Assembly: GCA_016209735.1 (NCBI GenBank)
Contig: JACQVN010000009.1
Span: 113,986 to 177,985, forward strand
DNA: 64,000 nt
Source of the DNA: Candidatus Methylomirabilota bacterium
GTDB taxonomy: Bacteria > Methylomirabilota > Methylomirabilia > Methylomirabilales > 2-02-FULL-66-22
Reading direction: 5' to 3'
Below the pieces are notes generated by a model. That model had not been told where the DNA came from and did no database searches. It was given only the letters and a program-made list of their open reading frames with translations. Positions within the stretch are counted from its first letter, which is position 1, and each line of letters begins with the position of its first letter. The position numbers and the translations under genes are program-made. Below, piece after piece: positions 1-64,000 of the stretch.

Positions 1-375
1 GACGTTCCGCGTATATCGGGTGGCGGTGACGGTGCAAGTGGCCAGGTGCCGGTGGTCCTGATGGGTATCGTCAGGGTGGTGGGAGAAGATGAAGCTGGGG
101 TTGATGTCCTTGATGGCGGCCTCCAGCCGCTGAATGAGTTCCCGGTTTAGCGGGAGGGCGGTATCCGGGTAATCCCCCCAGAAGAGCTTCGACACATGGA
201 GAATGTCCGCAGCGGCTTCCTGCTCCTTCTGCCGAACGGCGGCGTCGCCGCCGCCGCCGCCTTGCGTCATGACAAGGAGGAACACCTCGTGGCCCTGCGC
301 TGCGTACTTGACGAGGGTTCCCCCGCAGCCGAATTCGACGTCATCGGGGTGTGCGCCGATCGCCAGAATGCGCAT
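1..375 (-). CDS. PIG-L family deacetylase (C-terminus cut by window edge)
   Basis: Reverse complement from ATG at 375 reads MRILAIGAHPDDVEFGCGGTLVKYAAQGHEVFLLVMTQGG...FSHHPDDTHQDHRHLA; AHPDD and HPDDTHxDH motifs. Missing from the ORF track because it is truncated. Confidence 0.9.
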   Translation of the reverse strand, partial: MRILAIGAHPDDVEFGCGGTLVKYAAQGHEVFLLVMTQGGGGGDAAVRQKEQEAAADILHVSKLFWGDYPDTALPLNRELIQRLEAAIKDINPSFIFSHHPDDTHQDHRHLATCTVTATRYTRNV

Positions 376-418
376 GGGATGCCTTTCTCCCGCAGGGACG
401 CAGAGACGCAGAGGAAAG

Positions 419-799
419 CTAGAGCCTATTCACGATCCGGCGAATTCCGTTCTTGATGATTGGGGCGCCAAAGTTGAGAAGCAGACCGAGCCGGTAATCG
501 AGCAGACGAAGATAGGTCAAGCGCTGCTTCGAGTGGACTGGAGAAAGCTCTTCAACGGATTTCAGCTCGACAACGATACCGCTCTCCACGACGAGATCTG
601 CTCGAAAACCGACCTCGAAATGAACTCCATCATAATCGATAGGAACAGGCGTCTGCCGCTCCACCTTCAAGCCCCGTTTTTCCAGCTCGTGAGCCAATAC
701 AACTTCGTAGACAGACTCCAGCAAACCTGGCCCGAGTGTAGAGTGGATATGAAAGGCTGCATCCACGATCGCACCTGAAATTGAATTGAGGTCCTTCAC
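419..799 (-). CDS. GxxExxY family protein
   Basis: ISGAIVDAAFHIHSTLGPGLLESVYEVVLAHELEKRGL...VELKSVEEL; GTG start at 799 overlaps the upstream stop as GTGA. Confidence 0.85.
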   Translation of the reverse strand: MKDLNSISGAIVDAAFHIHSTLGPGLLESVYEVVLAHELEKRGLKVERQTPVPIDYDGVHFEVGFRADLVVESGIVVELKSVEELSPVHSKQRLTYLRLLDYRLGLLLNFGAPIIKNGIRRIVNRL

Positions 800-1536
800 C
801 TCCGCGTCTCTGCGTCTCTGCGTGAGTAATCGGTGAGGAATTCCGCTCTCTCCCAGTTCCTTCCCGACCGAAGAATCTCCAGGCTCTTGGGACCGCAGTT
901 GAAGAGTAAGTCTACCACCGAGAGATGGGAAACAAAAGGCTGGTATCGCTGGGAATAGCTCGGGTGCCGGTAGGCCTGAACCTCCATCAGAAGACCGGAG
1001 TCGCGAAAGCGGTCGAGGTCCATGTAGTTCACACCGCCCTGTCCGGCGAGATACGTGGACCCGCCCACGGCGCGACAGAGGTCGATGAGCCGTTCTGTGG
1101 GCTCTTCGTGTGCAATAAGCGTGGAAGCGAGGATTCGAGGAGTCGTGATCCCGAGGTACCGGCAGAGCAGATCGAGGACGGCGCAATTCAGCTCGGCGAG
1201 CCGGGACCAGGGTCGCTCGATGAGGCCGAGAAGGTCAGGACCGACCGGCTCCCAGAATTGCGCCTTCGCGTAGTGAAGGCGCAAGGCCTGGCAGTGCTTC
1301 CGCTGCCAGTCCGTCCGGGAGTTGATCTCGACACGATCGATCCGCTCCGGAAAGCGATCGATGACGGGTACCGTGAGCCACTGCCACTCGTCTTTGGTCC
1401 GGATGCGATTGCGGTTCTGCCACTCGTGCTTCTTGAACTGGACCGTATCCAGGAGAACAAAGACATCCGCCGAATCAATCTTGTCTGCATAGCCGAGCCA
1501 CGGCAGGTACTGGGGCTGATGGATGGCGACTTTCAT
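796..1536 (-). CDS. WbqC-like family protein
   Basis: MKVAIHQPQYLPWLGYADKIDSADVFVLLDTVQFKKHEWQNRNRI. Confidence 0.9.
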   Translation of the reverse strand: MKVAIHQPQYLPWLGYADKIDSADVFVLLDTVQFKKHEWQNRNRIRTKDEWQWLTVPVIDRFPERIDRVEINSRTDWQRKHCQALRLHYAKAQFWEPVGPDLLGLIERPWSRLAELNCAVLDLLCRYLGITTPRILASTLIAHEEPTERLIDLCRAVGGSTYLAGQGGVNYMDLDRFRDSGLLMEVQAYRHPSYSQRYQPFVSHLSVVDLLFNCGPKSLEILRSGRNWERAEFLTDYSRRDAETRR

Positions 1537-1558
1537 GTCGGCACAATGGCAATCAGGC

Positions 1559-1681
1559 AATTAGGCACCTGGGCACCTGGGCACCTGGGCACCTGGGCGA
1601 CTGGGCGAATGGGAGCATCGGGAGTCTTTTCCAGGCTGCCAGATTGCCCAATTGCCAAATTGCCAAGTCGCCAGGCTCTAC
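1559..1681. repeat. Degenerate octamer array (gcacctgg / caattgcc units)
   Basis: gcacctgg gcacctgg gcacctgg gcgactgg gcgaatgg ... agattgcc caattgcc aaattgcc aagtcgcc. Confidence 0.85.
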
Positions 1682-3189
1682 TTGTCCATCGTGACGAAGA
1701 TCGGGTTCGAGAGGATCTGGTGCCCGCCGGGACCTTGCACCTCGAGGCGGTAGTAGGTGCGGCCGGAAGGCTGGAGCGCTGCGTCCTGCCAGGTGATCGT
1801 CAGAGGCGTCTCTCCCTTCACGCTGTGAACCGTGGCGCCCGAACGCATCAGCCTGACCTCAACCTGCATAGGCGCTGAAGTCGTTGCGCGAACGACTGCA
1901 CGGACGAGCGGCAGACTCCCGCGGCGAGCTGTCAGCCGGCCGCCGGCCTCCGCGGCTGCCTCGCCGGAGGCGGAGACCTGGAATTGATCCAGCGCCAAAC
2001 CAGCCTCGCCGGTGCGCCGCAGGGCGTACATGCGGCCGGCCTTGAATGCTTCAAGGAGGCTCGTGGCATCTTTTCGCCTCTCCAGGATGACCGTTTGTAC
2101 CTCGCCGAACCGCTTGCCTGCCTGGCCTTCCCGGTGGTAAGCCGCCTCACCTAAGGCCCAGGCGGGGGTTTTTCTCCGCCCGGCCAGGTACTCCAGCAAA
2201 AGGTGATCCCACCCGCCGCCTGGATTGGTGAAGGTCGTTGTGTCTTCGTAGACGCCCCCAAAGGCCGTGAATCCTTCCGTCCTGAGCAAGTCCTCGGCAT
2301 ACGGCTCCGTTCGTATGGTTGCTTTCAGGCCTGCCACCTGGACAACCTGATAGTCGCGCGCCTCGGGCAGCGACCACACGGTCAACCCGCCATGCTGAGC
2401 GACGTAGTCAATGACGGACTGATGCGGGCGGACACCCTGACTCGCATTGTAGGGGGAGAGCGCCTGGACCTGGAATGGATAATTGTTCAGGAAGAAGAAA
2501 ATGCCGGCAGCGGAACAGGCGAAGGCGGGAATTACCCGTCGCCGTCTTTGCACCACGCGGAAACGCTGAAAATGCACCACTCGCTGTCGCCGATGCGTGA
2601 ATAGCCAGGCCCCCAGCGAGAGCAGGAGCACCGGCAGGAGGAGCAAGACGGGAGACTGCCACCCCCAACGGGCAGCACCGGGGTTGCCGATGACCGGCAG
2701 CCTCTGGTAGTCCTCCGGACGTTGCAGGCCAACGACCAGAATGTTCTTCTGGCCGTCGTGCATGGTCAGCGTTCCACCCAGAAGACTCCCGGTCCAGTAA
2801 TAATAGGGGAGGGTCTCGGCGCCCGGGATGAAGAGGACATCCGGCTGACGGGCATTGGCCTGTCGTACGGCGGCCAGAAACTTCCTCGGACTCTTCTGGA
2901 GGAGTGAGGGGTATTCCACCCGGTGCCGTAGGAAACTCCGCAGCGGTGGCAGGCCGTACTCGAACTGCTGGAGGAGATTCTCCGTCAGGATCACCGCCCG
3001 GACCCCCCGCGCCTTGGCCAGCGAGACGAGCTGCTCGAGCGACTGGTCCCCCGTGCTCCAGGTCGAGTGAGCATGGACCACGGTGGGGATCTGCAATGGG
3101 GGCGCATCGGCCATGGCGGGAGTGGCAAGCATGAAAATTCCCAGCATGGACAAAGAATCCAGGCGGATCAATTGTACAACTCGTCGCAT
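1678..3189 (-). CDS. PHP-domain-like membrane protein
   Basis: VVHAHSTWSTGDQSLEQLVSLAKARGVRAVILTEN followed by hydrophobic segments; start placed at MRRVVQLIRLDS. Confidence 0.55.
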   Translation of the reverse strand: MRRVVQLIRLDSLSMLGIFMLATPAMADAPPLQIPTVVHAHSTWSTGDQSLEQLVSLAKARGVRAVILTENLLQQFEYGLPPLRSFLRHRVEYPSLLQKSPRKFLAAVRQANARQPDVLFIPGAETLPYYYWTGSLLGGTLTMHDGQKNILVVGLQRPEDYQRLPVIGNPGAARWGWQSPVLLLLPVLLLSLGAWLFTHRRQRVVHFQRFRVVQRRRRVIPAFACSAAGIFFFLNNYPFQVQALSPYNASQGVRPHQSVIDYVAQHGGLTVWSLPEARDYQVVQVAGLKATIRTEPYAEDLLRTEGFTAFGGVYEDTTTFTNPGGGWDHLLLEYLAGRRKTPAWALGEAAYHREGQAGKRFGEVQTVILERRKDATSLLEAFKAGRMYALRRTGEAGLALDQFQVSASGEAAAEAGGRLTARRGSLPLVRAVVRATTSAPMQVEVRLMRSGATVHSVKGETPLTITWQDAALQPSGRTYYRLEVQGPGGHQILSNPIFVTMDK

Positions 3190-3380
3190 ATTTGCGTGCG
3201 GTAGGAACCCGTTCCCTCTCGCCACGCACGCAAAGTTCGCCAAGAAAAGCCCAAGGTTTTGTTCTGCTTTGCGTCTTGTGCGTCTTTGCGAGGGAGAGGC
3301 ATCGTAGCCCTCTAACCCAATAGCCCGGTTGCCTGGTTGCCGGATTGCCTGGTTGAAGGCCTCACCAATCGACCAGTCGA

Positions 3381-4511
3381 CTAGTCGACTTTTCCCATAA
3401 CATCCCGATAAAGCTCCGCGAGCGATTTGACCATCTTGTCCGCGCTGTACTGTGGGGCCCTGCGGCGGCCGGCCTCGGCGATAGCTCTGAGGCGAACGGG
3501 GTCCTGGAGGAGGCTGCAGATCGCCCCCGCCAGGGCGGCTGGATCCGCAGGTGGCACCAGAAGTCCCGCCTCCCCCTCGCCGAGAAGCTCCGGGACTCCC
3601 CCGACCCGGGTCGCCACGATGGGCTTCCCTCGAGCCATGGCCATGACAAGAACGCGCCCCATTCCCTCGTTCAGGGATGGAAGGACGAAGAAGTCCATGC
3701 CGGCGATGAGCGCCGGGACATCCTCGCGGAAGCCGGTGAAGTGGATCCGATCCGCCAGGCCGAGGTCGCGCGCCTCGCGCTCCAGCGCCATCCGCTGTTC
3801 GCCGTCCCCGACGATCAGGAAGCGGGCGTCGGGGACGGATGCGAGGACCCGCGGGGCCGCCCGGACCAGGTATGCGATCCCCTTGACCGGAGCGAGCCGG
3901 GCCACGGTTCCCACGACCGGCCTGCCAGTCGCGATATGCAAAGGCTGCGCCCCGATGACCGGGCCGAGATCCACGCCGCTGGGAATCGTCACGAACTGCT
4001 CCGGCTGTCCTATGCCGTGACGCAGGTGATCCCGGGCCTCATCGTCGCTCAAGGTGACAAACCGGTCGGTCCAGCGGGCGGCGACCTGCTCGAGACCGAT
4101 GAAGGTCTTGGTGGCAGCCGGAGAAAAGTAGCCGTCGAAGATGTGGCCATGGGGGGTGTAGACGATATGTCGGACGCCGGCCAGACGTGCAGCGAGGCGG
4201 CCGAGGAACCCGGCCTTGGAGGAGTGGGTGTGGACGATGTCCGGCCGGATGCGCTTGATCAGTCGCCGGAGGCCAAAAAGGGCGGCGACATCCAGGACCG
4301 GATTCACTTCCCGCCGAAGCTGTGGGAGCTGGACCCACTCAACGTCCGCGGCTGCAAGCGTCGCAAGCATCCCGGGTGGCGGGTCGGTGGTCCGCCCCGA
4401 CAGAATACTGCAGGAGAACTCTCCTTTCGGCATCCGGCTGGCCGAGATGACCGTGTTCTCCGTGGAGCCCCCCACGTCGAGGCGGGTGATCAGATGAAGC
4501 ACGCGGATCAT
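3381..4511 (-). CDS. Glycosyltransferase family 4
   Basis: MIRVLHLITRLDVGGSTENT...PSLNEGMGRVLVMAMARGKPIVATRVGGVPELL. Confidence 0.9.
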   Translation of the reverse strand: MIRVLHLITRLDVGGSTENTVISASRMPKGEFSCSILSGRTTDPPPGMLATLAAADVEWVQLPQLRREVNPVLDVAALFGLRRLIKRIRPDIVHTHSSKAGFLGRLAARLAGVRHIVYTPHGHIFDGYFSPAATKTFIGLEQVAARWTDRFVTLSDDEARDHLRHGIGQPEQFVTIPSGVDLGPVIGAQPLHIATGRPVVGTVARLAPVKGIAYLVRAAPRVLASVPDARFLIVGDGEQRMALEREARDLGLADRIHFTGFREDVPALIAGMDFFVLPSLNEGMGRVLVMAMARGKPIVATRVGGVPELLGEGEAGLLVPPADPAALAGAICSLLQDPVRLRAIAEAGRRRAPQYSADKMVKSLAELYRDVMGKVD

Positions 4512-4666
4512 CGGGGCGTCCCGGTCGACTGGAACGTCGGATTGACATGTCGATCGTCATTTGGCATGACGAATGACGACAATGGCGACACCACTGTGCG
4601 CCTGAAACCCCGCGCACGGAAGATCGGCGGAGTCACGGCCTTGCCCTGTCGACCTTCCGCAAAGCC

Positions 4667-5047
4667 CTACTCCGCATCCAGGCGGCACACGGGGAAGCCT
4701 TCCACCTCGATCCGCCGGCTCCATGCATCCTCGAAGCGCTCGATCCCGTCCGGGGCAAACACCAGGTCGAGGTCAAAGGGGCCGTTCCTGAGCTGAATCA
4801 AGTCCTTGCCGTGAATGATTTCTTGGGATTGGTCTTCGCTCAGGGCGAAGCCAAGCGCCAGCAAAGCGGCCACCAATGCCCGGCCGTTGTCAGGGTGTCT
4901 GTCTATGAACAGGTCCGCATCCTGCGTCGTGTCAGGAAATCCGAGCAGGATCGCGCCGGACTTGCCGATGAAGAGGTAGCGGACGCCATGGCGGGCCAGG
5001 GCGTCGCGGACCTGCTCTGCCTGGCGGTAGTCAACGGCTGCGACCAT
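4667..5047 (-). CDS. Nucleotidyltransferase-like protein, possibly C-terminally truncated
   Basis: MVAAVDYRQAEQVRDALARHGVRYLFIGKSGAILLGFPDTTQDADLFID...; stops after VCRLDAE. Confidence 0.6.
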   Translation of the reverse strand: MVAAVDYRQAEQVRDALARHGVRYLFIGKSGAILLGFPDTTQDADLFIDRHPDNGRALVAALLALGFALSEDQSQEIIHGKDLIQLRNGPFDLDLVFAPDGIERFEDAWSRRIEVEGFPVCRLDAE

Positions 5048-5288
5048 AGCCCAACCAGGACGGCAGGGAACGCTCACACCAGGCGCGGTAGTCGGCCATG
5101 CTGTCGAAGGAGCGATACTCGGCGTCATCCAGCACTGGACGATACGTGCGAATGAAGGCGTAGCGCAGGCGTGTAGCCAGTGGACGGCGGCGGGCGGCCT
5201 CAAAGTCGGCCCAGAGTTCACCCATCTCCTCGGGTGAAAGAGGGGACTCCTCGCCCTGCGCCGTCTCCCTGAGGAGAGTTGGTTTCAT
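5031..5288 (-). CDS. 85-aa protein upstream of and overlapping the nucleotidyltransferase
   Basis: MKPTLLRETAQGEESPLSPEEMGELWADFEAARRRPL...; 17-nt overlap with the next gene. Confidence 0.55.
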   Translation of the reverse strand: MKPTLLRETAQGEESPLSPEEMGELWADFEAARRRPLATRLRYAFIRTYRPVLDDAEYRSFDSMADYRAWCERSLPSWLGYGRSR

Positions 5289-5359
5289 GGGCTTTCTCCA
5301 TCGACAAGCTGAAACGCTGCAGTCCTCGTCGAGGCGGGTGGTGATGTGCGGGAAGCGGA

Positions 5360-7492
5360 TCACGCGACGTTGCTTGGCGGGGAAGGCCGTTCGGCATGCA
5401 ATTCGATGGAGGGCCCCACCAACCACCGCCCTCCGGAGAGAACCCGGAGGCCCCCGCCGATCCCACTTATGACGGCGCGGAGCGCTGGAGGAGCCAGGGC
5501 GCCAAGCCAGCCGTCGGTAGACCGTACCCCCTCGGCGGCCAACGGGGAATTCTGCATTGCGACTACCCGGAAGCCGACACGGGTGACCAAGCGTCGAAGA
5601 CTGGTCGGCGTGAAGGCGAAGAGGTGCAGGATGGGATAGCCATCCCAACCAAGCCGGCGCACGGGGGGTCCGAGGGAGGTGAGGAGTTTCACCCACGGCC
5701 GGTGGAAAGACGCGTTGGGGATCCGGATCACCAGGCGGCCTCCCGGGCGGAGGACGCGGTACGCCTCGTGGACCGTCCGGAGAGGATCCAGGCCGTGGTC
5801 CAAGACGTTGATAAGGGAAACAGCCTCGACGCAGCCGTCCCGAAAAGGCAGCTCCGCGCAGTCGGCTTGCAGCGCCGTGAGGCCCGAGCTGCGCGTGACG
5901 CCGCAAGCCTGGTAGGAGAGATCCGTCCCGAGGCCGGACCATCCCCGTTCTGCGGCGGCGGCGAGCAGGTGGCCGCCGCCGCAGCCGACGTCCAGCAGGC
6001 GCCCCAGAGGGCCGGGGGGCCGGAGGCGATCGAGCAGGGAGGCGAACATCGTGGCCCGACGATCTGCGACCCTCTCGTGGCGGTACTGCAAGGGATACTC
6101 GCGATTGTAGAACTGCCGCAGGCTGGCCTGCGTGGGGAGCGTCGCAACGACCCCCACCCGGCAGGCCGGGCAGCAAAGGAATGGTTTTCCCTGGTATGCC
6201 AGGTCTGCCTCCCACCGCTGGCCGCCACAGGCCGGGCAGCAGCAGGAAGGTGCGGCTCCCGCGGGAGACCGAGAGGCCAGATCGGCTAAGGTCCCCTCCA
6301 GCACGTCCACGGAACGTTCCCAGGTATACTGCCTCTCCACATGACGACGGCACGCCTGCCGGCAAGCCTGGGCGGCGGGAGTGTTCCGGGGGTGCGCCGC
6401 GAAGAATCGCCGGATGCTCTCCGCCATCGCTTCCGGGGTGGCCTCGGGCATCAAGAGCACGGGGTCGAGCGGGGCCAGGATTTCCGGAGTGGCCCCTACG
6501 GTGGTCCCCAGGACCGGTGTGCCGCAGGCCAACGCCTCGACCGTGATGAGGCCGAATCCCTCCAGCTCGCGCGTGGGCAGCACGAATAGGTCCGCCGCCT
6601 GGTAGTGGAGAGGGAGTGTCGCTTCCGGGATGTACCCCAGGAACCGGACGTGATTCTGGAGCTGCAGCGATTCCACGAGGGCCTGGAGGCTCTCCCGCAG
6701 GCTGCCCGCTCCTCCGACCAGCAGGAGAGCCTCCGGGAGGCTTTGACGCAGGCAGTTCAGCGCGTGGATCAGGGTGTCCAGGCCCATGCGTGCCTCGAGA
6801 TTGCGAATGGTCAGCAGGAGCGGCCGGTCGGGGGGCAGCTCGAGCGCGTTGCGCGCGGCAAGGCGGTCCGCCGCCGGCCGGAAGCGCTCAGCGTCCACAC
6901 CGCCGGGAATCCTAACGATCCGCGAAGTCGGGATCCCGTAAAGCTGCCAGAGTTGGAAGGCAGAGAAATCACTGAGGACGTGAATGCGGTCCACCTTCCG
7001 CAGGCAGGCCCGTTCGATCCCCCAGATCATGGCCTGGGCCACCCGGCCGGCGACGCCGGGACGGTGGTGGCGGGTCATGCCGGCCCGAGAGATGTATTCC
7101 AGGGGCGCCGGCGAGAGAAACGTGTAGAGGACGGGCAGGCCTTTGGCGCGCGGAGAGCGCAAGGCGCCATATCCTGCGAAGGGTTGATAGAGCTGGAGAA
7201 CGTCGGCGGGGGAGTGGGCCAGAGCGCCGGTGAGGGCACACCGCGCGGCCAGTATCGAGCTCAGCAGGAAACGCAGGGAGGATCCTTGGGAGACGGGGAA
7301 ATGGCGGATGAGGACCCCCTGCCGGTCGAGGCTATCCGTGGACGCGCCAAGCGTGGTTCGGCTGAGGACGCGAACCGCATGGCCGCGAGCCGCCAGGCGG
7401 GAGGCCTGCTCCCACAGCACGCGCTCACCCCCCCCTTCGATGCGCAAGGGAGAGACATCCGAGACCATGACCATGCGGAGCGGGGAGGTCAT
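5360..7492 (-). CDS. Fused GT4 glycosyltransferase and SAM methyltransferase (710 aa)
   Basis: N-terminal GT4 (GGGERVLWEQASRLAARGH...PTRELEGFGLITVEALACGTPV); C-terminal CPACG...CCPAC plus LLDVGCGGGHLLAAAAERGW. Confidence 0.85.
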   Translation of the reverse strand: MTSPLRMVMVSDVSPLRIEGGGERVLWEQASRLAARGHAVRVLSRTTLGASTDSLDRQGVLIRHFPVSQGSSLRFLLSSILAARCALTGALAHSPADVLQLYQPFAGYGALRSPRAKGLPVLYTFLSPAPLEYISRAGMTRHHRPGVAGRVAQAMIWGIERACLRKVDRIHVLSDFSAFQLWQLYGIPTSRIVRIPGGVDAERFRPAADRLAARNALELPPDRPLLLTIRNLEARMGLDTLIHALNCLRQSLPEALLLVGGAGSLRESLQALVESLQLQNHVRFLGYIPEATLPLHYQAADLFVLPTRELEGFGLITVEALACGTPVLGTTVGATPEILAPLDPVLLMPEATPEAMAESIRRFFAAHPRNTPAAQACRQACRRHVERQYTWERSVDVLEGTLADLASRSPAGAAPSCCCPACGGQRWEADLAYQGKPFLCCPACRVGVVATLPTQASLRQFYNREYPLQYRHERVADRRATMFASLLDRLRPPGPLGRLLDVGCGGGHLLAAAAERGWSGLGTDLSYQACGVTRSSGLTALQADCAELPFRDGCVEAVSLINVLDHGLDPLRTVHEAYRVLRPGGRLVIRIPNASFHRPWVKLLTSLGPPVRRLGWDGYPILHLFAFTPTSLRRLVTRVGFRVVAMQNSPLAAEGVRSTDGWLGALAPPALRAVISGIGGGLRVLSGGRWLVGPSIELHAERPSPPSNVA

Positions 7493-7499
7493 GAACGCC

Positions 7500-9398
7500 T
7501 CAGGCGATCCTCCGGGACCCCCGGGGGTCGAGGATTTCCCGCATCCACAGCTCCAGCATCATGAGCGCCCACAAGCGGTCGCCGTGGTTGCGGGCACCGC
7601 TGAGGTGTTCCTGCTTCAAGCCATCGACGGTCGCGGCGACCAAGAGGCCTCGTCCGCGCACCCGTCGGGCCGAGAGAAGATCCTCCATGACCTCTCGGAG
7701 GTCCGTCCGCAGCCATTGCCCAAGAGGAATCATGAAGCCTTGTTTCCGGTGGTTGAGCACTTCGGGGGGCAGCAGGGCGGCGAAGGCCTGTTTCAGGAGT
7801 CCCTTCAGCCGAAAGCCGGGCAGCTTGACGGCGGGCGGGATCCTCAGGCTCTCCTCGATGACTCCGTGGTCGCAAAATGGGGCGCGGAGTTCGAGGGAGT
7901 GTGCCATGCTCATCCGGTCTGCCATGGTCAAGAGATCGTCCGGGAGGTAAGTGGCGAGATCGATCCGAAAAGCCCCGTCCACGACCCCATCATGCCCGTG
8001 CGTCGCATAGGCATCTCGCTGTGCCGCCTCGACGTCCGAAATCCAGCGGGCGCGAACCTCCGGCGCGACAAGACGCTCCAGCTCCGCTTCGCGAAAGAAG
8101 CGGGTCCAGCCGATGTACCGATCAGGCATGGACTCTTCTGCCCCCCTGGCGAAGCGGCGGACCCAATCGCCCCAGTTCCGGCTGGCGTCGGTGTCGGAGA
8201 TCAGGCGCGAGCCAATGGAGCTGACCGGGCTCCGGAGCCATCCGGGCGTCCTGGCATACCACTCCGCAAGTCGAACGCCGAGGTAGCGGGGATATCCGGC
8301 GAAGGTTTCGTCTCCGCCGATGCCAGAAAGGGCAACCTTGACGTGCCGTGCCGTGGCTTGTGCGACCACGTAAGTCGGGATGGCCGAAGAATCCGCGAAC
8401 GGTTCGTCGAACTGGCGGACAATGGGGGTCAGGAGGTCGACCGCCTTGGGGGCCAGGATCTCTTCATGGTGATCCGTCTCAAAACGCCGCGCCACCGCGC
8501 GGGCATACGGAAGTTCGTTGAAGGAAGGGGCGGAAGGCCCGAAGCCGATCGAGAAGGTCGCGATGCGCTGGCTGGTGACCTCACGCATGGTGGCAACGAC
8601 TGCGCTGGAGTCGATCCCACCGCTCAGGAAGACTCCCAGCGGGACATCGCTCTCGAGGCGAAGGCGAACGGCCTCCCGCAGTATGTGTCGGATGCGGGCA
8701 GCCGCCTCGGCGGGAGACGGGGCCGGCACGAACTCCCCTTGGGGAAGGCCCCAGTATCGTTCGACGGCCAGGCTCCCCTGTCTGAAAGTGGCCCTGTGCC
8801 CTGGCGGAAGCTTGCAGATGTCAGAGAATATCGACCGATCAGCCGGCGTGTACCCGAAGGCGAGATAGTGATGGAAGGCCTCCCAGTCGATGTTTCCCCC
8901 CGCCTCGGGATGGCAGAGGAGCGCCTTGATCTCCGAGGCGAAGAGGAACAGACCATCCCGCTGCCAGTAAAAGAGGGGTTTCTTTCCCATCCGGTCCCGG
9001 GCGAGGAAAAGGCGCCGCCTCCCGGCATCCCAGATGGCGAAGGCAAACATCCCCCGGAGGGTCTCGACGCAGTGCTCCCCCGCCTCTTCGTACAGATGGA
9101 GGATCGCCTCGGTATCGCTCCGGGTCCGGAACAGATGCCCCCGGCTCTCGAGATCTCCCCGGAGGTCGCGGTGATTGTAGATCTCGCCGTTGAAGACGAT
9201 GTGGAGGGAGCCATCCTCGTTCGTCATGGGTTGGCGACCGCCGGCGAGATCGATGATGGAGAGACGCCGCATCCCCAGTCCAACTTCGGGACCGACCCAT
9301 ACCCCCTCATCGTCCGGTCCGCGGTGCGCGAGAACGCCAACCATCTGCTCCAGCACGGCGCGATCCCTCTCTCCAACGAAACCGGCGATGCCGCACAC
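7500..9398 (-). CDS. asnB: Asparagine synthase (glutamine-hydrolysing)-like amidotransferase
   Basis: MCGIAGFVG N-terminus, RGPDDEG, SGGIDSSAVVA PP-loop. Confidence 0.92.
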   Translation of the reverse strand: MCGIAGFVGERDRAVLEQMVGVLAHRGPDDEGVWVGPEVGLGMRRLSIIDLAGGRQPMTNEDGSLHIVFNGEIYNHRDLRGDLESRGHLFRTRSDTEAILHLYEEAGEHCVETLRGMFAFAIWDAGRRRLFLARDRMGKKPLFYWQRDGLFLFASEIKALLCHPEAGGNIDWEAFHHYLAFGYTPADRSIFSDICKLPPGHRATFRQGSLAVERYWGLPQGEFVPAPSPAEAAARIRHILREAVRLRLESDVPLGVFLSGGIDSSAVVATMREVTSQRIATFSIGFGPSAPSFNELPYARAVARRFETDHHEEILAPKAVDLLTPIVRQFDEPFADSSAIPTYVVAQATARHVKVALSGIGGDETFAGYPRYLGVRLAEWYARTPGWLRSPVSSIGSRLISDTDASRNWGDWVRRFARGAEESMPDRYIGWTRFFREAELERLVAPEVRARWISDVEAAQRDAYATHGHDGVVDGAFRIDLATYLPDDLLTMADRMSMAHSLELRAPFCDHGVIEESLRIPPAVKLPGFRLKGLLKQAFAALLPPEVLNHRKQGFMIPLGQWLRTDLREVMEDLLSARRVRGRGLLVAATVDGLKQEHLSGARNHGDRLWALMMLELWMREILDPRGSRRIA

Positions 9399-9437
9399 GT
9401 CGAATTCCTTCCGTCTACCGGCGTTCGGATGCGGATC

Positions 9438-10262
9438 TCAAGGGATGGGGGGCTCCCCGGGTTTGCCTTTCGGCCCAGGAGGCTCCTCCCTTGCGCCTGC
9501 CTGCATTTCCCACAATTTGGCGTAGGAGACGAAGTAGCTCATGGCGCGGAAGACATACCACAGGAAACCGGGCAGGCCCTGGCGGAAACCTCGTTTCAGG
9601 ATGTAACGCTGAAAGAAAACCAACAGGGGTTTCAGGAAGAAGTACCAGGCATAATTGCGCGGACGGAGCACCACGCCCTTCTCTCGCATGTCCTGGGCGG
9701 TGAGGGACGTGTACCGGTTGAACTTGTCGAAGTAGACGCCAAGGGATGAATAGGCTTCCGAGTGGACGAGCGGAGTCTTGAGGGTTAGGACCCGGCCCTG
9801 TACAACGATCTCTTCATCCACGTGAGAGTTCGTAAAACGCCCGCAATCGCGGCGAAAGCCCCGGACAAGAGGGGCGGTGAAGACGCCCCGGTAGGCGAAA
9901 GTCTGGCCGAGGAATGCCCCTGGCCGGTGAACGGCGACCCCCTCCCCCCGTCCCGACGCGATGGCCTCCAGAATCTCGTCCCGCAACCCGGGCGGGACCC
10001 GCTCGTCGGCATCGAGGTTGAAGATCCACTCGCCGGTACTGCGGTCCACTGCGAACTGCTTCTGTTCGCCGAACCGCGTCAACTCGCGCTGATACACCCG
10101 TGCGCCGAACTCCCGGCAAATGTCGGGCGTCCCGTCCTGGCTGAACTGGTCGACGACGATGACCTCAGCCGCCCAGCGCACCGAGTCGAGGCACGCCCGA
10201 ATGCGGGAGGCCTCGTTCCGGGTAATGATCACTACGGAGACGCTGGGACTAGCCTCGTTCAT
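9438..10262 (-). CDS. Glycosyltransferase family 2
   Basis: VSVVIITRNEASRIRACLDSVRWAAEVIVVDQFSQDGT...FNLDADERV. Confidence 0.9.
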   Translation of the reverse strand: MNEASPSVSVVIITRNEASRIRACLDSVRWAAEVIVVDQFSQDGTPDICREFGARVYQRELTRFGEQKQFAVDRSTGEWIFNLDADERVPPGLRDEILEAIASGRGEGVAVHRPGAFLGQTFAYRGVFTAPLVRGFRRDCGRFTNSHVDEEIVVQGRVLTLKTPLVHSEAYSSLGVYFDKFNRYTSLTAQDMREKGVVLRPRNYAWYFFLKPLLVFFQRYILKRGFRQGLPGFLWYVFRAMSYFVSYAKLWEMQAGAREEPPGPKGKPGEPPIP

Positions 10263-11004
10263 CGTCGACCCGCCTTGCCTTCAGGACGAGATTCTCTCCC
10301 CGGAGGAGCACGGGGCTGCGCAGGGATTGGGCATTCCTGTCCCCAGGATACTTCCACGCCGTGGCGCAGCGGATGGGGAGGGAGAGGGCGACTTCTGCGA
10401 GGCGCGTTGCCAAATGGGCGATGGGGCGGACGGCCAGAGCACGGCTCACCAACCGGTTCGTCGCCACCCTTTCGAGCGTGAATCCGGCGGCATTCAACGC
10501 GTGCCGCAAGACAGGGAAGGGAAGAGGGCTGATGTGGCCCCGTTGCGCCCAGAACGCGCCGGGGCATGGGGACATGGTATCGAAGAAGTCAAAGGTGCCG
10601 AACAGCAAGAAATGGAGGCGCGAGTAGACGCTCTGGATGTTCGGTGTTGAGACAATGAGACAGCCGTCACGTCGCACAACGCGGCCGAATTCCTGGACAG
10701 TGAAGCGGGGATGGAGCAGATGTTCGAGCGCTTCGAGGCAGATGATCCCGTCCAGCGAATTCGTCGCGTAGGGGAGGGGCTGGTTCAGGTCGACCTGACG
10801 GCAGGGCGGCTGCTGAGGAACATAGGCGGCTGGATCGATGTCGCAGGCTTCGACTGAGAATCCTCGCGAGAGAAGGCGCGGGACGAGAGCGCCCACGCCG
10901 GCTGCCGCGTCGAGGAAGCACCCCCGCGGCTCATCCTCCAGCAGGTGCAGCACGACGTCATGCATCCCCCAAGCCGAATGCTGTTGGAGGCTCGGACCGC
11001 TCAT
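10249..11004 (-). CDS. Class I SAM-dependent methyltransferase
   Basis: FLDAAAGVGALVPRLLSRGFSVEACDID...LEALEHLLHP. Confidence 0.85.
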   Translation of the reverse strand: MSGPSLQQHSAWGMHDVVLHLLEDEPRGCFLDAAAGVGALVPRLLSRGFSVEACDIDPAAYVPQQPPCRQVDLNQPLPYATNSLDGIICLEALEHLLHPRFTVQEFGRVVRRDGCLIVSTPNIQSVYSRLHFLLFGTFDFFDTMSPCPGAFWAQRGHISPLPFPVLRHALNAAGFTLERVATNRLVSRALAVRPIAHLATRLAEVALSLPIRCATAWKYPGDRNAQSLRSPVLLRGENLVLKARRVDDERG

Positions 11005-12068
11005 CGCTTGCCGGCGGGTTCAGCCATTCCTTGGCCTGCGAGAGCTGTCTTGACCGCTGAGAACATACGCTCTACCGGGATCTCTTGGACGGTTGCCGCC
11101 CGGACGACGCTCGCCCGGTCCGATACGGGCCAGAAACGCACCGGGTCGGTCGGCCCCATGGTCGAAACGGACGGGAGGCCCAACGCGCAGGCGAGGTGCA
11201 GCGGCCCCGAGTTGTTCCCGACGAAGAGAGCGGCTCGGCTCATGACCGCGCCGCAAACGCCGAGACCTTCTCCGCAGATCACCACCGGTCTGGTGCGCAT
11301 CTTGCCCGTGACCTCGCGCAGGAGTCGCGCGTCTCCCGCGTCCCCCAGCAACAGGGGCGCGAGCCCCAAGGCAACCGTGCGGTCGGCGAGCTCCGCGAAG
11401 CGTGGACCGGGCCACCGCTGTGCGGCGTAGAAGCCGCCGGGATGGAATACCGCATAGGGGCCCCGGACACCCGACCGGGCCAGCAGCGCGTCCGCCGCTC
11501 GGTGCTGTTCGGGCCGGAGAGAGATCTCAGGGGGGCAGGTCTCGGGCCGGAGGCCGAGGGCGCGAAGGAGGTCGAATGACTCCTGGACAAAGTGCTTCTT
11601 GCGCCCCGGACGGACGGCGAGGTCAAAGAGATGCCCCCTTCCCCCGATGTCGAATCCCACCGTAAACCGGGCACGGACGCGGCGGAGCACCAAGGCGGGG
11701 CGGAGGATATAGTCGCAGTGCATGTCGATTCCGAGATCGAAAGGCTCACCGGCCAGAGCGGCGGCGGTCTCGACTTCTCGCCCCGGCTCGAGGGGTACGA
11801 TCTCATCCACGAGCCCGGTGGCCGAAAGCAGTTCGGCAGCGAAGGGCCGCGCCGCAAGCACGATCCGAGCGGTTGGATAGAAAGTCCGGAGGTTGCCGAG
11901 GAAGGGGGTAGATAGCACGAGGTCTCCGATCCGATCCAGCCGAAGCACGAGCACTCTGCGGAGCTCCGTCGGCGGGGAGGCTCGGCGGCGCCTGAGCGCG
12001 AGGGGCGCCAGCAGGGCGGCACGTGTCACCAGGTAGCTGTCCCGAAGGAAGTCGCGTGCGCCGCTCAT
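11001..12068 (-). CDS. Glycosyltransferase family 9 (heptosyltransferase-like)
   Basis: RVLVLRLDRIGDLVLSTPFLGNLR...VGNNSGPLHLACALGLPSVSTMGPTDP. Confidence 0.9.
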   Translation of the reverse strand: MSGARDFLRDSYLVTRAALLAPLALRRRRASPPTELRRVLVLRLDRIGDLVLSTPFLGNLRTFYPTARIVLAARPFAAELLSATGLVDEIVPLEPGREVETAAALAGEPFDLGIDMHCDYILRPALVLRRVRARFTVGFDIGGRGHLFDLAVRPGRKKHFVQESFDLLRALGLRPETCPPEISLRPEQHRAADALLARSGVRGPYAVFHPGGFYAAQRWPGPRFAELADRTVALGLAPLLLGDAGDARLLREVTGKMRTRPVVICGEGLGVCGAVMSRAALFVGNNSGPLHLACALGLPSVSTMGPTDPVRFWPVSDRASVVRAATVQEIPVERMFSAVKTALAGQGMAEPAGKR

Positions 12069-12080
12069 GCCTACCAGCCC

Positions 12081-13190
12081 TCAAGGACACAGGTGGGGAG
12101 CGGGATCACCGTGCACCTCATCGTACAGCTCTTCGATTCTTCGCATGGCGGCGGCGGCATCAAATCGCTTCGCCACATGATCCCTCGCGGCAGCACCCAT
12201 CTCTCGGCGTTTTTTCGGATCCTGGGCCAGCTCGCGGAGTCCCCGCCAAAGCGCATGGGTGTCCCCTGCGGGCACGAACATGCCAGACTCTCCGTCGCGA
12301 AAGGTCTCGGCATTGCCGCCGAGGGGGGTGGCCACGCATGGGATGCCGCTGGCCATCGCTTCCAGGAGCGCGCGCGAGAGGCCCTCGCGGAGGAGCGTCG
12401 GAAGGGCAAAGACGTCCAGGGCGGCATAAAAGGCCGCCAGGGACTCCGAGAATGGCAGGAAGATCACCCGAGCGGGAGCGACGGCCCTGAGGGCCGTTTC
12501 GTCCTTACCCCGGCCGGCGATGAGCAGTCTGGCGTCCGGGGATTCATGTCGCAGCCGCTCAAATGCTGCGAAGAGAACGTCAAGGCCTTTCTCGCGGATC
12601 AACTGCCCGCTATAGCCGATGACGAAGGCACGATCCGCGATGCCGAGTTCTTTTCGCAGTGCGGCCCCCGCTGCCGTTGTCTGATATTCCCCGATATCGA
12701 CGCCGTTGGGAATCACGCACAGCTTGTTTCGGTGCCATCGCGGGAATCGGGAAGCGACGGCGCGGGAAACGCATATGATCCTCTTGCACAATGGGGGGAC
12801 GAGGAAATCCCACGCTCCGCCGGATTCCGAGGTCCTGGCATGAAAGATGACAGGGGATCTTGGATGGGCGGTGAACGCCAGGCCGCTTATCATCGCGGTA
12901 TAGAGCGTGTCGCAGTGAACGATATCGGGCCGCAGCGCGCGGGCCCGCCGGCGAAACGATCCGGCGGCACGTATCGCGCACGCCGAATCGACGGGGGCGT
13001 TCGCGCCGAGGAACCCTACCTCGGCCCCGAGGACCCGTGCGCGGCGTGCCACTTCGCCCTCGGTCGGGCAGAGCACGAGTGGCATGAACCGCTTCCGATC
13101 GAGGTGCCGCAGCAGCAGGAAGAGACTTATCTGCCCGCCGCCCACGATATCCGCGTAGCCACTCACATAGAGAATCCGTATCGGTTGCAT
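12081..13190 (-). CDS. Glycosyltransferase family 4
   Basis: ILYVSGYADIVGGGQISLFLLLRHLDR...LPTLLREGLSRALLEAMASGIPCVATPLGG. Confidence 0.9.
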   Translation of the reverse strand: MQPIRILYVSGYADIVGGGQISLFLLLRHLDRKRFMPLVLCPTEGEVARRARVLGAEVGFLGANAPVDSACAIRAAGSFRRRARALRPDIVHCDTLYTAMISGLAFTAHPRSPVIFHARTSESGGAWDFLVPPLCKRIICVSRAVASRFPRWHRNKLCVIPNGVDIGEYQTTAAGAALRKELGIADRAFVIGYSGQLIREKGLDVLFAAFERLRHESPDARLLIAGRGKDETALRAVAPARVIFLPFSESLAAFYAALDVFALPTLLREGLSRALLEAMASGIPCVATPLGGNAETFRDGESGMFVPAGDTHALWRGLRELAQDPKKRREMGAAARDHVAKRFDAAAAMRRIEELYDEVHGDPAPHLCP

Positions 13191-13192
13191 GG

Positions 13193-14281
13193 TCAGGATC
13201 GGTAAAGCTGCTCGATGTCTGCGATCATCCGCTGGGGAGTGAACCGCTCGCGGTACAGCTTCCTTCCGGCCTCGCCCATGGAGCGGGCTCGTTCGGAGTC
13301 GCCCAGGACTGCGACGAGACAGGCCGCCGCATGTGTGGGATCACCGGGAGCACAGAGCAGTCCATTGACGCCATCCCGGATTACCTCCGGAATCCCGCCA
13401 ACCGCCGCGCCGATCAAAGGTTTAGAAGCCGCCATCCCCTCGATGAGGGCCAAGGACAGCCCCTCCTGCCTCGGGGGAAGCAGGGATAGGGCGTCCATGG
13501 CGGCCAAGGCTTCTCCGATGTTCGGGAGCAGCCCCGTGAAGATGGCGGCGACCTTGGCCTGACAGGCCCGCTGTTCCAGTTCCTGTCGAAGCGGTCCATC
13601 GCCCACGACGAGCAGGACCAGGTTCGGGATGGCCTCTTGAGCCATCCGGACTGCGTCCAGCAGGACGGTGTGCCCTTTGTGGGGGGCCAGAGAAGCCACG
13701 CACCCCAGCACCTTCATACCGTCCGCGATCCCGAAACGCCTGCGCGCGAGCGTCGAGTCCGGAAGCACGGGCTCGGGTGCACCGTTGTAAACGACCTGCG
13801 TCCTGGAGGGGGAGATTCGCTCGTGTTCGACAACGAAGGCCCGGACCGATTCCGAGACACAAAGCACCTTCGTCGTCGCGAAGGAGAGGAGCCGTTCGAA
13901 TCGCCGCTGGCGGGGCTGAAGGTGGTAGCCGTGGGAGTGCACGTGGGCGAAGATCGCAGGCGTGCGCGCCAGGACCGCAGCGACTCGTCCGACGGCACAG
14001 GCCGTGTAACCATGACAGTGCGCGATCTCGACTCGGGTCCGCCGCATTCGAAGGGCGAGCGCAAGCACGAAGCCGATCGAGGGGCGTGCCTCCATGTGGA
14101 AGAGCTCCACAGGCGTGCCACTGCAGCGAATCTCGCCGGCGATGTCTCCGCCACCAGCGAGACACCAGACCGCAGGGGAGAAGAGGCGGCGATCCAACCC
14201 GGTGACGATGTGCCGCACGACTGTCTCGAGCCCTCCTCGTCTGAGGTCTTCGACAAGATGAACCACGACGGCCGGAGACAT
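13193..14281 (-). CDS. Glycosyltransferase family 4
   Basis: VVHLVEDLRRGGLETVVRHIVTGLDRR...PRQEGLSLALIEGMAASKPLIGAAVGGIPEVI. Confidence 0.9.
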   Translation of the reverse strand: MSPAVVVHLVEDLRRGGLETVVRHIVTGLDRRLFSPAVWCLAGGGDIAGEIRCSGTPVELFHMEARPSIGFVLALALRMRRTRVEIAHCHGYTACAVGRVAAVLARTPAIFAHVHSHGYHLQPRQRRFERLLSFATTKVLCVSESVRAFVVEHERISPSRTQVVYNGAPEPVLPDSTLARRRFGIADGMKVLGCVASLAPHKGHTVLLDAVRMAQEAIPNLVLLVVGDGPLRQELEQRACQAKVAAIFTGLLPNIGEALAAMDALSLLPPRQEGLSLALIEGMAASKPLIGAAVGGIPEVIRDGVNGLLCAPGDPTHAAACLVAVLGDSERARSMGEAGRKLYRERFTPQRMIADIEQLYRS

Positions 14282-14465
14282 CCCGTGCCGGTCATCCCCG
14301 CCGCTGGGGGTTGTGGGCGCATACCAGGACTGATGCCTTCCCGCGCAGGAAGTCCTCACGCGTCTGCTCTCAGGTCACGGGTCAGCCGTGGTCCGCGCGC
14401 GGCCCGTCCCCTTCCACGCCTCGGGGACGGGGTCTGGCGAAGCGGCGTAAAGCCTGGGCAGGGAT

Positions 14466-16043
14466 TCAACGAATTCGATAGATGAGGATCCGGCGCCCCG
14501 CACGGTCTTCCACGCGGTGCACGAGCTCGAGATCGGGAGAGGCCGGCGGCTTCTCGCCGAGCAAACCCGCGAGGTCGGGGCGCGATTGGGGCAAGCGATA
14601 GTTGTCGGCAAGCAGATATCGAACGCCAGCGCGGCGTCCCGCCTGGATCAAGCTCTCCAGGGAGTGCAGGGCAAAGGGAATCGCATGCGATTCTGTGTAA
14701 TAGATGGCTGACCCGTAGGAGCCGATGAAGGGGACCTTCGGTCCCCCCGTCCGCCGTAACCACATCCCCGCGGCCTTCTCGACCGCGGCCGGGTCCTGCC
14801 GGAACCACGGGCGCACGATCCACGGCACGAAACTGATCAGTACCAGGGTGAGCCACAAGAGGCTCCGTCTCGACAGACGGCCCCGCGGCGAGCCGCCCGC
14901 CGCGGGCAGACGCGCCAGCCCGATGCCACCAAGAATGGCGAACACGGGAATCAGCGATACAAAATAGCGCGCGTCCACCAAATAGACAAGGACCCCCGCC
15001 AGGGGCAAGGGAACCACTGCCAGGATCCACTCGGGTGGCCCGGGCGGCCGACGGAAGCGCAACTGCACGATCCCGAGGACGAGGAGAGCGAATCCGCCAC
15101 CCGCCAGCAGCGACGAGATCACATACTTGTCGATGAGATGCAAGTTTATCGCCACGCGTTTCGCCATCGCGCCCGGGTGCGCGAGGGCGTAGGCGAGAAC
15201 ACCGGAAGGGACGTCTTCGCTCCGCAGCTCGGCCAGGCGTCGCTCGTAGAAACTGGCTTGCTGTTCGTCGCCCACGCTCTCGCCGAAGACCAGCGAAACT
15301 CCCCCCTTCCCGCTCCAGTGCCAGTGGCCAGTGTGACTCCGCACCAGCGCCATGTACGGAGAGACGATGGCGATCCAACAGACCGTGACAATCGCCAGGC
15401 GAGCCAGAACCAATCGTCTCGTCCAAAGCGAACCGAAGAGGGCAGGAGCAAGAATCAGCAGCACCCACGCCAGCGCGAGATACGCCATCCCTTCGGGCCT
15501 GGCGAGGGTCGAGAGGCCCCCCAGGATGCCGGTTGCGACGGCCAGCCCCCACGACCCGACCCGGAGGGTGCGAACGAGAACAAAGAGAAAGAGGGTGAGG
15601 CACAGACCAAAGGTGGCCTCCGCCAGCACCTTCGTGCTGGCCTCGATTGCCGACGGCGTCAGCGCGACGAGGAGCCCGGCGGTCCACAGCACCGCCTCGT
15701 CAGTCGTTTCATCGGCGAGCCAAAGTGTCGGCCAAATCCAAAGGCCACCGAGAACCGCGGAAAGCACTCGAGCGGTCCACTCAGGATCGTTCCAGACCCC
15801 CAGGAATGGCGCGAGCAGGAGAGAATACAGCGGCGGGTGCAGGACATTGACCTCCCGCCAGTTCGCGAACAGCGCCGTGGCGTTCTGCAGGTAGGCTATC
15901 CCGTCAGACTCGATTCCCTCGCGTCGTGTCGCAACGAGTAATCGTATGGCGATCGCCAGGGCGCATAGAAGCGCGCCGGGAAGCCACGTTTTCCTCCAGG
16001 TTTCCCGCCACAGGGCGCCTGCCACCATAGCCCCGTTCCCCAT
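14466..16043 (-). CDS. GT39/ArnT-like membrane glycosyltransferase
   Basis: Multi-TM protein with EGIESDGIAYLQNATALF near the N-terminus. Confidence 0.75.
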   Translation of the reverse strand: MGNGAMVAGALWRETWRKTWLPGALLCALAIAIRLLVATRREGIESDGIAYLQNATALFANWREVNVLHPPLYSLLLAPFLGVWNDPEWTARVLSAVLGGLWIWPTLWLADETTDEAVLWTAGLLVALTPSAIEASTKVLAEATFGLCLTLFLFVLVRTLRVGSWGLAVATGILGGLSTLARPEGMAYLALAWVLLILAPALFGSLWTRRLVLARLAIVTVCWIAIVSPYMALVRSHTGHWHWSGKGGVSLVFGESVGDEQQASFYERRLAELRSEDVPSGVLAYALAHPGAMAKRVAINLHLIDKYVISSLLAGGGFALLVLGIVQLRFRRPPGPPEWILAVVPLPLAGVLVYLVDARYFVSLIPVFAILGGIGLARLPAAGGSPRGRLSRRSLLWLTLVLISFVPWIVRPWFRQDPAAVEKAAGMWLRRTGGPKVPFIGSYGSAIYYTESHAIPFALHSLESLIQAGRRAGVRYLLADNYRLPQSRPDLAGLLGEKPPASPDLELVHRVEDRAGRRILIYRIR

Positions 16044-16219
16044 GGGCTGTCACCCGAGGTCAGACTGCGAAGGGGGCCGACTGCGGCTCCCAGGACCTGC
16101 CGACATCCCTGCGGGCGGTCCCGCGTGGGTCGCGGGATGGCAACGACTCCAACGCCCTCCCGCCTTCTCGCCGCCGGCGTGGCTGCGCCACCGCGCCCGA
16201 GGTCCTCGCGTGCCGCGGG

Positions 16220-17236
16220 TCAGGCCTGGCCAAGCGTCTCCAGCAGGCGTCGTACGCGATGGCTGTACGTGTGGCTGGCCAGAACGGTTGCCTGCCCATG
16301 ACGCGCCACCTCGTCGCGCTCGGTCTCGTGAGCCAGGTAGTGGAGGGCTTTGTGGCGCAGTGCGGCCGGGTCTTTGAATATGGAAAGATCGACGCCATCC
16401 TGAAACAGTGCCCGAACGTCTTTGCGATCGTCGCAGAGAAGAAAGGCCCCGCAGGCCAAGGCCTCGTAGACCCGAGGTGAGGCCTGGTGGCTTTGTGGGC
16501 CGGGCCCCGCGTAGTGGGCGCAGAGCACAATCCTGGAGGCGCTGTAGACCCGGGTCCAGACCTCATGGCGGGCCTCCGCCCCCCGCACCTTGCGGCGGAG
16601 CCCGGGGTTCCCGAGCTCTTGCGCCCCGGGTCCCCAGATGGCCAGATCCAGATCCGCGAGCGCCTCCAGCATCTCGATCCGGTTCGGGTACATGTCGGCG
16701 TGCAGGCTTCCCACAAAGGCGATGTCATGACCGTATCGATGTTGCTCCTCTGAAGAAAGCGGGACCGAGCGGTGGAGATCCGGGTCGCAGGCGAAGGGGA
16801 GCCAGCAGGCCGGCCGCCGCAGCGGCGCGTGCCGGAGTGCCTCGATCATCTCGGTGCCGCCGCAAAACACGAAGTCGAAGTGTGGGGCCAGGGCGATCCG
16901 GGGATCGGCGGGCTTCACGGGGTCAATGGTCCAGAGTGCCGTGACGACTCCAGCTCGACGCGCAGCCTCGATTGTCCCGGGGAAGATCCGCTCGCCGCCG
17001 GCGCAAAGGAGAATGCTCGGCCGGGTTCGCCGTACGGTCTCCACGAGTCGCCGGTTGAGCCGGGCAAGGTCCAAACGGCCGACGAGCGGGACTGCGGCGC
17101 GAAGCCTCCCGGGGAGAGCGAAGGCTCGATCGTCGAATGGGACAGTCTCATGGCCCAGCGCCCGGATGGCCCCCTCGACGTACTCGGTAATCGTCGGGAA
17201 ATGGGGGTTTCGGGCTGTGGCAAAGACGATCCGCAT
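16220..17236 (-). CDS. CgeB-like glycosyltransferase
   Basis: MRIVFATARNPHFPTITEYVEGAIRALGHETVPFDDR...SHQASPRVYEALACGAFLLCDDRKD. Confidence 0.75.
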   Translation of the reverse strand: MRIVFATARNPHFPTITEYVEGAIRALGHETVPFDDRAFALPGRLRAAVPLVGRLDLARLNRRLVETVRRTRPSILLCAGGERIFPGTIEAARRAGVVTALWTIDPVKPADPRIALAPHFDFVFCGGTEMIEALRHAPLRRPACWLPFACDPDLHRSVPLSSEEQHRYGHDIAFVGSLHADMYPNRIEMLEALADLDLAIWGPGAQELGNPGLRRKVRGAEARHEVWTRVYSASRIVLCAHYAGPGPQSHQASPRVYEALACGAFLLCDDRKDVRALFQDGVDLSIFKDPAALRHKALHYLAHETERDEVARHGQATVLASHTYSHRVRRLLETLGQA

Positions 17237-17307
17237 GGGGGCGAGGGGTGCTCTCCGGCACCAGGAGCGCCTGCTACGCTGGCAGCGAGGCTTTCCGGAA
17301 GATCAAA

Positions 17308-18108
17308 TCAGGAGGCCTTCGGCTTGACGAGGCCGAAACTGATGGCCTCGGAGCAGTTCTGGGTGAATGGCACCAGATCCAGGAGCCGGTCGATCAGGAG
17401 GATGAGTGCGAACAGGGCGGGGTGACGGTTGTATTTCGGCCCGCCGAACAGGAGCGCGCCCCGACGGGCGGCGGTGACCCAAAACCCCGCTTCCGCGGCG
17501 AGGCGCCGCCACTCCCGAAAGCCCTTGGTGGAGATGTGGACTTGGTCGTCCTCGATGGGACGGGGTGCGCCTCGATGTACGACTCTGGCGAGGGCCTTGA
17601 CCCAACTGCTCTCGTTCGGGGTGGTCAGAATGGCCATGCCTCCAGGTTTCACGACCCTGAACATCTCCGCCAGGCAGCGCTCGGGCCGCGGCAGGTGCTC
17701 GATGACGTCGCTGCAGAGCGCGATGTCAAAGCAGGAGTCGGGGAAAGCGAGCTCCTCGGCAGCGCACGTCACGTGCCGAATGTTGTCGTACGAAAGCGCC
17801 CCCGCGAGAGCGCGGGCGAGCCAGAGGTCAGTCCGGGAGACGTCGATCGCCGTGAAGGCGACTCTCTCCCGCACGGCCGGGATCGAGTTGAACAGGCAGA
17901 TGTGATACCCGTCTCCGCAGCCGACATCGAGCACGCGGGGGTCGGGACGATCGCGGAGCGCGCGCAGGAAGAGCTGCTCGATGTTCGAGACGCGCCGGTG
18001 CAGCTCATAGCTCTTGGTATAGTTGCCGAAGGCCCGCTGGAGGACGGCATGCTGGAACCGTGCCACGGTGGCATCCAGCACGGCGTCGCGCAGGTCACCG
18101 CCCGGCAT
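17308..18108 (-). CDS. Class I SAM-dependent methyltransferase
   Basis: RVLDVGCGDGYHICLFNSIP...DIALCSDVIEHLPRPERCL. Confidence 0.88.
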   Translation of the reverse strand: MPGGDLRDAVLDATVARFQHAVLQRAFGNYTKSYELHRRVSNIEQLFLRALRDRPDPRVLDVGCGDGYHICLFNSIPAVRERVAFTAIDVSRTDLWLARALAGALSYDNIRHVTCAAEELAFPDSCFDIALCSDVIEHLPRPERCLAEMFRVVKPGGMAILTTPNESSWVKALARVVHRGAPRPIEDDQVHISTKGFREWRRLAAEAGFWVTAARRGALLFGGPKYNRHPALFALILLIDRLLDLVPFTQNCSEAISFGLVKPKAS

Positions 18109-19357
18109 GGTTGCGCGCTCTCCCTGCGACCGGCGTGCCGGCGCCAACCTTGCCTTCGCCGAGGAGCTCGGCGTACACCGCCTCCCACCCGGCCCAGACC
18201 CGCTCCCTGCTGTACACACGCTCCACGGTGGCGCGGGCGTTCCTGCCAATCTGCCGCCCCGCTTCCGGATGCGCGAGCAGGAAGCACACCTTCTCCGCGA
18301 AGCTCGCATCGTCGTCCGCGATCAGCAGGTTCTCGCCGTCCTGGTACTCCAGCCCGTCGGCGCCCAGGGAAGTGGACACCACGGGTCGCGCGAGCGCCCA
18401 GGCCTCGAGGATCTTGGTCCGCATTCCGGCGCCCGTGAGGAGCGGAACGACGATCACGTCGGCCCGGAGGAGATACGGCGCGACCTCGTCCACCTCTCCG
18501 GTGACGATCACGCGCGGATCGGCGCAGGCCCGGACCTCCGCCGTCGGATTGCGGCCTACGACGTAGCATTTGAGTCCCGGGAACCGCGCCCTCACCAGCG
18601 GCAAAATGGATGCCGCCAGGCGAAGGACGGCCTCTGCATTCGGGGGATAGCTCATCGTCCCGCAAAACGCGATGCAGGGGGAGTCTGGGACGAGCGGCCG
18701 GGGAAGGAGCCGATCGGTGTCCACCAGCAGAGGAATCCGGTGGATTCGCAACGCCGGAGCCATGGCCCGGGCCTGGTCGTACTCGCTGCGCGTCAGCACC
18801 ACCGCGGCCGGGAAACCCGAGAGCACCCGGCGCTCAAACCGGCGCACCCACCGGCATTCGATGGCTGCGGCTAGCCTCTGTGCCACCGTAGATCGGTAGC
18901 AGGCAATGCGGGCGAAGTAGGCGGTCAGCAGGTTGTGCAGCACGAGCAGGGATGGCGGATCCTGCGGAAGGTCGGCGATGAGGGGCCCGGCGATCACGTC
19001 CTCGACCTGGATCAGGTCGAAGCGTTCGCGCTCGGCGAGCGCGCACACGAGGGGCCGCAGCGCCCCAACAATGTCCGTGATGCGGGCGAGGACGCTGAGC
19101 CTGCCGAGCAGGATGCCCCACGCCTGGGTGATGCGCGACGCAGGAGAGCGGCGGGGCGGGACCGCCGGCGCGAGGGCCGCGGAGACGCCAAGCGCCTCGA
19201 GGATCTCCCGGCGCTGATGGGGATCGGCAAAGGTCACCACGCTGACGTCCGCGCAGCGCGACAGGGACTCCAGCCGGTTCTGGAGCCATGCGGATGATCC
19301 GCTGGGTCCGAGAACGAAGGGGTTGTAGGGAGAGACCATGAGGATTCGGGGCTTCAT
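18095..19357 (-). CDS. Glycosyltransferase family 4
   Basis: MKPRILMVSPYNPFVLGPSGSSAWLQNRL...PLLTGAGMRTKILEAWALARPVVSTSLGADGL. Confidence 0.88.
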   Translation of the reverse strand: MKPRILMVSPYNPFVLGPSGSSAWLQNRLESLSRCADVSVVTFADPHQRREILEALGVSAALAPAVPPRRSPASRITQAWGILLGRLSVLARITDIVGALRPLVCALAERERFDLIQVEDVIAGPLIADLPQDPPSLLVLHNLLTAYFARIACYRSTVAQRLAAAIECRWVRRFERRVLSGFPAAVVLTRSEYDQARAMAPALRIHRIPLLVDTDRLLPRPLVPDSPCIAFCGTMSYPPNAEAVLRLAASILPLVRARFPGLKCYVVGRNPTAEVRACADPRVIVTGEVDEVAPYLLRADVIVVPLLTGAGMRTKILEAWALARPVVSTSLGADGLEYQDGENLLIADDDASFAEKVCFLLAHPEAGRQIGRNARATVERVYSRERVWAGWEAVYAELLGEGKVGAGTPVAGRARNHAGR

Positions 19358-20415
19358 TCTCCCCCCTCGACATGGGCGACCCTGCGGTAGAGCGTCTTGA
19401 GCCGGCGTGTCACGTCGGCCGGCAAGAGGAGACATGCCAGGAGCCTCCACGCCAGGCTCCAGTTCCGGAGGTGCCAGGGAGCCAGCTTGACCGCTTCCAG
19501 GAGTCGGCGCGCGGCGCAGGGGTAGTCGGCCGTGCCATAGGAGACCTCGGAGAGGTAGAGAGCGGTGGAGTGGGCGACCCGGCGAACGTTCCGAGGGGTC
19601 CGGGGAAGGAGGCGTTCGAGCAGACTGTCCAGTTCCGGATCGGCGAGCCTATCCAGGCTGTCGCATCCGAGGCGCTGTCGCTCCTGCGCGAGGTACCGGA
19701 CCAGCAAGGCGGCCCGGAGCTGATCGAAGCGTCTGGCGAGCGTGATGCCCGTGGGGGTCACCCGCACCTGGTGCAAGGAGCGCGGAATGTTGGAGAGCCG
19801 GAACCGCTCAGAGATCCGGAACCACAGGTCATAGTCCTCGGCGGGGCCGATGCGCTCGCGATAGCCGCCGACGGCGTCGATGCACGCTCGGCGGAACATG
19901 ACCAGCGAGTGACACATCGGGCAGTCAGACCAGAGCGCCCGCCGGATCTCTTCGTGATGGGTCGGATAGGTGTATCGCTTAACGGTCCTGCCGCCATCGT
20001 CGATGTTCTCGTAATAGGCGCCAAGAAGTCCGACCTCCGGATGGCCGTCGAGAAACTCCACCTGCGTCCGCAGCCTCTCGGGGTCGGAGACGTCGTTGCC
20101 GTCCATGCGTGCCAGATACCGGGCGGAGGCCAGGGAGAGGCACCGGTTGAGGGAGGGGCTCAATCCAGCGTTGGGCTGCGAGAAGACGCGGATGCGCGGG
20201 TCGGCATAGGACCGAAGGATGTCCGGCGTGCCGTCGGTCGAACCGTCATCCAGAATGATGAACTCAAAATCGGTGAACGTCTGGCGCAGAATGCTGTCCA
20301 CGGCCTGCCGGACGTACCGCTCCTCGTTGTAGACCGGCATGATGACGCTCACCCTCGGCCTATTGCCCTGCCCGTCCGGACCGATCATGGCTCGTCCGCT
20401 GTCTTCAGCGAGCAT
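19354..20415 (-). CDS. Glycosyltransferase family 2
   Basis: VSVIMPVYNEERYVRQAVDSILRQTFTDFEFIILDDGSTDGT. Confidence 0.92.
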   Translation of the reverse strand: MLAEDSGRAMIGPDGQGNRPRVSVIMPVYNEERYVRQAVDSILRQTFTDFEFIILDDGSTDGTPDILRSYADPRIRVFSQPNAGLSPSLNRCLSLASARYLARMDGNDVSDPERLRTQVEFLDGHPEVGLLGAYYENIDDGGRTVKRYTYPTHHEEIRRALWSDCPMCHSLVMFRRACIDAVGGYRERIGPAEDYDLWFRISERFRLSNIPRSLHQVRVTPTGITLARRFDQLRAALLVRYLAQERQRLGCDSLDRLADPELDSLLERLLPRTPRNVRRVAHSTALYLSEVSYGTADYPCAARRLLEAVKLAPWHLRNWSLAWRLLACLLLPADVTRRLKTLYRRVAHVEGGE

Positions 20416-21614
20416 CGGCCCCGTGCGGCGAACGCCTGCTGCGCACGCCGGTACAGCGCTACCCGTCGCGCGGCGATCCGATCGGGATCCAGGTGGGTCC
20501 GCACCGCTGAATACCCAGCTTGTCCGACATCATGCGCATGGTTCGCGTCTCGGAGAAAAGGTCGCAGGGACTCGGCCAGCGCTTCGGCATTGTCGGACGG
20601 CACGACCCGGCCACCGCCCGCCTCCCGGACGAACTCGGCCACACCGGTCTGCTCGGTAACGACAACGGGCCTCCCAGCGGCCATGGCCTCGACGGCCACC
20701 ATGCCATAGCTGTCGAACCAAGACGGCAGGGCGAGCACGCGTGCGCTCGCCAACACCCCTCGGAGTTCATGGCGGGGCATCTGCTCGACGTGAACACAGC
20801 CACTCGCGCTATCCCTGGCAAGACCTTTGATCCAGTCGGCGTAAGATGTGTCTCCGTAACGACCCCCGCATCGGCCCACGAACATCGCTCGCGCGTCGGG
20901 TATGTCGGCACGCAGTATCCGGATCGCGCTTGCCAGCACTTCGGGCGCCTTGCGCCGCTCGAGGCGGCCGAGGTAGAGCACCGTTGGGTTCGTATTCAAC
21001 ACGTCCGGCACATCCTGCCAGCGTATCCAGTCCACGGCGTAGGGAATGACTTCCACCGTTCGCGCCTTCAGCCATCCGATGTCGCCCAAGGCGGAGACGA
21101 GCAGTTGTGAAGACGAAGAGATGACATGGGCACGCCGCACCGACAGACGTTCCAAAAAGGTTGCGATACGGCTGTCCCGATCGAGCCGCAATCCGTTGTG
21201 CTGTTGGATCAACGGGAGTGGCGTGTGCAACTGGGCCACCAGGGGCACCGGGCGGGCGAGGGCAAAGACCCAACCTTCCGCGCCCCAGTCCGGATACTCG
21301 ATGACGTCGAACTTGGCCTGCAACCGATGGAACTCGATAAACGCGGAGAGGCCGGCGCGAATTCGCGCGGTAGTATGCGGCGCTCTCAAACGACCCAGCC
21401 CGCGCACGCGGGTTTGGCCGCGACGGTGGATGGTCACGCCGTGGTCGACGTAGTCTCGGGACGCCTGGCCGTGGACTGCCGACAGGACGTGCACGTCGTG
21501 GCCCAGTGCGGCGAGGGCCGGTGCGATGGAAACCAGATAGGATCCTATGCCCCCGCCGCCGGTCTCTGGCGGGTACTCCATGGAGATGAAGAGAATCTTC
21601 AGTCGGTCGCCCAT
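20385..21614 (-). CDS. Glycosyltransferase family 4
   Basis: ILFISMEYPPETGGGGIGSYLVSIAPALAALGHDV...LPSWFDSYGMVAVEAMAAGRPVVVTEQTG. Confidence 0.92.
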   Translation of the reverse strand: MGDRLKILFISMEYPPETGGGGIGSYLVSIAPALAALGHDVHVLSAVHGQASRDYVDHGVTIHRRGQTRVRGLGRLRAPHTTARIRAGLSAFIEFHRLQAKFDVIEYPDWGAEGWVFALARPVPLVAQLHTPLPLIQQHNGLRLDRDSRIATFLERLSVRRAHVISSSSQLLVSALGDIGWLKARTVEVIPYAVDWIRWQDVPDVLNTNPTVLYLGRLERRKAPEVLASAIRILRADIPDARAMFVGRCGGRYGDTSYADWIKGLARDSASGCVHVEQMPRHELRGVLASARVLALPSWFDSYGMVAVEAMAAGRPVVVTEQTGVAEFVREAGGGRVVPSDNAEALAESLRPFLRDANHAHDVGQAGYSAVRTHLDPDRIAARRVALYRRAQQAFAARGRCSLKTADEP

Positions 21615-21624
21615 GCGTGGCGAT

Positions 21625-22920
21625 TCACTCGGATTGGCCGACGCGCCAGTGCGCCCTGTTCCAGAACAGTCCGTACTTGTGTACGGTGCTCGCCGCATCC
21701 GTTACCGAGAAGGGGAGCCGCTGCTGGGCGAGGAGGTTGTCTTCCCCTTCCGCCGAGCAGATGGCCCCCCACAGTAAGTATTCGCCGGGGAGGAGCATGA
21801 GGTGCGGGATGCTCGCCTCACACGCAATTCGCTTGCCCGGCGGCACGGCGTGCAGGTCGCTGTAAACGGTGAAATAGGGCAGTCCGTCGGAGCTGGTGAC
21901 GCGGATGAGGAACTTCACTGCCGGGTGGTGAGGGCACTCCCCCGCCATCTCCACGCGAAGGCCGGCATCCGGGGAGGCCTCTTTCTCGGACAGCCAGCCT
22001 CTTTCCCGGTGGACGCGAAAGACGTCGAGTCGCGTCTCCCCCGGCGGCGGCGGGTCGTCCCGTTGCGAGCGGGTGTCCAGGAGGGCCGCCACCCTGTGCT
22101 GGTATGTCTGGATGACGTGGAGGGGACTGCCGTCCGCGACGGCCTCGCCCTTCTCGAGGCAGATGGCGCGCACGCAGGCGGTCTGCACGAGCCACATGTT
22201 GTGGGTCACGAGTAAGACCGTCATCCCTTGATTCTGCAACTCGCGAATTCGATTGATCGACTTCGTCCAGAAGGGCGCGTCTCCGACCGCCAGGACTTCA
22301 TCCACCAGCAGGACGCTCGGCTCCAGGTGGGCAGCGACTGCAAAACCCAATCGGACGTACATGCCGCTGGAGTAGTGTTTCACCGGCGTATCGATGAACT
22401 CTTCGATTTCGGCGAATGCCACGATCTCGTCGAATTTTCGGTCGATTTCTGCTCGACTCATGCCGAGGATCGCACCGTTCAGATAGGTGTTCTCCCGGCC
22501 GGTCAGCTCCGGATGGAATCCGGTGCCAACCTCGAGGAGGCTCCCGACCCGGCCGTAGATCTCGGCTCGTCCCCGCGTCGGCCGCGTGACGCGCGAGAGG
22601 AGCTTGAGCAGCGTGCTCTTCCCCGCGCCATTGCGGCCGATGATGCCGACCACCTCGCCGGACTTGATTTCGAAGGAGAGGTCCTTGAGGGCCCAGATGT
22701 AGCCATCGGTAGACGGCTGACCGGAGACCGAGGACCGGGGACCGGGGGCGGAGGATGGGGGCTCGGTCTTCCGTCCCCTGTCTCCCGTCCGTTGGAGGCG
22801 GCGGAAGGGGGCGGTGAAGGCACTCGTCAGGGACTCGCGGAGGGTCTTGTAGCCGGCTTGCCGGGCGCCAATCCGATACCGCTTGGAGAGGTTCTCGACG
22901 CGGATGGCGAGGTTATTCAT
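21625..22920 (-). CDS. wzt: ABC transporter ATP-binding protein, polysaccharide export (Wzt-like)
   Basis: GIIGRNGAGKSTLLKLLSRVTRPTRG Walker A; KHYSSGMYVRLGFAVA; Wzt_C-like C-terminus. Confidence 0.92.
   Translation of the reverse strand: MNNLAIRVENLSKRYRIGARQAGYKTLRESLTSAFTAPFRRLQRTGDRGRKTEPPSSAPGPRSSVSGQPSTDGYIWALKDLSFEIKSGEVVGIIGRNGAGKSTLLKLLSRVTRPTRGRAEIYGRVGSLLEVGTGFHPELTGRENTYLNGAILGMSRAEIDRKFDEIVAFAEIEEFIDTPVKHYSSGMYVRLGFAVAAHLEPSVLLVDEVLAVGDAPFWTKSINRIRELQNQGMTVLLVTHNMWLVQTACVRAICLEKGEAVADGSPLHVIQTYQHRVAALLDTRSQRDDPPPPGETRLDVFRVHRERGWLSEKEASPDAGLRVEMAGECPHHPAVKFLIRVTSSDGLPYFTVYSDLHAVPPGKRIACEASIPHLMLLPGEYLLWGAICSAEGEDNLLAQQRLPFSVTDAASTVHKYGLFWNRAHWRVGQSE
22700..22800. repeat. Degenerate heptamer array lying inside the wzt coding sequence
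   Basis: gaccgag gaccggg gaccggg ggcggag ... gtcttccgtcccctgtctcccgtcc; encodes the low-complexity stretch GDRGRKTEPPSSAPGPRSSVSGQP. Confidence 0.75.
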
Positions 22921-22994
22921 GCGGCATGGCCGACAGGGGACTGGAGACAGGAGACCGGGGACGGGAGATTCGCCATACTATGTTGCTCCTGCAC

Positions 22995-23396
22995 CTATTG
23001 CAGACTCTTTCGAAAGGCCTGCAACTTGACGAAGACCTTATGACCGAGTTGTCGAACGCCGATCAGTGCGTGCTGCGGTAAATACTGGCGGCGTTCAATC
23101 AAGTCCAAGCACGCGACAGACTCAAGGAAAGACCTGATCGAAAAGGACAGAAAGCGTAGTTGCTCTGGATTGCTTTGCCCGGTGGATCCCTCGGCGATAT
23201 TCAGAACAATAGAAATTGCAGCACCTTCAATCTGTGCCTTAAGATTAAACCTCTCGGCTTCTGGGAGCTTCCTGGCAAGAGTATACAGGAGATCAACGTA
23301 GTCGAGGGCGAGCCTGTAGACCTCCAATTTCTGAAACTTGTAGAGCGGTATTGGTATGGCTTCATCACCAGTCTTCGCGCTCTTCTCTGCTATCAT
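22995..23396 (-). CDS. Four-helix bundle protein (23S rRNA intervening-sequence protein family)
   Basis: YKFQKLEVYRLALDYVDLLYTLARKLPEAERFNLKAQIEGAAISIVLNIAEGSTG; ATG at 23396 preceded by AGGAGG. Confidence 0.85.
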   Translation of the reverse strand: MIAEKSAKTGDEAIPIPLYKFQKLEVYRLALDYVDLLYTLARKLPEAERFNLKAQIEGAAISIVLNIAEGSTGQSNPEQLRFLSFSIRSFLESVACLDLIERRQYLPQHALIGVRQLGHKVFVKLQAFRKSLQ

Positions 23397-23526
23397 TACA
23401 ACCTCCTGCCGCGGATTGAAGCCCGGGGACTGGGGGTTGGATGGAGGACCGAGGACCGAGGACCGGAGACCGCCGGTCTCCCGTCCTCCCCTCCGTCTCC
23501 TGTCGCCCGTCTTCCGTCCGGTATAC

Positions 23527-24366
23527 TCAGACGACATCCGCGAACGTCTGCTCCATTCGGTTGAAATACCACAAGCCGCCAAGCAGGAGGACAAGGACGG
23601 CAAGGATGGAGACGGCGAGCTGGGGGCCTGGAGAGCTGGCTCCGCCCAGCAAAGCCCATCGGAATCCTTCGACAACACCCGCCATGGGATTCAGGCCGTA
23701 AAGGCTGCGCCACGGTTCGGGCAGGAGGCTGCTCGGATACGCGACTGGCGTCGCGAATAGCCAGAGCTGGGTCAGAAAGGGAATGGTGTAGCGAACGTCG
23801 CGGTATTGGACGTTGAGCGCCGAAAGCCAGATCCCTACCGCGAGGGCTGTCGCCAGGGCCAGGCCGATGAAAAAAGGGAGAAGGAAGCCAGCGGGGCCGG
23901 GTACAAGCCCGTAGTATGCCATCAGGGCAAGGAGAACGGCAAAGGCGACAGCGAAATCCACCAGCCCGACAAAGAGCGGAGCGATAGGAACGATGAGTCG
24001 CGGGAAGTACACCTTTGTGAGGAGTTGCTGATTGTTCACCAGACTGTTGCTGGACTCCCCCAGGGCATGCGCAAAGAGGGACCAAGGAAGGAGCCCGCAA
24101 TAGGCAAAGACTGGATATGAGATGCCATCCGACGGGATCTTTGCCAGATAGCCGAAGAAGATGGAGAAGACGATCATGGTTAGGAAGGGTTGAAGGACGG
24201 CCCAGGCTGCTCCCAGAACGGTCTGTTTGTAGCGGACTTTGAAATCCCGCCAGGCAAGGAAGTAGAGCAGATCGCGGTACGCCCAGAGGTCGCGGAATTG
24301 CCCTGCAACGCGATTCTCTCCTGCCTCGATGACCAGGAGGGGCCGTGCCTCGTCCGGGATACTCAT
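23527..24366 (-). CDS. wzm: ABC transporter permease, polysaccharide export (Wzm-like)
   Basis: YRDLLYFLAWRDFKVRYKQTVLGAAWAVLQPFLTMIVFSIFFG. Confidence 0.92.
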   Translation of the reverse strand: MSIPDEARPLLVIEAGENRVAGQFRDLWAYRDLLYFLAWRDFKVRYKQTVLGAAWAVLQPFLTMIVFSIFFGYLAKIPSDGISYPVFAYCGLLPWSLFAHALGESSNSLVNNQQLLTKVYFPRLIVPIAPLFVGLVDFAVAFAVLLALMAYYGLVPGPAGFLLPFFIGLALATALAVGIWLSALNVQYRDVRYTIPFLTQLWLFATPVAYPSSLLPEPWRSLYGLNPMAGVVEGFRWALLGGASSPGPQLAVSILAVLVLLLGGLWYFNRMEQTFADVV

Positions 24367-25847
24367 GGCGATCCGCGCATGTCCGAGCGAGGCTGGCTTG
24401 GCGGCGTCGGTCGCCGGGACTCCAGATAGCCCCGAGAGGGCGTGGTGGTCGTCGAGGCGGCCTCGCCTGGCGACTCCACGAGGGACGGGAGGATGACAAC
24501 GATTCCCGTCAAGAACCAGAACGGCTCCATGATGCGGACAATGATGAACGTGTTCGCGCCTATGGCGTGTACCAACAAGGCCACGAGGCCGGCCGGATAC
24601 CCCAAAGCAAGGCCCTCATACGGCGTTCCGGACACGCGTTTGTAGGTGTTCCGGGCAGTCCGAAAAATGGACCAAACGAGCCAGAGGAAGGCGCAAAAAC
24701 CGACGAGCCCGGACTCGACCAGGACGCGGACATACTGGGCGTCCATGAAGGTAAAACCGGTGACACCATAGCCGAGGAACGGTCGCTGCGTCCACGCCAC
24801 AAGGCCAAATTCGAAGCTCTCGAAACGGGCGCTGGTGGAAGTATCGAACCGCGCGCCGCCCAGGCGGTATTCGCCGCGGTCGAACTTCTCCTGCAACGTG
24901 TACCGGTATCTCTTGAGGACTGCGTCCGGCAGCAGGATAGGTCCGAAGGCCACACCCAGGGCGAGAGGGACGATAAGCAAAAATCGTCGGCGACTCAGGA
25001 GGATCAGCGTGAAAAGCATGGGAAGAGCCGCCAGCCAGGAGGATCGGGAGAGGGTGAAGAGCAGGGGGATTCCCGTCAGGCCGGCAAAGGTAAACCCCCC
25101 TATCCGGGCGGGGAGGCTGTTCACGGTGAGGGTCAGCCCCAAGATCAGGGCCAACATGAACACCAGGTAGCCGCCCAGGGTATTCGGCTCGCCGTATTTT
25201 CCCTCGAAGGGGGCACTGACGCGCTCTCCCGATGGAATCTGGCCGATGCCGATGAGGGAAACGACGGCGCAGGTCACGAAAGCGGTGGTGATCAGGCGGA
25301 GGAGCTGCCGCTCGTCGCGAATGTGATTGACGGCAATGAAGTACACCACGAAGTACTCGATATATTTCAGCAGGAAGAAAAAGCCCCGGAGTGGGCGGAC
25401 GTTCCCGAAGAAGATGCCGAACAGCGTGGCGACGAGAAGCGAGGCGATGTAGGTGAAGATGGCGGGGTTGAGCGCTGTTCGCCGGATGAGGCCCAACTCC
25501 TTGAAGATTGCCGTGCGGGCGATCCAGGCCAGGGTGACCGCAGACAGGATCAGGTCCTCGATGCGGAGGACGAGCAGGTCGCCCTTGGTGTCCGGCTTCC
25601 CGATCGACACGCCGCCCATTCCCCCGACGACAATCTCCGGTGAGAGCAACATGGAGAGGAGGATGATATGCAGCCCCAGTTCCGCGTTGAGGAAGGCAGC
25701 GAAGATGACGCTTGCGAGCAGAGTGGCCCCCAGGCTGAGACCGGCCGAGGTCTGGGTGACTAAGAGGCCGCCGCCGGCAGCCAGCACCAGCACGAATGCA
25801 ACAAGCGGAACCGGTCCCAGTGCGGATTGGTATTTTTCTGTCGACAT
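24363..25847 (-). CDS. O-antigen ligase/polymerase-like membrane protein
   Basis: Multi-TM with FTLSRSSWLAALPMLFTLILL and RPFLGYGVTGF. Confidence 0.75.
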   Translation of the reverse strand: MSTEKYQSALGPVPLVAFVLVLAAGGGLLVTQTSAGLSLGATLLASVIFAAFLNAELGLHIILLSMLLSPEIVVGGMGGVSIGKPDTKGDLLVLRIEDLILSAVTLAWIARTAIFKELGLIRRTALNPAIFTYIASLLVATLFGIFFGNVRPLRGFFFLLKYIEYFVVYFIAVNHIRDERQLLRLITTAFVTCAVVSLIGIGQIPSGERVSAPFEGKYGEPNTLGGYLVFMLALILGLTLTVNSLPARIGGFTFAGLTGIPLLFTLSRSSWLAALPMLFTLILLSRRRFLLIVPLALGVAFGPILLPDAVLKRYRYTLQEKFDRGEYRLGGARFDTSTSARFESFEFGLVAWTQRPFLGYGVTGFTFMDAQYVRVLVESGLVGFCAFLWLVWSIFRTARNTYKRVSGTPYEGLALGYPAGLVALLVHAIGANTFIIVRIMEPFWFLTGIVVILPSLVESPGEAASTTTTPSRGYLESRRPTPPSQPRSDMRGSP

Positions 25848-25854
25848 GCTTTCA

Positions 25855-25965
25855 GTCAGCCAATTGGCGGTTGACGTGTCGGCTTATCGATTGGGCAACT
25901 CGGCAGCGCGGCGACGTGGCAACTGGGCAATCATGCGACTTGGCAGGCAGACCCTCTGGCAAGCC
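25855..25965. repeat. Degenerate octamer array
   Basis: attgggca actcggca gcgcggcg acgtggca actgggca atcatgcg acttggca. Confidence 0.75.
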
Positions 25966-26027
25966 GGCGACGGGGCAGTGGCACTCCGGGGCCGTGCGGA
26001 CCATCAGCCTTCCGCTTTGCGGCATCA

Positions 26028-26381
26028 TCAGACCAGAAGCATGCGCATGGGCTGTAACGTCCGGGAGAACGGGTGCAGAATGAGACCGAGCATTTCCAGC
26101 GTGACGCCACCCAAGAGGGGCTCATCGCCGGGCTGTCCGATGATGACAGGGGTGTGGCCGTCTCCTTGAGGGAGGCAGACATGGCATTCTGAAACTTCCC
26201 GCTCAACGGTTGAACCGTCCGCCAGGGTGAAGGTAACCGACCGTTTTGGGACGAGCCCAAGCAGCTTGGACTCCTGCGCGGGGAGCAGGGTATAGGTTGC
26301 CCCGGTGTCAACCAGGAAACGGACGGTTGCCCGCATTCCTGTGGGGCCCGTTGCGGTTCCTTCTATGTACGTGATGCCCAC
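26028..26381 (-). CDS. Retroviral-type (clan AA) aspartic protease-like protein
   Basis: RFLVDTGATYTLLPAQE...VIIGQPGDEPLLGGVTLEMLGLILHP; DTGAT plus LLGGVTLEMLGL. Confidence 0.85.
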   Translation of the reverse strand: MGITYIEGTATGPTGMRATVRFLVDTGATYTLLPAQESKLLGLVPKRSVTFTLADGSTVEREVSECHVCLPQGDGHTPVIIGQPGDEPLLGGVTLEMLGLILHPFSRTLQPMRMLLV

Positions 26382-26401
26382 AGCAGAATCCTCCGCATCC
26401 G

Positions 26402-28660
26402 CTACGAGAGTCCGAAAAGCCTCTTAACCAGGCTGGAAGCCTTGGCGGCGTTCCGGGACGCCCGGCCCGACATGCGCCGCGGCTCGTGGCCGTAGGCATA
26501 CCGGTAGTATTCCAACTCTTCATAATCCGGGCTGATTTCGGCCTTCAGGCCGGTGAGGACTATGCCAAGAACGGTCCCGCGGACGTTCTCGAGCAACGTC
26601 TTGGCGCGCTTCAGGGCGGAGCGGGCGATCTTGCCGACCCGATAGACGATGAGCGTGCCGTCGGTCTTGGAGGCCAGGATGGCCGCATCGGTCACCGGCA
26701 GGATGGGCGGGCAGTCGAAGATGACGAAGTCAAACTCTTGTCGAAACCCGGCGATGAGTTCCGTCATGCGTTGGGAGTTGAGAAACTCGGTCGGATTCGG
26801 GGGCGGCGTGCCGCTGGTCAACATGAAGAGCTTGTCCAGGTTCGGCGCCGCCATCACTCTGTCGACCCCCAGGGGGCCCAGCATGAGGTCGGTGGCAGAG
26901 CGGAGGCAGGCTCGCCAGTCGCCGTTGCCCACGATGACCTCCGTGAGACCCGGCTCGCGCGGGATCCCGAAGGCGTGGTGGAGGAAGGGCTTCCGCAGGT
27001 CGGCCTCCACCAAGAGCGTCCGCTTGCCCATCTGCGCGACGGTGGTGGCCAGGTTGATGGCCGTCGTGGTCTTGCCCTCCATCAAGGAGGCACTGGTGAC
27101 GCAGATCGCCTTCGCTTTCTTCTCCAGGGACAGGAACTCCACGTTGGTGCGAAGAGAGCGGTAGGATTCTGCCACCGTGGACCGGGGGCTCAGGAGAGTG
27201 ATGAGGAACGGCCGAAGCCTGTCAAGGGCTTCGTCTTCCTCACCCGGAGTGGGTGCGATGTATGGGTCCTTCGGGTCGATATTCGGGATGAGCCCAAGGA
27301 CTGGAGTCTCGAGATAACTCTCGACGTCCTGAATGGTGCCGATGGAGGTGTCGAGCGATTCGAAAACGAAGGCCAGGACGAAACCAACCGTCAGCCCGAT
27401 CAGGAATCCCACGACGGTCTTCCCAGTCGTCCCGGGCGGATTGATGGGGGCGGTCGGAATCGTGGCAGGCCGGACGATGGAGACCTCGTCGGCCTGTTCT
27501 TTCTCGCGGATCTGAACCTCCTGGAGCTTGGTGCGGAGATTGGCGTACAGGTTCTCGTTCAAGGTCAATTCCCGTTGGAATTGGGCGTACTGGCGGGACA
27601 CATCGGGAATGTTGCGCTGCTGCTGTCTGATCTGCTGGATGGTCTGCTGCAACTCGGCTTCCCGGGCTTGCATGACCCGCTCTTTCGCCCGCAATTCCCG
27701 GGTGAGAGCAGCGCGGGTTGCCGCAACGTGGTTCTCGAGGTTTTTTCGCATCGTGGCGATGCGTGCCTCGATGTCCTGCACATGGGGATGGCGGGGGGTG
27801 AGGGTGACCAGCAGGTTCTCGCGCTCGATGGTCAGGTCCACCAGGGCGGTTGACAGCTTGGCGTACATCGGATCGGAGCCGCCGGCAAGGAGTTGGGGTG
27901 GAAGGCCCTCCCCGTAGGCCTGAGCCTCCTGGAGGGATCGAAGCTGGCTGGCGGTCTCCTCGCGAGCGGCGCGGGCCTTTTCCAGTTCGGCTTCCAGGGC
28001 ATTCACCCGGGTGAGGGAGGCGGCGGTTTCCTCGGACAACGACACGATGCCTCGCCGTTCCTTGAGGCTGCGGAGGCCGTCCTCGGCCTGCTGAATGCGG
28101 GCGGTATTCTCGGCCAACTGCTCCTCGATGAACCGGCGCGCCTCGCGGATCTGCTGGCTCCGGACGGTGACGTTTTCTTCGTGATACCCCTGCGCGACCG
28201 CATTGGCAACCCTGGTCGCCTCGGCAGGGACCGGAGAGGTTACGGAGATATTGATCAGGCTCGTGTTTTCCTCGGGCTTGGCATCGATGCGCCCCCGGAT
28301 GTCGCTCAGGCGTTGGATATAATTGGGATTCTGGCGAACCGCCTCGCTATCCAGGTCAGGAGGAATGAGGCGGAGGATCTTGGCCGCACGTTCGATGACG
28401 GTGAAGCTGCGGATCACGGCGGCTTGAGTCGCCGTCGAGTCGCCCGTCCCGAAGGAGAGGCTCTGCACCAAGAGCCCCACCAGGTTCGTCGACCGCTCGA
28501 ACTTCACCACGGCGGTGGACTGGTAGATCGGATCGGGCTGCTGGACCTCGGCATAGGCAAACGCCATGGCGCCGAAGGCCACCGTGATGAGGACGACGGT
28601 CCATTTCCGTTTCCGGATGATCCGCCAGTAGTCGCGAAGATTCAGGTCGTACTGCGTCAT
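26402..28660 (-). CDS. Wzc-type polysaccharide co-polymerase / BY-kinase
   Basis: Wzz N-terminus, coiled coil, SASLMEGKTTTAINLATTVAQMGKRTLLVEADLRKP, Tyr-rich tail YEELEYYRYAYGHE. Confidence 0.92.
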   Translation of the reverse strand: MTQYDLNLRDYWRIIRKRKWTVVLITVAFGAMAFAYAEVQQPDPIYQSTAVVKFERSTNLVGLLVQSLSFGTGDSTATQAAVIRSFTVIERAAKILRLIPPDLDSEAVRQNPNYIQRLSDIRGRIDAKPEENTSLINISVTSPVPAEATRVANAVAQGYHEENVTVRSQQIREARRFIEEQLAENTARIQQAEDGLRSLKERRGIVSLSEETAASLTRVNALEAELEKARAAREETASQLRSLQEAQAYGEGLPPQLLAGGSDPMYAKLSTALVDLTIERENLLVTLTPRHPHVQDIEARIATMRKNLENHVAATRAALTRELRAKERVMQAREAELQQTIQQIRQQQRNIPDVSRQYAQFQRELTLNENLYANLRTKLQEVQIREKEQADEVSIVRPATIPTAPINPPGTTGKTVVGFLIGLTVGFVLAFVFESLDTSIGTIQDVESYLETPVLGLIPNIDPKDPYIAPTPGEEDEALDRLRPFLITLLSPRSTVAESYRSLRTNVEFLSLEKKAKAICVTSASLMEGKTTTAINLATTVAQMGKRTLLVEADLRKPFLHHAFGIPREPGLTEVIVGNGDWRACLRSATDLMLGPLGVDRVMAAPNLDKLFMLTSGTPPPNPTEFLNSQRMTELIAGFRQEFDFVIFDCPPILPVTDAAILASKTDGTLIVYRVGKIARSALKRAKTLLENVRGTVLGIVLTGLKAEISPDYEELEYYRYAYGHEPRRMSGRASRNAAKASSLVKRLFGLS

Positions 28661-28670
28661 GCACTCCCCC

Positions 28671-29759
28671 TCACTGGCTGAGGTCGCTGAGGGCCTTGAT
28701 CTGGAGGACCGTGGAGACGGGCTGGTTGATGAGGGTGAAGGTGGGGAGAATCTGGCTCACGAAGGCATTCCAGCTCGCGATCTTCGTCCGGGGGACGAAC
28801 ACGATATCGTTGGGCCTCAAGTACTGGTCGATTTGCTTGTCCCCTTCGAGGAGAAGCTGCCGGAGGTCGACGGTGAGAATCTCGGTCACCTCCGGCGCCG
28901 CGCGGATTACTGCGGCCTCTTCGTAAAGTGCCCCATCGGTCCAGCCCCCCACCTGGGCGATCAATTGCCCCATGGTGAGATTGGGGAAGTAGGGAACAGG
29001 GCCGGGAGCCTTGACCTCGCCCAGCAAGTACACACGCTGCTCCGGAGCCTTGACCTGTGTTGGGACGAATACGGTGTCCCCGGCATCCAGGGGGAATTCC
29101 AGGGACGGATCGCCCTCCTGCAGGTACCGGAACATGTTCACGAAATAGACCTTGCCGTTCGCCCTGGTCACCCTGACACGTTCCATGTTGGCGTTGGCGG
29201 AAAAGCCGCCGGCTTTCGCGATGGCCTCCGGGAGGGTCAATCGGCCGGTCAGGGGGAGGACGGCGCCCAACGCCAGGGCCGAGGTGCCCACGGCGCCGAA
29301 CACGCGGAGCTTCTTGCTGTTGAACTCTTTCACCTGCACATCGACTCGTGGGTTCTTGAAGAATGCCGCCAGTTGCTTGGAGATGGCCCCGGCCGCCTGC
29401 TCGGTCGTCAGGCCGTCCACCGGAATCTCCGCGAGCAGGACGAAAATCGTGCCATCCGAGCGAACGGTCGTTTGAAGTTTTTCCTGCGAGGGGCCGCGGG
29501 TGACGGTCAGGTCCAGCACGTCCCCAACGCCGATTCTGTATTGGGGCACTCCCCTCACCAGGACGAAGGCTTGATTCTCCGAAACGGGAGGGGGAAGCTC
29601 TGTCGGGAGGTCTTTCGGCGCGGGTCGGACAACCGCCGGGGGCTGCGGAAACGTCGGCGCATTGGCGGAGGTTGAACGGGAGGGCTTCCACAGGCCGCCG
29701 CAGCCGGCGATGATTATCGCAGCGAGAATCAGCAAGGAAGAGGCTAGAGATCGCTTCAC
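28671..29759 (-). CDS. Polysaccharide export lipoprotein (Wza-like)
   Basis: Lipobox LAAIIIAGCGG; YRIGVGDVLDLTVTRGPSQEKLQTTVRSDGTIFVLLAEIPVDGLT. Confidence 0.88.
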   Translation of the reverse strand: MKRSLASSLLILAAIIIAGCGGLWKPSRSTSANAPTFPQPPAVVRPAPKDLPTELPPPVSENQAFVLVRGVPQYRIGVGDVLDLTVTRGPSQEKLQTTVRSDGTIFVLLAEIPVDGLTTEQAAGAISKQLAAFFKNPRVDVQVKEFNSKKLRVFGAVGTSALALGAVLPLTGRLTLPEAIAKAGGFSANANMERVRVTRANGKVYFVNMFRYLQEGDPSLEFPLDAGDTVFVPTQVKAPEQRVYLLGEVKAPGPVPYFPNLTMGQLIAQVGGWTDGALYEEAAVIRAAPEVTEILTVDLRQLLLEGDKQIDQYLRPNDIVFVPRTKIASWNAFVSQILPTFTLINQPVSTVLQIKALSDLSQ

Positions 29760-29887
29760 CGTATTTCCTCTCACACCGCCCGCAGAAATGCTACAGAACG
29801 TTGGCAAACATGTCAAAGAGGAACAAGGATCCAGCCTGATCCGCAGCAATAACACTCTCGCCAGGACGCAAAAGCCGCCCAGAGGGA

Positions 29888-31222
29888 TCAGCTTCTGTCA
29901 GGGGACTGCCCAGCGCGGAAGACGCCACCTCGAGGCGGCAGGCATGCGCTCTCTGGGCCCGTATTGTGCGTATCAGCCCTGGTGGTCCGGGCATCCAACC
30001 CCGGCGTTCGGTGATCCTGGCGAGGGGCAGAATGCCGGGTGAAGGTGGGGGATGGCCCACCCATGAGGTGGAGGGCGAGACTCCGCAGCACCCCGAGCCC
30101 CAAACGCCAGATGGTTCCCCATCCCGTCTTCTTATTGCCTGCGTCGGAGAAGCCGGTCCGAAACGCATCGGAATGAGGGAAGAGGATCTGCCGGAGGTAG
30201 AGGAGCTTATGCCTCCAGCCGGCGAGGCCGCACAAGGTAAACGCGTAGCGAACTGCCTCGGGCAGTGTCCCGCGGGAGGCGGCCGCCACGAGTCTCCGCT
30301 CGCCAGCGTACAGAGATCGGGGGCGGACCCGGTCCTGCAAGTCGGGGGAGGGCAGGCCCCGGATGGTCATGGCCTCCAAACAATACCAGAGGCTTCGACG
30401 GACGGAAGCGGGCATGGCAGCCAGATCGTTCGCTGGCAAGGGCCATTTCTCCATGCACTGCAAGAGGTCGGCCATCCAAAGGGACCCCGCCAGCCCATGG
30501 TGGTGAACGGCGTGGACGGCCAGGTGAATGGCGGTGTCAAGGGGCCCCAATGTCTGGATCGGCGTGCCCACGAGCCGGAATGTCCGATGGCGGCCCCAGA
30601 GCTCTGCAAAAGATACGGGCCAGAGCGCCCGCCGGGCGGGGATGCGCGTGACGTTCATCGGGGCGGTGTGCACGTCCAGGCTGAATTCCCGAGACGGGGG
30701 GAAGAAATCCTCCTCGCCCCGCAGGTCGTTCCGGTAGCCCCGCGTCCGCAGAATCTCCGCCAGCCCGTCCCTGTCGTTCTCCCGCACGAGAAGGTCGATG
30801 TCATCCATGGGGCGCGGGATCCCTGGGGGATAGACGGTGGCGGCGAGGGCAACTCCTTTCAGCACGAGAAGGGGAATCCCGGCCCCCGTCGCGTGGTCGA
30901 CAACCTCCACACACGCCTGCTCGAGGCGCGAAAGCCGGATCCCTGCCCGGAGCGTTTCGCGCCGCGCTTCCCGGAGGCACTCGGCCGGAACCCCGCTCGT
31001 CTTTGCCAGGCCCCGCGTGAGTCCGGCATAGACGAAAGGGGTCAGGCGGTTCGCCCGGGACTCGCGAAGGAGCGCCGGCCATTCCACGTGCCCGTCGAGG
31101 CGCGCCGCGAGCCGCAGAGAGGCGTCCTGGTGGCCCAGACCCGCCAGGGCGGCATCCCACATCAGGCGCGCGGTACTTTCTTTTTGACTTCCCGCCGCGC
31201 TGACCGTATGCTCCCGTGCCAT
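29888..31222 (-). CDS. NTP_transf_5-type nucleotidyltransferase (PF14907-like)
   Basis: PLLVLKGVALAATVYPPGIPRPMDDIDLLVRENDRDGLAEILRTRGY; ATG at 31222 (alternative GTG at 31246). Confidence 0.82.
   Translation of the reverse strand: MAREHTVSAAGSQKESTARLMWDAALAGLGHQDASLRLAARLDGHVEWPALLRESRANRLTPFVYAGLTRGLAKTSGVPAECLREARRETLRAGIRLSRLEQACVEVVDHATGAGIPLLVLKGVALAATVYPPGIPRPMDDIDLLVRENDRDGLAEILRTRGYRNDLRGEEDFFPPSREFSLDVHTAPMNVTRIPARRALWPVSFAELWGRHRTFRLVGTPIQTLGPLDTAIHLAVHAVHHHGLAGSLWMADLLQCMEKWPLPANDLAAMPASVRRSLWYCLEAMTIRGLPSPDLQDRVRPRSLYAGERRLVAAASRGTLPEAVRYAFTLCGLAGWRHKLLYLRQILFPHSDAFRTGFSDAGNKKTGWGTIWRLGLGVLRSLALHLMGGPSPTFTRHSAPRQDHRTPGLDARTTRADTHNTGPESACLPPRGGVFRAGQSPDRS
31184..31212 (+). promoter_or_regulatory. 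Sigma70-like promoter for PqqD: TTGACT-N17-TATGCT
   Basis: TTGACT 31184-31189, 17-nt spacer, TATGCT 31207-31212; ATG lies 8 nt downstream with no SD. Confidence 0.55.
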
Positions 31223-31520
31223 GGTTGGGTTATCCGATTCCGCCACCTACCGGCAAGCCGAGGACTTTGTCTCCAGGAACATCGCCGGCGAGACGGTCCT
31301 CGTGCCCCTCCGCCGGCAGATCGGGGACTTGGATTCCATCTACACCCTGAACGAGGTCGCCACCTTCATCTGGGAATGCCTGGCCCAACCCAGCACAGTG
31401 GGCCAGCTCACCCAGGCCCTCGGGGAAGCCTTCGACGCCCCGCCGGCCACGATCCGGCAGGATCTCGAGGAGCATCTCGGCCAGCTCCTGGCTATCGGGG
31501 CCATCCGGCCAGCCGCCTGA
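31221..31520 (+). CDS. PqqD family peptide chaperone (RRE-like)
   Basis: VLVPLRRQIGDLDSIYTLNEVATFIWECLAQPSTVGQLTQALGEAFDAPPATIRQDLEEHLGQLLAIGAI. Confidence 0.9.
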   Translation: MVGLSDSATYRQAEDFVSRNIAGETVLVPLRRQIGDLDSIYTLNEVATFIWECLAQPSTVGQLTQALGEAFDAPPATIRQDLEEHLGQLLAIGAIRPAA

Positions 31521-31980
31521 CCCCTTTCCGCAGCCGTTCCCCGCTTTCCCCGATCACCCCGCCGCCCAGGGACCGCACTCCGCGGAGGATGCCGGCGATC
31601 CGCGGCCAGCCCCGGTCCAGCGCGATCACCGCTTCCCCTCGGACACGCGCCGCAACGATCGCTGCCACACGGTCTGCCGGGAAGGGAGGATCGAATCGCC
31701 AGAGGCTGTCCCCCTTGGTGAGAAGCCAAGGCTCGCCGTTCCGCCGCAGGCGGCCCACCAGGCGATGGGTGCGGGGCCCCGAGGCGCCGAGCCAGACGAC
31801 GACGGTCCCGAACCGTAGTCCTCCGGAGGCTGCCGGGACGAGCCGGAGGGTGTCTCCGTGCTGGAAGGCGGGGGACATGCTGGACCCGCGGAGGCGAATC
31901 TCCGCCCGCCGCTCGGCCCTGTCCAGCGCCTCGACCACCGGGCCCAGGAGTTCCGGCCGCAGTCGCAGATGATGAGTCAT
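31492..31980 (-). CDS. S24/S26 family peptidase (signal-peptidase-like)
   Basis: LRGSSMSPAFQHGDTLRLVPA...RTHRLVGRLRRNGEPWLLTKGDSLWRFDPPFPADRVAAIV; ATGA overlap with the upstream gene. Confidence 0.78.
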   Translation of the reverse strand: MTHHLRLRPELLGPVVEALDRAERRAEIRLRGSSMSPAFQHGDTLRLVPAASGGLRFGTVVVWLGASGPRTHRLVGRLRRNGEPWLLTKGDSLWRFDPPFPADRVAAIVAARVRGEAVIALDRGWPRIAGILRGVRSLGGGVIGESGERLRKGVRRLAGWPR

Positions 31981-32855
31981 CCCTGCGCCAGCACCCATTC
32001 CACCGCCCGCTCGTCCGGTGGAACCATGAGCCAGCCGGACGGGACGTCTCGGCAGGCCGCCTCCAGCACCTCGAGGGTGCGGGCGAGCCGCTCGGGATCC
32101 CACAGGGGCGGGAAGGACTTGGCGAACAAGAGGGCGGCAGCGGCGACCGGCCGGAGCGGTTCGAACGCCACGTCGGGTCCCTGGCGCAAGAAGAAGATAG
32201 CGTGAAGCGGAGTCGCCGTTCCGCCCACATCCGGATGCTGGCCGAACCAGGGGGTGGCGTGGATTCGAATGCCGCCGGGCGAGGCTTCGAGGATGGTGCG
32301 ATCGTCGTTCAGCATTGTCCCACCGGCCGCCTTCCACAATCCGGCCGTGGTGCTCTTCCCCGCCCCGGACGAGCCCACGAACAGATACCCCCGCCCCTGC
32401 CAGGAAATCCCGCAGGCATGGAGCAAGACGCTGCCGAAATCTGCCAGCAGGTGACGGAACAGCAGTTCTTCCAGGGGGTATTGAAGCGGATAGACGCTCT
32501 GGAGTTCCGGCGACTGCTCGATATCCAGGTCGAGTGTCCCCCCCGCTCCGGAAGCGTCCAGGGTGGCGGCCCTATCCGGTCGAATCTCGGCATCATCTCC
32601 GCCGACTTGAAATCGCCAGGTGCGACCGTTCAGGTACACGCCGGCCAGACCGCCTAGGCGAAACACCGGCCACCGGCGCGTGCCGGCGAGGGAAATGTAG
32701 CGCAGCCGAACCGTCAGGTCGGGACTTGGCGTGGATTCCAGGAACCGATGGTGAGCGGGATCGAGCGGCCATCGGGACCCGTCGAATTCACCCTCCAGGG
32801 CGATGCAGGGTGGCCCGATGCGAAGGCTGATTCGCTGATATGGCGGGGGACTCAC
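31977..32855 (-). CDS. HprK-like P-loop kinase
   Basis: VLLHACGISWQGRGYLFVGSSGAGKSTTAGLWKAAGGTMLNDDRTIL. Confidence 0.82.
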   Translation of the reverse strand: MSPPPYQRISLRIGPPCIALEGEFDGSRWPLDPAHHRFLESTPSPDLTVRLRYISLAGTRRWPVFRLGGLAGVYLNGRTWRFQVGGDDAEIRPDRAATLDASGAGGTLDLDIEQSPELQSVYPLQYPLEELLFRHLLADFGSVLLHACGISWQGRGYLFVGSSGAGKSTTAGLWKAAGGTMLNDDRTILEASPGGIRIHATPWFGQHPDVGGTATPLHAIFFLRQGPDVAFEPLRPVAAAALLFAKSFPPLWDPERLARTLEVLEAACRDVPSGWLMVPPDERAVEWVLAQG

Positions 32856-32880
32856 GTCTGTGGGTATTCTTTGCGTCCCT

Positions 32881-33075
32881 TCATGAGCCCGTGCTGTCTC
32901 TGCACCGACCAGGTCCTGAAATCGTGCACGGGGTCGGCGGCGTCACGTTCCTTCCGCCGCCCCCTGGCGGGAAGGTGCTCTTGCAGTTGGGGGTGCCCGC
33001 CATCTCTTCCCCCACGAGGTTCACCCGCTCGATGCTCGGCTTGGCGTAGGGCCTCTTCCGTCCTTCATTGCTCAT
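32881..33075 (-). CDS. Putative RiPP precursor peptide (64 aa)
   Basis: MSNEGRKRPYAKPSIERVNLVGEEMAGTPNCKSTFPPGGGGRNVTPPTPCTISGPGRCRDSTGS; SD AGGAG 6 nt upstream of ATG; 25 bp ahead of the HprK-like gene. Confidence 0.72.
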   Translation of the reverse strand: MSNEGRKRPYAKPSIERVNLVGEEMAGTPNCKSTFPPGGGGRNVTPPTPCTISGPGRCRDSTGS

Positions 33076-33334
33076 AGCGTGCTCCTGCGCAGGTCCCCGA
33101 TTGACCAGTTGACCAATCCACGAATCGACTAACGATCTGACCCAACCTGGCCCCCTCCGGCTCTCTCGCTCCGCCTCTCGCGAGGATGAGCAGGATGCTG
33201 AATCCCCCTCCGTTCGCCCTTCGATCCCGCCTGGGCGGGACTCAGGCTGAGCGGAGGATAGCTCGAAATCCATGGTGTAGTCCCGCTCATGCTGAGCCCG
33301 TCGAAGCATGGAAAATTTCGTTTTTAGCATCCTG

Positions 33335-34441
33335 CTAGAAGAGGGGAGGCTTGGTTTCCCCGAAGGCTCGAGCCCGAGCCCGCGTGACCTCGCACAGAAA
33401 CGGAATCAAGCCCTCCGGATCTCCGGTTTCGATCTGCGACCACCCGATACACCTATCGCAGGCGGCATTGTACGCGCAACCATCGCACGGGACGGCTCTG
33501 GTGCGGAGCCGGGCCCGCATGGCCGGGAAAAATTCCTCCCACCCCTGCCGTAGCGAGCCTTCCTGCAGATTATAGGCCGGCCAGCGGACCAGCATGCAGG
33601 GGAAGAGATTCCCGTAGGGATCGATATGGAAGGTATTGAGGTATGCGCCGCAGGTGACCAGGTCCTCGGGGGGGTCGAACCGGTGCCGCTCCCGGAATTC
33701 CTTGCGGAAGTGCTCCGCCCGGACTGGTTCTTGAGCATCCAGGGCGGCAATCTGCTCGCCGCTGAGCCGGACTGCGGCCGGACCGGTGCCGCCGTCCACG
33801 CGGCAGTTGATCAGCGGATCCCAATGGAATTTCAGCCCGAACCAGGCGGCCAGGGACCGCATCCCGTCCATGTCGTGGCTGTTCAAGGTCATGGGGATGG
33901 TCTTGAGGCAGACGCGAAGTTTCCGGTTCAGGAGCCGTTCGATGCCCTCGATGCATCGGCGGTAGGAGCCAGGAATGCCGGTGACCGCCTCGTAGACGGG
34001 CTGGGTGCTCCCGTAAACGGTGATCTCCACCGAGAAGGGGGGCCATTCCGCCAGGAAGTCTGCGACGCGCGGGGTGAGCATCGTGCCGTTGGTGAACAGG
34101 GTGGGCACCACCCCCCTCCGCTTCATGTGGAGGTAGATGTCCATGAAGTCGGATCGGAGGAGCGGCTCGCCGCCCGTGAGGAGCAGGTAGAGGCACCCCA
34201 GATCTACGGCCTCGTCGGTGATGCGATGAATCTCTCTAGTCGAGAGTTCCTCGTGCCTGACGCGGCGGGCCCCAGGTGGCTCGTTCACATAGCAGTGGAC
34301 GCACCGCAAATTGCAGCGGAACGTCAGCTCGATGCTGCCGTCGAGCGGGATGCGTTCCCTGCTGACACGGGTCGCGATCCGCGCGTAGAATCCCTCGTAA
34401 CGGATTGTCGGGACCGAGCGCCTGGGGCAGATTGCCGTCAT
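33335..34441 (-). CDS. Radical SAM/SPASM domain protein
   Basis: ELTFRCNLRCVHCYV (CxxxCxxC), TGGEPLLR; SPASM-like cysteines CGAYLNTFHIDPYGNLFPC...CDGCAYNAACDRC...FLCEV. Confidence 0.92.
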   Translation of the reverse strand: MTAICPRRSVPTIRYEGFYARIATRVSRERIPLDGSIELTFRCNLRCVHCYVNEPPGARRVRHEELSTREIHRITDEAVDLGCLYLLLTGGEPLLRSDFMDIYLHMKRRGVVPTLFTNGTMLTPRVADFLAEWPPFSVEITVYGSTQPVYEAVTGIPGSYRRCIEGIERLLNRKLRVCLKTIPMTLNSHDMDGMRSLAAWFGLKFHWDPLINCRVDGGTGPAAVRLSGEQIAALDAQEPVRAEHFRKEFRERHRFDPPEDLVTCGAYLNTFHIDPYGNLFPCMLVRWPAYNLQEGSLRQGWEEFFPAMRARLRTRAVPCDGCAYNAACDRCIGWSQIETGDPEGLIPFLCEVTRARARAFGETKPPLF

Positions 34442-34884
34442 GGCAACGGAAGGACCGAATCCGGGATGTTGACCACGCCGACAAAGTTGCTGCCGACGTC
34501 GGTGACGATCAGCCGGACCGCGCCAGGGATGGCCGGGATGTGGAACGCATCGGCGACAACGGCGAGGGGGGTGTCCCGATGGATGGCGACACTCCGCAGT
34601 TCGCAGAGCGTCAGCGTCCCGATTTTCGCAAACGTCTGCACCTCAGCCACCCCGAAAATTCCGTACGGCGTGGTAATTGCCGCGACGCCGTTGGGATATC
34701 CAGGTGAGCGCGGCAGGACCGCCACCCCTTCGGGGTAGTCTATCCCGGCGAGTCGCCCCTCCCCGGGGTTAAGATCCGGGCCGTTCTGTATTCGGAGCTG
34801 TGCCCATGACGTACAGGAGAGTGTTGGTCGAGAGATCGACGCGTCGGGCCGGCACCGACCCGTCCTTCTTGGTGGCCGCGACAA
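34438..34884 (-). CDS. Small protein of unknown function, coupled to the radical SAM gene (true start uncertain)
   Basis: Stop overlaps radical SAM start as ATGA; GIDYPEGVAVLPRSPGYPNGVAAITTPYGIFGVAEVQTFAKIGTLTLCELRSVAI. Confidence 0.45.
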   Translation of the reverse strand: MSRPPRRTGRCRPDASISRPTLSCTSWAQLRIQNGPDLNPGEGRLAGIDYPEGVAVLPRSPGYPNGVAAITTPYGIFGVAEVQTFAKIGTLTLCELRSVAIHRDTPLAVVADAFHIPAIPGAVRLIVTDVGSNFVGVVNIPDSVLPLP

Positions 34885-35794
34885 TCTCTACGACCGGGCG
34901 CAGAGGGAAGGCCGGATTCGTGGCGACGATCTGGGCAATCTCCCCGGTGTTCAACCGAACCAAGCTTCCGACGGGAAACGTGGACAGCCCGCGGATGAAT
35001 CCCTTGAGGACGTGGCTGGGGAACCGCTGCCGCTCCGTGTTGATGATTTCTTTGACGGCTTCCAGGGGGAATCGGGCCTGCGGTCGGTGGGGGCGCGGAT
35101 GGGTGAGGGCTTCGTAGGTGTCGGCCACGCCGATGATCTTGGAGAAATCGTGAATCTCTTCCCCTTTGAGGCGCCGGGGATATCCGCTCCCGTCCTCGCG
35201 CTCGTGGTGCTGGATGACGACATTGGCCAGCCACTCGTATTCCGGACCCAGTCCCTGCAAGAGACGATAGCCCTTTTCCGGGTGCATCCGGACCAAGTCC
35301 CGCTCTTCGGCGGTCAGCGCCGAAGGCTTGCTCAGGATGCGGGGGGGCACGATGACCATTCCGATGTCGTGGAGACCTCCCGCCAGGGCCAACCAGGGCA
35401 ACTCCTCCTCGCGCGCTTCGAGACCCTGCCCGATCTTGACGGCGAAGATGGCAGTATTGAGCATGTGGCGCGGCCGGTCGAGCTGGGTCTCCCTTGGCTC
35501 CAAGGCTTTGAGGAGCAGGTCGTCGGCTGCTGTCAGATCCCTGACGAGTGCTGCCATGATGCGCTGGAGGTTGCCGATACGGATAGCCGTCCCGTCGGCG
35601 GCCGCCTGGAACAACCGGGCAATCTCTTGCACGGCGACATCATAGTACAGAGATTCCGTTTGCGCGGGGGCGGCGGCCCGCGTGGGCAGGCCCGTCTCCT
35701 GGGCCGGAAGTTCCTGCCGCGGCGTCGCCATCTCGGCGAAAGAAATGGGGGAATCCTGCTGCGGCTTGACGGTCCCAGCCCCTTTCCTGACCAA
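34769..35794 (-). CDS. HD-GYP domain protein
   Basis: GGLHDIGMVIVP...HHEREDGSGYPRRLKGEEI...ADTYEALTHPRPHR. Confidence 0.88.
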   Translation of the reverse strand: MVRKGAGTVKPQQDSPISFAEMATPRQELPAQETGLPTRAAAPAQTESLYYDVAVQEIARLFQAAADGTAIRIGNLQRIMAALVRDLTAADDLLLKALEPRETQLDRPRHMLNTAIFAVKIGQGLEAREEELPWLALAGGLHDIGMVIVPPRILSKPSALTAEERDLVRMHPEKGYRLLQGLGPEYEWLANVVIQHHEREDGSGYPRRLKGEEIHDFSKIIGVADTYEALTHPRPHRPQARFPLEAVKEIINTERQRFPSHVLKGFIRGLSTFPVGSLVRLNTGEIAQIVATNPAFPLRPVVEIVAATKKDGSVPARRVDLSTNTLLYVMGTAPNTERPGS

Positions 35795-35862
35795 GTCGCT
35801 GAGGCGAACGATGGCCGCTCCTCCTTCGCGCTATTTCATTCCGTCCGTAGGGCGCCTCGCCG

Positions 35863-36660
35863 CTAAACGGCGGCGGCGACCACGCGCTTCACCATGGCGA
35901 CGTCAACCGTTTGAGCCCCTGTGGTGCACCCGTCCAGGAGGCACAGGTCGCATAAGGTGTTGATGCTCCGGGGGACCCCCTGGGACTTCTCCCAGACGAT
36001 GGTCAAGGCCTCCTCGGTAAAGAACGGTCGGGTGGCGCCGGCCCGCTCCAACCGGAAGGCGATGTATCGGGCAGTCTCCCTTCGGTCCAGTGGCCGCAGA
36101 ACGTATCGGATGGCAATCCGTTGGTCCAGTTGGCGGATCCGGCTGATGGTGTCCTTGATCTCCGGCTGGGCCATGAGGATCAGGGTCATCAGGAACCGCT
36201 CGTTCAACTGGAAGTTCAAGAGCATGCGCAGTTCCTCGAAGACCTCGGGATCGTGGATCGCATGCGCCTCGTCCACGATGAGGACCGTATCCTTTCCGTC
36301 GTCCAGATTCCTGAGCAGTCGCTCGTTCAGTGCCCGCAGCAGGGCCACCTTGGAGGTGGAGGCGGGAATGATTCCCAACTGGAGGTCGATTTCTTCCAAA
36401 AAATCGTTCCTGGGTAAGGAGGGGTTGGTGATCAACCCGATGTCGAATTTTTCCTCGGCGAGCTGGACGATAAGGGCGCGACTGAGCGTAGTCTTGCCGC
36501 AGCCCACGTCACCGATGAGCAGCGCGGCCCCTTTGTTGTGCCGAACCGTGTAAAGCAGCCGGGCCAGTCCTTCCCGGTGTTGGTCGGAGAGGAAAAAGAA
36601 GTTCGGGTCAGGGACGTTTTGGAAGGGGGGCTTTGTCAATCCCCAGTGGCTTTCATACAC
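35863..36660 (-). CDS. ExeA/GspA-like AAA ATPase
   Basis: YESHWGLTKPPFQNVPDPNFFF...GDVGCGKTTLSRAL; GTG at 36660 with AAGGAG upstream. Confidence 0.88.
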   Translation of the reverse strand: MYESHWGLTKPPFQNVPDPNFFFLSDQHREGLARLLYTVRHNKGAALLIGDVGCGKTTLSRALIVQLAEEKFDIGLITNPSLPRNDFLEEIDLQLGIIPASTSKVALLRALNERLLRNLDDGKDTVLIVDEAHAIHDPEVFEELRMLLNFQLNERFLMTLILMAQPEIKDTISRIRQLDQRIAIRYVLRPLDRRETARYIAFRLERAGATRPFFTEEALTIVWEKSQGVPRSINTLCDLCLLDGCTTGAQTVDVAMVKRVVAAAV

Positions 36661-37012
36661 GCTTGGCTCCTTCCGCGGCACACCTGTCTTTCTTGCCCCA
36701 GGGGGAGGACCGACACATCCGGCCCACCACGGCATCAAACACCATGGGGCCGAAAGCCAAAAACACCCTCCGGGAGCCTCCGTCCGGCCGCACCGGGCAC
36801 GGCAGAGCCTTGGAATTAGCCACAAAACCGCAGCGAAACTAGCATACAATACCATAAAAGCAAGGAAAAACTTGAGGTTGTCCCAAACATTCGGCCGAAA
36901 AGCCGGAAGCCGCCAGGGGCGTCCTGACGCTCGCGGAGAACCCTGCGGCGGCGGGCGGCCGCCACCGCCCTCTTTGCGGAACCGGTTTTTTTCCGTCGGC
37001 CCCATTTTTCTC

Positions 37013-37040
37013 TTGCAATTAAGGGGAAATGATCTATAAG
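37013..37040 (+). promoter_or_regulatory. Sigma70-like promoter upstream of speD: TTGCAA-N16-TATAAG
   Basis: Read directly from sequence. Confidence 0.5.
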
Positions 37041-37096
37041 CAACTAGAAAATTTAGGCCGGTGCGGCGACGCTCGGGGAGGAAAGGGGGTAGTTCA

Positions 37097-37540
37097 TTGC
37101 ACGCACTGGGCAGGCACCTGCTGGTTGAACTCCATGGATGTCAGCCCGAACTGCTCAAGCGAGTCGATCTCGTCCGGGATATCCTTGTCGGCGCCGCTCG
37201 CGCCTGCGGGGCCACCATCGTCGATGTGGCGTTTCACGAGTTCAACCCCTTCGGCGTGAGCGGGGTGGTGGTGATCGCGGAATCCCATCTGTCAATTCAC
37301 ACCTGGCCGGAATACCGCTACGCTGCGGTGGATGTCTTCACCTGCGGCGATGTGATCAAGCCGGATGCTGCCGTGGCTTACCTGGCCTCTCGGTTCCGCT
37401 GCAAGAATCCTTCGGTGGTGGAGATGAGGCGGGGGATCGTCCCCGGCCTCACCGGCAAAGTGACTCACAAGATTACCGCCGAGGAGAAGACCGGCCAGGG
37501 CGCGTCCCATGACGCCCCGGAACTCTCTTTGGTTCATTGA
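37097..37540 (+). CDS. speD: S-adenosylmethionine decarboxylase proenzyme
   Basis: GVVVIAESHLSIHTWPEYRYAAVDVFTCGD; TTG start after GGAGG-containing region. Confidence 0.92.
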   Translation: MHALGRHLLVELHGCQPELLKRVDLVRDILVGAARACGATIVDVAFHEFNPFGVSGVVVIAESHLSIHTWPEYRYAAVDVFTCGDVIKPDAAVAYLASRFRCKNPSVVEMRRGIVPGLTGKVTHKITAEEKTGQGASHDAPELSLVH

Positions 37541-37555
37541 GCGTCGCAATACCCG

Positions 37556-37601
37556 CGAAGGGCACCTCTCCGCAGGCTGGCCGGGAGGTGCCCTTTGGTT
37601 T
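37556..37601 (+). terminator. Rho-independent terminator after speD
   Basis: AAGGGCACCTC...GAGGTGCCCTTTGGTTTTT. Confidence 0.75.
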
Positions 37602-37845
37602 TTGCGCTGAGCGCGCAAAAACCATATTGAAAGACATCAGGGGAACCCTGTGGGATTGGCTGGGAGTAAACGGCGACCACCCCCGCAGGAGATACCCCCG
37701 AAGGTGACGCACGGCGGAACACGGCCCGAATCGCAGGGGGTCACCTCCCATCATGCGTCCCCTTGATGAGACTGGTCGGAAGCCCTGTGCAAAAATTCTT
37801 TGCTTCACCAAGTTTGGTTTTTGCGCTCCCAAGCGCAAAAACCAA
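37597..37845. repeat. Hairpin-bounded dispersed element, copy 1
   Basis: GGTTTTTGCGCTGAGCGCGCAAAAACC at 37597-37623; TTGGTTTTTGCGCT-CCCA-AGCGCAAAAACCAA at 37814-37845; interior matches reverse complement of 62516-62850. Confidence 0.85.
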
Positions 37846-37858
37846 GGTGGAGGGAGCC

Positions 37859-38776
37859 ATGCCATTGCAGGACCACCAATTGTTCATCGAGGCCTTCAGC
37901 CCGCACGAAGGCCATGTGCACGGGGTGACCGGCATCCTGGCGAGCCGCCGCTCTCCGTTCCAGCTTATCGAGGTGGTTGAGCTGGGAAGCTACGGGAGAG
38001 CGCTCATCCTGGACGGGAAGGTTCAGTCCACGACATTGGACGAGTTCATCTACCATGAGAGCATCATCCACCCGGCGATGCTCTGCCACCCAAACCCCCG
38101 TCGGGTATTTGTGGTGGGGGGAGGGGAAGGAACGCCCCTCCGCGAGATCCTCAAGCACCGGGGCGTAGAGCACGCCCTCCTGGTGGATATCGACAGTGAG
38201 GTGGTAGAGCTTTGCCGGCGCCATCTTCCGGAAATGAGTGCGGGGGCCTTCGACGACCCGCGCGTTCGCGTGGAGTTCATGAACGCGCGCACGTTTCTCG
38301 AAACCTCCGAGGAAACCTTCGACACCATGATCATCGACATCTCCGAGCCGGTCGAAGAGGGGCCCGCCTATCTCCTGTATACGCAGGAGTTCTACCGGAT
38401 TGTCTATGATCGCTTGACCGAGCACGGCACCCTGGCGGTGCAGGCGGGAACGATCAGTCTCGCCGATCTGGAGTGTTTCGCCACCATCCACTCGACGATC
38501 CGGAGCGTGTTTCCGGTGGTCGCCCCGTATTTCGCGGATATCCCCTCCTTCGGCAGGCCCTGGGGGTTCGTGCTGGCGAGCAAGGGACGGAATCCCGCAG
38601 CGGCGGACCGTGGGGAAATCGATCGGATGGTCGAGGCACGGCTCCGCGGACCGCTCCGGTACTACGACGGCGAGACGCATACCATGATGTTTGCGTTGCC
38701 CAAGCACGTGCGGGAACGCCTGGCGGCAGAGACCCGCGTCATCGAGGATAACCACCCCCTCTTCGCGTTCCGCTAG
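37859..38776 (+). CDS. speE: Spermidine synthase
   Basis: MPLQDHQLFIEAFSPHEGHVHGVTGILASRRSPFQLIEVVELGSYGRALILDGKVQST...VVGGGEGTPLREIL. Confidence 0.93.
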   Translation: MPLQDHQLFIEAFSPHEGHVHGVTGILASRRSPFQLIEVVELGSYGRALILDGKVQSTTLDEFIYHESIIHPAMLCHPNPRRVFVVGGGEGTPLREILKHRGVEHALLVDIDSEVVELCRRHLPEMSAGAFDDPRVRVEFMNARTFLETSEETFDTMIIDISEPVEEGPAYLLYTQEFYRIVYDRLTEHGTLAVQAGTISLADLECFATIHSTIRSVFPVVAPYFADIPSFGRPWGFVLASKGRNPAAADRGEIDRMVEARLRGPLRYYDGETHTMMFALPKHVRERLAAETRVIEDNHPLFAFR

Positions 38777-38786
38777 GAGGGCGCGC

Positions 38787-40301
38787 GTGACCGACATCGC
38801 CGAGCGGCAGTATCGCACCCCTCTGTTCGACGCCATGGTCGCGCTGGCCGAGGCGCGGAAGGTTTCTTTCCACACCCCCGGCCACAAGAGTGGCAAGGGC
38901 ATTTCCACCCGGTTCCGCAAATTCGTCGGGAGCAAGATCTTCACCATCGACCTGACCACGCTGGACGAGGTGGATTGCCTGCAGAAGCCGGTGGGCGTCA
39001 TCAAGGAGGCCCAGGAGCTGGCCGCCGAGGCCCACGGGGCGGATCGCTCTTTCTTCCTCGTCAACGGAACGACGGTGGGAAACCACGCGATGGTCCTGTC
39101 CACGGCCCGACCGGGAGACGAGATCCTCATTGCCCGCAACGCGCACAAGTCCATCTTGGCCGGCGTGATACAGAGCGGCGCGCTGCCGCGTTTCTTCCTG
39201 CCGCGCTTCGATGCCGATCTGGGGATCGCGGTGAACGTGACGGCGGCCGCGGTCGAGATGGCCATGCGGGCCCACCCGAATGCCCGCGTGGTCACCCTGA
39301 CCAGCCCCAATTATTACGGCATAGCCGCGGACATGCCCGCCATCGTGGCGGCCGCCCACAGGCTGGACAGGGTGCTCCTGGTGGACGAGGCCCATGGCCC
39401 CCATCTCCATTTCCATCCGGCGCTGCCCCCCTCGGCGGTGGATGCCGGGGCGGATTTGACCGTGCAGAGCACCCACAAGATCGTGGGGGGCATGACCCAG
39501 GCCTCCATGCTCCACGTGAAGGGGAAGCGCGTGGACGGATCGCGCGTGGCCCGGGTCCTCCAGATGCTGCAAAGCACGAGCCCCTCCTACATCCTCATGG
39601 CCTCCCTCGATCTGGCGCGCATGCAGATGGCGACGGAGGGTCGGAAACTCCTGGCGAAGGCCATTGACCTGGCGGAGGAGGCCCGCCGCCGGATCAACCG
39701 CATTCCGGGTCTCCGCTGCCTGGAGGAGCGAGAGGTGCGGACCTGGGCCGATTTCCGCCTGGACGTCACCAAGCTGACCATCTCCGTCAAGCAGTTGGGA
39801 CTCACCGGCTACGAGGCGTCCACGCTCCTCAACGGCGAGTTCGGCATCCAGGTGGAGATGGCGGACCTGTGGAACATTCTGGTCATCGTCAGTATCGGGG
39901 ATCGCCGGGACGACCTCGGTCGCCTGGTGGGGGGTCTGGAGGCGCTCGCCCGCCGCCACTTCGCCTCGGCGAACCGTCACCCTTTGACCGAGATACCCCC
40001 CATGCCGCGGCTGGAGGATGCCACCCTGGCCTGTTCGCCCCGGGAGGCCTATTTCGGGCCCTCCAGCCCCATCCCCCTCTCCGAGGCGGCCGGGCGGATC
40101 AGCAGCGACATCATCACGATCTATCCCCCCGGCATTCCGGTCGTCGTCCCCGGCGAGTTGTTCGTCCCCGACACCGTCGCCTACCTTGAATATATGGGGG
40201 CGCACGGCGCCCGCATCGACGGCGTCCTGGGCCCCGGCGGGGGGGAGGAGCCCGGCGGGGCAGAGCGGCCGGAGCCCTGGGTCAAGGTCCTGGAGGCCTA
40301 A
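38787..40301 (+). CDS. Orn/Lys/Arg decarboxylase (PLP-dependent)
   Basis: SFHTPGHKSGKGI...ARNAHKSILAGVIQSGA...VDEAHGPHLHFH...TVQSTHKIVGGMTQASMLH; GTG start after AGGAGG. Confidence 0.92.
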   Translation: MTDIAERQYRTPLFDAMVALAEARKVSFHTPGHKSGKGISTRFRKFVGSKIFTIDLTTLDEVDCLQKPVGVIKEAQELAAEAHGADRSFFLVNGTTVGNHAMVLSTARPGDEILIARNAHKSILAGVIQSGALPRFFLPRFDADLGIAVNVTAAAVEMAMRAHPNARVVTLTSPNYYGIAADMPAIVAAAHRLDRVLLVDEAHGPHLHFHPALPPSAVDAGADLTVQSTHKIVGGMTQASMLHVKGKRVDGSRVARVLQMLQSTSPSYILMASLDLARMQMATEGRKLLAKAIDLAEEARRRINRIPGLRCLEEREVRTWADFRLDVTKLTISVKQLGLTGYEASTLLNGEFGIQVEMADLWNILVIVSIGDRRDDLGRLVGGLEALARRHFASANRHPLTEIPPMPRLEDATLACSPREAYFGPSSPIPLSEAAGRISSDIITIYPPGIPVVVPGELFVPDTVAYLEYMGAHGARIDGVLGPGGGEEPGGAERPEPWVKVLEA

Positions 40302-40328
40302 AGGCCGCCGCCGCGGCGCACTTTAGGA

Positions 40329-40356
40329 TTGCTTTTTCCGCTCACCCTGCTATAGT
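40329..40356 (+). promoter_or_regulatory. Sigma70-like promoter upstream of secD: TTGCTT-N16-TATAGT
   Basis: Read directly from sequence. Confidence 0.5.
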
Positions 40357-40454
40357 GCGCCGGCGGTTCTCTCACCGATATTTTTCCCGCGGGCGGAGAC
40401 GGGGCGGGGCATGCCTACGGCTTCGGCCCGTGCGTTGTTTGAGGAGGCAGGCGC

Positions 40455-42056
40455 GTGCGCAAGAAACTCCGAGGGCGCGTGATCCTTCTGCTGGCGGTCA
40501 CGTCCCTCACGGGGTATTACCTCGTCCCCAGCCTGGGGCTGGTGGACAGCCTCCCTTCCCTGGTTCCCGGCCTTCTGCCGCGGGTGGAGCGGGTGAACCT
40601 CGGGCTGGATCTCCAGGGGGGAATGTACCTCGTCCTCGAGGTGCAGGCGGAAAAGGCCGTGGAGGCCGCCGTCGAGCGAATGATAGACGACGCCCGGCGG
40701 CTGCTGGAGAAGGAGAAGGTCGAGGTGGCCAGCTTCGCCCCGCAAGGGGTGAACGGGCTCGTGCTGAAGGTGGCCAAGGGGGACGAGCGCGACAAGGCCC
40801 AGAAGGCCCTGGGGGAGCTGGTGACCATGGAGAAGCTCCCGGGGGCGACGCCCGACGAGCTGCGCCTCACCCTGTACAGCAAGGAGGCTGCCCGCATCCA
40901 GGACTTGGCGGTACGCCAGAGCCTGGAGACGATCCGGAACCGTGTGGACCAATTCGGCGTCTCCGAGCCGCACATCGTGCCCGAGGGGGACCGGCGGATC
41001 GTCGTCCAGCTTCCGGGCATCAAGGATCCCCAGCGGGCCATCAATCTGATCGGGAAGACGGCCCAGCTCGAGCTGAAGGCCGTAGACACCAAGTACAATC
41101 CCGTCGAGGTTGCCCAGAAGAAGGTCGAGCTGCCGCCGGATCTCCAGCTCCTGGACCTGCGGGAGGTCGATGACAAGCGGCAGGTGATCGGCAAACAGCC
41201 CATCGTCGTGGAGCGAAAGCCGGTGATCACGGGGGCGTCGCTCACCTCGGCGGAGGTCCGGCCGGACGACCAGGGGGGATGGCTGGTCGCCTTCGGTCTC
41301 GACAGCCAGGGCGCGCGGGTCTTCGGCGATTTCACCGGGGCCAACGTCGGCCGCCAGTTGGCCATTGTCCTGGATGACACGGTCTACAGCGCGCCGGTCA
41401 TCCGGTCGAAGATCGGCGAGGGGCGCGGCCAGATCGAGGGCAATTTCACCGCCGAGACGGCCCGGGATCTCGCCATCGTCCTCCGGGCGGGCGCGCTCCC
41501 GGCCCCGGTGAAGATCATCGCCAACCTGACCGTCGGCCCGTCGCTGGGGCAGGACTCTATCGAGAAGGGGATCCGGGCGGCCATCCTGGGGGCCGCGCTC
41601 GTGGTCCTGCTGATGGCGATGTACTACAAGTTCTCCGGGGTGATCGCCAACTTCGCCCTGCTCTTGAACTGCATCATCCTGGTGGGCACCCTGGTGGCGA
41701 TTCGCGCCACGTTGACCCTGCCGGGTATCGCGGGCATCGCCCTCGGCATCGGGATGGCGGTGGACAGCAACGTCCTCATCCTGGAGCGGATCCGGGAGGA
41801 GCTGAAGCTGGGCAAGACCGTTCGCTCCGCCATCGACGCCGGCTACGACAAGGCGTTTGTGACCATCGTGGACTCCCACGTGACCACCCTGATCACGGCG
41901 GCGGCCCTGTTCCTCTTCGGGACGGGTCCCATCAAGGGGTTCGCGGTCACGCTCAGCCTGGGGGTGGCCATCAACCTCTTCTCCGCGCTGGTGGGTACGC
42001 GCGTGGTCTACGACTACATGATCTCCCGGCGCGAGTTGAAGACGCTGAGCATCTAG
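40455..42056 (+). CDS. secD: Protein translocase subunit SecD
   Basis: LGLDLQGGMYLVLEV...SLGQDSIEKGIRAAILGAALVVLLMAMYYKFSG. Confidence 0.95.
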   Translation: MRKKLRGRVILLLAVTSLTGYYLVPSLGLVDSLPSLVPGLLPRVERVNLGLDLQGGMYLVLEVQAEKAVEAAVERMIDDARRLLEKEKVEVASFAPQGVNGLVLKVAKGDERDKAQKALGELVTMEKLPGATPDELRLTLYSKEAARIQDLAVRQSLETIRNRVDQFGVSEPHIVPEGDRRIVVQLPGIKDPQRAINLIGKTAQLELKAVDTKYNPVEVAQKKVELPPDLQLLDLREVDDKRQVIGKQPIVVERKPVITGASLTSAEVRPDDQGGWLVAFGLDSQGARVFGDFTGANVGRQLAIVLDDTVYSAPVIRSKIGEGRGQIEGNFTAETARDLAIVLRAGALPAPVKIIANLTVGPSLGQDSIEKGIRAAILGAALVVLLMAMYYKFSGVIANFALLLNCIILVGTLVAIRATLTLPGIAGIALGIGMAVDSNVLILERIREELKLGKTVRSAIDAGYDKAFVTIVDSHVTTLITAAALFLFGTGPIKGFAVTLSLGVAINLFSALVGTRVVYDYMISRRELKTLSI

Positions 42057-42096
42057 CCCGGCTGATTCACCAAATTGCCGGTGAATCATCCGGGCT
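42055..42096. repeat. Long hairpin at the secD stop codon
   Basis: AGCCCGGcTGATTCACC-aaattgcc-GGTGAATCAtCCGGGCT. Confidence 0.8.
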
Positions 42097-42112
42097 TAAT
42101 GGGCAAGGGCCA

Positions 42113-42408
42113 ATTGGTCAAAGTGGGGTATCGGGTTGACTCCAGTGGCCACTACGGGTTGTGGTATCGAGGGGCGGCCAGGGGCTCCCGGAGCGCCGGG
42201 CGCCCGCGGGCGAGCCCGTCGCCGGCCCGGAGGCCGCCGTTCTGTGGCGGCCGACCCGGTGTAAGGGCGAGCCGGCCTCGACGAGGCGCCAGGCGTCGGA
42301 GGGAGGCCCTGGCCGCCCCGGCGAAGGGCCTCCGAGCCAGGCTCGGGCCGAAGCCAGCAATAAGATGTTGTGGCCACTTGAATCAACCCGATACCCCACA
42401 TTGGTCAA
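42113..42408. mobile_element. MITE-like element with 30-bp TIRs (28/30) and candidate 9-bp target duplication
   Basis: TIRs 42123-42152 and 42370-42399; direct repeats ATTGGTCAA at 42113-42121 and 42400-42408. Confidence 0.8.
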
Positions 42409-42530
42409 TTCGGCAATTGGGCAGTTGGGAAAAGCGGGCGTTACCCCGGTTGCCTTGACGACCCTCGGCCGGGCAGTGCCCAGTCGCCCAGTCGCCCAGT
42501 CGTCTGATTGACGGTTCTTCGGAGCGGATC

Positions 42531-43448
42531 GTGGAAATCCTCGGCAAGACCAACGTCGATTTCATCGGGAAGCGGCACATCGCCTATACCATCTCCTGCG
42601 TGCTCGTCCTCCTGGGCATTGTCGCTTTCGTCCAGATCTCGCGCGGGGCGGCCAACATGGGCATCGATTTCGCCGGCGGCACCTCGGTCCAGGTCAAGTT
42701 CGCCAAGCCGGTCGAGCTGGGAGACGTGCGGAATGCCCTGACCAAGAACGGCATCAAGGATAGCGAGCCGCAGCAGTTTGCCGACGGCCGCAGCGTGATG
42801 ATCCGGCTGAAGCGGGGCGCCGGGGAGGTGGCCGGCACCTCCCAGCAGGTGGAGACGGCCCTGCGCAAGGAGTTCGGCGACCAGGCCTTCACGCTGGAGG
42901 CCTCCACCGAGATCGGGCCTGCCATCGGCAAAGAGCTCCAGCGGAAGGCCGTCCTCGCCATCGCCATCTCCCTGGCGGGGATCATCGTGTACATCGCCTG
43001 GCGCTTCGAGTTCCGCTTCGGCGTGGCGGCGACCATCGCCACCTTCCACGATGTCCTGGCGGTCCTGGGCGTCTTCTTCGCGCTGAACAAGGAGATCACC
43101 CTCCTGATCGTCACGGCGCTCCTCACCGTCGCGGGGTACTCGCTCACCGACACCGTCGTGGTCTATGACCGGATCCGCGAGAACCTCCGCCTCCGCCGGC
43201 GCGAGTCGCTGGGCGAGGTGATGAACGCCAGCATCAACCAGGTCCTGAGCCGGACCGCCATGACCTCGCTCACCACCATATTGGCCTCCATGTCGCTCCT
43301 CTTGCTGGGGGGTGAAGTCCTCCACGACTTCGCCCTGGCCCTCTCCCTCGGGATCGTCGTCGGCACCTACTCCTCCTGGTTCGTGGCGTCGCCCATCATT
43401 TACGAATGGCGCACGCGGGTCGATGAGCGGCGGAGGGCCCGCCGCTGA
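42531..43448 (+). CDS. secF: Protein translocase subunit SecF
   Basis: MGIDFAGGTSVQVKF...AGYSLTDTVVVYDRIRENL. Confidence 0.95.
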   Translation: MEILGKTNVDFIGKRHIAYTISCVLVLLGIVAFVQISRGAANMGIDFAGGTSVQVKFAKPVELGDVRNALTKNGIKDSEPQQFADGRSVMIRLKRGAGEVAGTSQQVETALRKEFGDQAFTLEASTEIGPAIGKELQRKAVLAIAISLAGIIVYIAWRFEFRFGVAATIATFHDVLAVLGVFFALNKEITLLIVTALLTVAGYSLTDTVVVYDRIRENLRLRRRESLGEVMNASINQVLSRTAMTSLTTILASMSLLLLGGEVLHDFALALSLGIVVGTYSSWFVASPIIYEWRTRVDERRRARR

Positions 43449-45216
43449 GGCGGGAATCCTGTCCGTGGGTCCGGGGCGCTGGCAGGTTCGGCCGATCGAA
43501 CCGGCGGCGGTTCACGATCTGGCTCGCGCCCTCCGCATCCCTCCTCTCCTGGCCACGCTCCTGATCCACCGCGGCTGCGCCTCGGCAGAGGCTGCCCGCC
43601 TCTTCCTGGAGGCCCCCCTCGACGCCCTCCCCGATCCCTGGCGGATGGCGGGGATGCCGGCCGCCGTCACGCGCCTCCGGTCGGCCATCGCCCGCGGGGA
43701 GCCGATCCGCGTCTGCGGCGACTTCGACGTGGACGGCGTGTGCGGGACCGCCCTCTTGGCGGCGGGCCTCGCGGAACTGGGTGCGACCGTCAGCTATCGG
43801 ATTCCGCATCGCCTGCAGGACGGCTACGGCCTGCCACGCCGCTTCGTGGCGGAGGCGCGAGCCGACGGCATTCCCGTGCTGGTGGCCGTGGATACGGGGA
43901 GCACCGCCCAGGCCTCGGCCGAGCTGGCGAAGTCGCTGGGCATCGACCTCATCGTCTGCGATCATCACCAGCCGCCCCCCAGGGTCCCGCCGGCCCTGGC
44001 CATCCTGAATCCCCGCCAGCGGGGCTGCGAGTACCCCTTCAAGGATCTCTGCGGCGCCGGAATCGCCTTCAAGCTGCTGCAGGCTCTGGGGGGCAGGGAA
44101 GGGTGCTCCGGCGGGGCGGCGGGGCTGGATTTGGTGGCACTCGCCACCATCGCCGACGCGGTCCCGCTCCTGGGGGAGAACCGCATCCTGGTCCGGAACG
44201 GGCTGCCCCAGATCCGGGCCAGACGCCGGTCCGGTCTGATGGCCCTGGCGGAGGTCGCCGGCCTCGATCTCGCCGAGCGGGAGCTGAAGCCGGGGCACGT
44301 TGCTTTTGTCCTGGCGCCCCGCCTGAATGCGGCCGGACGGATGGAGGAGGCCACGGCAGCCATCCGTCTTCTCTTGACCGAAGATGCGGCCGAGGCCGCG
44401 GCGCTGGCCGGCCAGCTCGATATGCTCAACCGAAAACGGCAGGCGGTGGAGGGCGGAATGCTCGACGAGGCCACGGCGCTCGTGGAGGCCGCCAGGGCCG
44501 GAGGGATCGGTCCTCGCGCCATCGTCCTGGCCTCGGTGGACTGGCACCCCGGCGTGCTGGGGATCGTGGCGTCCCGTCTGGTCGAGCGATACGGACTGCC
44601 GACGGCCCTCATCGCCGTGCGGGGTGAAGAGGCGCGCGGTTCCATCCGGTCTCCCACCGGCTGGCACGTGGCCGAAGGGCTGGCGCAATGCGCGGATCTC
44701 CTCCTGCGCTTCGGCGGTCACGAGGCGGCCGGAGGCTTCTCGCTCGCCCCCGAGCGGATCGCGGCGTTTCGCGCCCGCCTCCAGGTGCTGGTGGACGCGC
44801 AGGTCCCCCAGGGTCGTCTCGAGCCGGTCTTGACCGCCGACGCCGAGGCGGACTTCAGCGCCTTGGACCTCGACTTGGTCGACATGCTGAGCCGGTTGGC
44901 CCCCCATGGGATGGGGAACCCGGAGCCGCTCTTCGTGGCCCGCCGGGTCCAGGCCATGCGCTCGCCCCGTCGGGTGGGGCGGAACCATCTGAAGATGCGG
45001 CTCCGGCAGACCGCGGTGGACAGCCGGGTGCTGGATTCCATCGGTTTCAACCTGGGGGACCTGGTGGAGAGTTTGGATCGACCGGACTCGCCCACGTTCG
45101 ATCTGGCCTTCAGTCCAGAACGTAATGTCTGGAACGGACGGGAGACTCTGCAGCTTCGAGTCCGCGACATACATGTCCACTCTTCCGACGAGTCGGCCGG
45201 TCATGTTTCTCGGTGA
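43423..45216 (+). CDS. recJ: Single-stranded-DNA-specific exonuclease RecJ
   Basis: RVCGDFDVDGVCGTALL...IVCDHHQPPPRVPPALAILNPRQ. Confidence 0.93.
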   Translation: MSGGGPAAEAGILSVGPGRWQVRPIEPAAVHDLARALRIPPLLATLLIHRGCASAEAARLFLEAPLDALPDPWRMAGMPAAVTRLRSAIARGEPIRVCGDFDVDGVCGTALLAAGLAELGATVSYRIPHRLQDGYGLPRRFVAEARADGIPVLVAVDTGSTAQASAELAKSLGIDLIVCDHHQPPPRVPPALAILNPRQRGCEYPFKDLCGAGIAFKLLQALGGREGCSGGAAGLDLVALATIADAVPLLGENRILVRNGLPQIRARRRSGLMALAEVAGLDLAERELKPGHVAFVLAPRLNAAGRMEEATAAIRLLLTEDAAEAAALAGQLDMLNRKRQAVEGGMLDEATALVEAARAGGIGPRAIVLASVDWHPGVLGIVASRLVERYGLPTALIAVRGEEARGSIRSPTGWHVAEGLAQCADLLLRFGGHEAAGGFSLAPERIAAFRARLQVLVDAQVPQGRLEPVLTADAEADFSALDLDLVDMLSRLAPHGMGNPEPLFVARRVQAMRSPRRVGRNHLKMRLRQTAVDSRVLDSIGFNLGDLVESLDRPDSPTFDLAFSPERNVWNGRETLQLRVRDIHVHSSDESAGHVSR

Positions 45217-45586
45217 AAAGGGGCGCGCCTTCCCGCGATTTCTTTCACGCAAGGACCGCAATGGAGGCAAAAAGGGAACGTGAGAGCTGTTGTTCTTGGC
45301 GAGAGGGAACGGACCCCTGTCTCACGCAAAGACGCAAAGGGCGCCAAGAAGAACAAGAACCAGGTTTTCCTTAGCGGGCTTGTCCGGCCTGTCCGCATCC
45401 GACTGGGGCGGACGGAGACCCGTGGGGTGGCGTGCTTGGCGAGAGAGCTGCGCATTTTCTGGCGCCGGAACGGGTCCGAGGGAAGCGTCGAGCCAAATGT
45501 CTATTTCCCTCAAGCAAATCATGAGGTTGGCCCCTCAAGGCATGGCAAAGTCAGGGCCTTATAATGATTACCCGGGCGCTTTTTTC

Positions 45587-45615
45587 TTGACAAGCGCGAA
45601 TCCTGCGGTTTAATT
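45587..45615 (+). promoter_or_regulatory. Sigma70-like promoter: TTGACA-N17-TTAATT
   Basis: Read directly upstream of the SIS-domain gene. Confidence 0.55.
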
Positions 45616-45627
45616 ACGCGAAAAATA

Positions 45628-46227
45628 ATGCTGCACAGACGAGGGGGCTCGGTGAGGGATCGGATTCGGCGAATCTTCGACGAGAGCGCGGCGGTCAAGC
45701 GGCGGTTCGCCGAAGAGAATGCGCCACGCATCGAGTCGGCGGCGCGACAGATGGCGGAGGTGCTTCGACGCGGCAACAAGCTCCTGTTTTTCGGGAACGG
45801 GGGCAGTGCCGCCGATGCTCAGCACCTGGCCGCCGAGTTCGTCAATCGGTTCCTCGTAAGCCGGCGCGCCCTGGCCGCTATTGCGCTCACCACGGATACT
45901 TCCGCGCTGACCGCCATCGGCAACGACCTGGGATTCGATACGGTGTTCGCCCGCCAGATTGAGGCGCTCGGGCGACCGGGCGACCTCGTGGTGGCCATCA
46001 GTACGAGCGGGGACTCCCCGAACGTCCTGCGGGCCGTGGAGACGGCGAAGCGGCTGGGGCTGGAAAGCATCGGGCTGGCAGGGGGGACGGGCGGCCAACT
46101 GGCGAGTCTGGTGGATATGGCATTTGTCGTCCCGAGTAACGAGACGCCCCGGGTCCAGGAGACGCACATCACGCTGGGGCATGCGCTGTGCGGCTTGGTG
46201 GACGATCTTCTTTTCGGGCAAGCTTGA
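45628..46227 (+). CDS. gmhA: SIS-domain phosphoheptose isomerase (GmhA-like)
   Basis: KLLFFGNGGSAADAQHLAAEFVNRF...STSGDSPNVLRAVETAKRLGL. Confidence 0.88.
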   Translation: MLHRRGGSVRDRIRRIFDESAAVKRRFAEENAPRIESAARQMAEVLRRGNKLLFFGNGGSAADAQHLAAEFVNRFLVSRRALAAIALTTDTSALTAIGNDLGFDTVFARQIEALGRPGDLVVAISTSGDSPNVLRAVETAKRLGLESIGLAGGTGGQLASLVDMAFVVPSNETPRVQETHITLGHALCGLVDDLLFGQA

Positions 46228-46267
46228 AAGCGCAGGGGGAATTGGCCATGCAGTGGAGTCTGGAATC

Positions 46268-47302
46268 ATGAAGGGGGGGCTCAAGCGTCTCGCGCTGGCG
46301 TGCGTCATCCTGTTGGCTGTGGAGAGTGCCGTCCCGAGAGTCCTTCTGCTCTCCGAGGCGGTCGGACGACACGGGAAGACGGCAGGCAGGCGGGTCGATC
46401 GCCCGGCCGGGCCGGCCCCGATCACGGAATACCTCGACCTGCCGCGACCGAGCCCGGGTCTGGAGCCGGGCTGGGAGGCGTCCCCGGGAGCCCCGAGCGA
46501 CATTGGCGCCGCCTCCGCCATCCTGGTGGACGGAAATTCCGGAGAGGTACTGTTCGCCCGCAATCCCAACGAACCCCGCCCCCCCGCGAGCGTGACCAAG
46601 ATCCTGACCGCGCTGGTGATCCTGGAGCGGGGCCGTCTGGACGATGCCGTGACGGTGAGTGCCGGGGCCGCCGGGGTCGGGGGATACCAGCTTGGCCTGC
46701 GGCGCGGTCAGCGGGCATCCTTGCAGGACCTCTTGGCGGCGATCTTGATCATGTCGGCGAACGATGCGGCCGTGGCCGCTGCCGAGCATGTCGGCGGAAG
46801 CGTGGCGGGGTTCGCGGGAATGATGAATGCGATCGCCCGGCGTATCGGCATGACCCAGAGCCGATTCGTGAATCCCCACGGCCTCCATGAGCCGGGGCAT
46901 TACACCACGGCGCTGGATCTGGCCCTCCTCACCCGGGTTGCCCTGGATAATCCGACGTTCGCCGGCTTGGTGCGCAGCCGTGAGGCGACCATCACGGTCT
47001 GGAAGCCGGGACGGCGAGGCTTGGTGCCCCAGGCGCGCGTCGTTCGCAGTCACAACCGGCTGCTGGGACGCGTCGAGGGCGTGGATGGAGTGAAGACGGG
47101 CTACACGGACGCGGCGGGACGCTGCCTGGTGGCGTCGGCCAGTCGGGGGGCGGAGCGTATGATCGCCGTTCTCCTGAATGACCCGCAACGATGGAGCGAC
47201 GCAACGATTCTGCTGGAGTTCGGCTTCGAGGCTGCCGCGGTCCGGGCAGAGGCATTGCCGGCGCCCGGACCGATGCCGTGGCGCGAGGCTTCGCGTCGCT
47301 AA
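46268..47302 (+). CDS. D-alanyl-D-alanine carboxypeptidase (penicillin-binding)
   Basis: RPPASVTKILTALVILERG (SxxK), MSANDAA (SxN), DGVKTGYTDAAG (KTG). Confidence 0.92.
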   Translation: MKGGLKRLALACVILLAVESAVPRVLLLSEAVGRHGKTAGRRVDRPAGPAPITEYLDLPRPSPGLEPGWEASPGAPSDIGAASAILVDGNSGEVLFARNPNEPRPPASVTKILTALVILERGRLDDAVTVSAGAAGVGGYQLGLRRGQRASLQDLLAAILIMSANDAAVAAAEHVGGSVAGFAGMMNAIARRIGMTQSRFVNPHGLHEPGHYTTALDLALLTRVALDNPTFAGLVRSREATITVWKPGRRGLVPQARVVRSHNRLLGRVEGVDGVKTGYTDAAGRCLVASASRGAERMIAVLLNDPQRWSDATILLEFGFEAAAVRAEALPAPGPMPWREASRR

Positions 47303-47330
47303 GCTCCGCGGAGAGCTTGGAGGGGCTGCC

Positions 47331-48449
47331 ATGACACGCAGGGGATGGTTCTACGTCGGAGGATTCGGGCTGCTCGTGCTCTGCCTGCCGCTCCGCGTCT
47401 TGGCGGCCGAACCACAGGCGCCCCAGGGGCCCTCCGCCGAGGGGTACGTGGTGAAGAGAGGGGATACCCTCTGGGGGATCTCCAGGGATCTCTTCGACGA
47501 TCCGTTCCTCTGGCCGCGGATCTGGGAACGGAACCCGTTCATTAAGGACCCCAACCGCATCTATCCCGGGGATGCCCTGGCGCTGCCGGGCAAAGAATTG
47601 GTGCCGGCCCCGGAGCCGCCGAGGGTCGAGCCGCCGAAGCCCGCGGTCCCGGTTGCCAAGGCGCCGGAGCCTCCGTCCCCCCCGCCCGCCCCGGCTCCCC
47701 CGCCGCAGCCGGTAGTGGTTCCGCAGCCGCCACAGCCCCCGCTGAGCGAGTACGCCTTGGCGTGCATGCCGGTGGTGATGGACGAGGCGACATTGCTGGA
47801 GGGCTCCACCGGGAGAATCGTGCGCAGCGACAAAGACCAGTTGCTGATCTCCCAGCTCGACTCCGTCTTCGTCGCCCTGGCGGGAACCCAGACCTATTCG
47901 CCCGGCGACCGGCTGGTGGTGGTGCGGCCCGCGCAGCGGGTTGTGCAGCCCCTGTCCCAGAAGTCCTTGGGCCGTGCCATGTTGAGCCTTGGTATCCTCG
48001 AGGTCGCCGAGGTGAACGGATCCACCCTGAAGGCACGGGTGAGCTACACCTGCGGGGCCATGGCGATCGGGGATCTGGTCCAAACCTATCAACTGCCGCC
48101 GTATCCGATCGGAAAAGAGACGGAGCCGGCCACGCGGATGCTGGAGGGAATGATCGTGGAGCCCCTCCGGGGGGAGCTGTTGCTCGGCATGTATAGCATC
48201 GTCTTTGTGGATCTGGGGGCATCCCAGGGCACGGTGCCCGGGGATGTCTTCACCATCCTTCGGCCCAGCGCGGCGGTCATCGATGGGTCGGTCAGGAGCG
48301 GCCGGGTCTACCCCATGCCGCCAGAGCGGGTGGGCCAGGGGGTGGCCGTCCGGATCGGCCAGCAAGCGGCAACGGTGGTGCTGACCGTGACGGCCAAAGA
48401 GACGGCGACCGGGGACATGGTCGTTCTCAGCCGCCAGGCCAAGCCTTAG
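47331..48449 (+). CDS. LysM peptidoglycan-binding domain protein
   Basis: EGYVVKRGDTLWGISRDLFDDPFLWPRIWERNPFIKDPNRIYPGDAL plus Pro-rich linker. Confidence 0.9.
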   Translation: MTRRGWFYVGGFGLLVLCLPLRVLAAEPQAPQGPSAEGYVVKRGDTLWGISRDLFDDPFLWPRIWERNPFIKDPNRIYPGDALALPGKELVPAPEPPRVEPPKPAVPVAKAPEPPSPPPAPAPPPQPVVVPQPPQPPLSEYALACMPVVMDEATLLEGSTGRIVRSDKDQLLISQLDSVFVALAGTQTYSPGDRLVVVRPAQRVVQPLSQKSLGRAMLSLGILEVAEVNGSTLKARVSYTCGAMAIGDLVQTYQLPPYPIGKETEPATRMLEGMIVEPLRGELLLGMYSIVFVDLGASQGTVPGDVFTILRPSAAVIDGSVRSGRVYPMPPERVGQGVAVRIGQQAATVVLTVTAKETATGDMVVLSRQAKP

Positions 48450-48489
48450 CCCGCAACGTTCGCGAAAAGGACTCGCGAACATTGCGGGC
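48449..48489. repeat. Palindrome 1 (17-bp stem, 7-nt loop)
   Basis: GCCCGCAACGTTCGCGA-aaaggac-TCGCGAACATTGCGGGC. Confidence 0.85.
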
Positions 48490-48642
48490 GTACATGACCA
48501 ATGACCAATCCCGCCTATCCGCAAGATCCCGGACCGGGACGGCGGGATGACGAATGGTGGTGGGCGGAAAACAGCGCGCCGTCGAGACGGAACAGCAACG
48601 CCGGATCCATCATTCGGTCAGTGATCACGAGGGCTTCTATTA

Positions 48643-48685
48643 AGCCTGCATTGTTCGCGAGCTGTATTCGCGAACAATGCAGGCT
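48643..48685. repeat. Palindrome 2 (perfect 18-bp stem, 7-nt loop)
   Basis: AGCCTGCATTGTTCGCGA-gctgtat-TCGCGAACAATGCAGGCT. Confidence 0.9.
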
Positions 48686-48731
48686 GGGGGGGAGCGCCGT
48701 GGTCCGCGGGTCCCCGCCGCGGGGCGCCGCG

Positions 48732-49853
48732 ATGCCGGCGGCTGCGGCCGAATGCACGGAACGCGAGGCCCGCTGGGCCCTGGGGCTCGTCCCCCATCTG
48801 GGTGGGGTGGCGCTGGCAGGCCTGCTGGAGGCGTTCGGGTCCGCCCGGGGAGTATGGGAGGCCCCCCGGGATCGGCTGCGGGCCGTTCCCGGCGTGGGGC
48901 CTGCCACCGCCTTCGCCATTGCGGCGTTCCCCTGGGCCAAGAACCTCCGGGACGATCAACGGCGGGCCGCGGAAGCGGGTCTGGCCATCATCGTCTGGGG
49001 TGACGCCGATTATCCTGTCCTGCTGAACCGCATTGCCTCGCCACCTCCTGTGCTCTATCTGCGGGGTCACCTCTCCCCCGAGGATGCCGTCGCCATCGCC
49101 ATCGTGGGGGCGCGGCGCGCCACGGCCTATGGTCAGGATATGGCAGGGGAGATGGCCGGCGAGCTGGCGCGGCGGGGAGTGACGATCGTGAGCGGGCTGG
49201 CGCGCGGAATCGATGGCGCGGCGCACCAGGGCGCTCTCCAGGCGGCCGGGCGCACCGTGGCCGTTCTCGGCTGCGGGCTCGACACCGTCTATCCGCCCGA
49301 GCACGGCAGCCTGGCGAAGGAGGTGGAGCGGGCCGGGGCGCTCCTCAGCGAGTTTCCCGTCGGCACGCCGCCCGTTCGCCTCAACTTCCCGCGGCGGAAC
49401 CGCATCATCAGCGGGCTCAGCCTCGGGGTCGTCGTGGTCGAGGCGGGAATCGAGAGCGGGGCCCTGATCACCGCCCATCACGCCCTGGAGCAGGGGCGCG
49501 AAGTCTTCGCCGTTCCCGGGCGGGTTCATGCCCGCTACAGCGAGGGCTGTCACCGACTGATCAAGGCCGGCGCCAAACTCGTGGAGAGCTGGGAGGACGT
49601 GCTGGCGGAGCTGGTGCCCCAACTGAAGCGCGGCAGGCGCCTGAAGGGGGCCGCAGCACCTCTCCCGCCCTTGACGGCGGAGGAGTTACGGGTTTACGAT
49701 CTCTTGGCGCTGGGGTCCCGACACATCGACGTCCTCATTGGGGAGGCGGGTCTTCCCGGCGGCCGCGTTGCGTCAGTTCTCGTCACCCTGGAGATGAAGG
49801 GGGTCGTGCGGCAACTGGGCGGCAAGGTGTTCGAACGGCTGGACATCGGTTGA
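48732..49853 (+). CDS. dprA: DNA-processing protein DprA
   Basis: VAIVGARRATAYGQDMAGEMAGELARRGVTIVSGLARGIDGAAHQGAL...AVLGCGLDTVYPPEH. Confidence 0.94.
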   Translation: MPAAAAECTEREARWALGLVPHLGGVALAGLLEAFGSARGVWEAPRDRLRAVPGVGPATAFAIAAFPWAKNLRDDQRRAAEAGLAIIVWGDADYPVLLNRIASPPPVLYLRGHLSPEDAVAIAIVGARRATAYGQDMAGEMAGELARRGVTIVSGLARGIDGAAHQGALQAAGRTVAVLGCGLDTVYPPEHGSLAKEVERAGALLSEFPVGTPPVRLNFPRRNRIISGLSLGVVVVEAGIESGALITAHHALEQGREVFAVPGRVHARYSEGCHRLIKAGAKLVESWEDVLAELVPQLKRGRRLKGAAAPLPPLTAEELRVYDLLALGSRHIDVLIGEAGLPGGRVASVLVTLEMKGVVRQLGGKVFERLDIG

Positions 49854-49884
49854 TCCGCGGCGCGTTCCGGATGGCGGATCGGGC

Positions 49885-49913
49885 ACCCAAGGCTGTGACG
49901 GCCTTGGGTTTTC
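49885..49913 (+). terminator. Rho-independent terminator after dprA
   Basis: ACCCAAGGC-tgtgacg-GCCTTGGGTTTT. Confidence 0.7.
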
Positions 49914-50141
49914 GCATCTGGGAGGGGCGGGCTCAGCCCAAGGATTGCAGTTGAACCACAAAGCGTGTAGCACACGCAGAGAAGGGCTGCATGCCGCCGG
50001 GGTGACTGACGGGAGACGGAGGACCGAGGACGGGAGGCCGGTCCACGGTCTTCCGTCCTCGGTCAGAGGACATGCATCGCCTCTCGGCGGTTTCTGCGAT
50101 CTCTGCGGTGAAGCATCCCTGTTGAATAGGAGTCTGGAAGC

Positions 50142-52637
50142 GTGGCCAAGTCGCTAGTCATCGTCGAATCGCCGGCCAAGGCGAAGACCATCAACAAGTT
50201 CCTGGGGGCGCGCTACGTGGTCAAGGCGTCCATGGGGCACGTTCGCGATCTGCCGACCAAGACACTGGCAGTGGACGTCGAGCGGAATTTCAAGCCCGAG
50301 TACAAGGTGGTGCCGGGACGCGAAAAGGTCCTGACCGAGCTGAAGAAGGCCGCCAAGGCGGCGGAGTCCATCTATCTCGCCGCTGACCCCGACCGGGAGG
50401 GGGAGGCCATCTGCTGGCACCTGGCCCAGGAGTTGAAGGCGGCGAAGAAGCCCGTCCATCGCGTGACCTTCAACGAGATCACCAAGCGGGCGGTGCAAGA
50501 GGCCTTCGAGCATCCCATGCATATCGACCAGCGCAAAGTGGACGCCCAGCAGGCCCGGCGGATCCTGGACCGGCTGGTGGGGTACAAGATCAGCCCGCTG
50601 CTCTGGGAAAAAGTTCGGCGGGGAATCTCCGCCGGCCGCGTCCAGTCGGTGGCGCTCCGGCTGGTGGTAGACCGCGAGCGCGAGGTCCGGGCCTTTGTGC
50701 CCACCGAGTACTGGAGCATCACGGCCCGGTGTGCGCGCCCGGACGGGAGCGGCCCCGAGTTCCCGGCCCGCCTCCTGCGCGTGGCCGGGGAGAAGGTCCA
50801 GATTCCCTCGCAGGCCGCCGCGGAGGCGCTGCTGGCCGAGCTCACGCCGCTCCGCGAGGCCTTTCGGGTCTCCGCGCTGGTCAAGAAGCAGAAGCGGCGA
50901 AATCCCGTGCCGCCCTTCACGACCAGCAAGCTCCAGCAGGAGGCGGCCCGGAAGCTCCGGTTTCCCGCCAGAAAGACCATGCAGGTGGCTCAGCAGCTTT
51001 ACGAAGGGATCGAGCTGGACGGAGGCGAGGCCATGGGCCTCATCACCTACATGCGGACCGACTCCACCCGCGTCTCGCCGGAGGCACAGGGCGAAGGCCG
51101 GGACTATATCGCCCGGCGGTACGGCGCCGAGTTCCTGCCGGAGCGGCCGCCGGTCTACCGGAGCGGCCAGGGGGCCCAGGAGGCGCACGAGGCCATCCGG
51201 CCCACCTCCGTGTTGCGCGAGCCCTCGCAGGTCGCGTCCGGCCTGACGCGGGATCAGCTCGCCCTGTATACCTTGATCTGGAATCGATTCGTGGCCTCCC
51301 AGATGCGCCCGGCCCTCTTCGACGCCACCACGGTGGACATCGCCGCCGGACGGATGCTCTTCCGGGCCACCGGCCAGCACATGACCTTCGCCGGCTTCAT
51401 GCAGGTGTACGTCGAGGGGCACGACGAGCCCGCCGGCGGCAGGGCCGGCGAGCCGCGCGAGGCCGAGGCAGAGGAGGACGACGAGGAGCACGCCCTGCCC
51501 CCGCTGGCGGAAGGAGAGCTGGTGGCCTGCCGCGCCCTGACGCCTCTCCAGCACTTCACCCAGCCGCCGCCCCGCTACACCGAGGCGTCCCTCGTCAAGG
51601 AGCTGGAGGAGCTGGGAATCGGGCGGCCGAGCACCTACGCCGCCATCCTGAGCGTTATCCAGAACCGCGACTACGCGGTCAAGGCGGAGGGGAAGTTCCG
51701 CCCCACGGAGCTGGGGGAGATCGTGACGGATCTCTTGATCGAGGGATTTCCCCGCATCCTGGATCCCGGCTTCACCGCCCAGATGGAGACGAAGCTGGAC
51801 GAGATCGAGGAAGGGACCGCCGACTGGCTAGAGGCCATGCAGACCTTCTATGCGGCCTTCACGCGCTGGCTCGAAAAGGCCCAACAGAAGATGAAGAACG
51901 TGAAGGCCATGGAGGAGCCCACCGACCAGGTCTGCGAGAAGTGCGGCCGCACCATGGTGATCAAGTGGGGCCGGTTCGGGAAGTTCCTGGCCTGCTCCGG
52001 CTACCCGGATTGCAAGAACACCAAGGAGCTGTCGGGCAACGGGAACGGGGAGCCCGCGGCGGGGACGAACGGCCAGGGCACGACCGTGGGGGAGGGGCAA
52101 CCCTGCGAGAACTGCGGGAAGCCCATGGTCTTGAAGCGGGGCCGGTTCGGCCCCTTCCTGGCCTGCTCGGGATACCCGGAGTGCCGGACCGTCGTGCGGG
52201 TTTCCCGGAAGGCCGCGCAGCTTCCGCCGGAGCCCACCAACGAGACCTGCGAGGCGTGCGGGGCGCCCATGGTCATTCGCACGGGCCGCTTCGGCCGGTT
52301 CATCTCCTGCAGCAGCTACCCCAAGTGCAAGACGGTGAAGCCCATTCCCATCGGCGTCAACTGCCCCAAGTGCGGGGCGGCCTTGTCCGAGCGACGAAGC
52401 AAGCGCGGGCGCACCTTCTACGGCTGCACCGCCTATCCGAAGTGCGACTTCACCCTCTGGAACCGGCCGGTCCCGGAAGCCTGCCCGACCTGCCACGCCC
52501 CCTTCCTGCTGGAGAAGCGCCTCAAGGCCGGCCTGACCCTCCAGTGCGCCACCGAGGGCTGCAAGTACAAGCGCCTGGTGGAAGCGCCGGCGCCTACCGG
52601 GGCAATGCCCAGTGAGGCAATGGCTAAGAGCAACTGA
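50142..52637 (+). CDS. topA: DNA topoisomerase I
   Basis: SLVIVESPAKAKTINKFLG...GLITYMRTDSTRVS; C-terminal four-Cys zinc ribbons. Confidence 0.96.
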   Translation: MAKSLVIVESPAKAKTINKFLGARYVVKASMGHVRDLPTKTLAVDVERNFKPEYKVVPGREKVLTELKKAAKAAESIYLAADPDREGEAICWHLAQELKAAKKPVHRVTFNEITKRAVQEAFEHPMHIDQRKVDAQQARRILDRLVGYKISPLLWEKVRRGISAGRVQSVALRLVVDREREVRAFVPTEYWSITARCARPDGSGPEFPARLLRVAGEKVQIPSQAAAEALLAELTPLREAFRVSALVKKQKRRNPVPPFTTSKLQQEAARKLRFPARKTMQVAQQLYEGIELDGGEAMGLITYMRTDSTRVSPEAQGEGRDYIARRYGAEFLPERPPVYRSGQGAQEAHEAIRPTSVLREPSQVASGLTRDQLALYTLIWNRFVASQMRPALFDATTVDIAAGRMLFRATGQHMTFAGFMQVYVEGHDEPAGGRAGEPREAEAEEDDEEHALPPLAEGELVACRALTPLQHFTQPPPRYTEASLVKELEELGIGRPSTYAAILSVIQNRDYAVKAEGKFRPTELGEIVTDLLIEGFPRILDPGFTAQMETKLDEIEEGTADWLEAMQTFYAAFTRWLEKAQQKMKNVKAMEEPTDQVCEKCGRTMVIKWGRFGKFLACSGYPDCKNTKELSGNGNGEPAAGTNGQGTTVGEGQPCENCGKPMVLKRGRFGPFLACSGYPECRTVVRVSRKAAQLPPEPTNETCEACGAPMVIRTGRFGRFISCSSYPKCKTVKPIPIGVNCPKCGAALSERRSKRGRTFYGCTAYPKCDFTLWNRPVPEACPTCHAPFLLEKRLKAGLTLQCATEGCKYKRLVEAPAPTGAMPSEAMAKSN

Positions 52638-52640
52638 CCA

Positions 52641-52730
52641 ATTTGCGATTTGCGATTTCCGATTTGCGATTCGGACCCGATCCGCCCCCGCGTCCTTCAA
52701 ATCGAAAATCGCAAATCGCAAATCGCAAAT
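52641..52730. repeat. Heptamer-stem hairpin, copy 1
   Basis: (TTTGCGA)n arm, interior GATCCGCCCCCGCGTCCTTCAAATCG, (AATCGCA)n arm. Confidence 0.85.
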
Positions 52731-52734
52731 GCCC

Positions 52735-53270
52735 TCCTGCCCCCTGGTTCTTCCCGCCCACCCTGAGCCCGTCGAAGGGTGGCCTCTGGCCTCTGACCAC
52801 TGGCCTCCGCCCTTCCCATTCCGCATTCATCATTCCGCATTCGGTACTGCCCCCTGCCTTCCCGCCTTCGGCGGGATTTCGTCACGCCATGGCGTGACTC
52901 AACCTGCTGCCCCCTGGTTCTGATCCCTGCCCGCTGCCCGCTGCCTCCTGCCCCCTGATCCCCGTCCTTCCCATTCCGCATTCCGTCCCTCGACACGCTC
53001 GGGACGCCCTGAGCTAGTCGAAGGGCGCATTCATCATTCCGCATTCGACCCTGCCCCCTACTCCCCTGGACGGGGCTCATGGCTCATAGCTCATGGCCAA
53101 GACCGGTCCCCCATGAGCCATCAGCCATCAGCCACGAGCGAGTTACCGTCCATGGTCCATCGTCCATCGTCCATGGTTCCGACCTCTGCCCTCGGACCTC
53201 GGACCTCCGACCTCTGGTTCCTGCCATTCCGCATTCATCATTCCGCATTCGGTACTGCCCCCTGCCCCCG
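52735..53270. repeat. Dense degenerate heptamer arrays
   Basis: attccgc attcatc attccgc attcggt; ccatggt ccatcgt ccatcgt ccatggt; cctcgga cctcgga cctccga cctctgg. Confidence 0.85.
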
Positions 53271-53271
53271 C

Positions 53272-54777
53272 TTAGCTCTCCTCGACGAACACCTCTTCTC
53301 GCTTCTTGCGTATGGCTGGGACGACGATGAGAATCAATAGGGCGGCGGCCATCAGCAACATGGTCAGCGAGATCGGTCGCCGGAAGAACACCGTGAAGTC
53401 GCCGCGGGACAGCACCAGGGCGCGCCGCAGGTTCTCCTCCAGCATCGGGCCGAGGATGAACCCCAGCAGCAGCGGGGCCGGCTCGCAGCCCAACTTTGCG
53501 AAGATGTAACCAAGGATTCCGAAGGCAATGGCGACCCAGACCTCGAACACATTGTTGTTGGCGGTGTAGGAACCGACGGTGCAGATCAGCACGATGGCCG
53601 GGTACAGCAGCCGATAGGGCACCCGGAGCAGCTTGACCCAGATGCCGATCAACGGCAGATTCAGAACCACCAGCATCAGGTTGCCGATCCACATGCTGAC
53701 GATCAGCCCCCAGAAGAGGTCCGGCGGCTTGTTCATGACCTGGGGCCCGGGCTGGATGTTGTGGATCATCAGGGCACCGACCATCAGCGCCATCACGGCG
53801 TTCGAAGGGATGCCCAGCCTCAAGAGCGGGATGAAGGAGGTCTGAGCACCGGCGTTGTTGGCCGATTCCGGGCCGGCCACCCCCTCGATGGCGCCCTTGC
53901 CGAACCGGGACGGGTCCTTGGCGAGCTTCTTCTCCACGGTGTAGGACGCAAAGGCGGACAGGGTCGCACCGCCGCCCGACAGAATCCCGAGCATCGTGCC
54001 CAGGGCGGTCCCCCGCAAGATCGCCGGAAACACCTGCTTGAATTCGGCCCATGTCATCCACAAGCCCGTGACGTTTTCGGTGAATACGTGGCGGCCACTT
54101 TTCTGTTCGAGATTGACAGCGATCTCGGCAAAGGCAAAGAGACCCATCGCCAGCCCGACGAAGCCGATCCCGTCAGTGAGTTCCGGCGCCTCAAAGGAGA
54201 AGCGGGCCATGCCGGATTCCACGTCGGTGCCAACAATCCCCAGCAGCAGGCCGAGGATGATCATCAAGATGGCCTTCAGCACCGAGCCGTGGGCCAGCAC
54301 CACGGCGGAGAGCAGGCCGAGCACCATCAGCGAAAAATACTCCGCGGCGTCGAACTTGAGCGCCAATTCGACCAGTGGCGGGGCAAAGGCGGCGATCACC
54401 ACCGTCGCCACGTATCCGGCAAAGAACGACCCCAGAGCGGAAACGCACAGCGCCGCGCCGGCCCGCCCCTGCCGGGCCATCTGGTGGCCATCGAGGACGG
54501 TGACGACCGACGAGATCTCGCCGGGAATATTGACCAGGATGGCGTTCGTCGAGCCGCCATAGGACGCGCCGTAGTAAATGCCGGCGAGCATGATCAGTGC
54601 CGACACCGGCGGCAGATAATAGGTTATGGGCAGCAGCATGGCGATCGTCGGGACCGGGCCAATGCCGGGGAGGACCCCGATCAGCGTGCCCAGCAGGGTG
54701 CCGACAAATGCATAGAACAAGTTGAGCGGCGTCACCGCCACGCCTAAGCCTAGGGCGAGGTTGCCGAACAAATCCAT
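53272..54777 (-). CDS. tctA: Tripartite tricarboxylate transporter permease TctA
   Basis: GTLIGVLPGIGPVPTIAMLLPITYYLPPVSALIMLAGIYYGASYGGSTNAILVNIPGE. Confidence 0.95.
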   Translation of the reverse strand: MDLFGNLALGLGVAVTPLNLFYAFVGTLLGTLIGVLPGIGPVPTIAMLLPITYYLPPVSALIMLAGIYYGASYGGSTNAILVNIPGEISSVVTVLDGHQMARQGRAGAALCVSALGSFFAGYVATVVIAAFAPPLVELALKFDAAEYFSLMVLGLLSAVVLAHGSVLKAILMIILGLLLGIVGTDVESGMARFSFEAPELTDGIGFVGLAMGLFAFAEIAVNLEQKSGRHVFTENVTGLWMTWAEFKQVFPAILRGTALGTMLGILSGGGATLSAFASYTVEKKLAKDPSRFGKGAIEGVAGPESANNAGAQTSFIPLLRLGIPSNAVMALMVGALMIHNIQPGPQVMNKPPDLFWGLIVSMWIGNLMLVVLNLPLIGIWVKLLRVPYRLLYPAIVLICTVGSYTANNNVFEVWVAIAFGILGYIFAKLGCEPAPLLLGFILGPMLEENLRRALVLSRGDFTVFFRRPISLTMLLMAAALLILIVVPAIRKKREEVFVEES

Positions 54778-55241
54778 CAGCGCCCTCCCCCGAGGAAGAC
54801 CGGCCACACCGGCAATGGCACCCCCAGACCGTAGATGAACACCGCGACCATGGATGCCGCCTGAATGGCGCCGCTGAGGAGCGCCTCCCTCCACCCGAAC
54901 TCGTCGCTGGCCACGGAAGATACGAAAACCAAGGCCAGGCTGGCGACCACCAGCCCCAGCCACTGGGCCGCCAGACCCCAGACCAGCACGCTCAGTAAGA
55001 CAATACTCAGCGGTCGCCAGTGCCAGCGGGACATCGGCTCGCCCCCGGATCGACAACCAGAGAGGCTGAGGAGGCTGCCCAACCCGAGAAGCAGGATGCC
55101 GAGGATACGGGGAAAATAACCGGGACCCATGCGGGAGGCGGTGCCCAGGGGGTAGGACCGTGCGATCACCAGCGCCGCCAGACCGAACGCCATGAATAAC
55201 AGCCCGGCGGCAAAGTCCTTGGGGTTGCGAATCAGCGGCAT
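54777..55241 (-). CDS. tctB: Tripartite tricarboxylate transporter TctB family protein
   Basis: DFAAGLLFMAFGLAALVIARSYPLGTASRMGPGYFPRILGILLLGLG. Confidence 0.9.
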   Translation of the reverse strand: MPLIRNPKDFAAGLLFMAFGLAALVIARSYPLGTASRMGPGYFPRILGILLLGLGSLLSLSGCRSGGEPMSRWHWRPLSIVLLSVLVWGLAAQWLGLVVASLALVFVSSVASDEFGWREALLSGAIQAASMVAVFIYGLGVPLPVWPVFLGGGR

Positions 55242-55246
55242 GCCGG

Positions 55247-56206
55247 CTACTCCGCCTTGGCGCCGGAGGTCTTCACGACGTCGGCAAAGCGCTTGAGCTC
55301 GGAGATCATGAACTGCTCAAACTCCTCCGGCGTGCCGCCACGGATCTGCGCCGCGAATTCCAGTATGCGCTTCTTTATTTCCGGGGTTTGCAGAACCGCA
55401 TTGGCCTCTTTGTTCACCCGATTGACGATTTCCCTGGGGGTCCCCGCCGGGCCCACAATACCGTACCAGACTTCCATGTACACGCCGGGGATGCCGAGTT
55501 CGTCGAACGTTGGCACATTCGGGATCGCCGGGTTCCGCGACTTGGAGGTCACCGCAAGCGCCTTGAGTCGTCCGGCAGCGACGTGGACCAGGGCCGGCGG
55601 GGTATCGAGCATCAGGTCCAGATGGCCCGCAACCAGGGCCGTCCCTGCGGGGCCGGCGCCCTTGAAGGCCACATGAACCATGTCGATCTTCGCAGCGGTA
55701 CTGAGCATGACGCCCGACAGATGCTGGGAGGACCCGACGCCGCCCGAACCGAAGTTGAGCTTGCCGGGATTGGCCTTCGCATACGCGACCAGTTCCTGCG
55801 CCGAGTTGAAGCGTGAGGCGGCCGGAACCACCAGGATGTTCGGCACAGTCCACAGGAGCACGATCGGCGTGAAGCTCTTGATGGGATCGAAGCCGAGCCG
55901 GGAGTAGAGGTACGGGTTGACGGAGTGCGGGCTGAGGGACCCCATGAGCAGGGCGTAGCCATCCGGCTTCTCGCGCGCGGCCAGCTCGGTGCCGACGTTG
56001 CCCCCCGCCCCTGCTCTATTTTCAACGGCAATGGGCTGTCCGAGTCGTTCCGCCAGCGGCTGCGAGATCATCCGCGCCGTGGTGTCTACGCCGCCGCCCG
56101 GGGCGAAGGGCACGATCATTCGGATCGGTTTGGATGGGTAGGTCTGCGCCTGGGCAAGTCCCGCCAGAGCCAAGAGGATCGCGCCAATCCACGCATGCTA
56201 GATCAT
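55247..56206 (-). CDS. tctC: Tripartite tricarboxylate transporter SBP TctC; in-frame stop at codon 3 of the apparent ATG
   Basis: QTYPSKPIRMIVPFAPGGGVDTTARMISQPLAERLGQPIAVENRAGAGGNVG; ATG-ATC-TAG at 56206-56198 after AGGAGGG. Confidence 0.85.
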
Positions 56207-56224
56207 GGTTTCCCTCCTTGCTGG

Positions 56225-56653
56225 TCAGTGAACGAGGTGGCGCCGCACTGCCGTGATGTAGGCTTTGGCGTCGGTGATCAGCCGCCGAGAGGCGTGGAAG
56301 AGCAGGCGGGTGTCTAGCCGGTCGTACTGGTGGACAATCAGATTCCGGATCCTCACGTAGCGGTCGATGAATCGCCCGGCCAGAGCGGATGGCAAGATGC
56401 CGAGGTCTCGAACTTGTTCGAATGACCCTCGCGCGTGCGGCGCAGGCGAGCCTCGGGCATGCGCGATAAGCAGGTCGTTCGTGTCGCTCGCCATTTCCAC
56501 AAGAATCTGGGTCAGTCGCTCGACGATGCGCTGGTCGCCTTTGCGACCGGCGTAGCGGGCGTAGGGTTGCCTCAAGTATGGCGAGATTTCGTCTATCGAC
56601 TCGGCCAGGCGCGTCAACTTCTCCTGGATGAGCGCGCGGTGTTCCGGTTCCAT
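56225..56653 (-). CDS. HepT-like toxin (DUF86)
   Basis: RNLIVHQY matches RX4HXY. Confidence 0.85.
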   Translation of the reverse strand: MEPEHRALIQEKLTRLAESIDEISPYLRQPYARYAGRKGDQRIVERLTQILVEMASDTNDLLIAHARGSPAPHARGSFEQVRDLGILPSALAGRFIDRYVRIRNLIVHQYDRLDTRLLFHASRRLITDAKAYITAVRRHLVH

Positions 56654-57054
56654 CGTTTCACCTGGCGATCCAGATAGGCGTCCCGGCGCAGCCGATACTT
56701 GTAATCGTCGTCGTAGCGGCGGGCGGCATAAGACTGAAACTGCCAAAAGAGCATCGGCTGCCGTTCGTAGAGGGCGCGTCCGGTGGTGGCAACCTGGAAG
56801 AGCAGCAGCGAGCCTGCCTCATTCAGAAAGACAACGTCCACTTCGGCGGCCTCGGGAAAGGCCCGCTCCAGCGCAGCGGCAACCTCCAGTCTCAACGAGT
56901 CAGCCTCAAGACGTCCCGGCTGACGCCTCACCGCGACATCCACGTCACTCCCGGCGCGCGCCCGGCCGCTGACATGGGATCCGAATAGCACGACCAAATC
57001 GAGGCCGTACTTGCGCGCCACGCGCTTCACGAGCTTCTCGTCGACCGAAATCAT
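56614..57054 (-). CDS. MntA-like nucleotidyltransferase antitoxin
   Basis: GSHVSGRARAGSDVD matches GSX10DXD; overlaps the HepT-like gene. Confidence 0.88.
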   Translation of the reverse strand: MISVDEKLVKRVARKYGLDLVVLFGSHVSGRARAGSDVDVAVRRQPGRLEADSLRLEVAAALERAFPEAAEVDVVFLNEAGSLLLFQVATTGRALYERQPMLFWQFQSYAARRYDDDYKYRLRRDAYLDRQVKRWNRNTARSSRRS

Positions 57055-57099
57055 GGCGGAATTGTATCAGCCCGTGAACCGCGGAGCAAGTGCGGGCGC

Positions 57100-57520
57100 A
57101 CGTGCTGCTTTGGTCACTTCCTAACCGCTGCCTCTCCGCACCTCAGACCCCTGACCCTGACCCCTACCCCCCTGCGGCTCTGACGGCTGCCCTCTGCCCT
57201 CTGCCCTCGAACCTCGAACCGGGGACCGGGGGCCAGGGACGGGGGGCCAGGGACCACGGACCCGGAACCGGCTCTCGTCACCCCCGAACCGGAAACCTCG
57301 AACCTTGAACCGGGAACCTTGAACCCCCGACCCCTGCCCTCTGCCCTCGGACCTCGGACCTCGGCCCCCCGACCCCTGCCCTCCGCCTCCTTCCCCCTGG
57401 TTCTTTCCGCTCACCCTGAGCCCGTCGAAGGGTGACCTCTGCCCTCTGACCTCGAAACTGAAACCTGAAACCTCGAACCCCGAACCTCGGACTCGCCTTT
57501 CCCCTTGACAGCCGTCTCCG
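57100..57520. repeat. Dense degenerate heptamer arrays
   Basis: aacctcg aaccttg aaccggg aaccttg aaccccc; ggaccgg gggccag ggacggg gggccag. Confidence 0.85.
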
Positions 57521-57560
57521 GCACGCCGGATACTCCAGGCCAACCCAAGGAGGCGACATC

Positions 57561-58622
57561 ATGAGTAGAGGAGTGTTGCGGAATGCCGATAGGGGGCAGA
57601 GGGGGGAGGCGCGCCAACCGGCCTGCCTCGGACCGGCGGCGCAGCGGGCTCTTGGGGCCGCCGGCGCGATTCTGGGCGTGGTCCTGTTCGTCGGGGCCAT
57701 GGTGGCGCCGCTCCACGCGCAAACGTATCCGACTCAGTCGATACGACTCATCATACCTTTCGCGCCTGGCGGGGGGACCGATTTTCTGGGACGCATCATC
57801 GGAGCAAAACTTGCCGAACGTCTCGGCCAGCCGGTGGTGCCGGAAAACCGTCCCGGGGGCGGCAGCAATGTCGGCATCGAGTTTGCGGCGAAGGCGCGGC
57901 CCGACGGGTACACCATCGTTATCGCGGCACCGGAGATCGCCACCGGCCCCAGCCTGTACAGGAAGCTCAACTACGACCCAATCAAGGATTTCGCGCCGAT
58001 CTCGCTGGTTGCGCAGAACCCCCTTCTGCTGCTCGTCAAGCCGACCCTTCCGGTCAAGAGCCTCAAGGAATTCGTAGGGTATGCCAAGGCCAATCCCGGA
58101 AAGGTCAGTTACGGCTCGGCCGGCATAGGCTCGGGACCCCACATCGCCGTCGAACTGCTCAAGGGCCTCGCCAAGATCGATATGCTGCACGCGCCGTACA
58201 AAGGCTCGGGTCCGGCGATGATCGGGTTGATAGGCGGTGAAGTCGACATGCTAGTGGCTGGCGTCCCGGTGTCGATGCCGCATATTCAGGCTGGCAAGGT
58301 GAGAGCGCTCGCGGTACTGGGCAACGAGCGCGTGCCGTCGCTGCCCGACGTGCCGACCGCAAAGGAGGCCGGCATAGACAACTTTGTGGTGTATATCTGG
58401 TTCGGGGTCTTTGCGCCTGCAGGGACTCCGCGCGACATCGTCAACCGGTTGAACGCCGAATGGATCAAGATCGCGGCGATGCCCGATACCAAGGAACAGA
58501 TACAGAAGGTCGGACTAGATCCGCTTTCGAGTACGCCCGAAGAGTTCTCCGAATTCATCAAGGCGGAGATCGCTCGCTGGGGAAAGGTCATCAAGGGAGC
58601 CAATATTCCGAGCCTCGATTAG
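57561..58622 (+). CDS. tctC: Tripartite tricarboxylate transporter SBP TctC
   Basis: QTYPTQSIRLIIPFAPGGGTDFLGRIIGAKLAERLGQPVVPENRPGGGSNVG. Confidence 0.93.
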   Translation: MSRGVLRNADRGQRGEARQPACLGPAAQRALGAAGAILGVVLFVGAMVAPLHAQTYPTQSIRLIIPFAPGGGTDFLGRIIGAKLAERLGQPVVPENRPGGGSNVGIEFAAKARPDGYTIVIAAPEIATGPSLYRKLNYDPIKDFAPISLVAQNPLLLLVKPTLPVKSLKEFVGYAKANPGKVSYGSAGIGSGPHIAVELLKGLAKIDMLHAPYKGSGPAMIGLIGGEVDMLVAGVPVSMPHIQAGKVRALAVLGNERVPSLPDVPTAKEAGIDNFVVYIWFGVFAPAGTPRDIVNRLNAEWIKIAAMPDTKEQIQKVGLDPLSSTPEEFSEFIKAEIARWGKVIKGANIPSLD

Positions 58623-58821
58623 CCCGGTAAGGAGAGTCGCCATGCTGTTTGCGGACATCGGTGGATACTCGATGCACTACCGGCTGGACGTCTTCACCGA
58701 TCCCTGGACCGAGCCCGAGAGGTGCCCAGAAGCCGTGTTGAGGTTCATCGACCGGCTCGCAAGGTAAGGGTTCCGGCTGGAGGCAAGCCGCCCTTAACGC
58801 GGGAGGTCGGCAAACACTTGT

Positions 58822-58944
58822 CGCAATGTCCCTAATTGCTCCGCCACAGCGCGGGCAGACCAGCGGATCGACCTCGTAGACCTGCGTGATCAGCGGCGCC
58901 CGTCTCGCCCGAGCTCGACGCGGGCAGGCGCGCTTCGCCTCCGA
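58822..58944 (-). pseudogene. IS91-like transposase C-terminal relic
   Basis: RAPLITQVYEVDPLVCPRCGGAIRDIA, resembling the VYEVDPLxCPxCGGxMRxIA motif. Confidence 0.5.
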
Positions 58945-58984
58945 TGGGGTTGCCTGACTGCCGCCGCGTGCCGCCGCCCCGGGA

Positions 58985-59095
58985 CATGTGAAGAAGCAGT
59001 CGCGTGTGCCTCGCGGGCACCTCGAAATCGCGGTCGTTGTGGAGAACGGTGGCCTGCTCACGGATGGCGACCGCGGCGACCAGACAGTGGTGCTC
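58985..59095 (-). pseudogene. PIN-domain (VapC-like) C-terminal relic
   Basis: EHHCLVAAVAIREQATVLHNDRDFEVPARHTRLLL. Confidence 0.5.
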
Positions 59096-59134
59096 GGTGC
59101 TACGCGTGTCTAGCTGAGCTGTCCGGGCGAAGGG

Positions 59135-59443
59135 CTAGTCGGTGACCGAGCGGTAGATCTCGACCTCGGGCGCCCCCTCGGTGAGGCCTTCCCTCTCCCG
59201 GCGCTCCCGGTAGGCGGCCAGGTGCGGGGCCTTGCGGTGGGCGTCGAAGGCGGCGTCGTCCTTGTACTGCTCATAGAAGATGAAGAGGTCGGGATCCTTG
59301 ATGGACCGGTGCGGCCGGTAAACGAGGCAGCCCGGCTCGGCCTGCCTCACCGCCGCCACCTGCTCCTTGAGGAGGGCCGCCAGCGCGTCGCCCTTGCCCT
59401 TCGCCGCCCGGACCTTCGCCACCACCGTGAGCACGTCAGCCAT
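59135..59443 (-). CDS. Antibiotic biosynthesis monooxygenase (ABM)-like protein
   Basis: VVAKVRAAKGKGDALAALLKEQVAAVRQAEPGCLVYRPHRSIKDPDLFIFYEQYKDDAAFDAH. Confidence 0.9.
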   Translation of the reverse strand: MADVLTVVAKVRAAKGKGDALAALLKEQVAAVRQAEPGCLVYRPHRSIKDPDLFIFYEQYKDDAAFDAHRKAPHLAAYRERREREGLTEGAPEVEIYRSVTD

Positions 59444-59533
59444 GGTTCTCGCTCTCCTGTTCGTTGGAAACGTCTCGCTACTGTGATGTCCTCGCGTGTG
59501 AAGACTCGCCCAGGCGACGGCCGCGGGGACGGA

Positions 59534-60430
59534 TCACCCCGCGTCCGGCGGCGTCGCGACCACGTCCTCGTACCGGTGCCGCCTGGTGATCAGGCCGGCA
59601 TGCTGGAACACGTCGAGGGTCACCTCGAAGGCCGGGCGCGTGATCTCCACGTGCGGCGTCCAGCAGCCGAGCTTCTGGTAGTACGCGATGGTCGCGGTGA
59701 GCACGGCCCGGTCGATTTCCGGGAAAAACGAGGCCTCGGCCTCGGCGATCCTGGCGGCCGGCGTGTTGACGATCCAGGCGCGCGCCTTGCGGTAGGCCCG
59801 CATGAAGCGCCTGGCCATGTCGGTCCCCAGCCACTCGCGCGTGGCGGCCAGGCTGGAGAACGCACACGGCCCGATGGCCTCGCCGACGGAGGCCACGACG
59901 TGGCCCGCCCCGTCGTGCTCGAGCTGCTGCGGGGCCGGTCCCTGCTGGTGGATGTAGTCGCCCTGGCCCTTGCGGAAGGCCTGATCCATCTGCCCGCTCG
60001 GAACGTCAATGGCGTTGATGGCCGCGTAATCCAGGCCGCGCCGATGACAGGCGTACTTGAACATGGCCAGCGGTTGCCCGCCGTGGTCGACGAGGACCTT
60101 CTTGCCCCTGAGCTTGTCCCAGGTGAAGGCGGGATCGGGCGCGCGGCCGGTGAGAAAGAAGCCGTCCTTCTCGTTGATCTGGGCGAAGTGCACGGCCGGC
60201 GGCCGCTGGCCCCTCTCCAGCGGACCGAAGCCCTGCGAGGGCGCCGACTGGCAGACGTCCACCGCACCATCCACCAACCCCTCGATGGCCGACCTGCCGG
60301 GCGGGGCGATGGAGTGCTTCGGCTGGAGCCCCTCCTCTTTCAGGAAGCCGCCGGCGATGGTGGCGATCAGCGGCGTGTAGAAGGCCGAGAACCGGGTGAA
60401 CTGGATGCTGATTTCGTCGCTCAAGAACAC
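59534..60430 (-). CDS. ABC transporter substrate-binding protein (NMT1/THI5-like)
   Basis: ISIQFTRFSAFYTPLIATIAGGFLKEEGLQPKHSIAPPGRSAIEGLVDGAVDVCQSAPS; start uncertain. Confidence 0.75.
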   Translation of the reverse strand: MFLSDEISIQFTRFSAFYTPLIATIAGGFLKEEGLQPKHSIAPPGRSAIEGLVDGAVDVCQSAPSQGFGPLERGQRPPAVHFAQINEKDGFFLTGRAPDPAFTWDKLRGKKVLVDHGGQPLAMFKYACHRRGLDYAAINAIDVPSGQMDQAFRKGQGDYIHQQGPAPQQLEHDGAGHVVASVGEAIGPCAFSSLAATREWLGTDMARRFMRAYRKARAWIVNTPAARIAEAEASFFPEIDRAVLTATIAYYQKLGCWTPHVEITRPAFEVTLDVFQHAGLITRRHRYEDVVATPPDAG

Positions 60431-60852
60431 CTCCCACGGCGTCTGCCGGATTTCATCGAGCGAACCATCCGCGCAGGGGACCCCCCCGCGCCACGACCGC
60501 GCCGCCTCTGGCGGGGCGAGGGCGAGGGAACCGGGCGGGCCGGCCCGGCTTGGCTGCCGGGGTACCCCACTTGCCGGTCCTCTGGGCTGGGGTGGAGTAT
60601 CCGGCGGACCGGACGCGGCTGTCAAGCATGAACTCTCCAGGGATTGGAGGCGACGGCATGGGTGGGCTCGGTGGAGGGCAGGCACAGCGTCAGAGGGAGC
60701 CAAGAGTCCGTCGGCTACCCGCAAGATCTCATCTCATCCCGTCGTTCGCGCAGTCATCTGCATTCCGCCGAGCCTACTTGCACCACGAACGCTCGGGCCA
60801 CCAGGGCGCGCGCCCGGCCTCGATCCCGGCAATGGCCGGCCGGAGCGCGCGG

Positions 60853-61221
60853 TCAATAGCGCATCTTGGGTGCGCGGCGGACCGCCACGTCACCCGGCGT
60901 CAGCATCCACTTCCCGCCGCACCCCTCGTCGAGGAAGCCGACGGCGTCACGGTAGGCACTCCCGAGGCTCAGGAGCATAACCCCGGTGCTCGCCAGGACG
61001 CCCGCCCCGCAGATAATGGCCTTGCCCGGGACGTAGACGACGTTCAGGTAGTCGGCCCTGACTCGATCGGCGTCCGTGGGCTCGTAGGGCGCCGTGACGA
61101 TCGGAGCGCGGGCGGGACCCGGCGCCGGGGTCTGTTGCTGCGCCACCGCCGTCGGCAACCCGAGCGCGCCCCACGCCAGCGCCGGGACGAGCACCGCGCA
61201 CAACCACCTCGATCGCTTCAT
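60853..61221 (-). CDS. Small secreted protein of unknown function
   Basis: MKRSRWLCAVLVPALAWGALGLPTAVAQQQ signal peptide. Confidence 0.6.
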   Translation of the reverse strand: MKRSRWLCAVLVPALAWGALGLPTAVAQQQTPAPGPARAPIVTAPYEPTDADRVRADYLNVVYVPGKAIICGAGVLASTGVMLLSLGSAYRDAVGFLDEGCGGKWMLTPGDVAVRRAPKMRY

Positions 61222-61584
61222 GTTCGGCCTCCTCGCTCCATCCTATGGATGGGGTGAAGTGATAGTTATTTGCTCCTGGGGCGCGCGGCCAATCCTCCCG
61301 GTGGCCAAGTCGCAACGCGCCAGGAACCCGTCCGACTGCCTCGGGCCACCGCCGCCATCGTTCTCGTCTGGCATTCCTGGGTCGGGGCAGAGTATTCGGC
61401 CACAAGCCGCGGCCGTCAAGCAGGGAATCCTCGTTAACCGAAATCATGGCGAGATTGTATCGGCTGGCGGGTGGCGGAGCAGGCGCGGGCTGAAGTACCC
61501 GGCCCCGGCTCCGGCAATGAAAAACGGACAATGAGAAACTGAAAACCGGACAAGGGGGGTGCGGTCACAGCATTGACCGGATAT

Positions 61585-61615
61585 TGGTTCTTGCGCGCTC
61601 AGCGCGCCAGAACCA
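61585..61615. repeat. Hairpin, divergent member of the GGTTTTTGCGC family
   Basis: TGGTTCTTGCGCGCTCAGCGCGCCAGAACCA. Confidence 0.75.
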
Positions 61616-61623
61616 GGGAAGAT

Positions 61624-62073
61624 CTAGGCGGTCGAGCCGCCGTCGCCCCGGTCCTTGATGAGGGCGTCGAGGCGGGCAATGAGAGCCTTGATGTCGGCAG
61701 AAAGGCCTCGGACTTCCTCGGACATGGCGCGTTGGCTCTGGGCCAGGGAGCGAGGAATCTGGTGGGTCTCGAAATGCTGCTCGCGCATTCGGGCGTCGAG
61801 CTGCGTTGGCCGTTCCTCCTGGAGTCGAATGTTCTCCCGGAGCAGGCGGATCATCTCCTGGCTGTCTTCCCGGGTGGGCATGTTCCGAAAGCCCGTGACG
61901 AGCGTGACCTTCACGTCGGCAATACCAGCCTTCAGGTCGGCGAAGCCGGCCTGGACTTCTCCCTTCAGGTCCGTGAAACCGCCGCGCACCTCACCCTTGA
62001 GGTCGGCGAAGCCGGTCTCAAGATCCTCGTGCAGGGTGCTTACCGTGACCTCTTCCCGATCGCGATCGCCCAT
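61624..62073 (-). CDS. Coiled-coil protein of unknown function
   Basis: LETGFADLKGEVRGGFTDLKGEVQAGFADLKAGIADVKVTLVTGF. Confidence 0.65.
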   Translation of the reverse strand: MGDRDREEVTVSTLHEDLETGFADLKGEVRGGFTDLKGEVQAGFADLKAGIADVKVTLVTGFRNMPTREDSQEMIRLLRENIRLQEERPTQLDARMREQHFETHQIPRSLAQSQRAMSEEVRGLSADIKALIARLDALIKDRGDGGSTA

Positions 62074-62221
62074 GGCTCATTTCTTCACGCAGGCACAGGA
62101 TATCACGATCGGCCTGATGGGACAACGCGGCACTTGCCGAATCATGGCGTCCATGAGCAGCGTGGGACCCCTCTTTACCCCATCAGGTGATGCAAAGTAT
62201 TTTCTTGCACAGCGATGACTT

Positions 62222-62250
62222 TGGTTTTTGCGCACCCAGCGCAAAAACCA
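62222..62250. repeat. Hairpin of the GGTTTTTGCGC family
   Basis: TGGTTTTTGCGC-ACCCA-GCGCAAAAACCA, perfect 12-bp stem. Confidence 0.9.
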
Positions 62251-62326
62251 GCCGCAGGAAAGATGTCGAGCGCAGCAAAGGCGTCGGAGTTGTGAGGGAG
62301 GGCAGATGCAACTGGAGACGCTTCCG

Positions 62327-62500
62327 CTAACCCAGAACGCCAGCAAGGGAAATACGGAGGTCGGGGAAGCTGAGCAGGTTGGCGTGGTCGCCGCGACCCA
62401 GTCGCCGAATGTCCTGGTAGCCATCGGCTGTCGGTCGCCGAAGGATCTCGACGCGAAACTCGTTCACCGTGAAAGACCGTCGCTGGAGCCGGAGAGCCAT
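62327..62500 (-). pseudogene. Uma2-like C-terminal remnant (57 aa)
   Basis: MALRLQRRSFTVNEFRVEILRRPTADGYQDIRRLGRGDHANLLSFPDLRISLAGVLG; below ORF-track length cutoff. Confidence 0.45.
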
Positions 62501-62515
62501 CAACCTTCACCCCTT

Positions 62516-62850
62516 TAGTTTTTGCACGCGCAGCGCGCAAAAACTAGATACGAAATCCCGCGACCCCACGGGTGCGCTGGCTGCCTCCTCCTGGTAGAAC
62601 CTGAATTTTTCACTGCTGTCCGATTTACCTTACCAGGCGGTGCAAAGAATTTTTGCACGACGCTTTCGAGCAATCCCATCAAGGGAACGCGTGGTGGGGG
62701 TCTGATGCGCGAGATTCCGGTCTCCTTGGGTCGTGCATAACCATCGGGGTTACCTCCTTTGGGGTTGGTCGTTGTTTACTCCTAAACAATCCCATATGGG
62801 TTCCCCGATGCTCTTCAATTTTGGTTTTTGCGCGCTCAGCGCAAAAACCA
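62516..62850. repeat. Hairpin-bounded dispersed element, copy 2 (inverted relative to copy 1)
   Basis: Hairpins 62516-62546 (TAGTTTTTGC...GCAAAAACTA) and 62822-62850; interior homologous to reverse complement of 37597-37845. Confidence 0.85.
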
Positions 62851-62983
62851 GGTAGAATCCTCGTAACCGCTCACAGAGTACGAGTGATTCTACTGGCATC
62901 CGCTGCCGGCGGCAAGCCGAATCCGGGCCACCGGATGGTGCGGTCCCGGACCCCGCATTCGGCGCTGCCCGCTGCCTACTGTC

Positions 62984-63060
62984 ATTTCCGATTTGCGATT
63001 TGCCCACGATCCGCCCCCGCGTCCTTCAAATCGCAAATCGGAAATTGGAAATCGCAAATG
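62984..63060. repeat. Heptamer-stem hairpin, copy 2
   Basis: Shares GATCCGCCCCCGCGTCCTTCAAATCG with 52679-52704, flanked by TTTGCGA/TCGCAAA arms. Confidence 0.85.
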
Positions 63061-63174
63061 CCCGACATGCCAAACGCTCTCACTCAACTCCATCCCTTCT
63101 TGCTTCTCCGGGATTGTGTTGACATCCGCAGCCGCACCTGTTAAGAGGAACCAGAACCCCAGGAGAGAGGGGAT

Positions 63175-63549
63175 ATGGCTGAATCGAATGGCGGGTTGAC
63201 GCTAGAAGGGTTGGCCCAGATCCTGCGGGATCACATGGACGGGACGGCGGCCCGGTTTGCCGAGGTCCGCACCAGCATTCAGGACCTCCGGGGCGAGATC
63301 GGCACCGTTGCCACCCTCGTCCGGGACCTGGGCCAGATCGTCCTCCGGCAGGTGGATGAGATCGCAGAGCACCGGCGCGAACTACACGAACACCGGGAGC
63401 AGATCCGCCAGATCTTCTCCCGGATGGAGCAGCAGGATGTCAAGCTTGCGGAACAGAATACTCGCATCGAAGAGATGATCCGAGACATCCGGCGGATCCT
63501 GGATGCCATGGAGCGCCGCGGGGGCGACGGGGGCCGCCAAGAGTCGTAG
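63175..63549 (+). CDS. Coiled-coil protein of unknown function
   Basis: LAQILRDHMDGTAARFAEVRTSIQDLRGEIGTVATLVRDLGQIV...RIEEMIRDIRRILDAMERR. Confidence 0.65.
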   Translation: MAESNGGLTLEGLAQILRDHMDGTAARFAEVRTSIQDLRGEIGTVATLVRDLGQIVLRQVDEIAEHRRELHEHREQIRQIFSRMEQQDVKLAEQNTRIEEMIRDIRRILDAMERRGGDGGRQES

Positions 63550-63714
63550 CCAGCGGTAAAGCAGAGGCAGTCAACCTTCGGCGCGATAGCGAATCGGTGA
63601 AATCTGCGGAATCTGCGGAGTAGCGAAGGAGGGTGCCAAAGAGGCGGCAATGGCTGGTGGTGAACGAGGTGTGAGAAAGTATCGAAAGCATCCTACGTCT
63701 CCTCCTACGTGTTC

Positions 63715-64000
63715 GGTTCCCTCCCGGCTCATGGCTCATGGGCTCTTGCTAGCAGCGATGCGCCATCAGTCATGGGCTTCTTGTGCCCCCCGCTCCCCAG
63801 TCCCTCCGCTCCTCGGCGTTCCCCATCGTCCATCGTCCATGGTCCGTCGTCCGTCGCCCCTGGTGCCGCCCTCTGGCCTCTGACCTCTGGCTCCTCCCAT
63901 TCCCCATTCCGCATTCGTCCCTGCCCGCTGTCCCGCCTCTCGGCGGGATCTCGCTGCGGCTCGACCTGCTGCCCCTGCTCCCTGCCCCCCGACCCCCATC
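63715..64000. repeat. Degenerate heptamer arrays continuing to the window edge
   Basis: ccatcgt ccatcgt ccatggt ccgtcgt ccgtcgc; cctctgg cctctga cctctgg; attcccc attccgc attcgtc. Confidence 0.8.

Follow-up and report, generated by a model that had tools for sequence, protein, structure and literature searches.

A recurring radical-SAM peptide cassette from a Candidatus Methylomirabilota bacterium combines an HprK-like kinase with precursors that mostly end in serine

Does a compact group of genes beside an exopolysaccharide locus in a Candidatus Methylomirabilota bacterium encode a RiPP pathway and, if so, does it belong to a known class? The window, by which we mean the whole 64,000-nt stretch of DNA that was analyzed (GCA_016209735.1 JACQVN010000009.1:113986-177985), derives from a MAG that is 69% complete, and the cassette lies at positions 29888-34884. 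A preliminary description, made from the sequence alone, had listed six genes in this range (a SPASM radical SAM protein, a 64-aa Cys-containing peptide, an HprK-like kinase, an S24/S26 peptidase, PqqD and an NTP_transf_5-type nucleotidyltransferase) and proposed that they form a combined, possibly undescribed, pathway. Using Pfam and NCBIfam profiles, ORFs and a structure model, we found all six at their given places. Five are transcribed from the minus strand, in the order radical SAM, 64-aa peptide, HprK-like, S26-type and NTP_transf_5, preceded by a possible small ORF that had been left unlisted. This 95-aa ORF (34438..34725, minus strand) has a gene-like GC content by codon position and is coupled by ATGA to the radical-SAM start; it matched no Pfam or NCBIfam family and no homologue in the searches run, and its membership of the cassette is unsure.

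The radical SAM/SPASM protein (368 aa; 33335..34441, minus strand) matches PF04055 with 81 bits against a cut-off of 29.5, and its SPASM domain is weakly recognized by Pfam (15.9 bits). It carries a CxxxCxxC motif (C43, C47, C50) and 7 SPASM cysteines, arranged as C264-x12-G277-x4-C282, C319-x2-C322-x5-C328-x2-C331 and C350, and this set is conserved in 60-75 of 75 sequences. The solved structures nearest to it by sequence are PqqE (6c8v) and the sactisynthase SkfB (6efn). While it shares its cysteine pattern with these enzymes and with those of sactipeptides and ranthipeptides, the similarity to them is only distant, no NCBIfam maturase cut-off is reached, and the RRE resides on a separate protein. 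That protein, PqqD (99 aa; 31221..31520, plus strand), is the inferred leader binder and matches PF05402 with 61.9 bits (cut-off 23.4), and the NTP_transf_5 nucleotidyltransferase (29888..31222, minus strand; 444 aa, or 452 aa if started from 31246) matches PF14907 with 116.9 bits (cut-off 31.2); each is the only one of its kind found in this MAG. The ATG codons of these two genes, on opposite strands, overlap within CCATGG, and D149 and D151 of the nucleotidyltransferase (452-aa ORF numbering) are conserved in 31/31 sequences.

The S26-type protein, the inferred leader peptidase (162 aa; 31492..31980, minus strand), overlaps the HprK-like gene by ATGA. It has no Pfam match, and its 26.5 bits against the NCBIfam signal peptidase I model do not reach the cut-off of 51.85. 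Its family conserves the motifs SMxP, GD, HR and GD, which indicate a Ser/His pair: M154, P156, H191, R192 and D210 (numbering of the longer ORF) occur in 50/50 members, and S153 in 47/50. A membrane segment was not evident by eye, and we therefore infer that cytosolic leader removal by this protein is plausible. The HprK-like protein (292 aa; 31977..32855, minus strand) scores 12.5 bits against Hpr_kinase_C and, as with every other curated model, falls under the cut-off. Its AlphaFold model (pLDDT 81.7) has as its top PDB match the HprK/P of L. casei (Foldseek E 2.9e-5), with PEPCKs ranking close behind, and predicts an HprK fold. The preliminary domain calls were all confirmed: those of PqqD on the opposite strand and the PF14907-type nucleotidyltransferase at scores above the Pfam cut-offs, that of the peptidase for its overlap and S26-type motifs, and those of the HprK-like and SPASM proteins by fold model and cysteine pattern, though their Pfam scores are weak.

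Loci were gathered by means of the radical-SAM protein only, using a profile of it, and the other genes were then sought with iterated profiles. The radical-SAM profile matched 23/95 genomes from the window's phylum (E <= 1e-60), 68/396 from the phylum of an Acidobacteria-titled record and 19/400 from that of a Chloroflexota-titled record (both E <= 1e-80). Among 72 radical-SAM loci from the 3 phyla, some of them truncated by contig ends, HprK was found in 68, PqqD in 64, S26 in 51 and NTP_transf_5 in 31. Within the window's genus, the radical-SAM gene is present in three genomes (G000, G003, G006) and absent from four (G001, G002, G004, G005), and a PqqD above the cut-off occurs in 3/3 of the cassette genomes versus 0/4 of the cassette-free ones. 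As the partner genes co-occur and PqqD tracks the cassette within the genus, the cassette is a recurring accessory unit of at least 3 phyla rather than a chance cluster. A search for the cassette in viral contigs returned none, and a plasmid search gave a single match of 26% identity, whose cluster (PqqD/radical SAM/YcaO/TfuA) represents another system.

One could argue that these enzymes belong functionally with the exopolysaccharide locus or with a redox cofactor, the small ORF being there only by chance. Exopolysaccharide genes (Wza- and Wzc-like) indeed come after the cassette in the window, and its closest relative, locus L013 of genome G003, retains both the exopolysaccharide neighborhood and the inverted PqqD. 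We consider this explanation very unlikely, however, as the enzymes are accompanied by conserved precursors of this family in 3 phyla, often amid quite different genes, including C25 peptidases. Apart from the window, the exopolysaccharide setting described previously was confirmed only in this one relative, so that the neighboring envelope machinery, earlier suggested as a possible means of export, has not been shown to belong to the system. Within the cassette itself, we could identify no exporter. In another relative (L014), an ABC transporter pair adjoins the locus.

The precursor gene itself (64 aa; 32881..33075, minus strand) has an AGGAG upstream of its ATG and encodes a peptide with a YxxP leader, 3 core cysteines and a C-terminal GS. 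Related precursors were found beside the enzymes with an iteratively extended leader profile, giving 64 sequences, three of which were added by eye. Their alignment has the consensus YxKPxxxxVxLxxEEAVLxxCKxxxxxGPxxxxCxxxxxC, or in summary YxKPxIxxVxLxxEEAVLxxCK...C...C...S, in which P13 and C31 are invariant and Y10 and C50 nearly so. These peptides fall outside all Pfam and NCBIfam families; the Y..P motif in their leader is similar to YxxPxL, the motif found in the leaders of lasso precursors (PMC10368454). The 64-aa peptide thus belongs to a genuine conserved precursor family. The preliminary description had named two outcomes that would refute it, namely that the genes do not co-occur in related genomes or that no small peptide is conserved at the precursor position; both were tested and neither occurred.

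The most informative feature of these precursors, which had gone unnoticed before, is their last residue: it is Ser in 53/64, Thr in 8/64 and another residue in only 3/64, against a baseline for Ser of 9.9% among the other core residues and 9.2% at the C-terminal position of the cassette enzymes. The binomial p-value for terminal Ser (1e-42) is only indicative, as the sequences are related. This terminus was not built in by the search, because the profile was trained on approximately 34 residues from the leader onwards and did not cover the terminus. In a more distant set of precursors, terminal Ser was found in 23/26. The remaining three (L215, L219 and L223) are genuine exceptions: they end in D, G and D although the catalytic set of the adjoining kinases is intact.

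A conserved hydroxyl at the terminus is of interest in view of what is known for related kinases. In lasso clusters, HprK homologues transfer phosphate to the C-terminal Ser of the precursor, and in pseudomycoidin a nucleotidyltransferase attaches a hexose to the resulting phosphate (PMC8498205). Lasso-precursor kinases conserve H148, G163, G166, G168, K169, S170, D186 and D187 (BsfK numbering), and mutation of BsfK mattered at six of these eight residues (PMC10368454). The window kinase has the same eight with identical spacing, at H146, G161, G164, G166, K167, S168, D184 and D185. Across 68 sequences, no variation occurs at H146, G161, G166 and K167, and D184 is kept in 63/68 and replaced by Glu in 5/68. 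In the main set, precursors adjoining D184 kinases end in Ser/Thr in 59/59 cases, while those adjoining the E184 kinases (L142, L145, L146, L149 and L150) end in M, V, T, P and T. The corresponding Fisher p-value of 3e-5 is overstated, because the five D184E loci form one clade; the loss of terminal Ser with D184E therefore counts as a single co-change. In genome G095, the precursor that adjoins a kinase ends in GS, and another precursor, without an adjacent kinase, ends in NA. Locus L011 was rejected as a clean no-kinase control, as its genome has a kinase elsewhere, and such a comparison is a within-genome contrast only.

The type of kinase alone cannot fix the site of modification, because BsfK phosphorylates an internal residue, Ser3, of its precursor (PMC10368454). 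It is thus possible, though in our view less likely, that the cassette kinase targets an internal Ser/Thr of the core, and that conservation of the terminal Ser reflects something else, for instance its recognition by the radical SAM enzyme or the peptidase. The three distant precursors without a terminal Ser beside intact kinases would fit this explanation, as would the Ser/Thr-rich cores (9.9% and 9.2%). Against it, no internal alignment column reaches a majority of Ser/Thr, whereas the terminal column does, and the clade in which the first catalytic Asp is changed has lost the terminal Ser.

We compared the cassette with known systems. The kinase-bearing lasso clusters (paeninodin, pseudomycoidin, bsf) share with it a discrete RRE, a YxxP leader and an HprK-type kinase, which in BsfK has the same eight equally spaced catalytic residues; paeninodin-type precursors also share the C-terminal Ser, and the pseudomycoidin and bsf clusters the nucleotidyltransferase. 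In contrast to lasso clusters, the cassette lacks a B2 transglutaminase-like peptidase and a cyclase, and has a SPASM radical SAM enzyme, an S26-type peptidase and a Cys-containing core. The earlier statement that neither lasso enzyme was seen held, also in a genome-wide search for B2 (Transglut_core3, PF13471), which gave no match in this 69% complete MAG. The only Asn synthase in the scanned ORFs lies approximately 20 kb away and is of the XrtA amidotransferase type, scoring best against that model (596 bits) and reaching only 277 of the 525 bits needed for lasso cyclase. We therefore rejected membership of the lasso peptides.

The cassette could also belong, in diverged form, to the SynChlorMet (SCM) group, which would mean that it is already named in NCBIfam and that its tailoring logic is not new. 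The SCM models (TIGR04248-04251) likewise pair an HprK-like protein with PqqD-like and SPASM radical-SAM proteins, the top NCBIfam match of the kinase is ScmC (28.7 bits, and 43.9 for L019), and ScmD and ScmE/ScmF match as well. We nonetheless consider this unlikely and rejected SCM membership: all scores are far under the curated cut-offs (ScmC 28.7/125, ScmD 20/100, ScmE 71.8/400 and ScmF 67.1/400 bits), there is a single radical SAM rather than ScmE plus ScmF, S26 and NTP_transf_5 are present, PqqD scores higher against lasso RRE models, and no SCM model matches the precursors. The HPr-rel-A system (TIGR04352 18.4/200, TIGR04353 20.1/35 bits) and PQQ, mycofactocin, heme and other named SPASM systems were rejected as well, all being under their cut-offs; the cassette, in other words, reaches no NCBIfam cut-off. 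The closest precedent for its RRE comes from the RRE-Finder study, which mentions approximately 300 cases where a discrete lasso-type RRE occurs with a radical-SAM enzyme, and treats them as false positives of its lasso model (PMC7470986). As in the cassette, a PqqD resembling a lasso RRE adjoins a radical SAM in these cases, but the word kinase is absent from the main text, and the relevant passages define neither a class nor a precursor for them (PMC7470986).

Taken together, we lean towards a leader-guided RiPP pathway that combines a radical-SAM change of the core with phosphorylation of a Ser at the tail. PqqD, as RRE, would bind the 64-aa precursor at its YxxP leader, and the SPASM radical SAM enzyme would alter the core with its cysteines, most probably through a crosslink derived from Cys, which might be a thioether. 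The HprK-like kinase would phosphorylate the hydroxyl of the C-terminal Ser/Thr, as inferred from the conserved, co-varying terminus and the complete lasso-kinase active site; where present, NTP_transf_5 may place a nucleotidyl or glycosyl group on that phosphate, by analogy with pseudomycoidin; and the S26-type Ser/His peptidase would cleave off the leader. While the gene content, its conservation, the terminal Ser/Thr and the kinase residues are shown, and the kinase fold is predicted by a model, the chemistry is inferred and no enzyme activity has been shown. The relatives thus support the pathway first proposed, without demonstrating a modification. Speaking against this overall reading are the three distant exceptions, the internal site of BsfK, the single origin of the D184E loci, the absence of the S26 gene from L013 and the lack of an identified exporter.

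No description of this gene combination, of a terminal Ser in radical-SAM cassettes, or of C25 peptidases with RiPPs was found in the open-licence literature searched, leaving standing the earlier suggestion that the combination may be undescribed. Among lasso peptides, phosphorylation at the C-terminus and the extension of that phosphate by nucleotidyltransferases have been described. The components have precedents in the lasso kinases and nucleotidyltransferases, the SCM cassette and the lasso-like RREs found with radical SAM enzymes by RRE-Finder (PMC7470986); what appears new here is the pairing of a radical-SAM peptide cassette with an apparent tail kinase, its phosphorylation being inferred, and a near-invariant terminal Ser. 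A bolder reading, which in our view may equally well fail as hold, is that of a widespread unnamed RiPP class that is radical-SAM-modified and phosphorylated at its C-terminal Ser and, in some lineages, nucleotidylated or glycosylated. Put differently, and with no greater assurance, a tail-tailoring module of lasso peptides would have been joined to a radical-SAM scaffold. The YxxP leader, EEAVLxxCK, the terminal Ser and the combination of HprK, PqqD and SPASM provide a searchable signature for this unnamed group, and dozens of natural substrates become available for testing. That what seems to be the tail module of lasso peptides is linked to another kind of scaffold, in lineages that are for the most part uncultured, points to an independent function of the tail modification.

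Directly before the radical-SAM gene of the cassette, and coupled to its start through an ATGA overlap, lies a 95-aa ORF on the reverse strand (34725-34438), whose GC content by codon position (0.67/0.47/0.78) is gene-like; it matched no family, and no homologue was found among the related loci. The radical-SAM gene is itself separated from the precursor gene by a REP-like element, TTCGACGGGCTCAGCATGAGCGG (33283-33305), of which two degenerate copies occur in the window, at 52754 and 57407 (chance expectation 0). The divergent PqqD and NTP_transf_5 genes have overlapping start codons inside a single CCATGG (31220-31223) and, if the starts are correctly called, leave no room for an intergenic promoter. 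Within the exopolysaccharide locus, an Asn-synthase protein (7503-9398, reverse strand) best matched the XrtA/PEP-CTERM amidotransferase, at 596 bits, below the cut-off of 816.9.

As a separate observation, a gene for a C25 (gingipain-type) peptidase, mostly 1000-1500 aa in size, lies near 25 of the 72 cassettes, with all three phyla represented (L011, L016, L111, L116, L144, L146 and 19 other loci). The window has none, and no description of this association was found in the open-licence literature searched.

Four loci (L215, L219, L223 and L227) carry a separate precursor subfamily, WxxPAIEWEExxEPVVFAASCTxxxFNCGxGA, which adjoins intact HprK-like kinases, yet mostly lacks the terminal Ser. 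By analogy with BsfK, a lasso-peptide precursor kinase that phosphorylates an internal Ser3 (PMC10368454), the phosphorylation site in these precursors may possibly be internal.

Follow-up and report, generated by a model that had tools for sequence, protein, structure and literature searches.

A short open reading frame (ORF) lies on the minus strand of the 64,000-nucleotide stretch of DNA analysed here as a whole (hereafter the window), which is carried by contig C55 of a 1.7-Mb assembly that is 69% complete. Running from an ATG at position 33,075 to a stop codon that ends at position 32,881, it encodes a protein of 64 amino acids, MSNEGRKRPYAKPSIERVNLVGEEMAGTPNCKSTFPPGGGGRNVTPPTPCTISGPGRCRDSTGS. 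Its start region, read on the minus strand, is ...CAGGAGCACGCTATG..., with AGGAG at 33,086–33,082, and 25 nt separate its stop from the GTG of the kinase gene at 32,855. An earlier interpretation of the locus (the sequence-only reading) had described this ORF, with AGGAG 6 nt before the ATG and the stop 25 nt ahead of the kinase gene; re-reading confirmed these features and the position, and supplied the strand, which had not been given. The three cysteines (Cys31, Cys50, and Cys58), the GGGG run, and the YAKPSI...L motif described at that time are all present. The protein itself matches no family in Pfam or NCBIfam. Together with its neighbors, the ORF forms a six-gene cassette encoding a PqqD protein (RRE), a radical SAM/SPASM enzyme, the predicted precursor, an HprK-like kinase, an archaeal/Sec11-type signal peptidase, and an NTP_transf_5 protein (Table 1).

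Table 1. Positions in the window of the predicted precursor gene, the other cassette genes, and the flanking genes
Feature	Positions	Strand	Remarks
HD-GYP-like protein and XrtA/PEP-CTERM-type ATPase (TIGR03015, below its cut-off)	34769..37005	-	Upstream of the cassette
Radical SAM/SPASM maturase	33335..34441	-	CxxxCxxC and seven invariant C-terminal Cys of the SPASM domain; upstream of the precursor gene, same strand
Shine-Dalgarno AGGAG	33082..33086	-	6 nt before the ATG; read directly from the sequence
Predicted RiPP precursor, 64 aa	32881..33075	-	Leader with Y10-A-K-P13-S-I15 RRE motif to residue ~30; core from Cys31; Ser64 C-terminal
HprK-like serine kinase	31977..32855	-	Walker A GSSGAGKST, NDDR, invariant H146; start GTG; downstream of the precursor gene
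Archaeal/Sec11-type signal peptidase I homologue	31492..31980	-	Candidate leader peptidase; Ser-His-Asp conserved across the family
PqqD-family discrete RRE (PF05402)	31221..31520	+	Strand opposite to the rest of the cassette
NTP_transf_5 (PF14907) nucleotidyltransferase	29888..31246	-	Divergent from the PqqD gene, overlaps its 5' end
Wza-like export protein and Wzc-like chain-length/tyrosine-kinase genes	26402..29855	-	Start of the enclosing exopolysaccharide locus

Within the cassette, the ATG of the signal-peptidase gene overlaps the kinase stop (ATGA). The overlap of the divergent PqqD and nucleotidyltransferase (NTase) genes at their 5' ends (31,221–31,246) is an arrangement also seen in the genome G003 (L038, 7,677–7,681). 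Beyond the Wza- and Wzc-like genes, on the same side, lie genes for an O-antigen polymerase/ligase, an ABC exporter, and glycosyltransferases. Together with the HD-GYP-like and XrtA-type genes, these flanking genes place the cassette inside what is, by predicted gene content, an exopolysaccharide (EPS) locus. A gene for a 23S_rRNA_IVP protein (PF05635; 22,995–23,678) lies between the ABC-2 permease and ABC ATPase genes of the polysaccharide exporter. A small retropepsin-like aspartyl protease is encoded beside the EPS genes (26,028–26,381), and another at L025 (16,587–16,892), about 4 kb from the NTase gene of that cassette locus. Several copies of intergenic inverted repeats (TTGGTTTTTGCGCT / AGCGCAAAAACCAA) occur at 37,558–37,847, between the ORFs 37,061–37,540 and 37,763–38,776, in a setting that looks like a polyamine operon.

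The first homologues of the precursor came from a kinase search of related genomes; the class-level relatives of the source assembly include Methylomirabilota and Rokubacteria genomes. A genome-collection scan with the radical SAM alignment gave 50 loci, of which 45 were examined. Genes for the radical SAM enzyme were counted at 44 of these, PqqD at 42, the HprK-like kinase at 40, the precursor at 40, the peptidase at 33, and the NTase at 24; the loci were gathered via the radical SAM enzyme, so that its own count is no evidence, and the figures for the peptidase and NTase are minimum values, as many stretches end at contig ends or at the 5-kb flank. According to the record titles, the carriers of these related cassettes, about 45 loci from about a dozen mostly uncultivated phyla, include Aminicenantes, Nitrospinae, WOR-3, Deltaproteobacteria, Aerophobetes, Nitrospirota, Acidobacteria/Vicinamibacteria, Omnitrophota, Elusimicrobia, Myxococcales, and Lentisphaerae. 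In 35 of 38 loci the precursor gene lies between the radical SAM and kinase genes on the same strand, and in three it lies outside that gap. Two tandem precursor paralogues, with different cores and similar TIGS ends, are found upstream of the radical SAM gene at L058 (476–1,464). No precursor was found at L053, where PqqD, radical SAM, kinase, peptidase, and NTase genes are all there, or at L054, which is without PqqD and kinase genes; their precursors are possibly divergent. At least one homologue of the HD, ATPase, Wza, or Wzc proteins occurs in the fetched stretch at 16 of the 45 loci, in several phyla, and HD-GYP-like/XrtA-type ATPase genes are found near several homologous cassettes. This EPS linkage is suggestive and not a formal enrichment; its recurrence hints at a cell-surface role.

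The closest homologue is encoded in G003 (L004/L038), a genome of the same genus. It has 63 residues (MNPTSTKAAYRKPTIERISLVGEETAAVPNCKRSNGGGKGRTFPNPCLTTGGMGKRCRDQVGS), is 49% identical, and sits between the same two genes, the radical SAM enzyme and the kinase reaching 62% and 55%, respectively. The G003 cassette keeps the gene order of the window, and here too the PqqD gene lies on the other strand and diverges from the NTase gene; no peptidase gene is present inside this cassette (L019/L038), a 39% homologue being encoded on another contig (G003:C33). Absence of the ORF from close relatives that keep the cassette had been named as a finding that would speak against a precursor; instead, the ORF is kept in this nearest cassette-bearing relative, and a homologue of 46–65 residues is present in 38 of the 39 loci with both a radical SAM and a kinase gene. 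Furthermore, a profile built on 22 precursors alone recovered the remaining homologues, in the corresponding position and across many phyla; most of these held-out sequences scored independent E-values of 1e-9 to 1e-20. By these comparisons the ORF is more than a chance frame, because the same-genus relative keeps it and the profile finds held-out homologues in the same place; judged from its sequence, the small gene is a genuine precursor gene. A spurious reading frame would fit a short ORF in GC-rich DNA with many overlapping frames, and 38 homologues that give zero matches to NCBIfam models and a single weak one to Pfam (SerH, E 0.006), which we took as chance. Given that 38 homologues spread over about a dozen phyla share the position, leader spacing, Cys, and C-terminus, such a frame is extremely improbable.

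Alignment of 38 precursors, which are related sequences so that no formal probability is claimed for the counts, revealed a conserved leader followed by a core variable in sequence and length. The common leader pattern is K/R-x-Y-x-x-P-x-[ILV], in its fuller form YxKPx[IV]xxVxLxxEEAVLxxCK. K/R is found at -3 of the Tyr in 35 precursors, the Tyr itself in 37 (Phe in one), and Pro at +3 in all 38, followed by I/L/V/M at +5, V/I/L at +8, mostly Leu at +10, and mostly acidic residues at +13/+14. The first conserved Cys comes 20 residues after the Tyr in 36 precursors and 21 in two, those of the window and G003, and is directly followed by K/R in 37. In the leader stretch between the Tyr and the Cys-Lys, pairwise identity averages 45%, versus 12% in the core outside the conserved Cys columns. 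The proposed leader/core split is thus borne out, and the uniform conservation that would have argued against it was not observed. Conservation of the motif across the family also supports the suggestion of a YxxP leader of the type bound by PqqD-type RREs. In the same way, the Cys residues stand as putative radical SAM targets, being conserved beside a radical SAM enzyme; 30 of 39 homologues have three Cys and five have only two.

The C-terminus is equally constant. The last residue is Ser in 35 and Thr in three of the 38 precursors, whereas Ser/Thr ends make up 5–26% in five neighboring protein families. The sequence-only reading had offered the Ser/Thr-rich tail as a kinase target; a Ser target holds, but the likely site is the single C-terminal Ser/Thr and not the tail in general. 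The weak homologue at L057 ends in Gly despite a kinase at the locus, and the homologue at L073 keeps a GS end with no kinase in its 11-kb stretch. A candidate cleavage site lies directly before Cys31, where residue -1 is A/G/N/T/S in 35 of 38 precursors and residue -3 mostly Leu. By analogy with cleavage after FET in the linear polyphosphorylated peptides (LPP) considered below, a second candidate lies about four residues before Cys31.

In the alignment of the radical SAM enzyme, C40, C44, and C47 are invariant, as are C261, C279, C316, C319, C325, C328, and C347 in SPASM spacing, and its nearest solved chains in the PDB are peptide maturases of the SkfB, PqqE, and CteB type. Its best NCBIfam match is the mycofactocin maturase (102 bits; cut-off 265), and it stays below every equivalog cut-off. 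The kinase has an invariant P-loop, His146, and Asp184 in the family alignment; its model (pLDDT 91) shows the fold of the PEPCK/HPr-kinase group, HPr kinase was also found by sequence, and the best NCBIfam match is ScmC (28.7 bits). The Ser, His, and Asp of the peptidase are conserved in its family alignment, and SEC11 is its nearest solved relative by sequence and fold, the fold match being weak (E 0.0025; model mean pLDDT 74). Its orthologue at L040 (Nitrospinae) passes the TIGR02228 cut-off. This signal-peptidase homologue, which the sequence-only reading had missed, is the probable leader peptidase. The PqqD protein matches PF05402 with 61.9 bits, its nearest solved PDB chain is the lasso RRE TbiB1, and it is predicted to be the leader-binding RRE of the cluster. 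A discrete RRE, StsC, is also part of a sactipeptide cluster (PMC12710340). The locus thus has what is generally expected of a RiPP cluster, namely a short precursor gene with conserved leader and variable core beside modification enzymes.

By its sequences, the cassette comes closest to the clusters of LPP from Bacillota (Popov et al. 2026, PMC13381572), to which it adds a radical SAM enzyme, Cys residues in the core, and an acceptor at the C-terminus. LPP clusters lie in capsule loci and contain an RRE/HprK/SpI/NTP-transferase set; leader cleavage by SpI and action of the kinase on the precursor have been demonstrated, the kinase target being Ser3 of the core, and the paper makes no mention of a radical SAM enzyme (PMC13381572). 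The present cassette encodes the same set, with a discrete RRE, a YxxP leader, an archaeal-type SpI, no lasso cyclase, and a setting in capsule/EPS loci. It differs in its constant radical SAM/SPASM enzyme, in a core with Cys, in hosts that are not Bacillota, and in the likely phospho-site, which is the conserved C-terminal Ser here and Ser3 of the core, not conserved among the 38 precursors, in LPP. The LPP leader YxxPxVLxHQxIxFETxxS is not found either, only its YxxPx[VIL] part being common to both. LPP clusters also have an MsbA-like transporter; the window has an ABC-2 permease with an ABC ATPase of polysaccharide type. A side group in Rokubacteria (L009–L011, L034, and L037) has YEPPEILSQEVFETTALACGK...C...S precursors, encoded beside HprK and a radical SAM enzyme, whose leader is nearly of the LPP type (YxxPxVLxHQxIxFET). 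With its combination of an LPP-like FETT leader, a radical SAM enzyme, and a C-terminal Ser, this bridging group suggests a single larger group that takes in both LPP and the present family.

In paeninodin, HprK-type kinases phosphorylate the C-terminal Ser, and in pseudomycoidin PsmN adds a hexose to the C-terminal Ser phosphate (PMC9266682). These systems share with the cassette a YxxP-type leader, a discrete RRE, an HprK-like kinase, an NTP_transf-type enzyme, and a C-terminal Ser as phosphate acceptor, for which the invariant Ser/Thr end beside the kinase is the candidate here. The cassette is, however, without a B2 peptidase or dedicated cyclase and has a radical SAM enzyme and a signal-peptidase homologue instead. 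A lasso peptide precursor of the paeninodin kind, served by a kinase and a nucleotidyltransferase as accessory enzymes, would account for the YxxP leader and the discrete PqqD-type RRE, for HprK and NTP_transf_5 being present in paeninodin/pseudomycoidin clusters, and for the sister genomes with HprK beside lasso-type precursors (PYTKPTLTKHKPLRDITA). Yet the lasso leader peptidase PF13471 was not found in the source genome (G000) or the same-class cassette genomes G003, G006, G033, and G059, whereas the same search found it adjacent to the kinase gene in four sister genomes of the same order (G011, G024, G026, and G030), whose precursors have lasso-type leaders. The wider cassette set gave weak PF13471 matches only, in 6 of 23 genomes, within frames some 500 or more residues long. 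Nor was an Asn-synthase-like cyclase found in the cluster; the only Asn-synthase-family (PF00733) protein in the window is of the glutamine-amidotransferase AsnB type, with a GATase domain, 22 kb away. Since neither peptidase nor cluster cyclase was found and the radical SAM enzyme is constant beside a core beginning at Cys, the lasso identity was rejected as highly improbable. Of the lasso likeness put forward in the sequence-only reading, the leader and RRE part stands and the lasso system does not, because the cassette has no lasso leader peptidase. True lasso-type precursors (PYTKPTLTKHKPLRDITA...) lie beside HprK, with PF13471 adjoining, at L014–L017, L027, and L031 (in G024, G011, G030, and G026), sometimes two per locus.

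The sactipeptide/ranthipeptide systems of SkfB, CteB, and StsB likewise have a radical SAM/SPASM enzyme adjoining a Cys-containing precursor, and both the SPASM Cys motifs and such a precursor are found here. To our knowledge, a kinase, an SpI-type peptidase, and NTP_transf_5 are not part of those clusters. If the peptide were simply a radical SAM thioether RiPP of this kind, the kinase would act elsewhere, for example in EPS regulation; the nearest solved relatives, SkfB and CteB-type maturases, and the conserved Cys agree with this. We consider it fairly unlikely, given that the C-terminal Ser/Thr matches the Cys in constancy (38/38), as expected of a paeninodin-type kinase target, that the kinase gene directly follows the precursor gene in most loci, and that the kinase, peptidase, and NTase correspond exactly to the set in LPP. 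The mycofactocin-maturase match, PqqE among the solved relatives, and the wide phyletic spread could also point to a PQQ- or mycofactocin-like cofactor precursor, whose excised residues become a small redox molecule. That is very unlikely with a radical SAM enzyme below every equivalog cut-off and a core that has no conserved Tyr/Val or Glu/Tyr pair and varies in sequence and length, whereas the residues used should be conserved. SynChlorMet (NCBIfam ScmA–ScmF), for which we found no published function in the open-access literature, resembles the cassette in its radical SAM/SPASM proteins, PqqD-like ScmD, precursor ScmA of about 49 residues, and the kinase match to ScmC, but all matches here are far below the cut-offs (100–400 bits). 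None of the ScmA/C/D/E/F cut-offs is passed by a cassette member, none of the 38 precursors matches the ScmA model, and an ScmA search of the source genome gave no match, its control being silent too.

Judged by sequence, the cassette genes lie together, and the precursor combines a leader set at constant spacing from the Cys-Lys, a variable Cys core, and an invariant C-terminal Ser/Thr. We propose a putative model in which the ORF encodes the precursor of a RiPP made by the six-gene cassette, an explanation that we regard, with its maturation steps, as likely. By analogy with characterised relatives, the RRE would bind the YxxP leader and present the peptide. The radical SAM enzyme would form radical-derived bonds at the core Cys; the bond type is not predictable from sequence, and a thioether is the most likely one. 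The kinase would (poly)phosphorylate the C-terminal Ser, although its site could differ, as the LPP kinase acts on core Ser3. The signal-peptidase homologue would cut off the leader, either immediately ahead of Cys31 or some four residues further upstream, and the NTP_transf_5 enzyme may then extend the phosphate by a nucleotide or a sugar, much as PsmN does in pseudomycoidin. In what is the weakest step, the product probably leaves the cell and works at its surface along with the EPS of the enclosing locus. The mature peptide would thus probably be cross-linked by the radical enzyme and carry a phosphate on its last serine. The Gly end at L057, the GS end kept at L073 with no kinase in the 11-kb stretch, the peptidase of G003 encoded elsewhere, the two-Cys homologues, and the three loci with the precursor outside the gap count against this model. 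In another version, the phosphorylated C-terminal Ser would be a sugar attachment point at which NTP_transf_5 and glycosyltransferases encoded nearby assemble polysaccharide on the cross-linked peptide or couple it thereto, making the family a genetically encoded EPS primer or anchor rather than a diffusible antibiotic. This version is unlikely; if true, it would account for the repeated association with Wza/Wzc/XrtA-type loci.

In summary, this RiPP type with radical SAM enzyme and kinase is apparently previously undescribed, as no radical SAM plus HprK RiPP appeared in the open-access literature searched. Its precursor family is modelled by neither Pfam nor NCBIfam, and the cassette unites radical SAM modification with HprK-type serine phosphorylation, two chemistries previously met in different RiPP groups. 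The range of the kinase/signal-peptidase RiPP type is thereby widened beyond Bacillota to about a dozen phyla, most of them uncultivated. The defined precursor and enzyme set is small enough for expression in a laboratory strain, and why such RiPPs occur in capsule/EPS loci is now testable.
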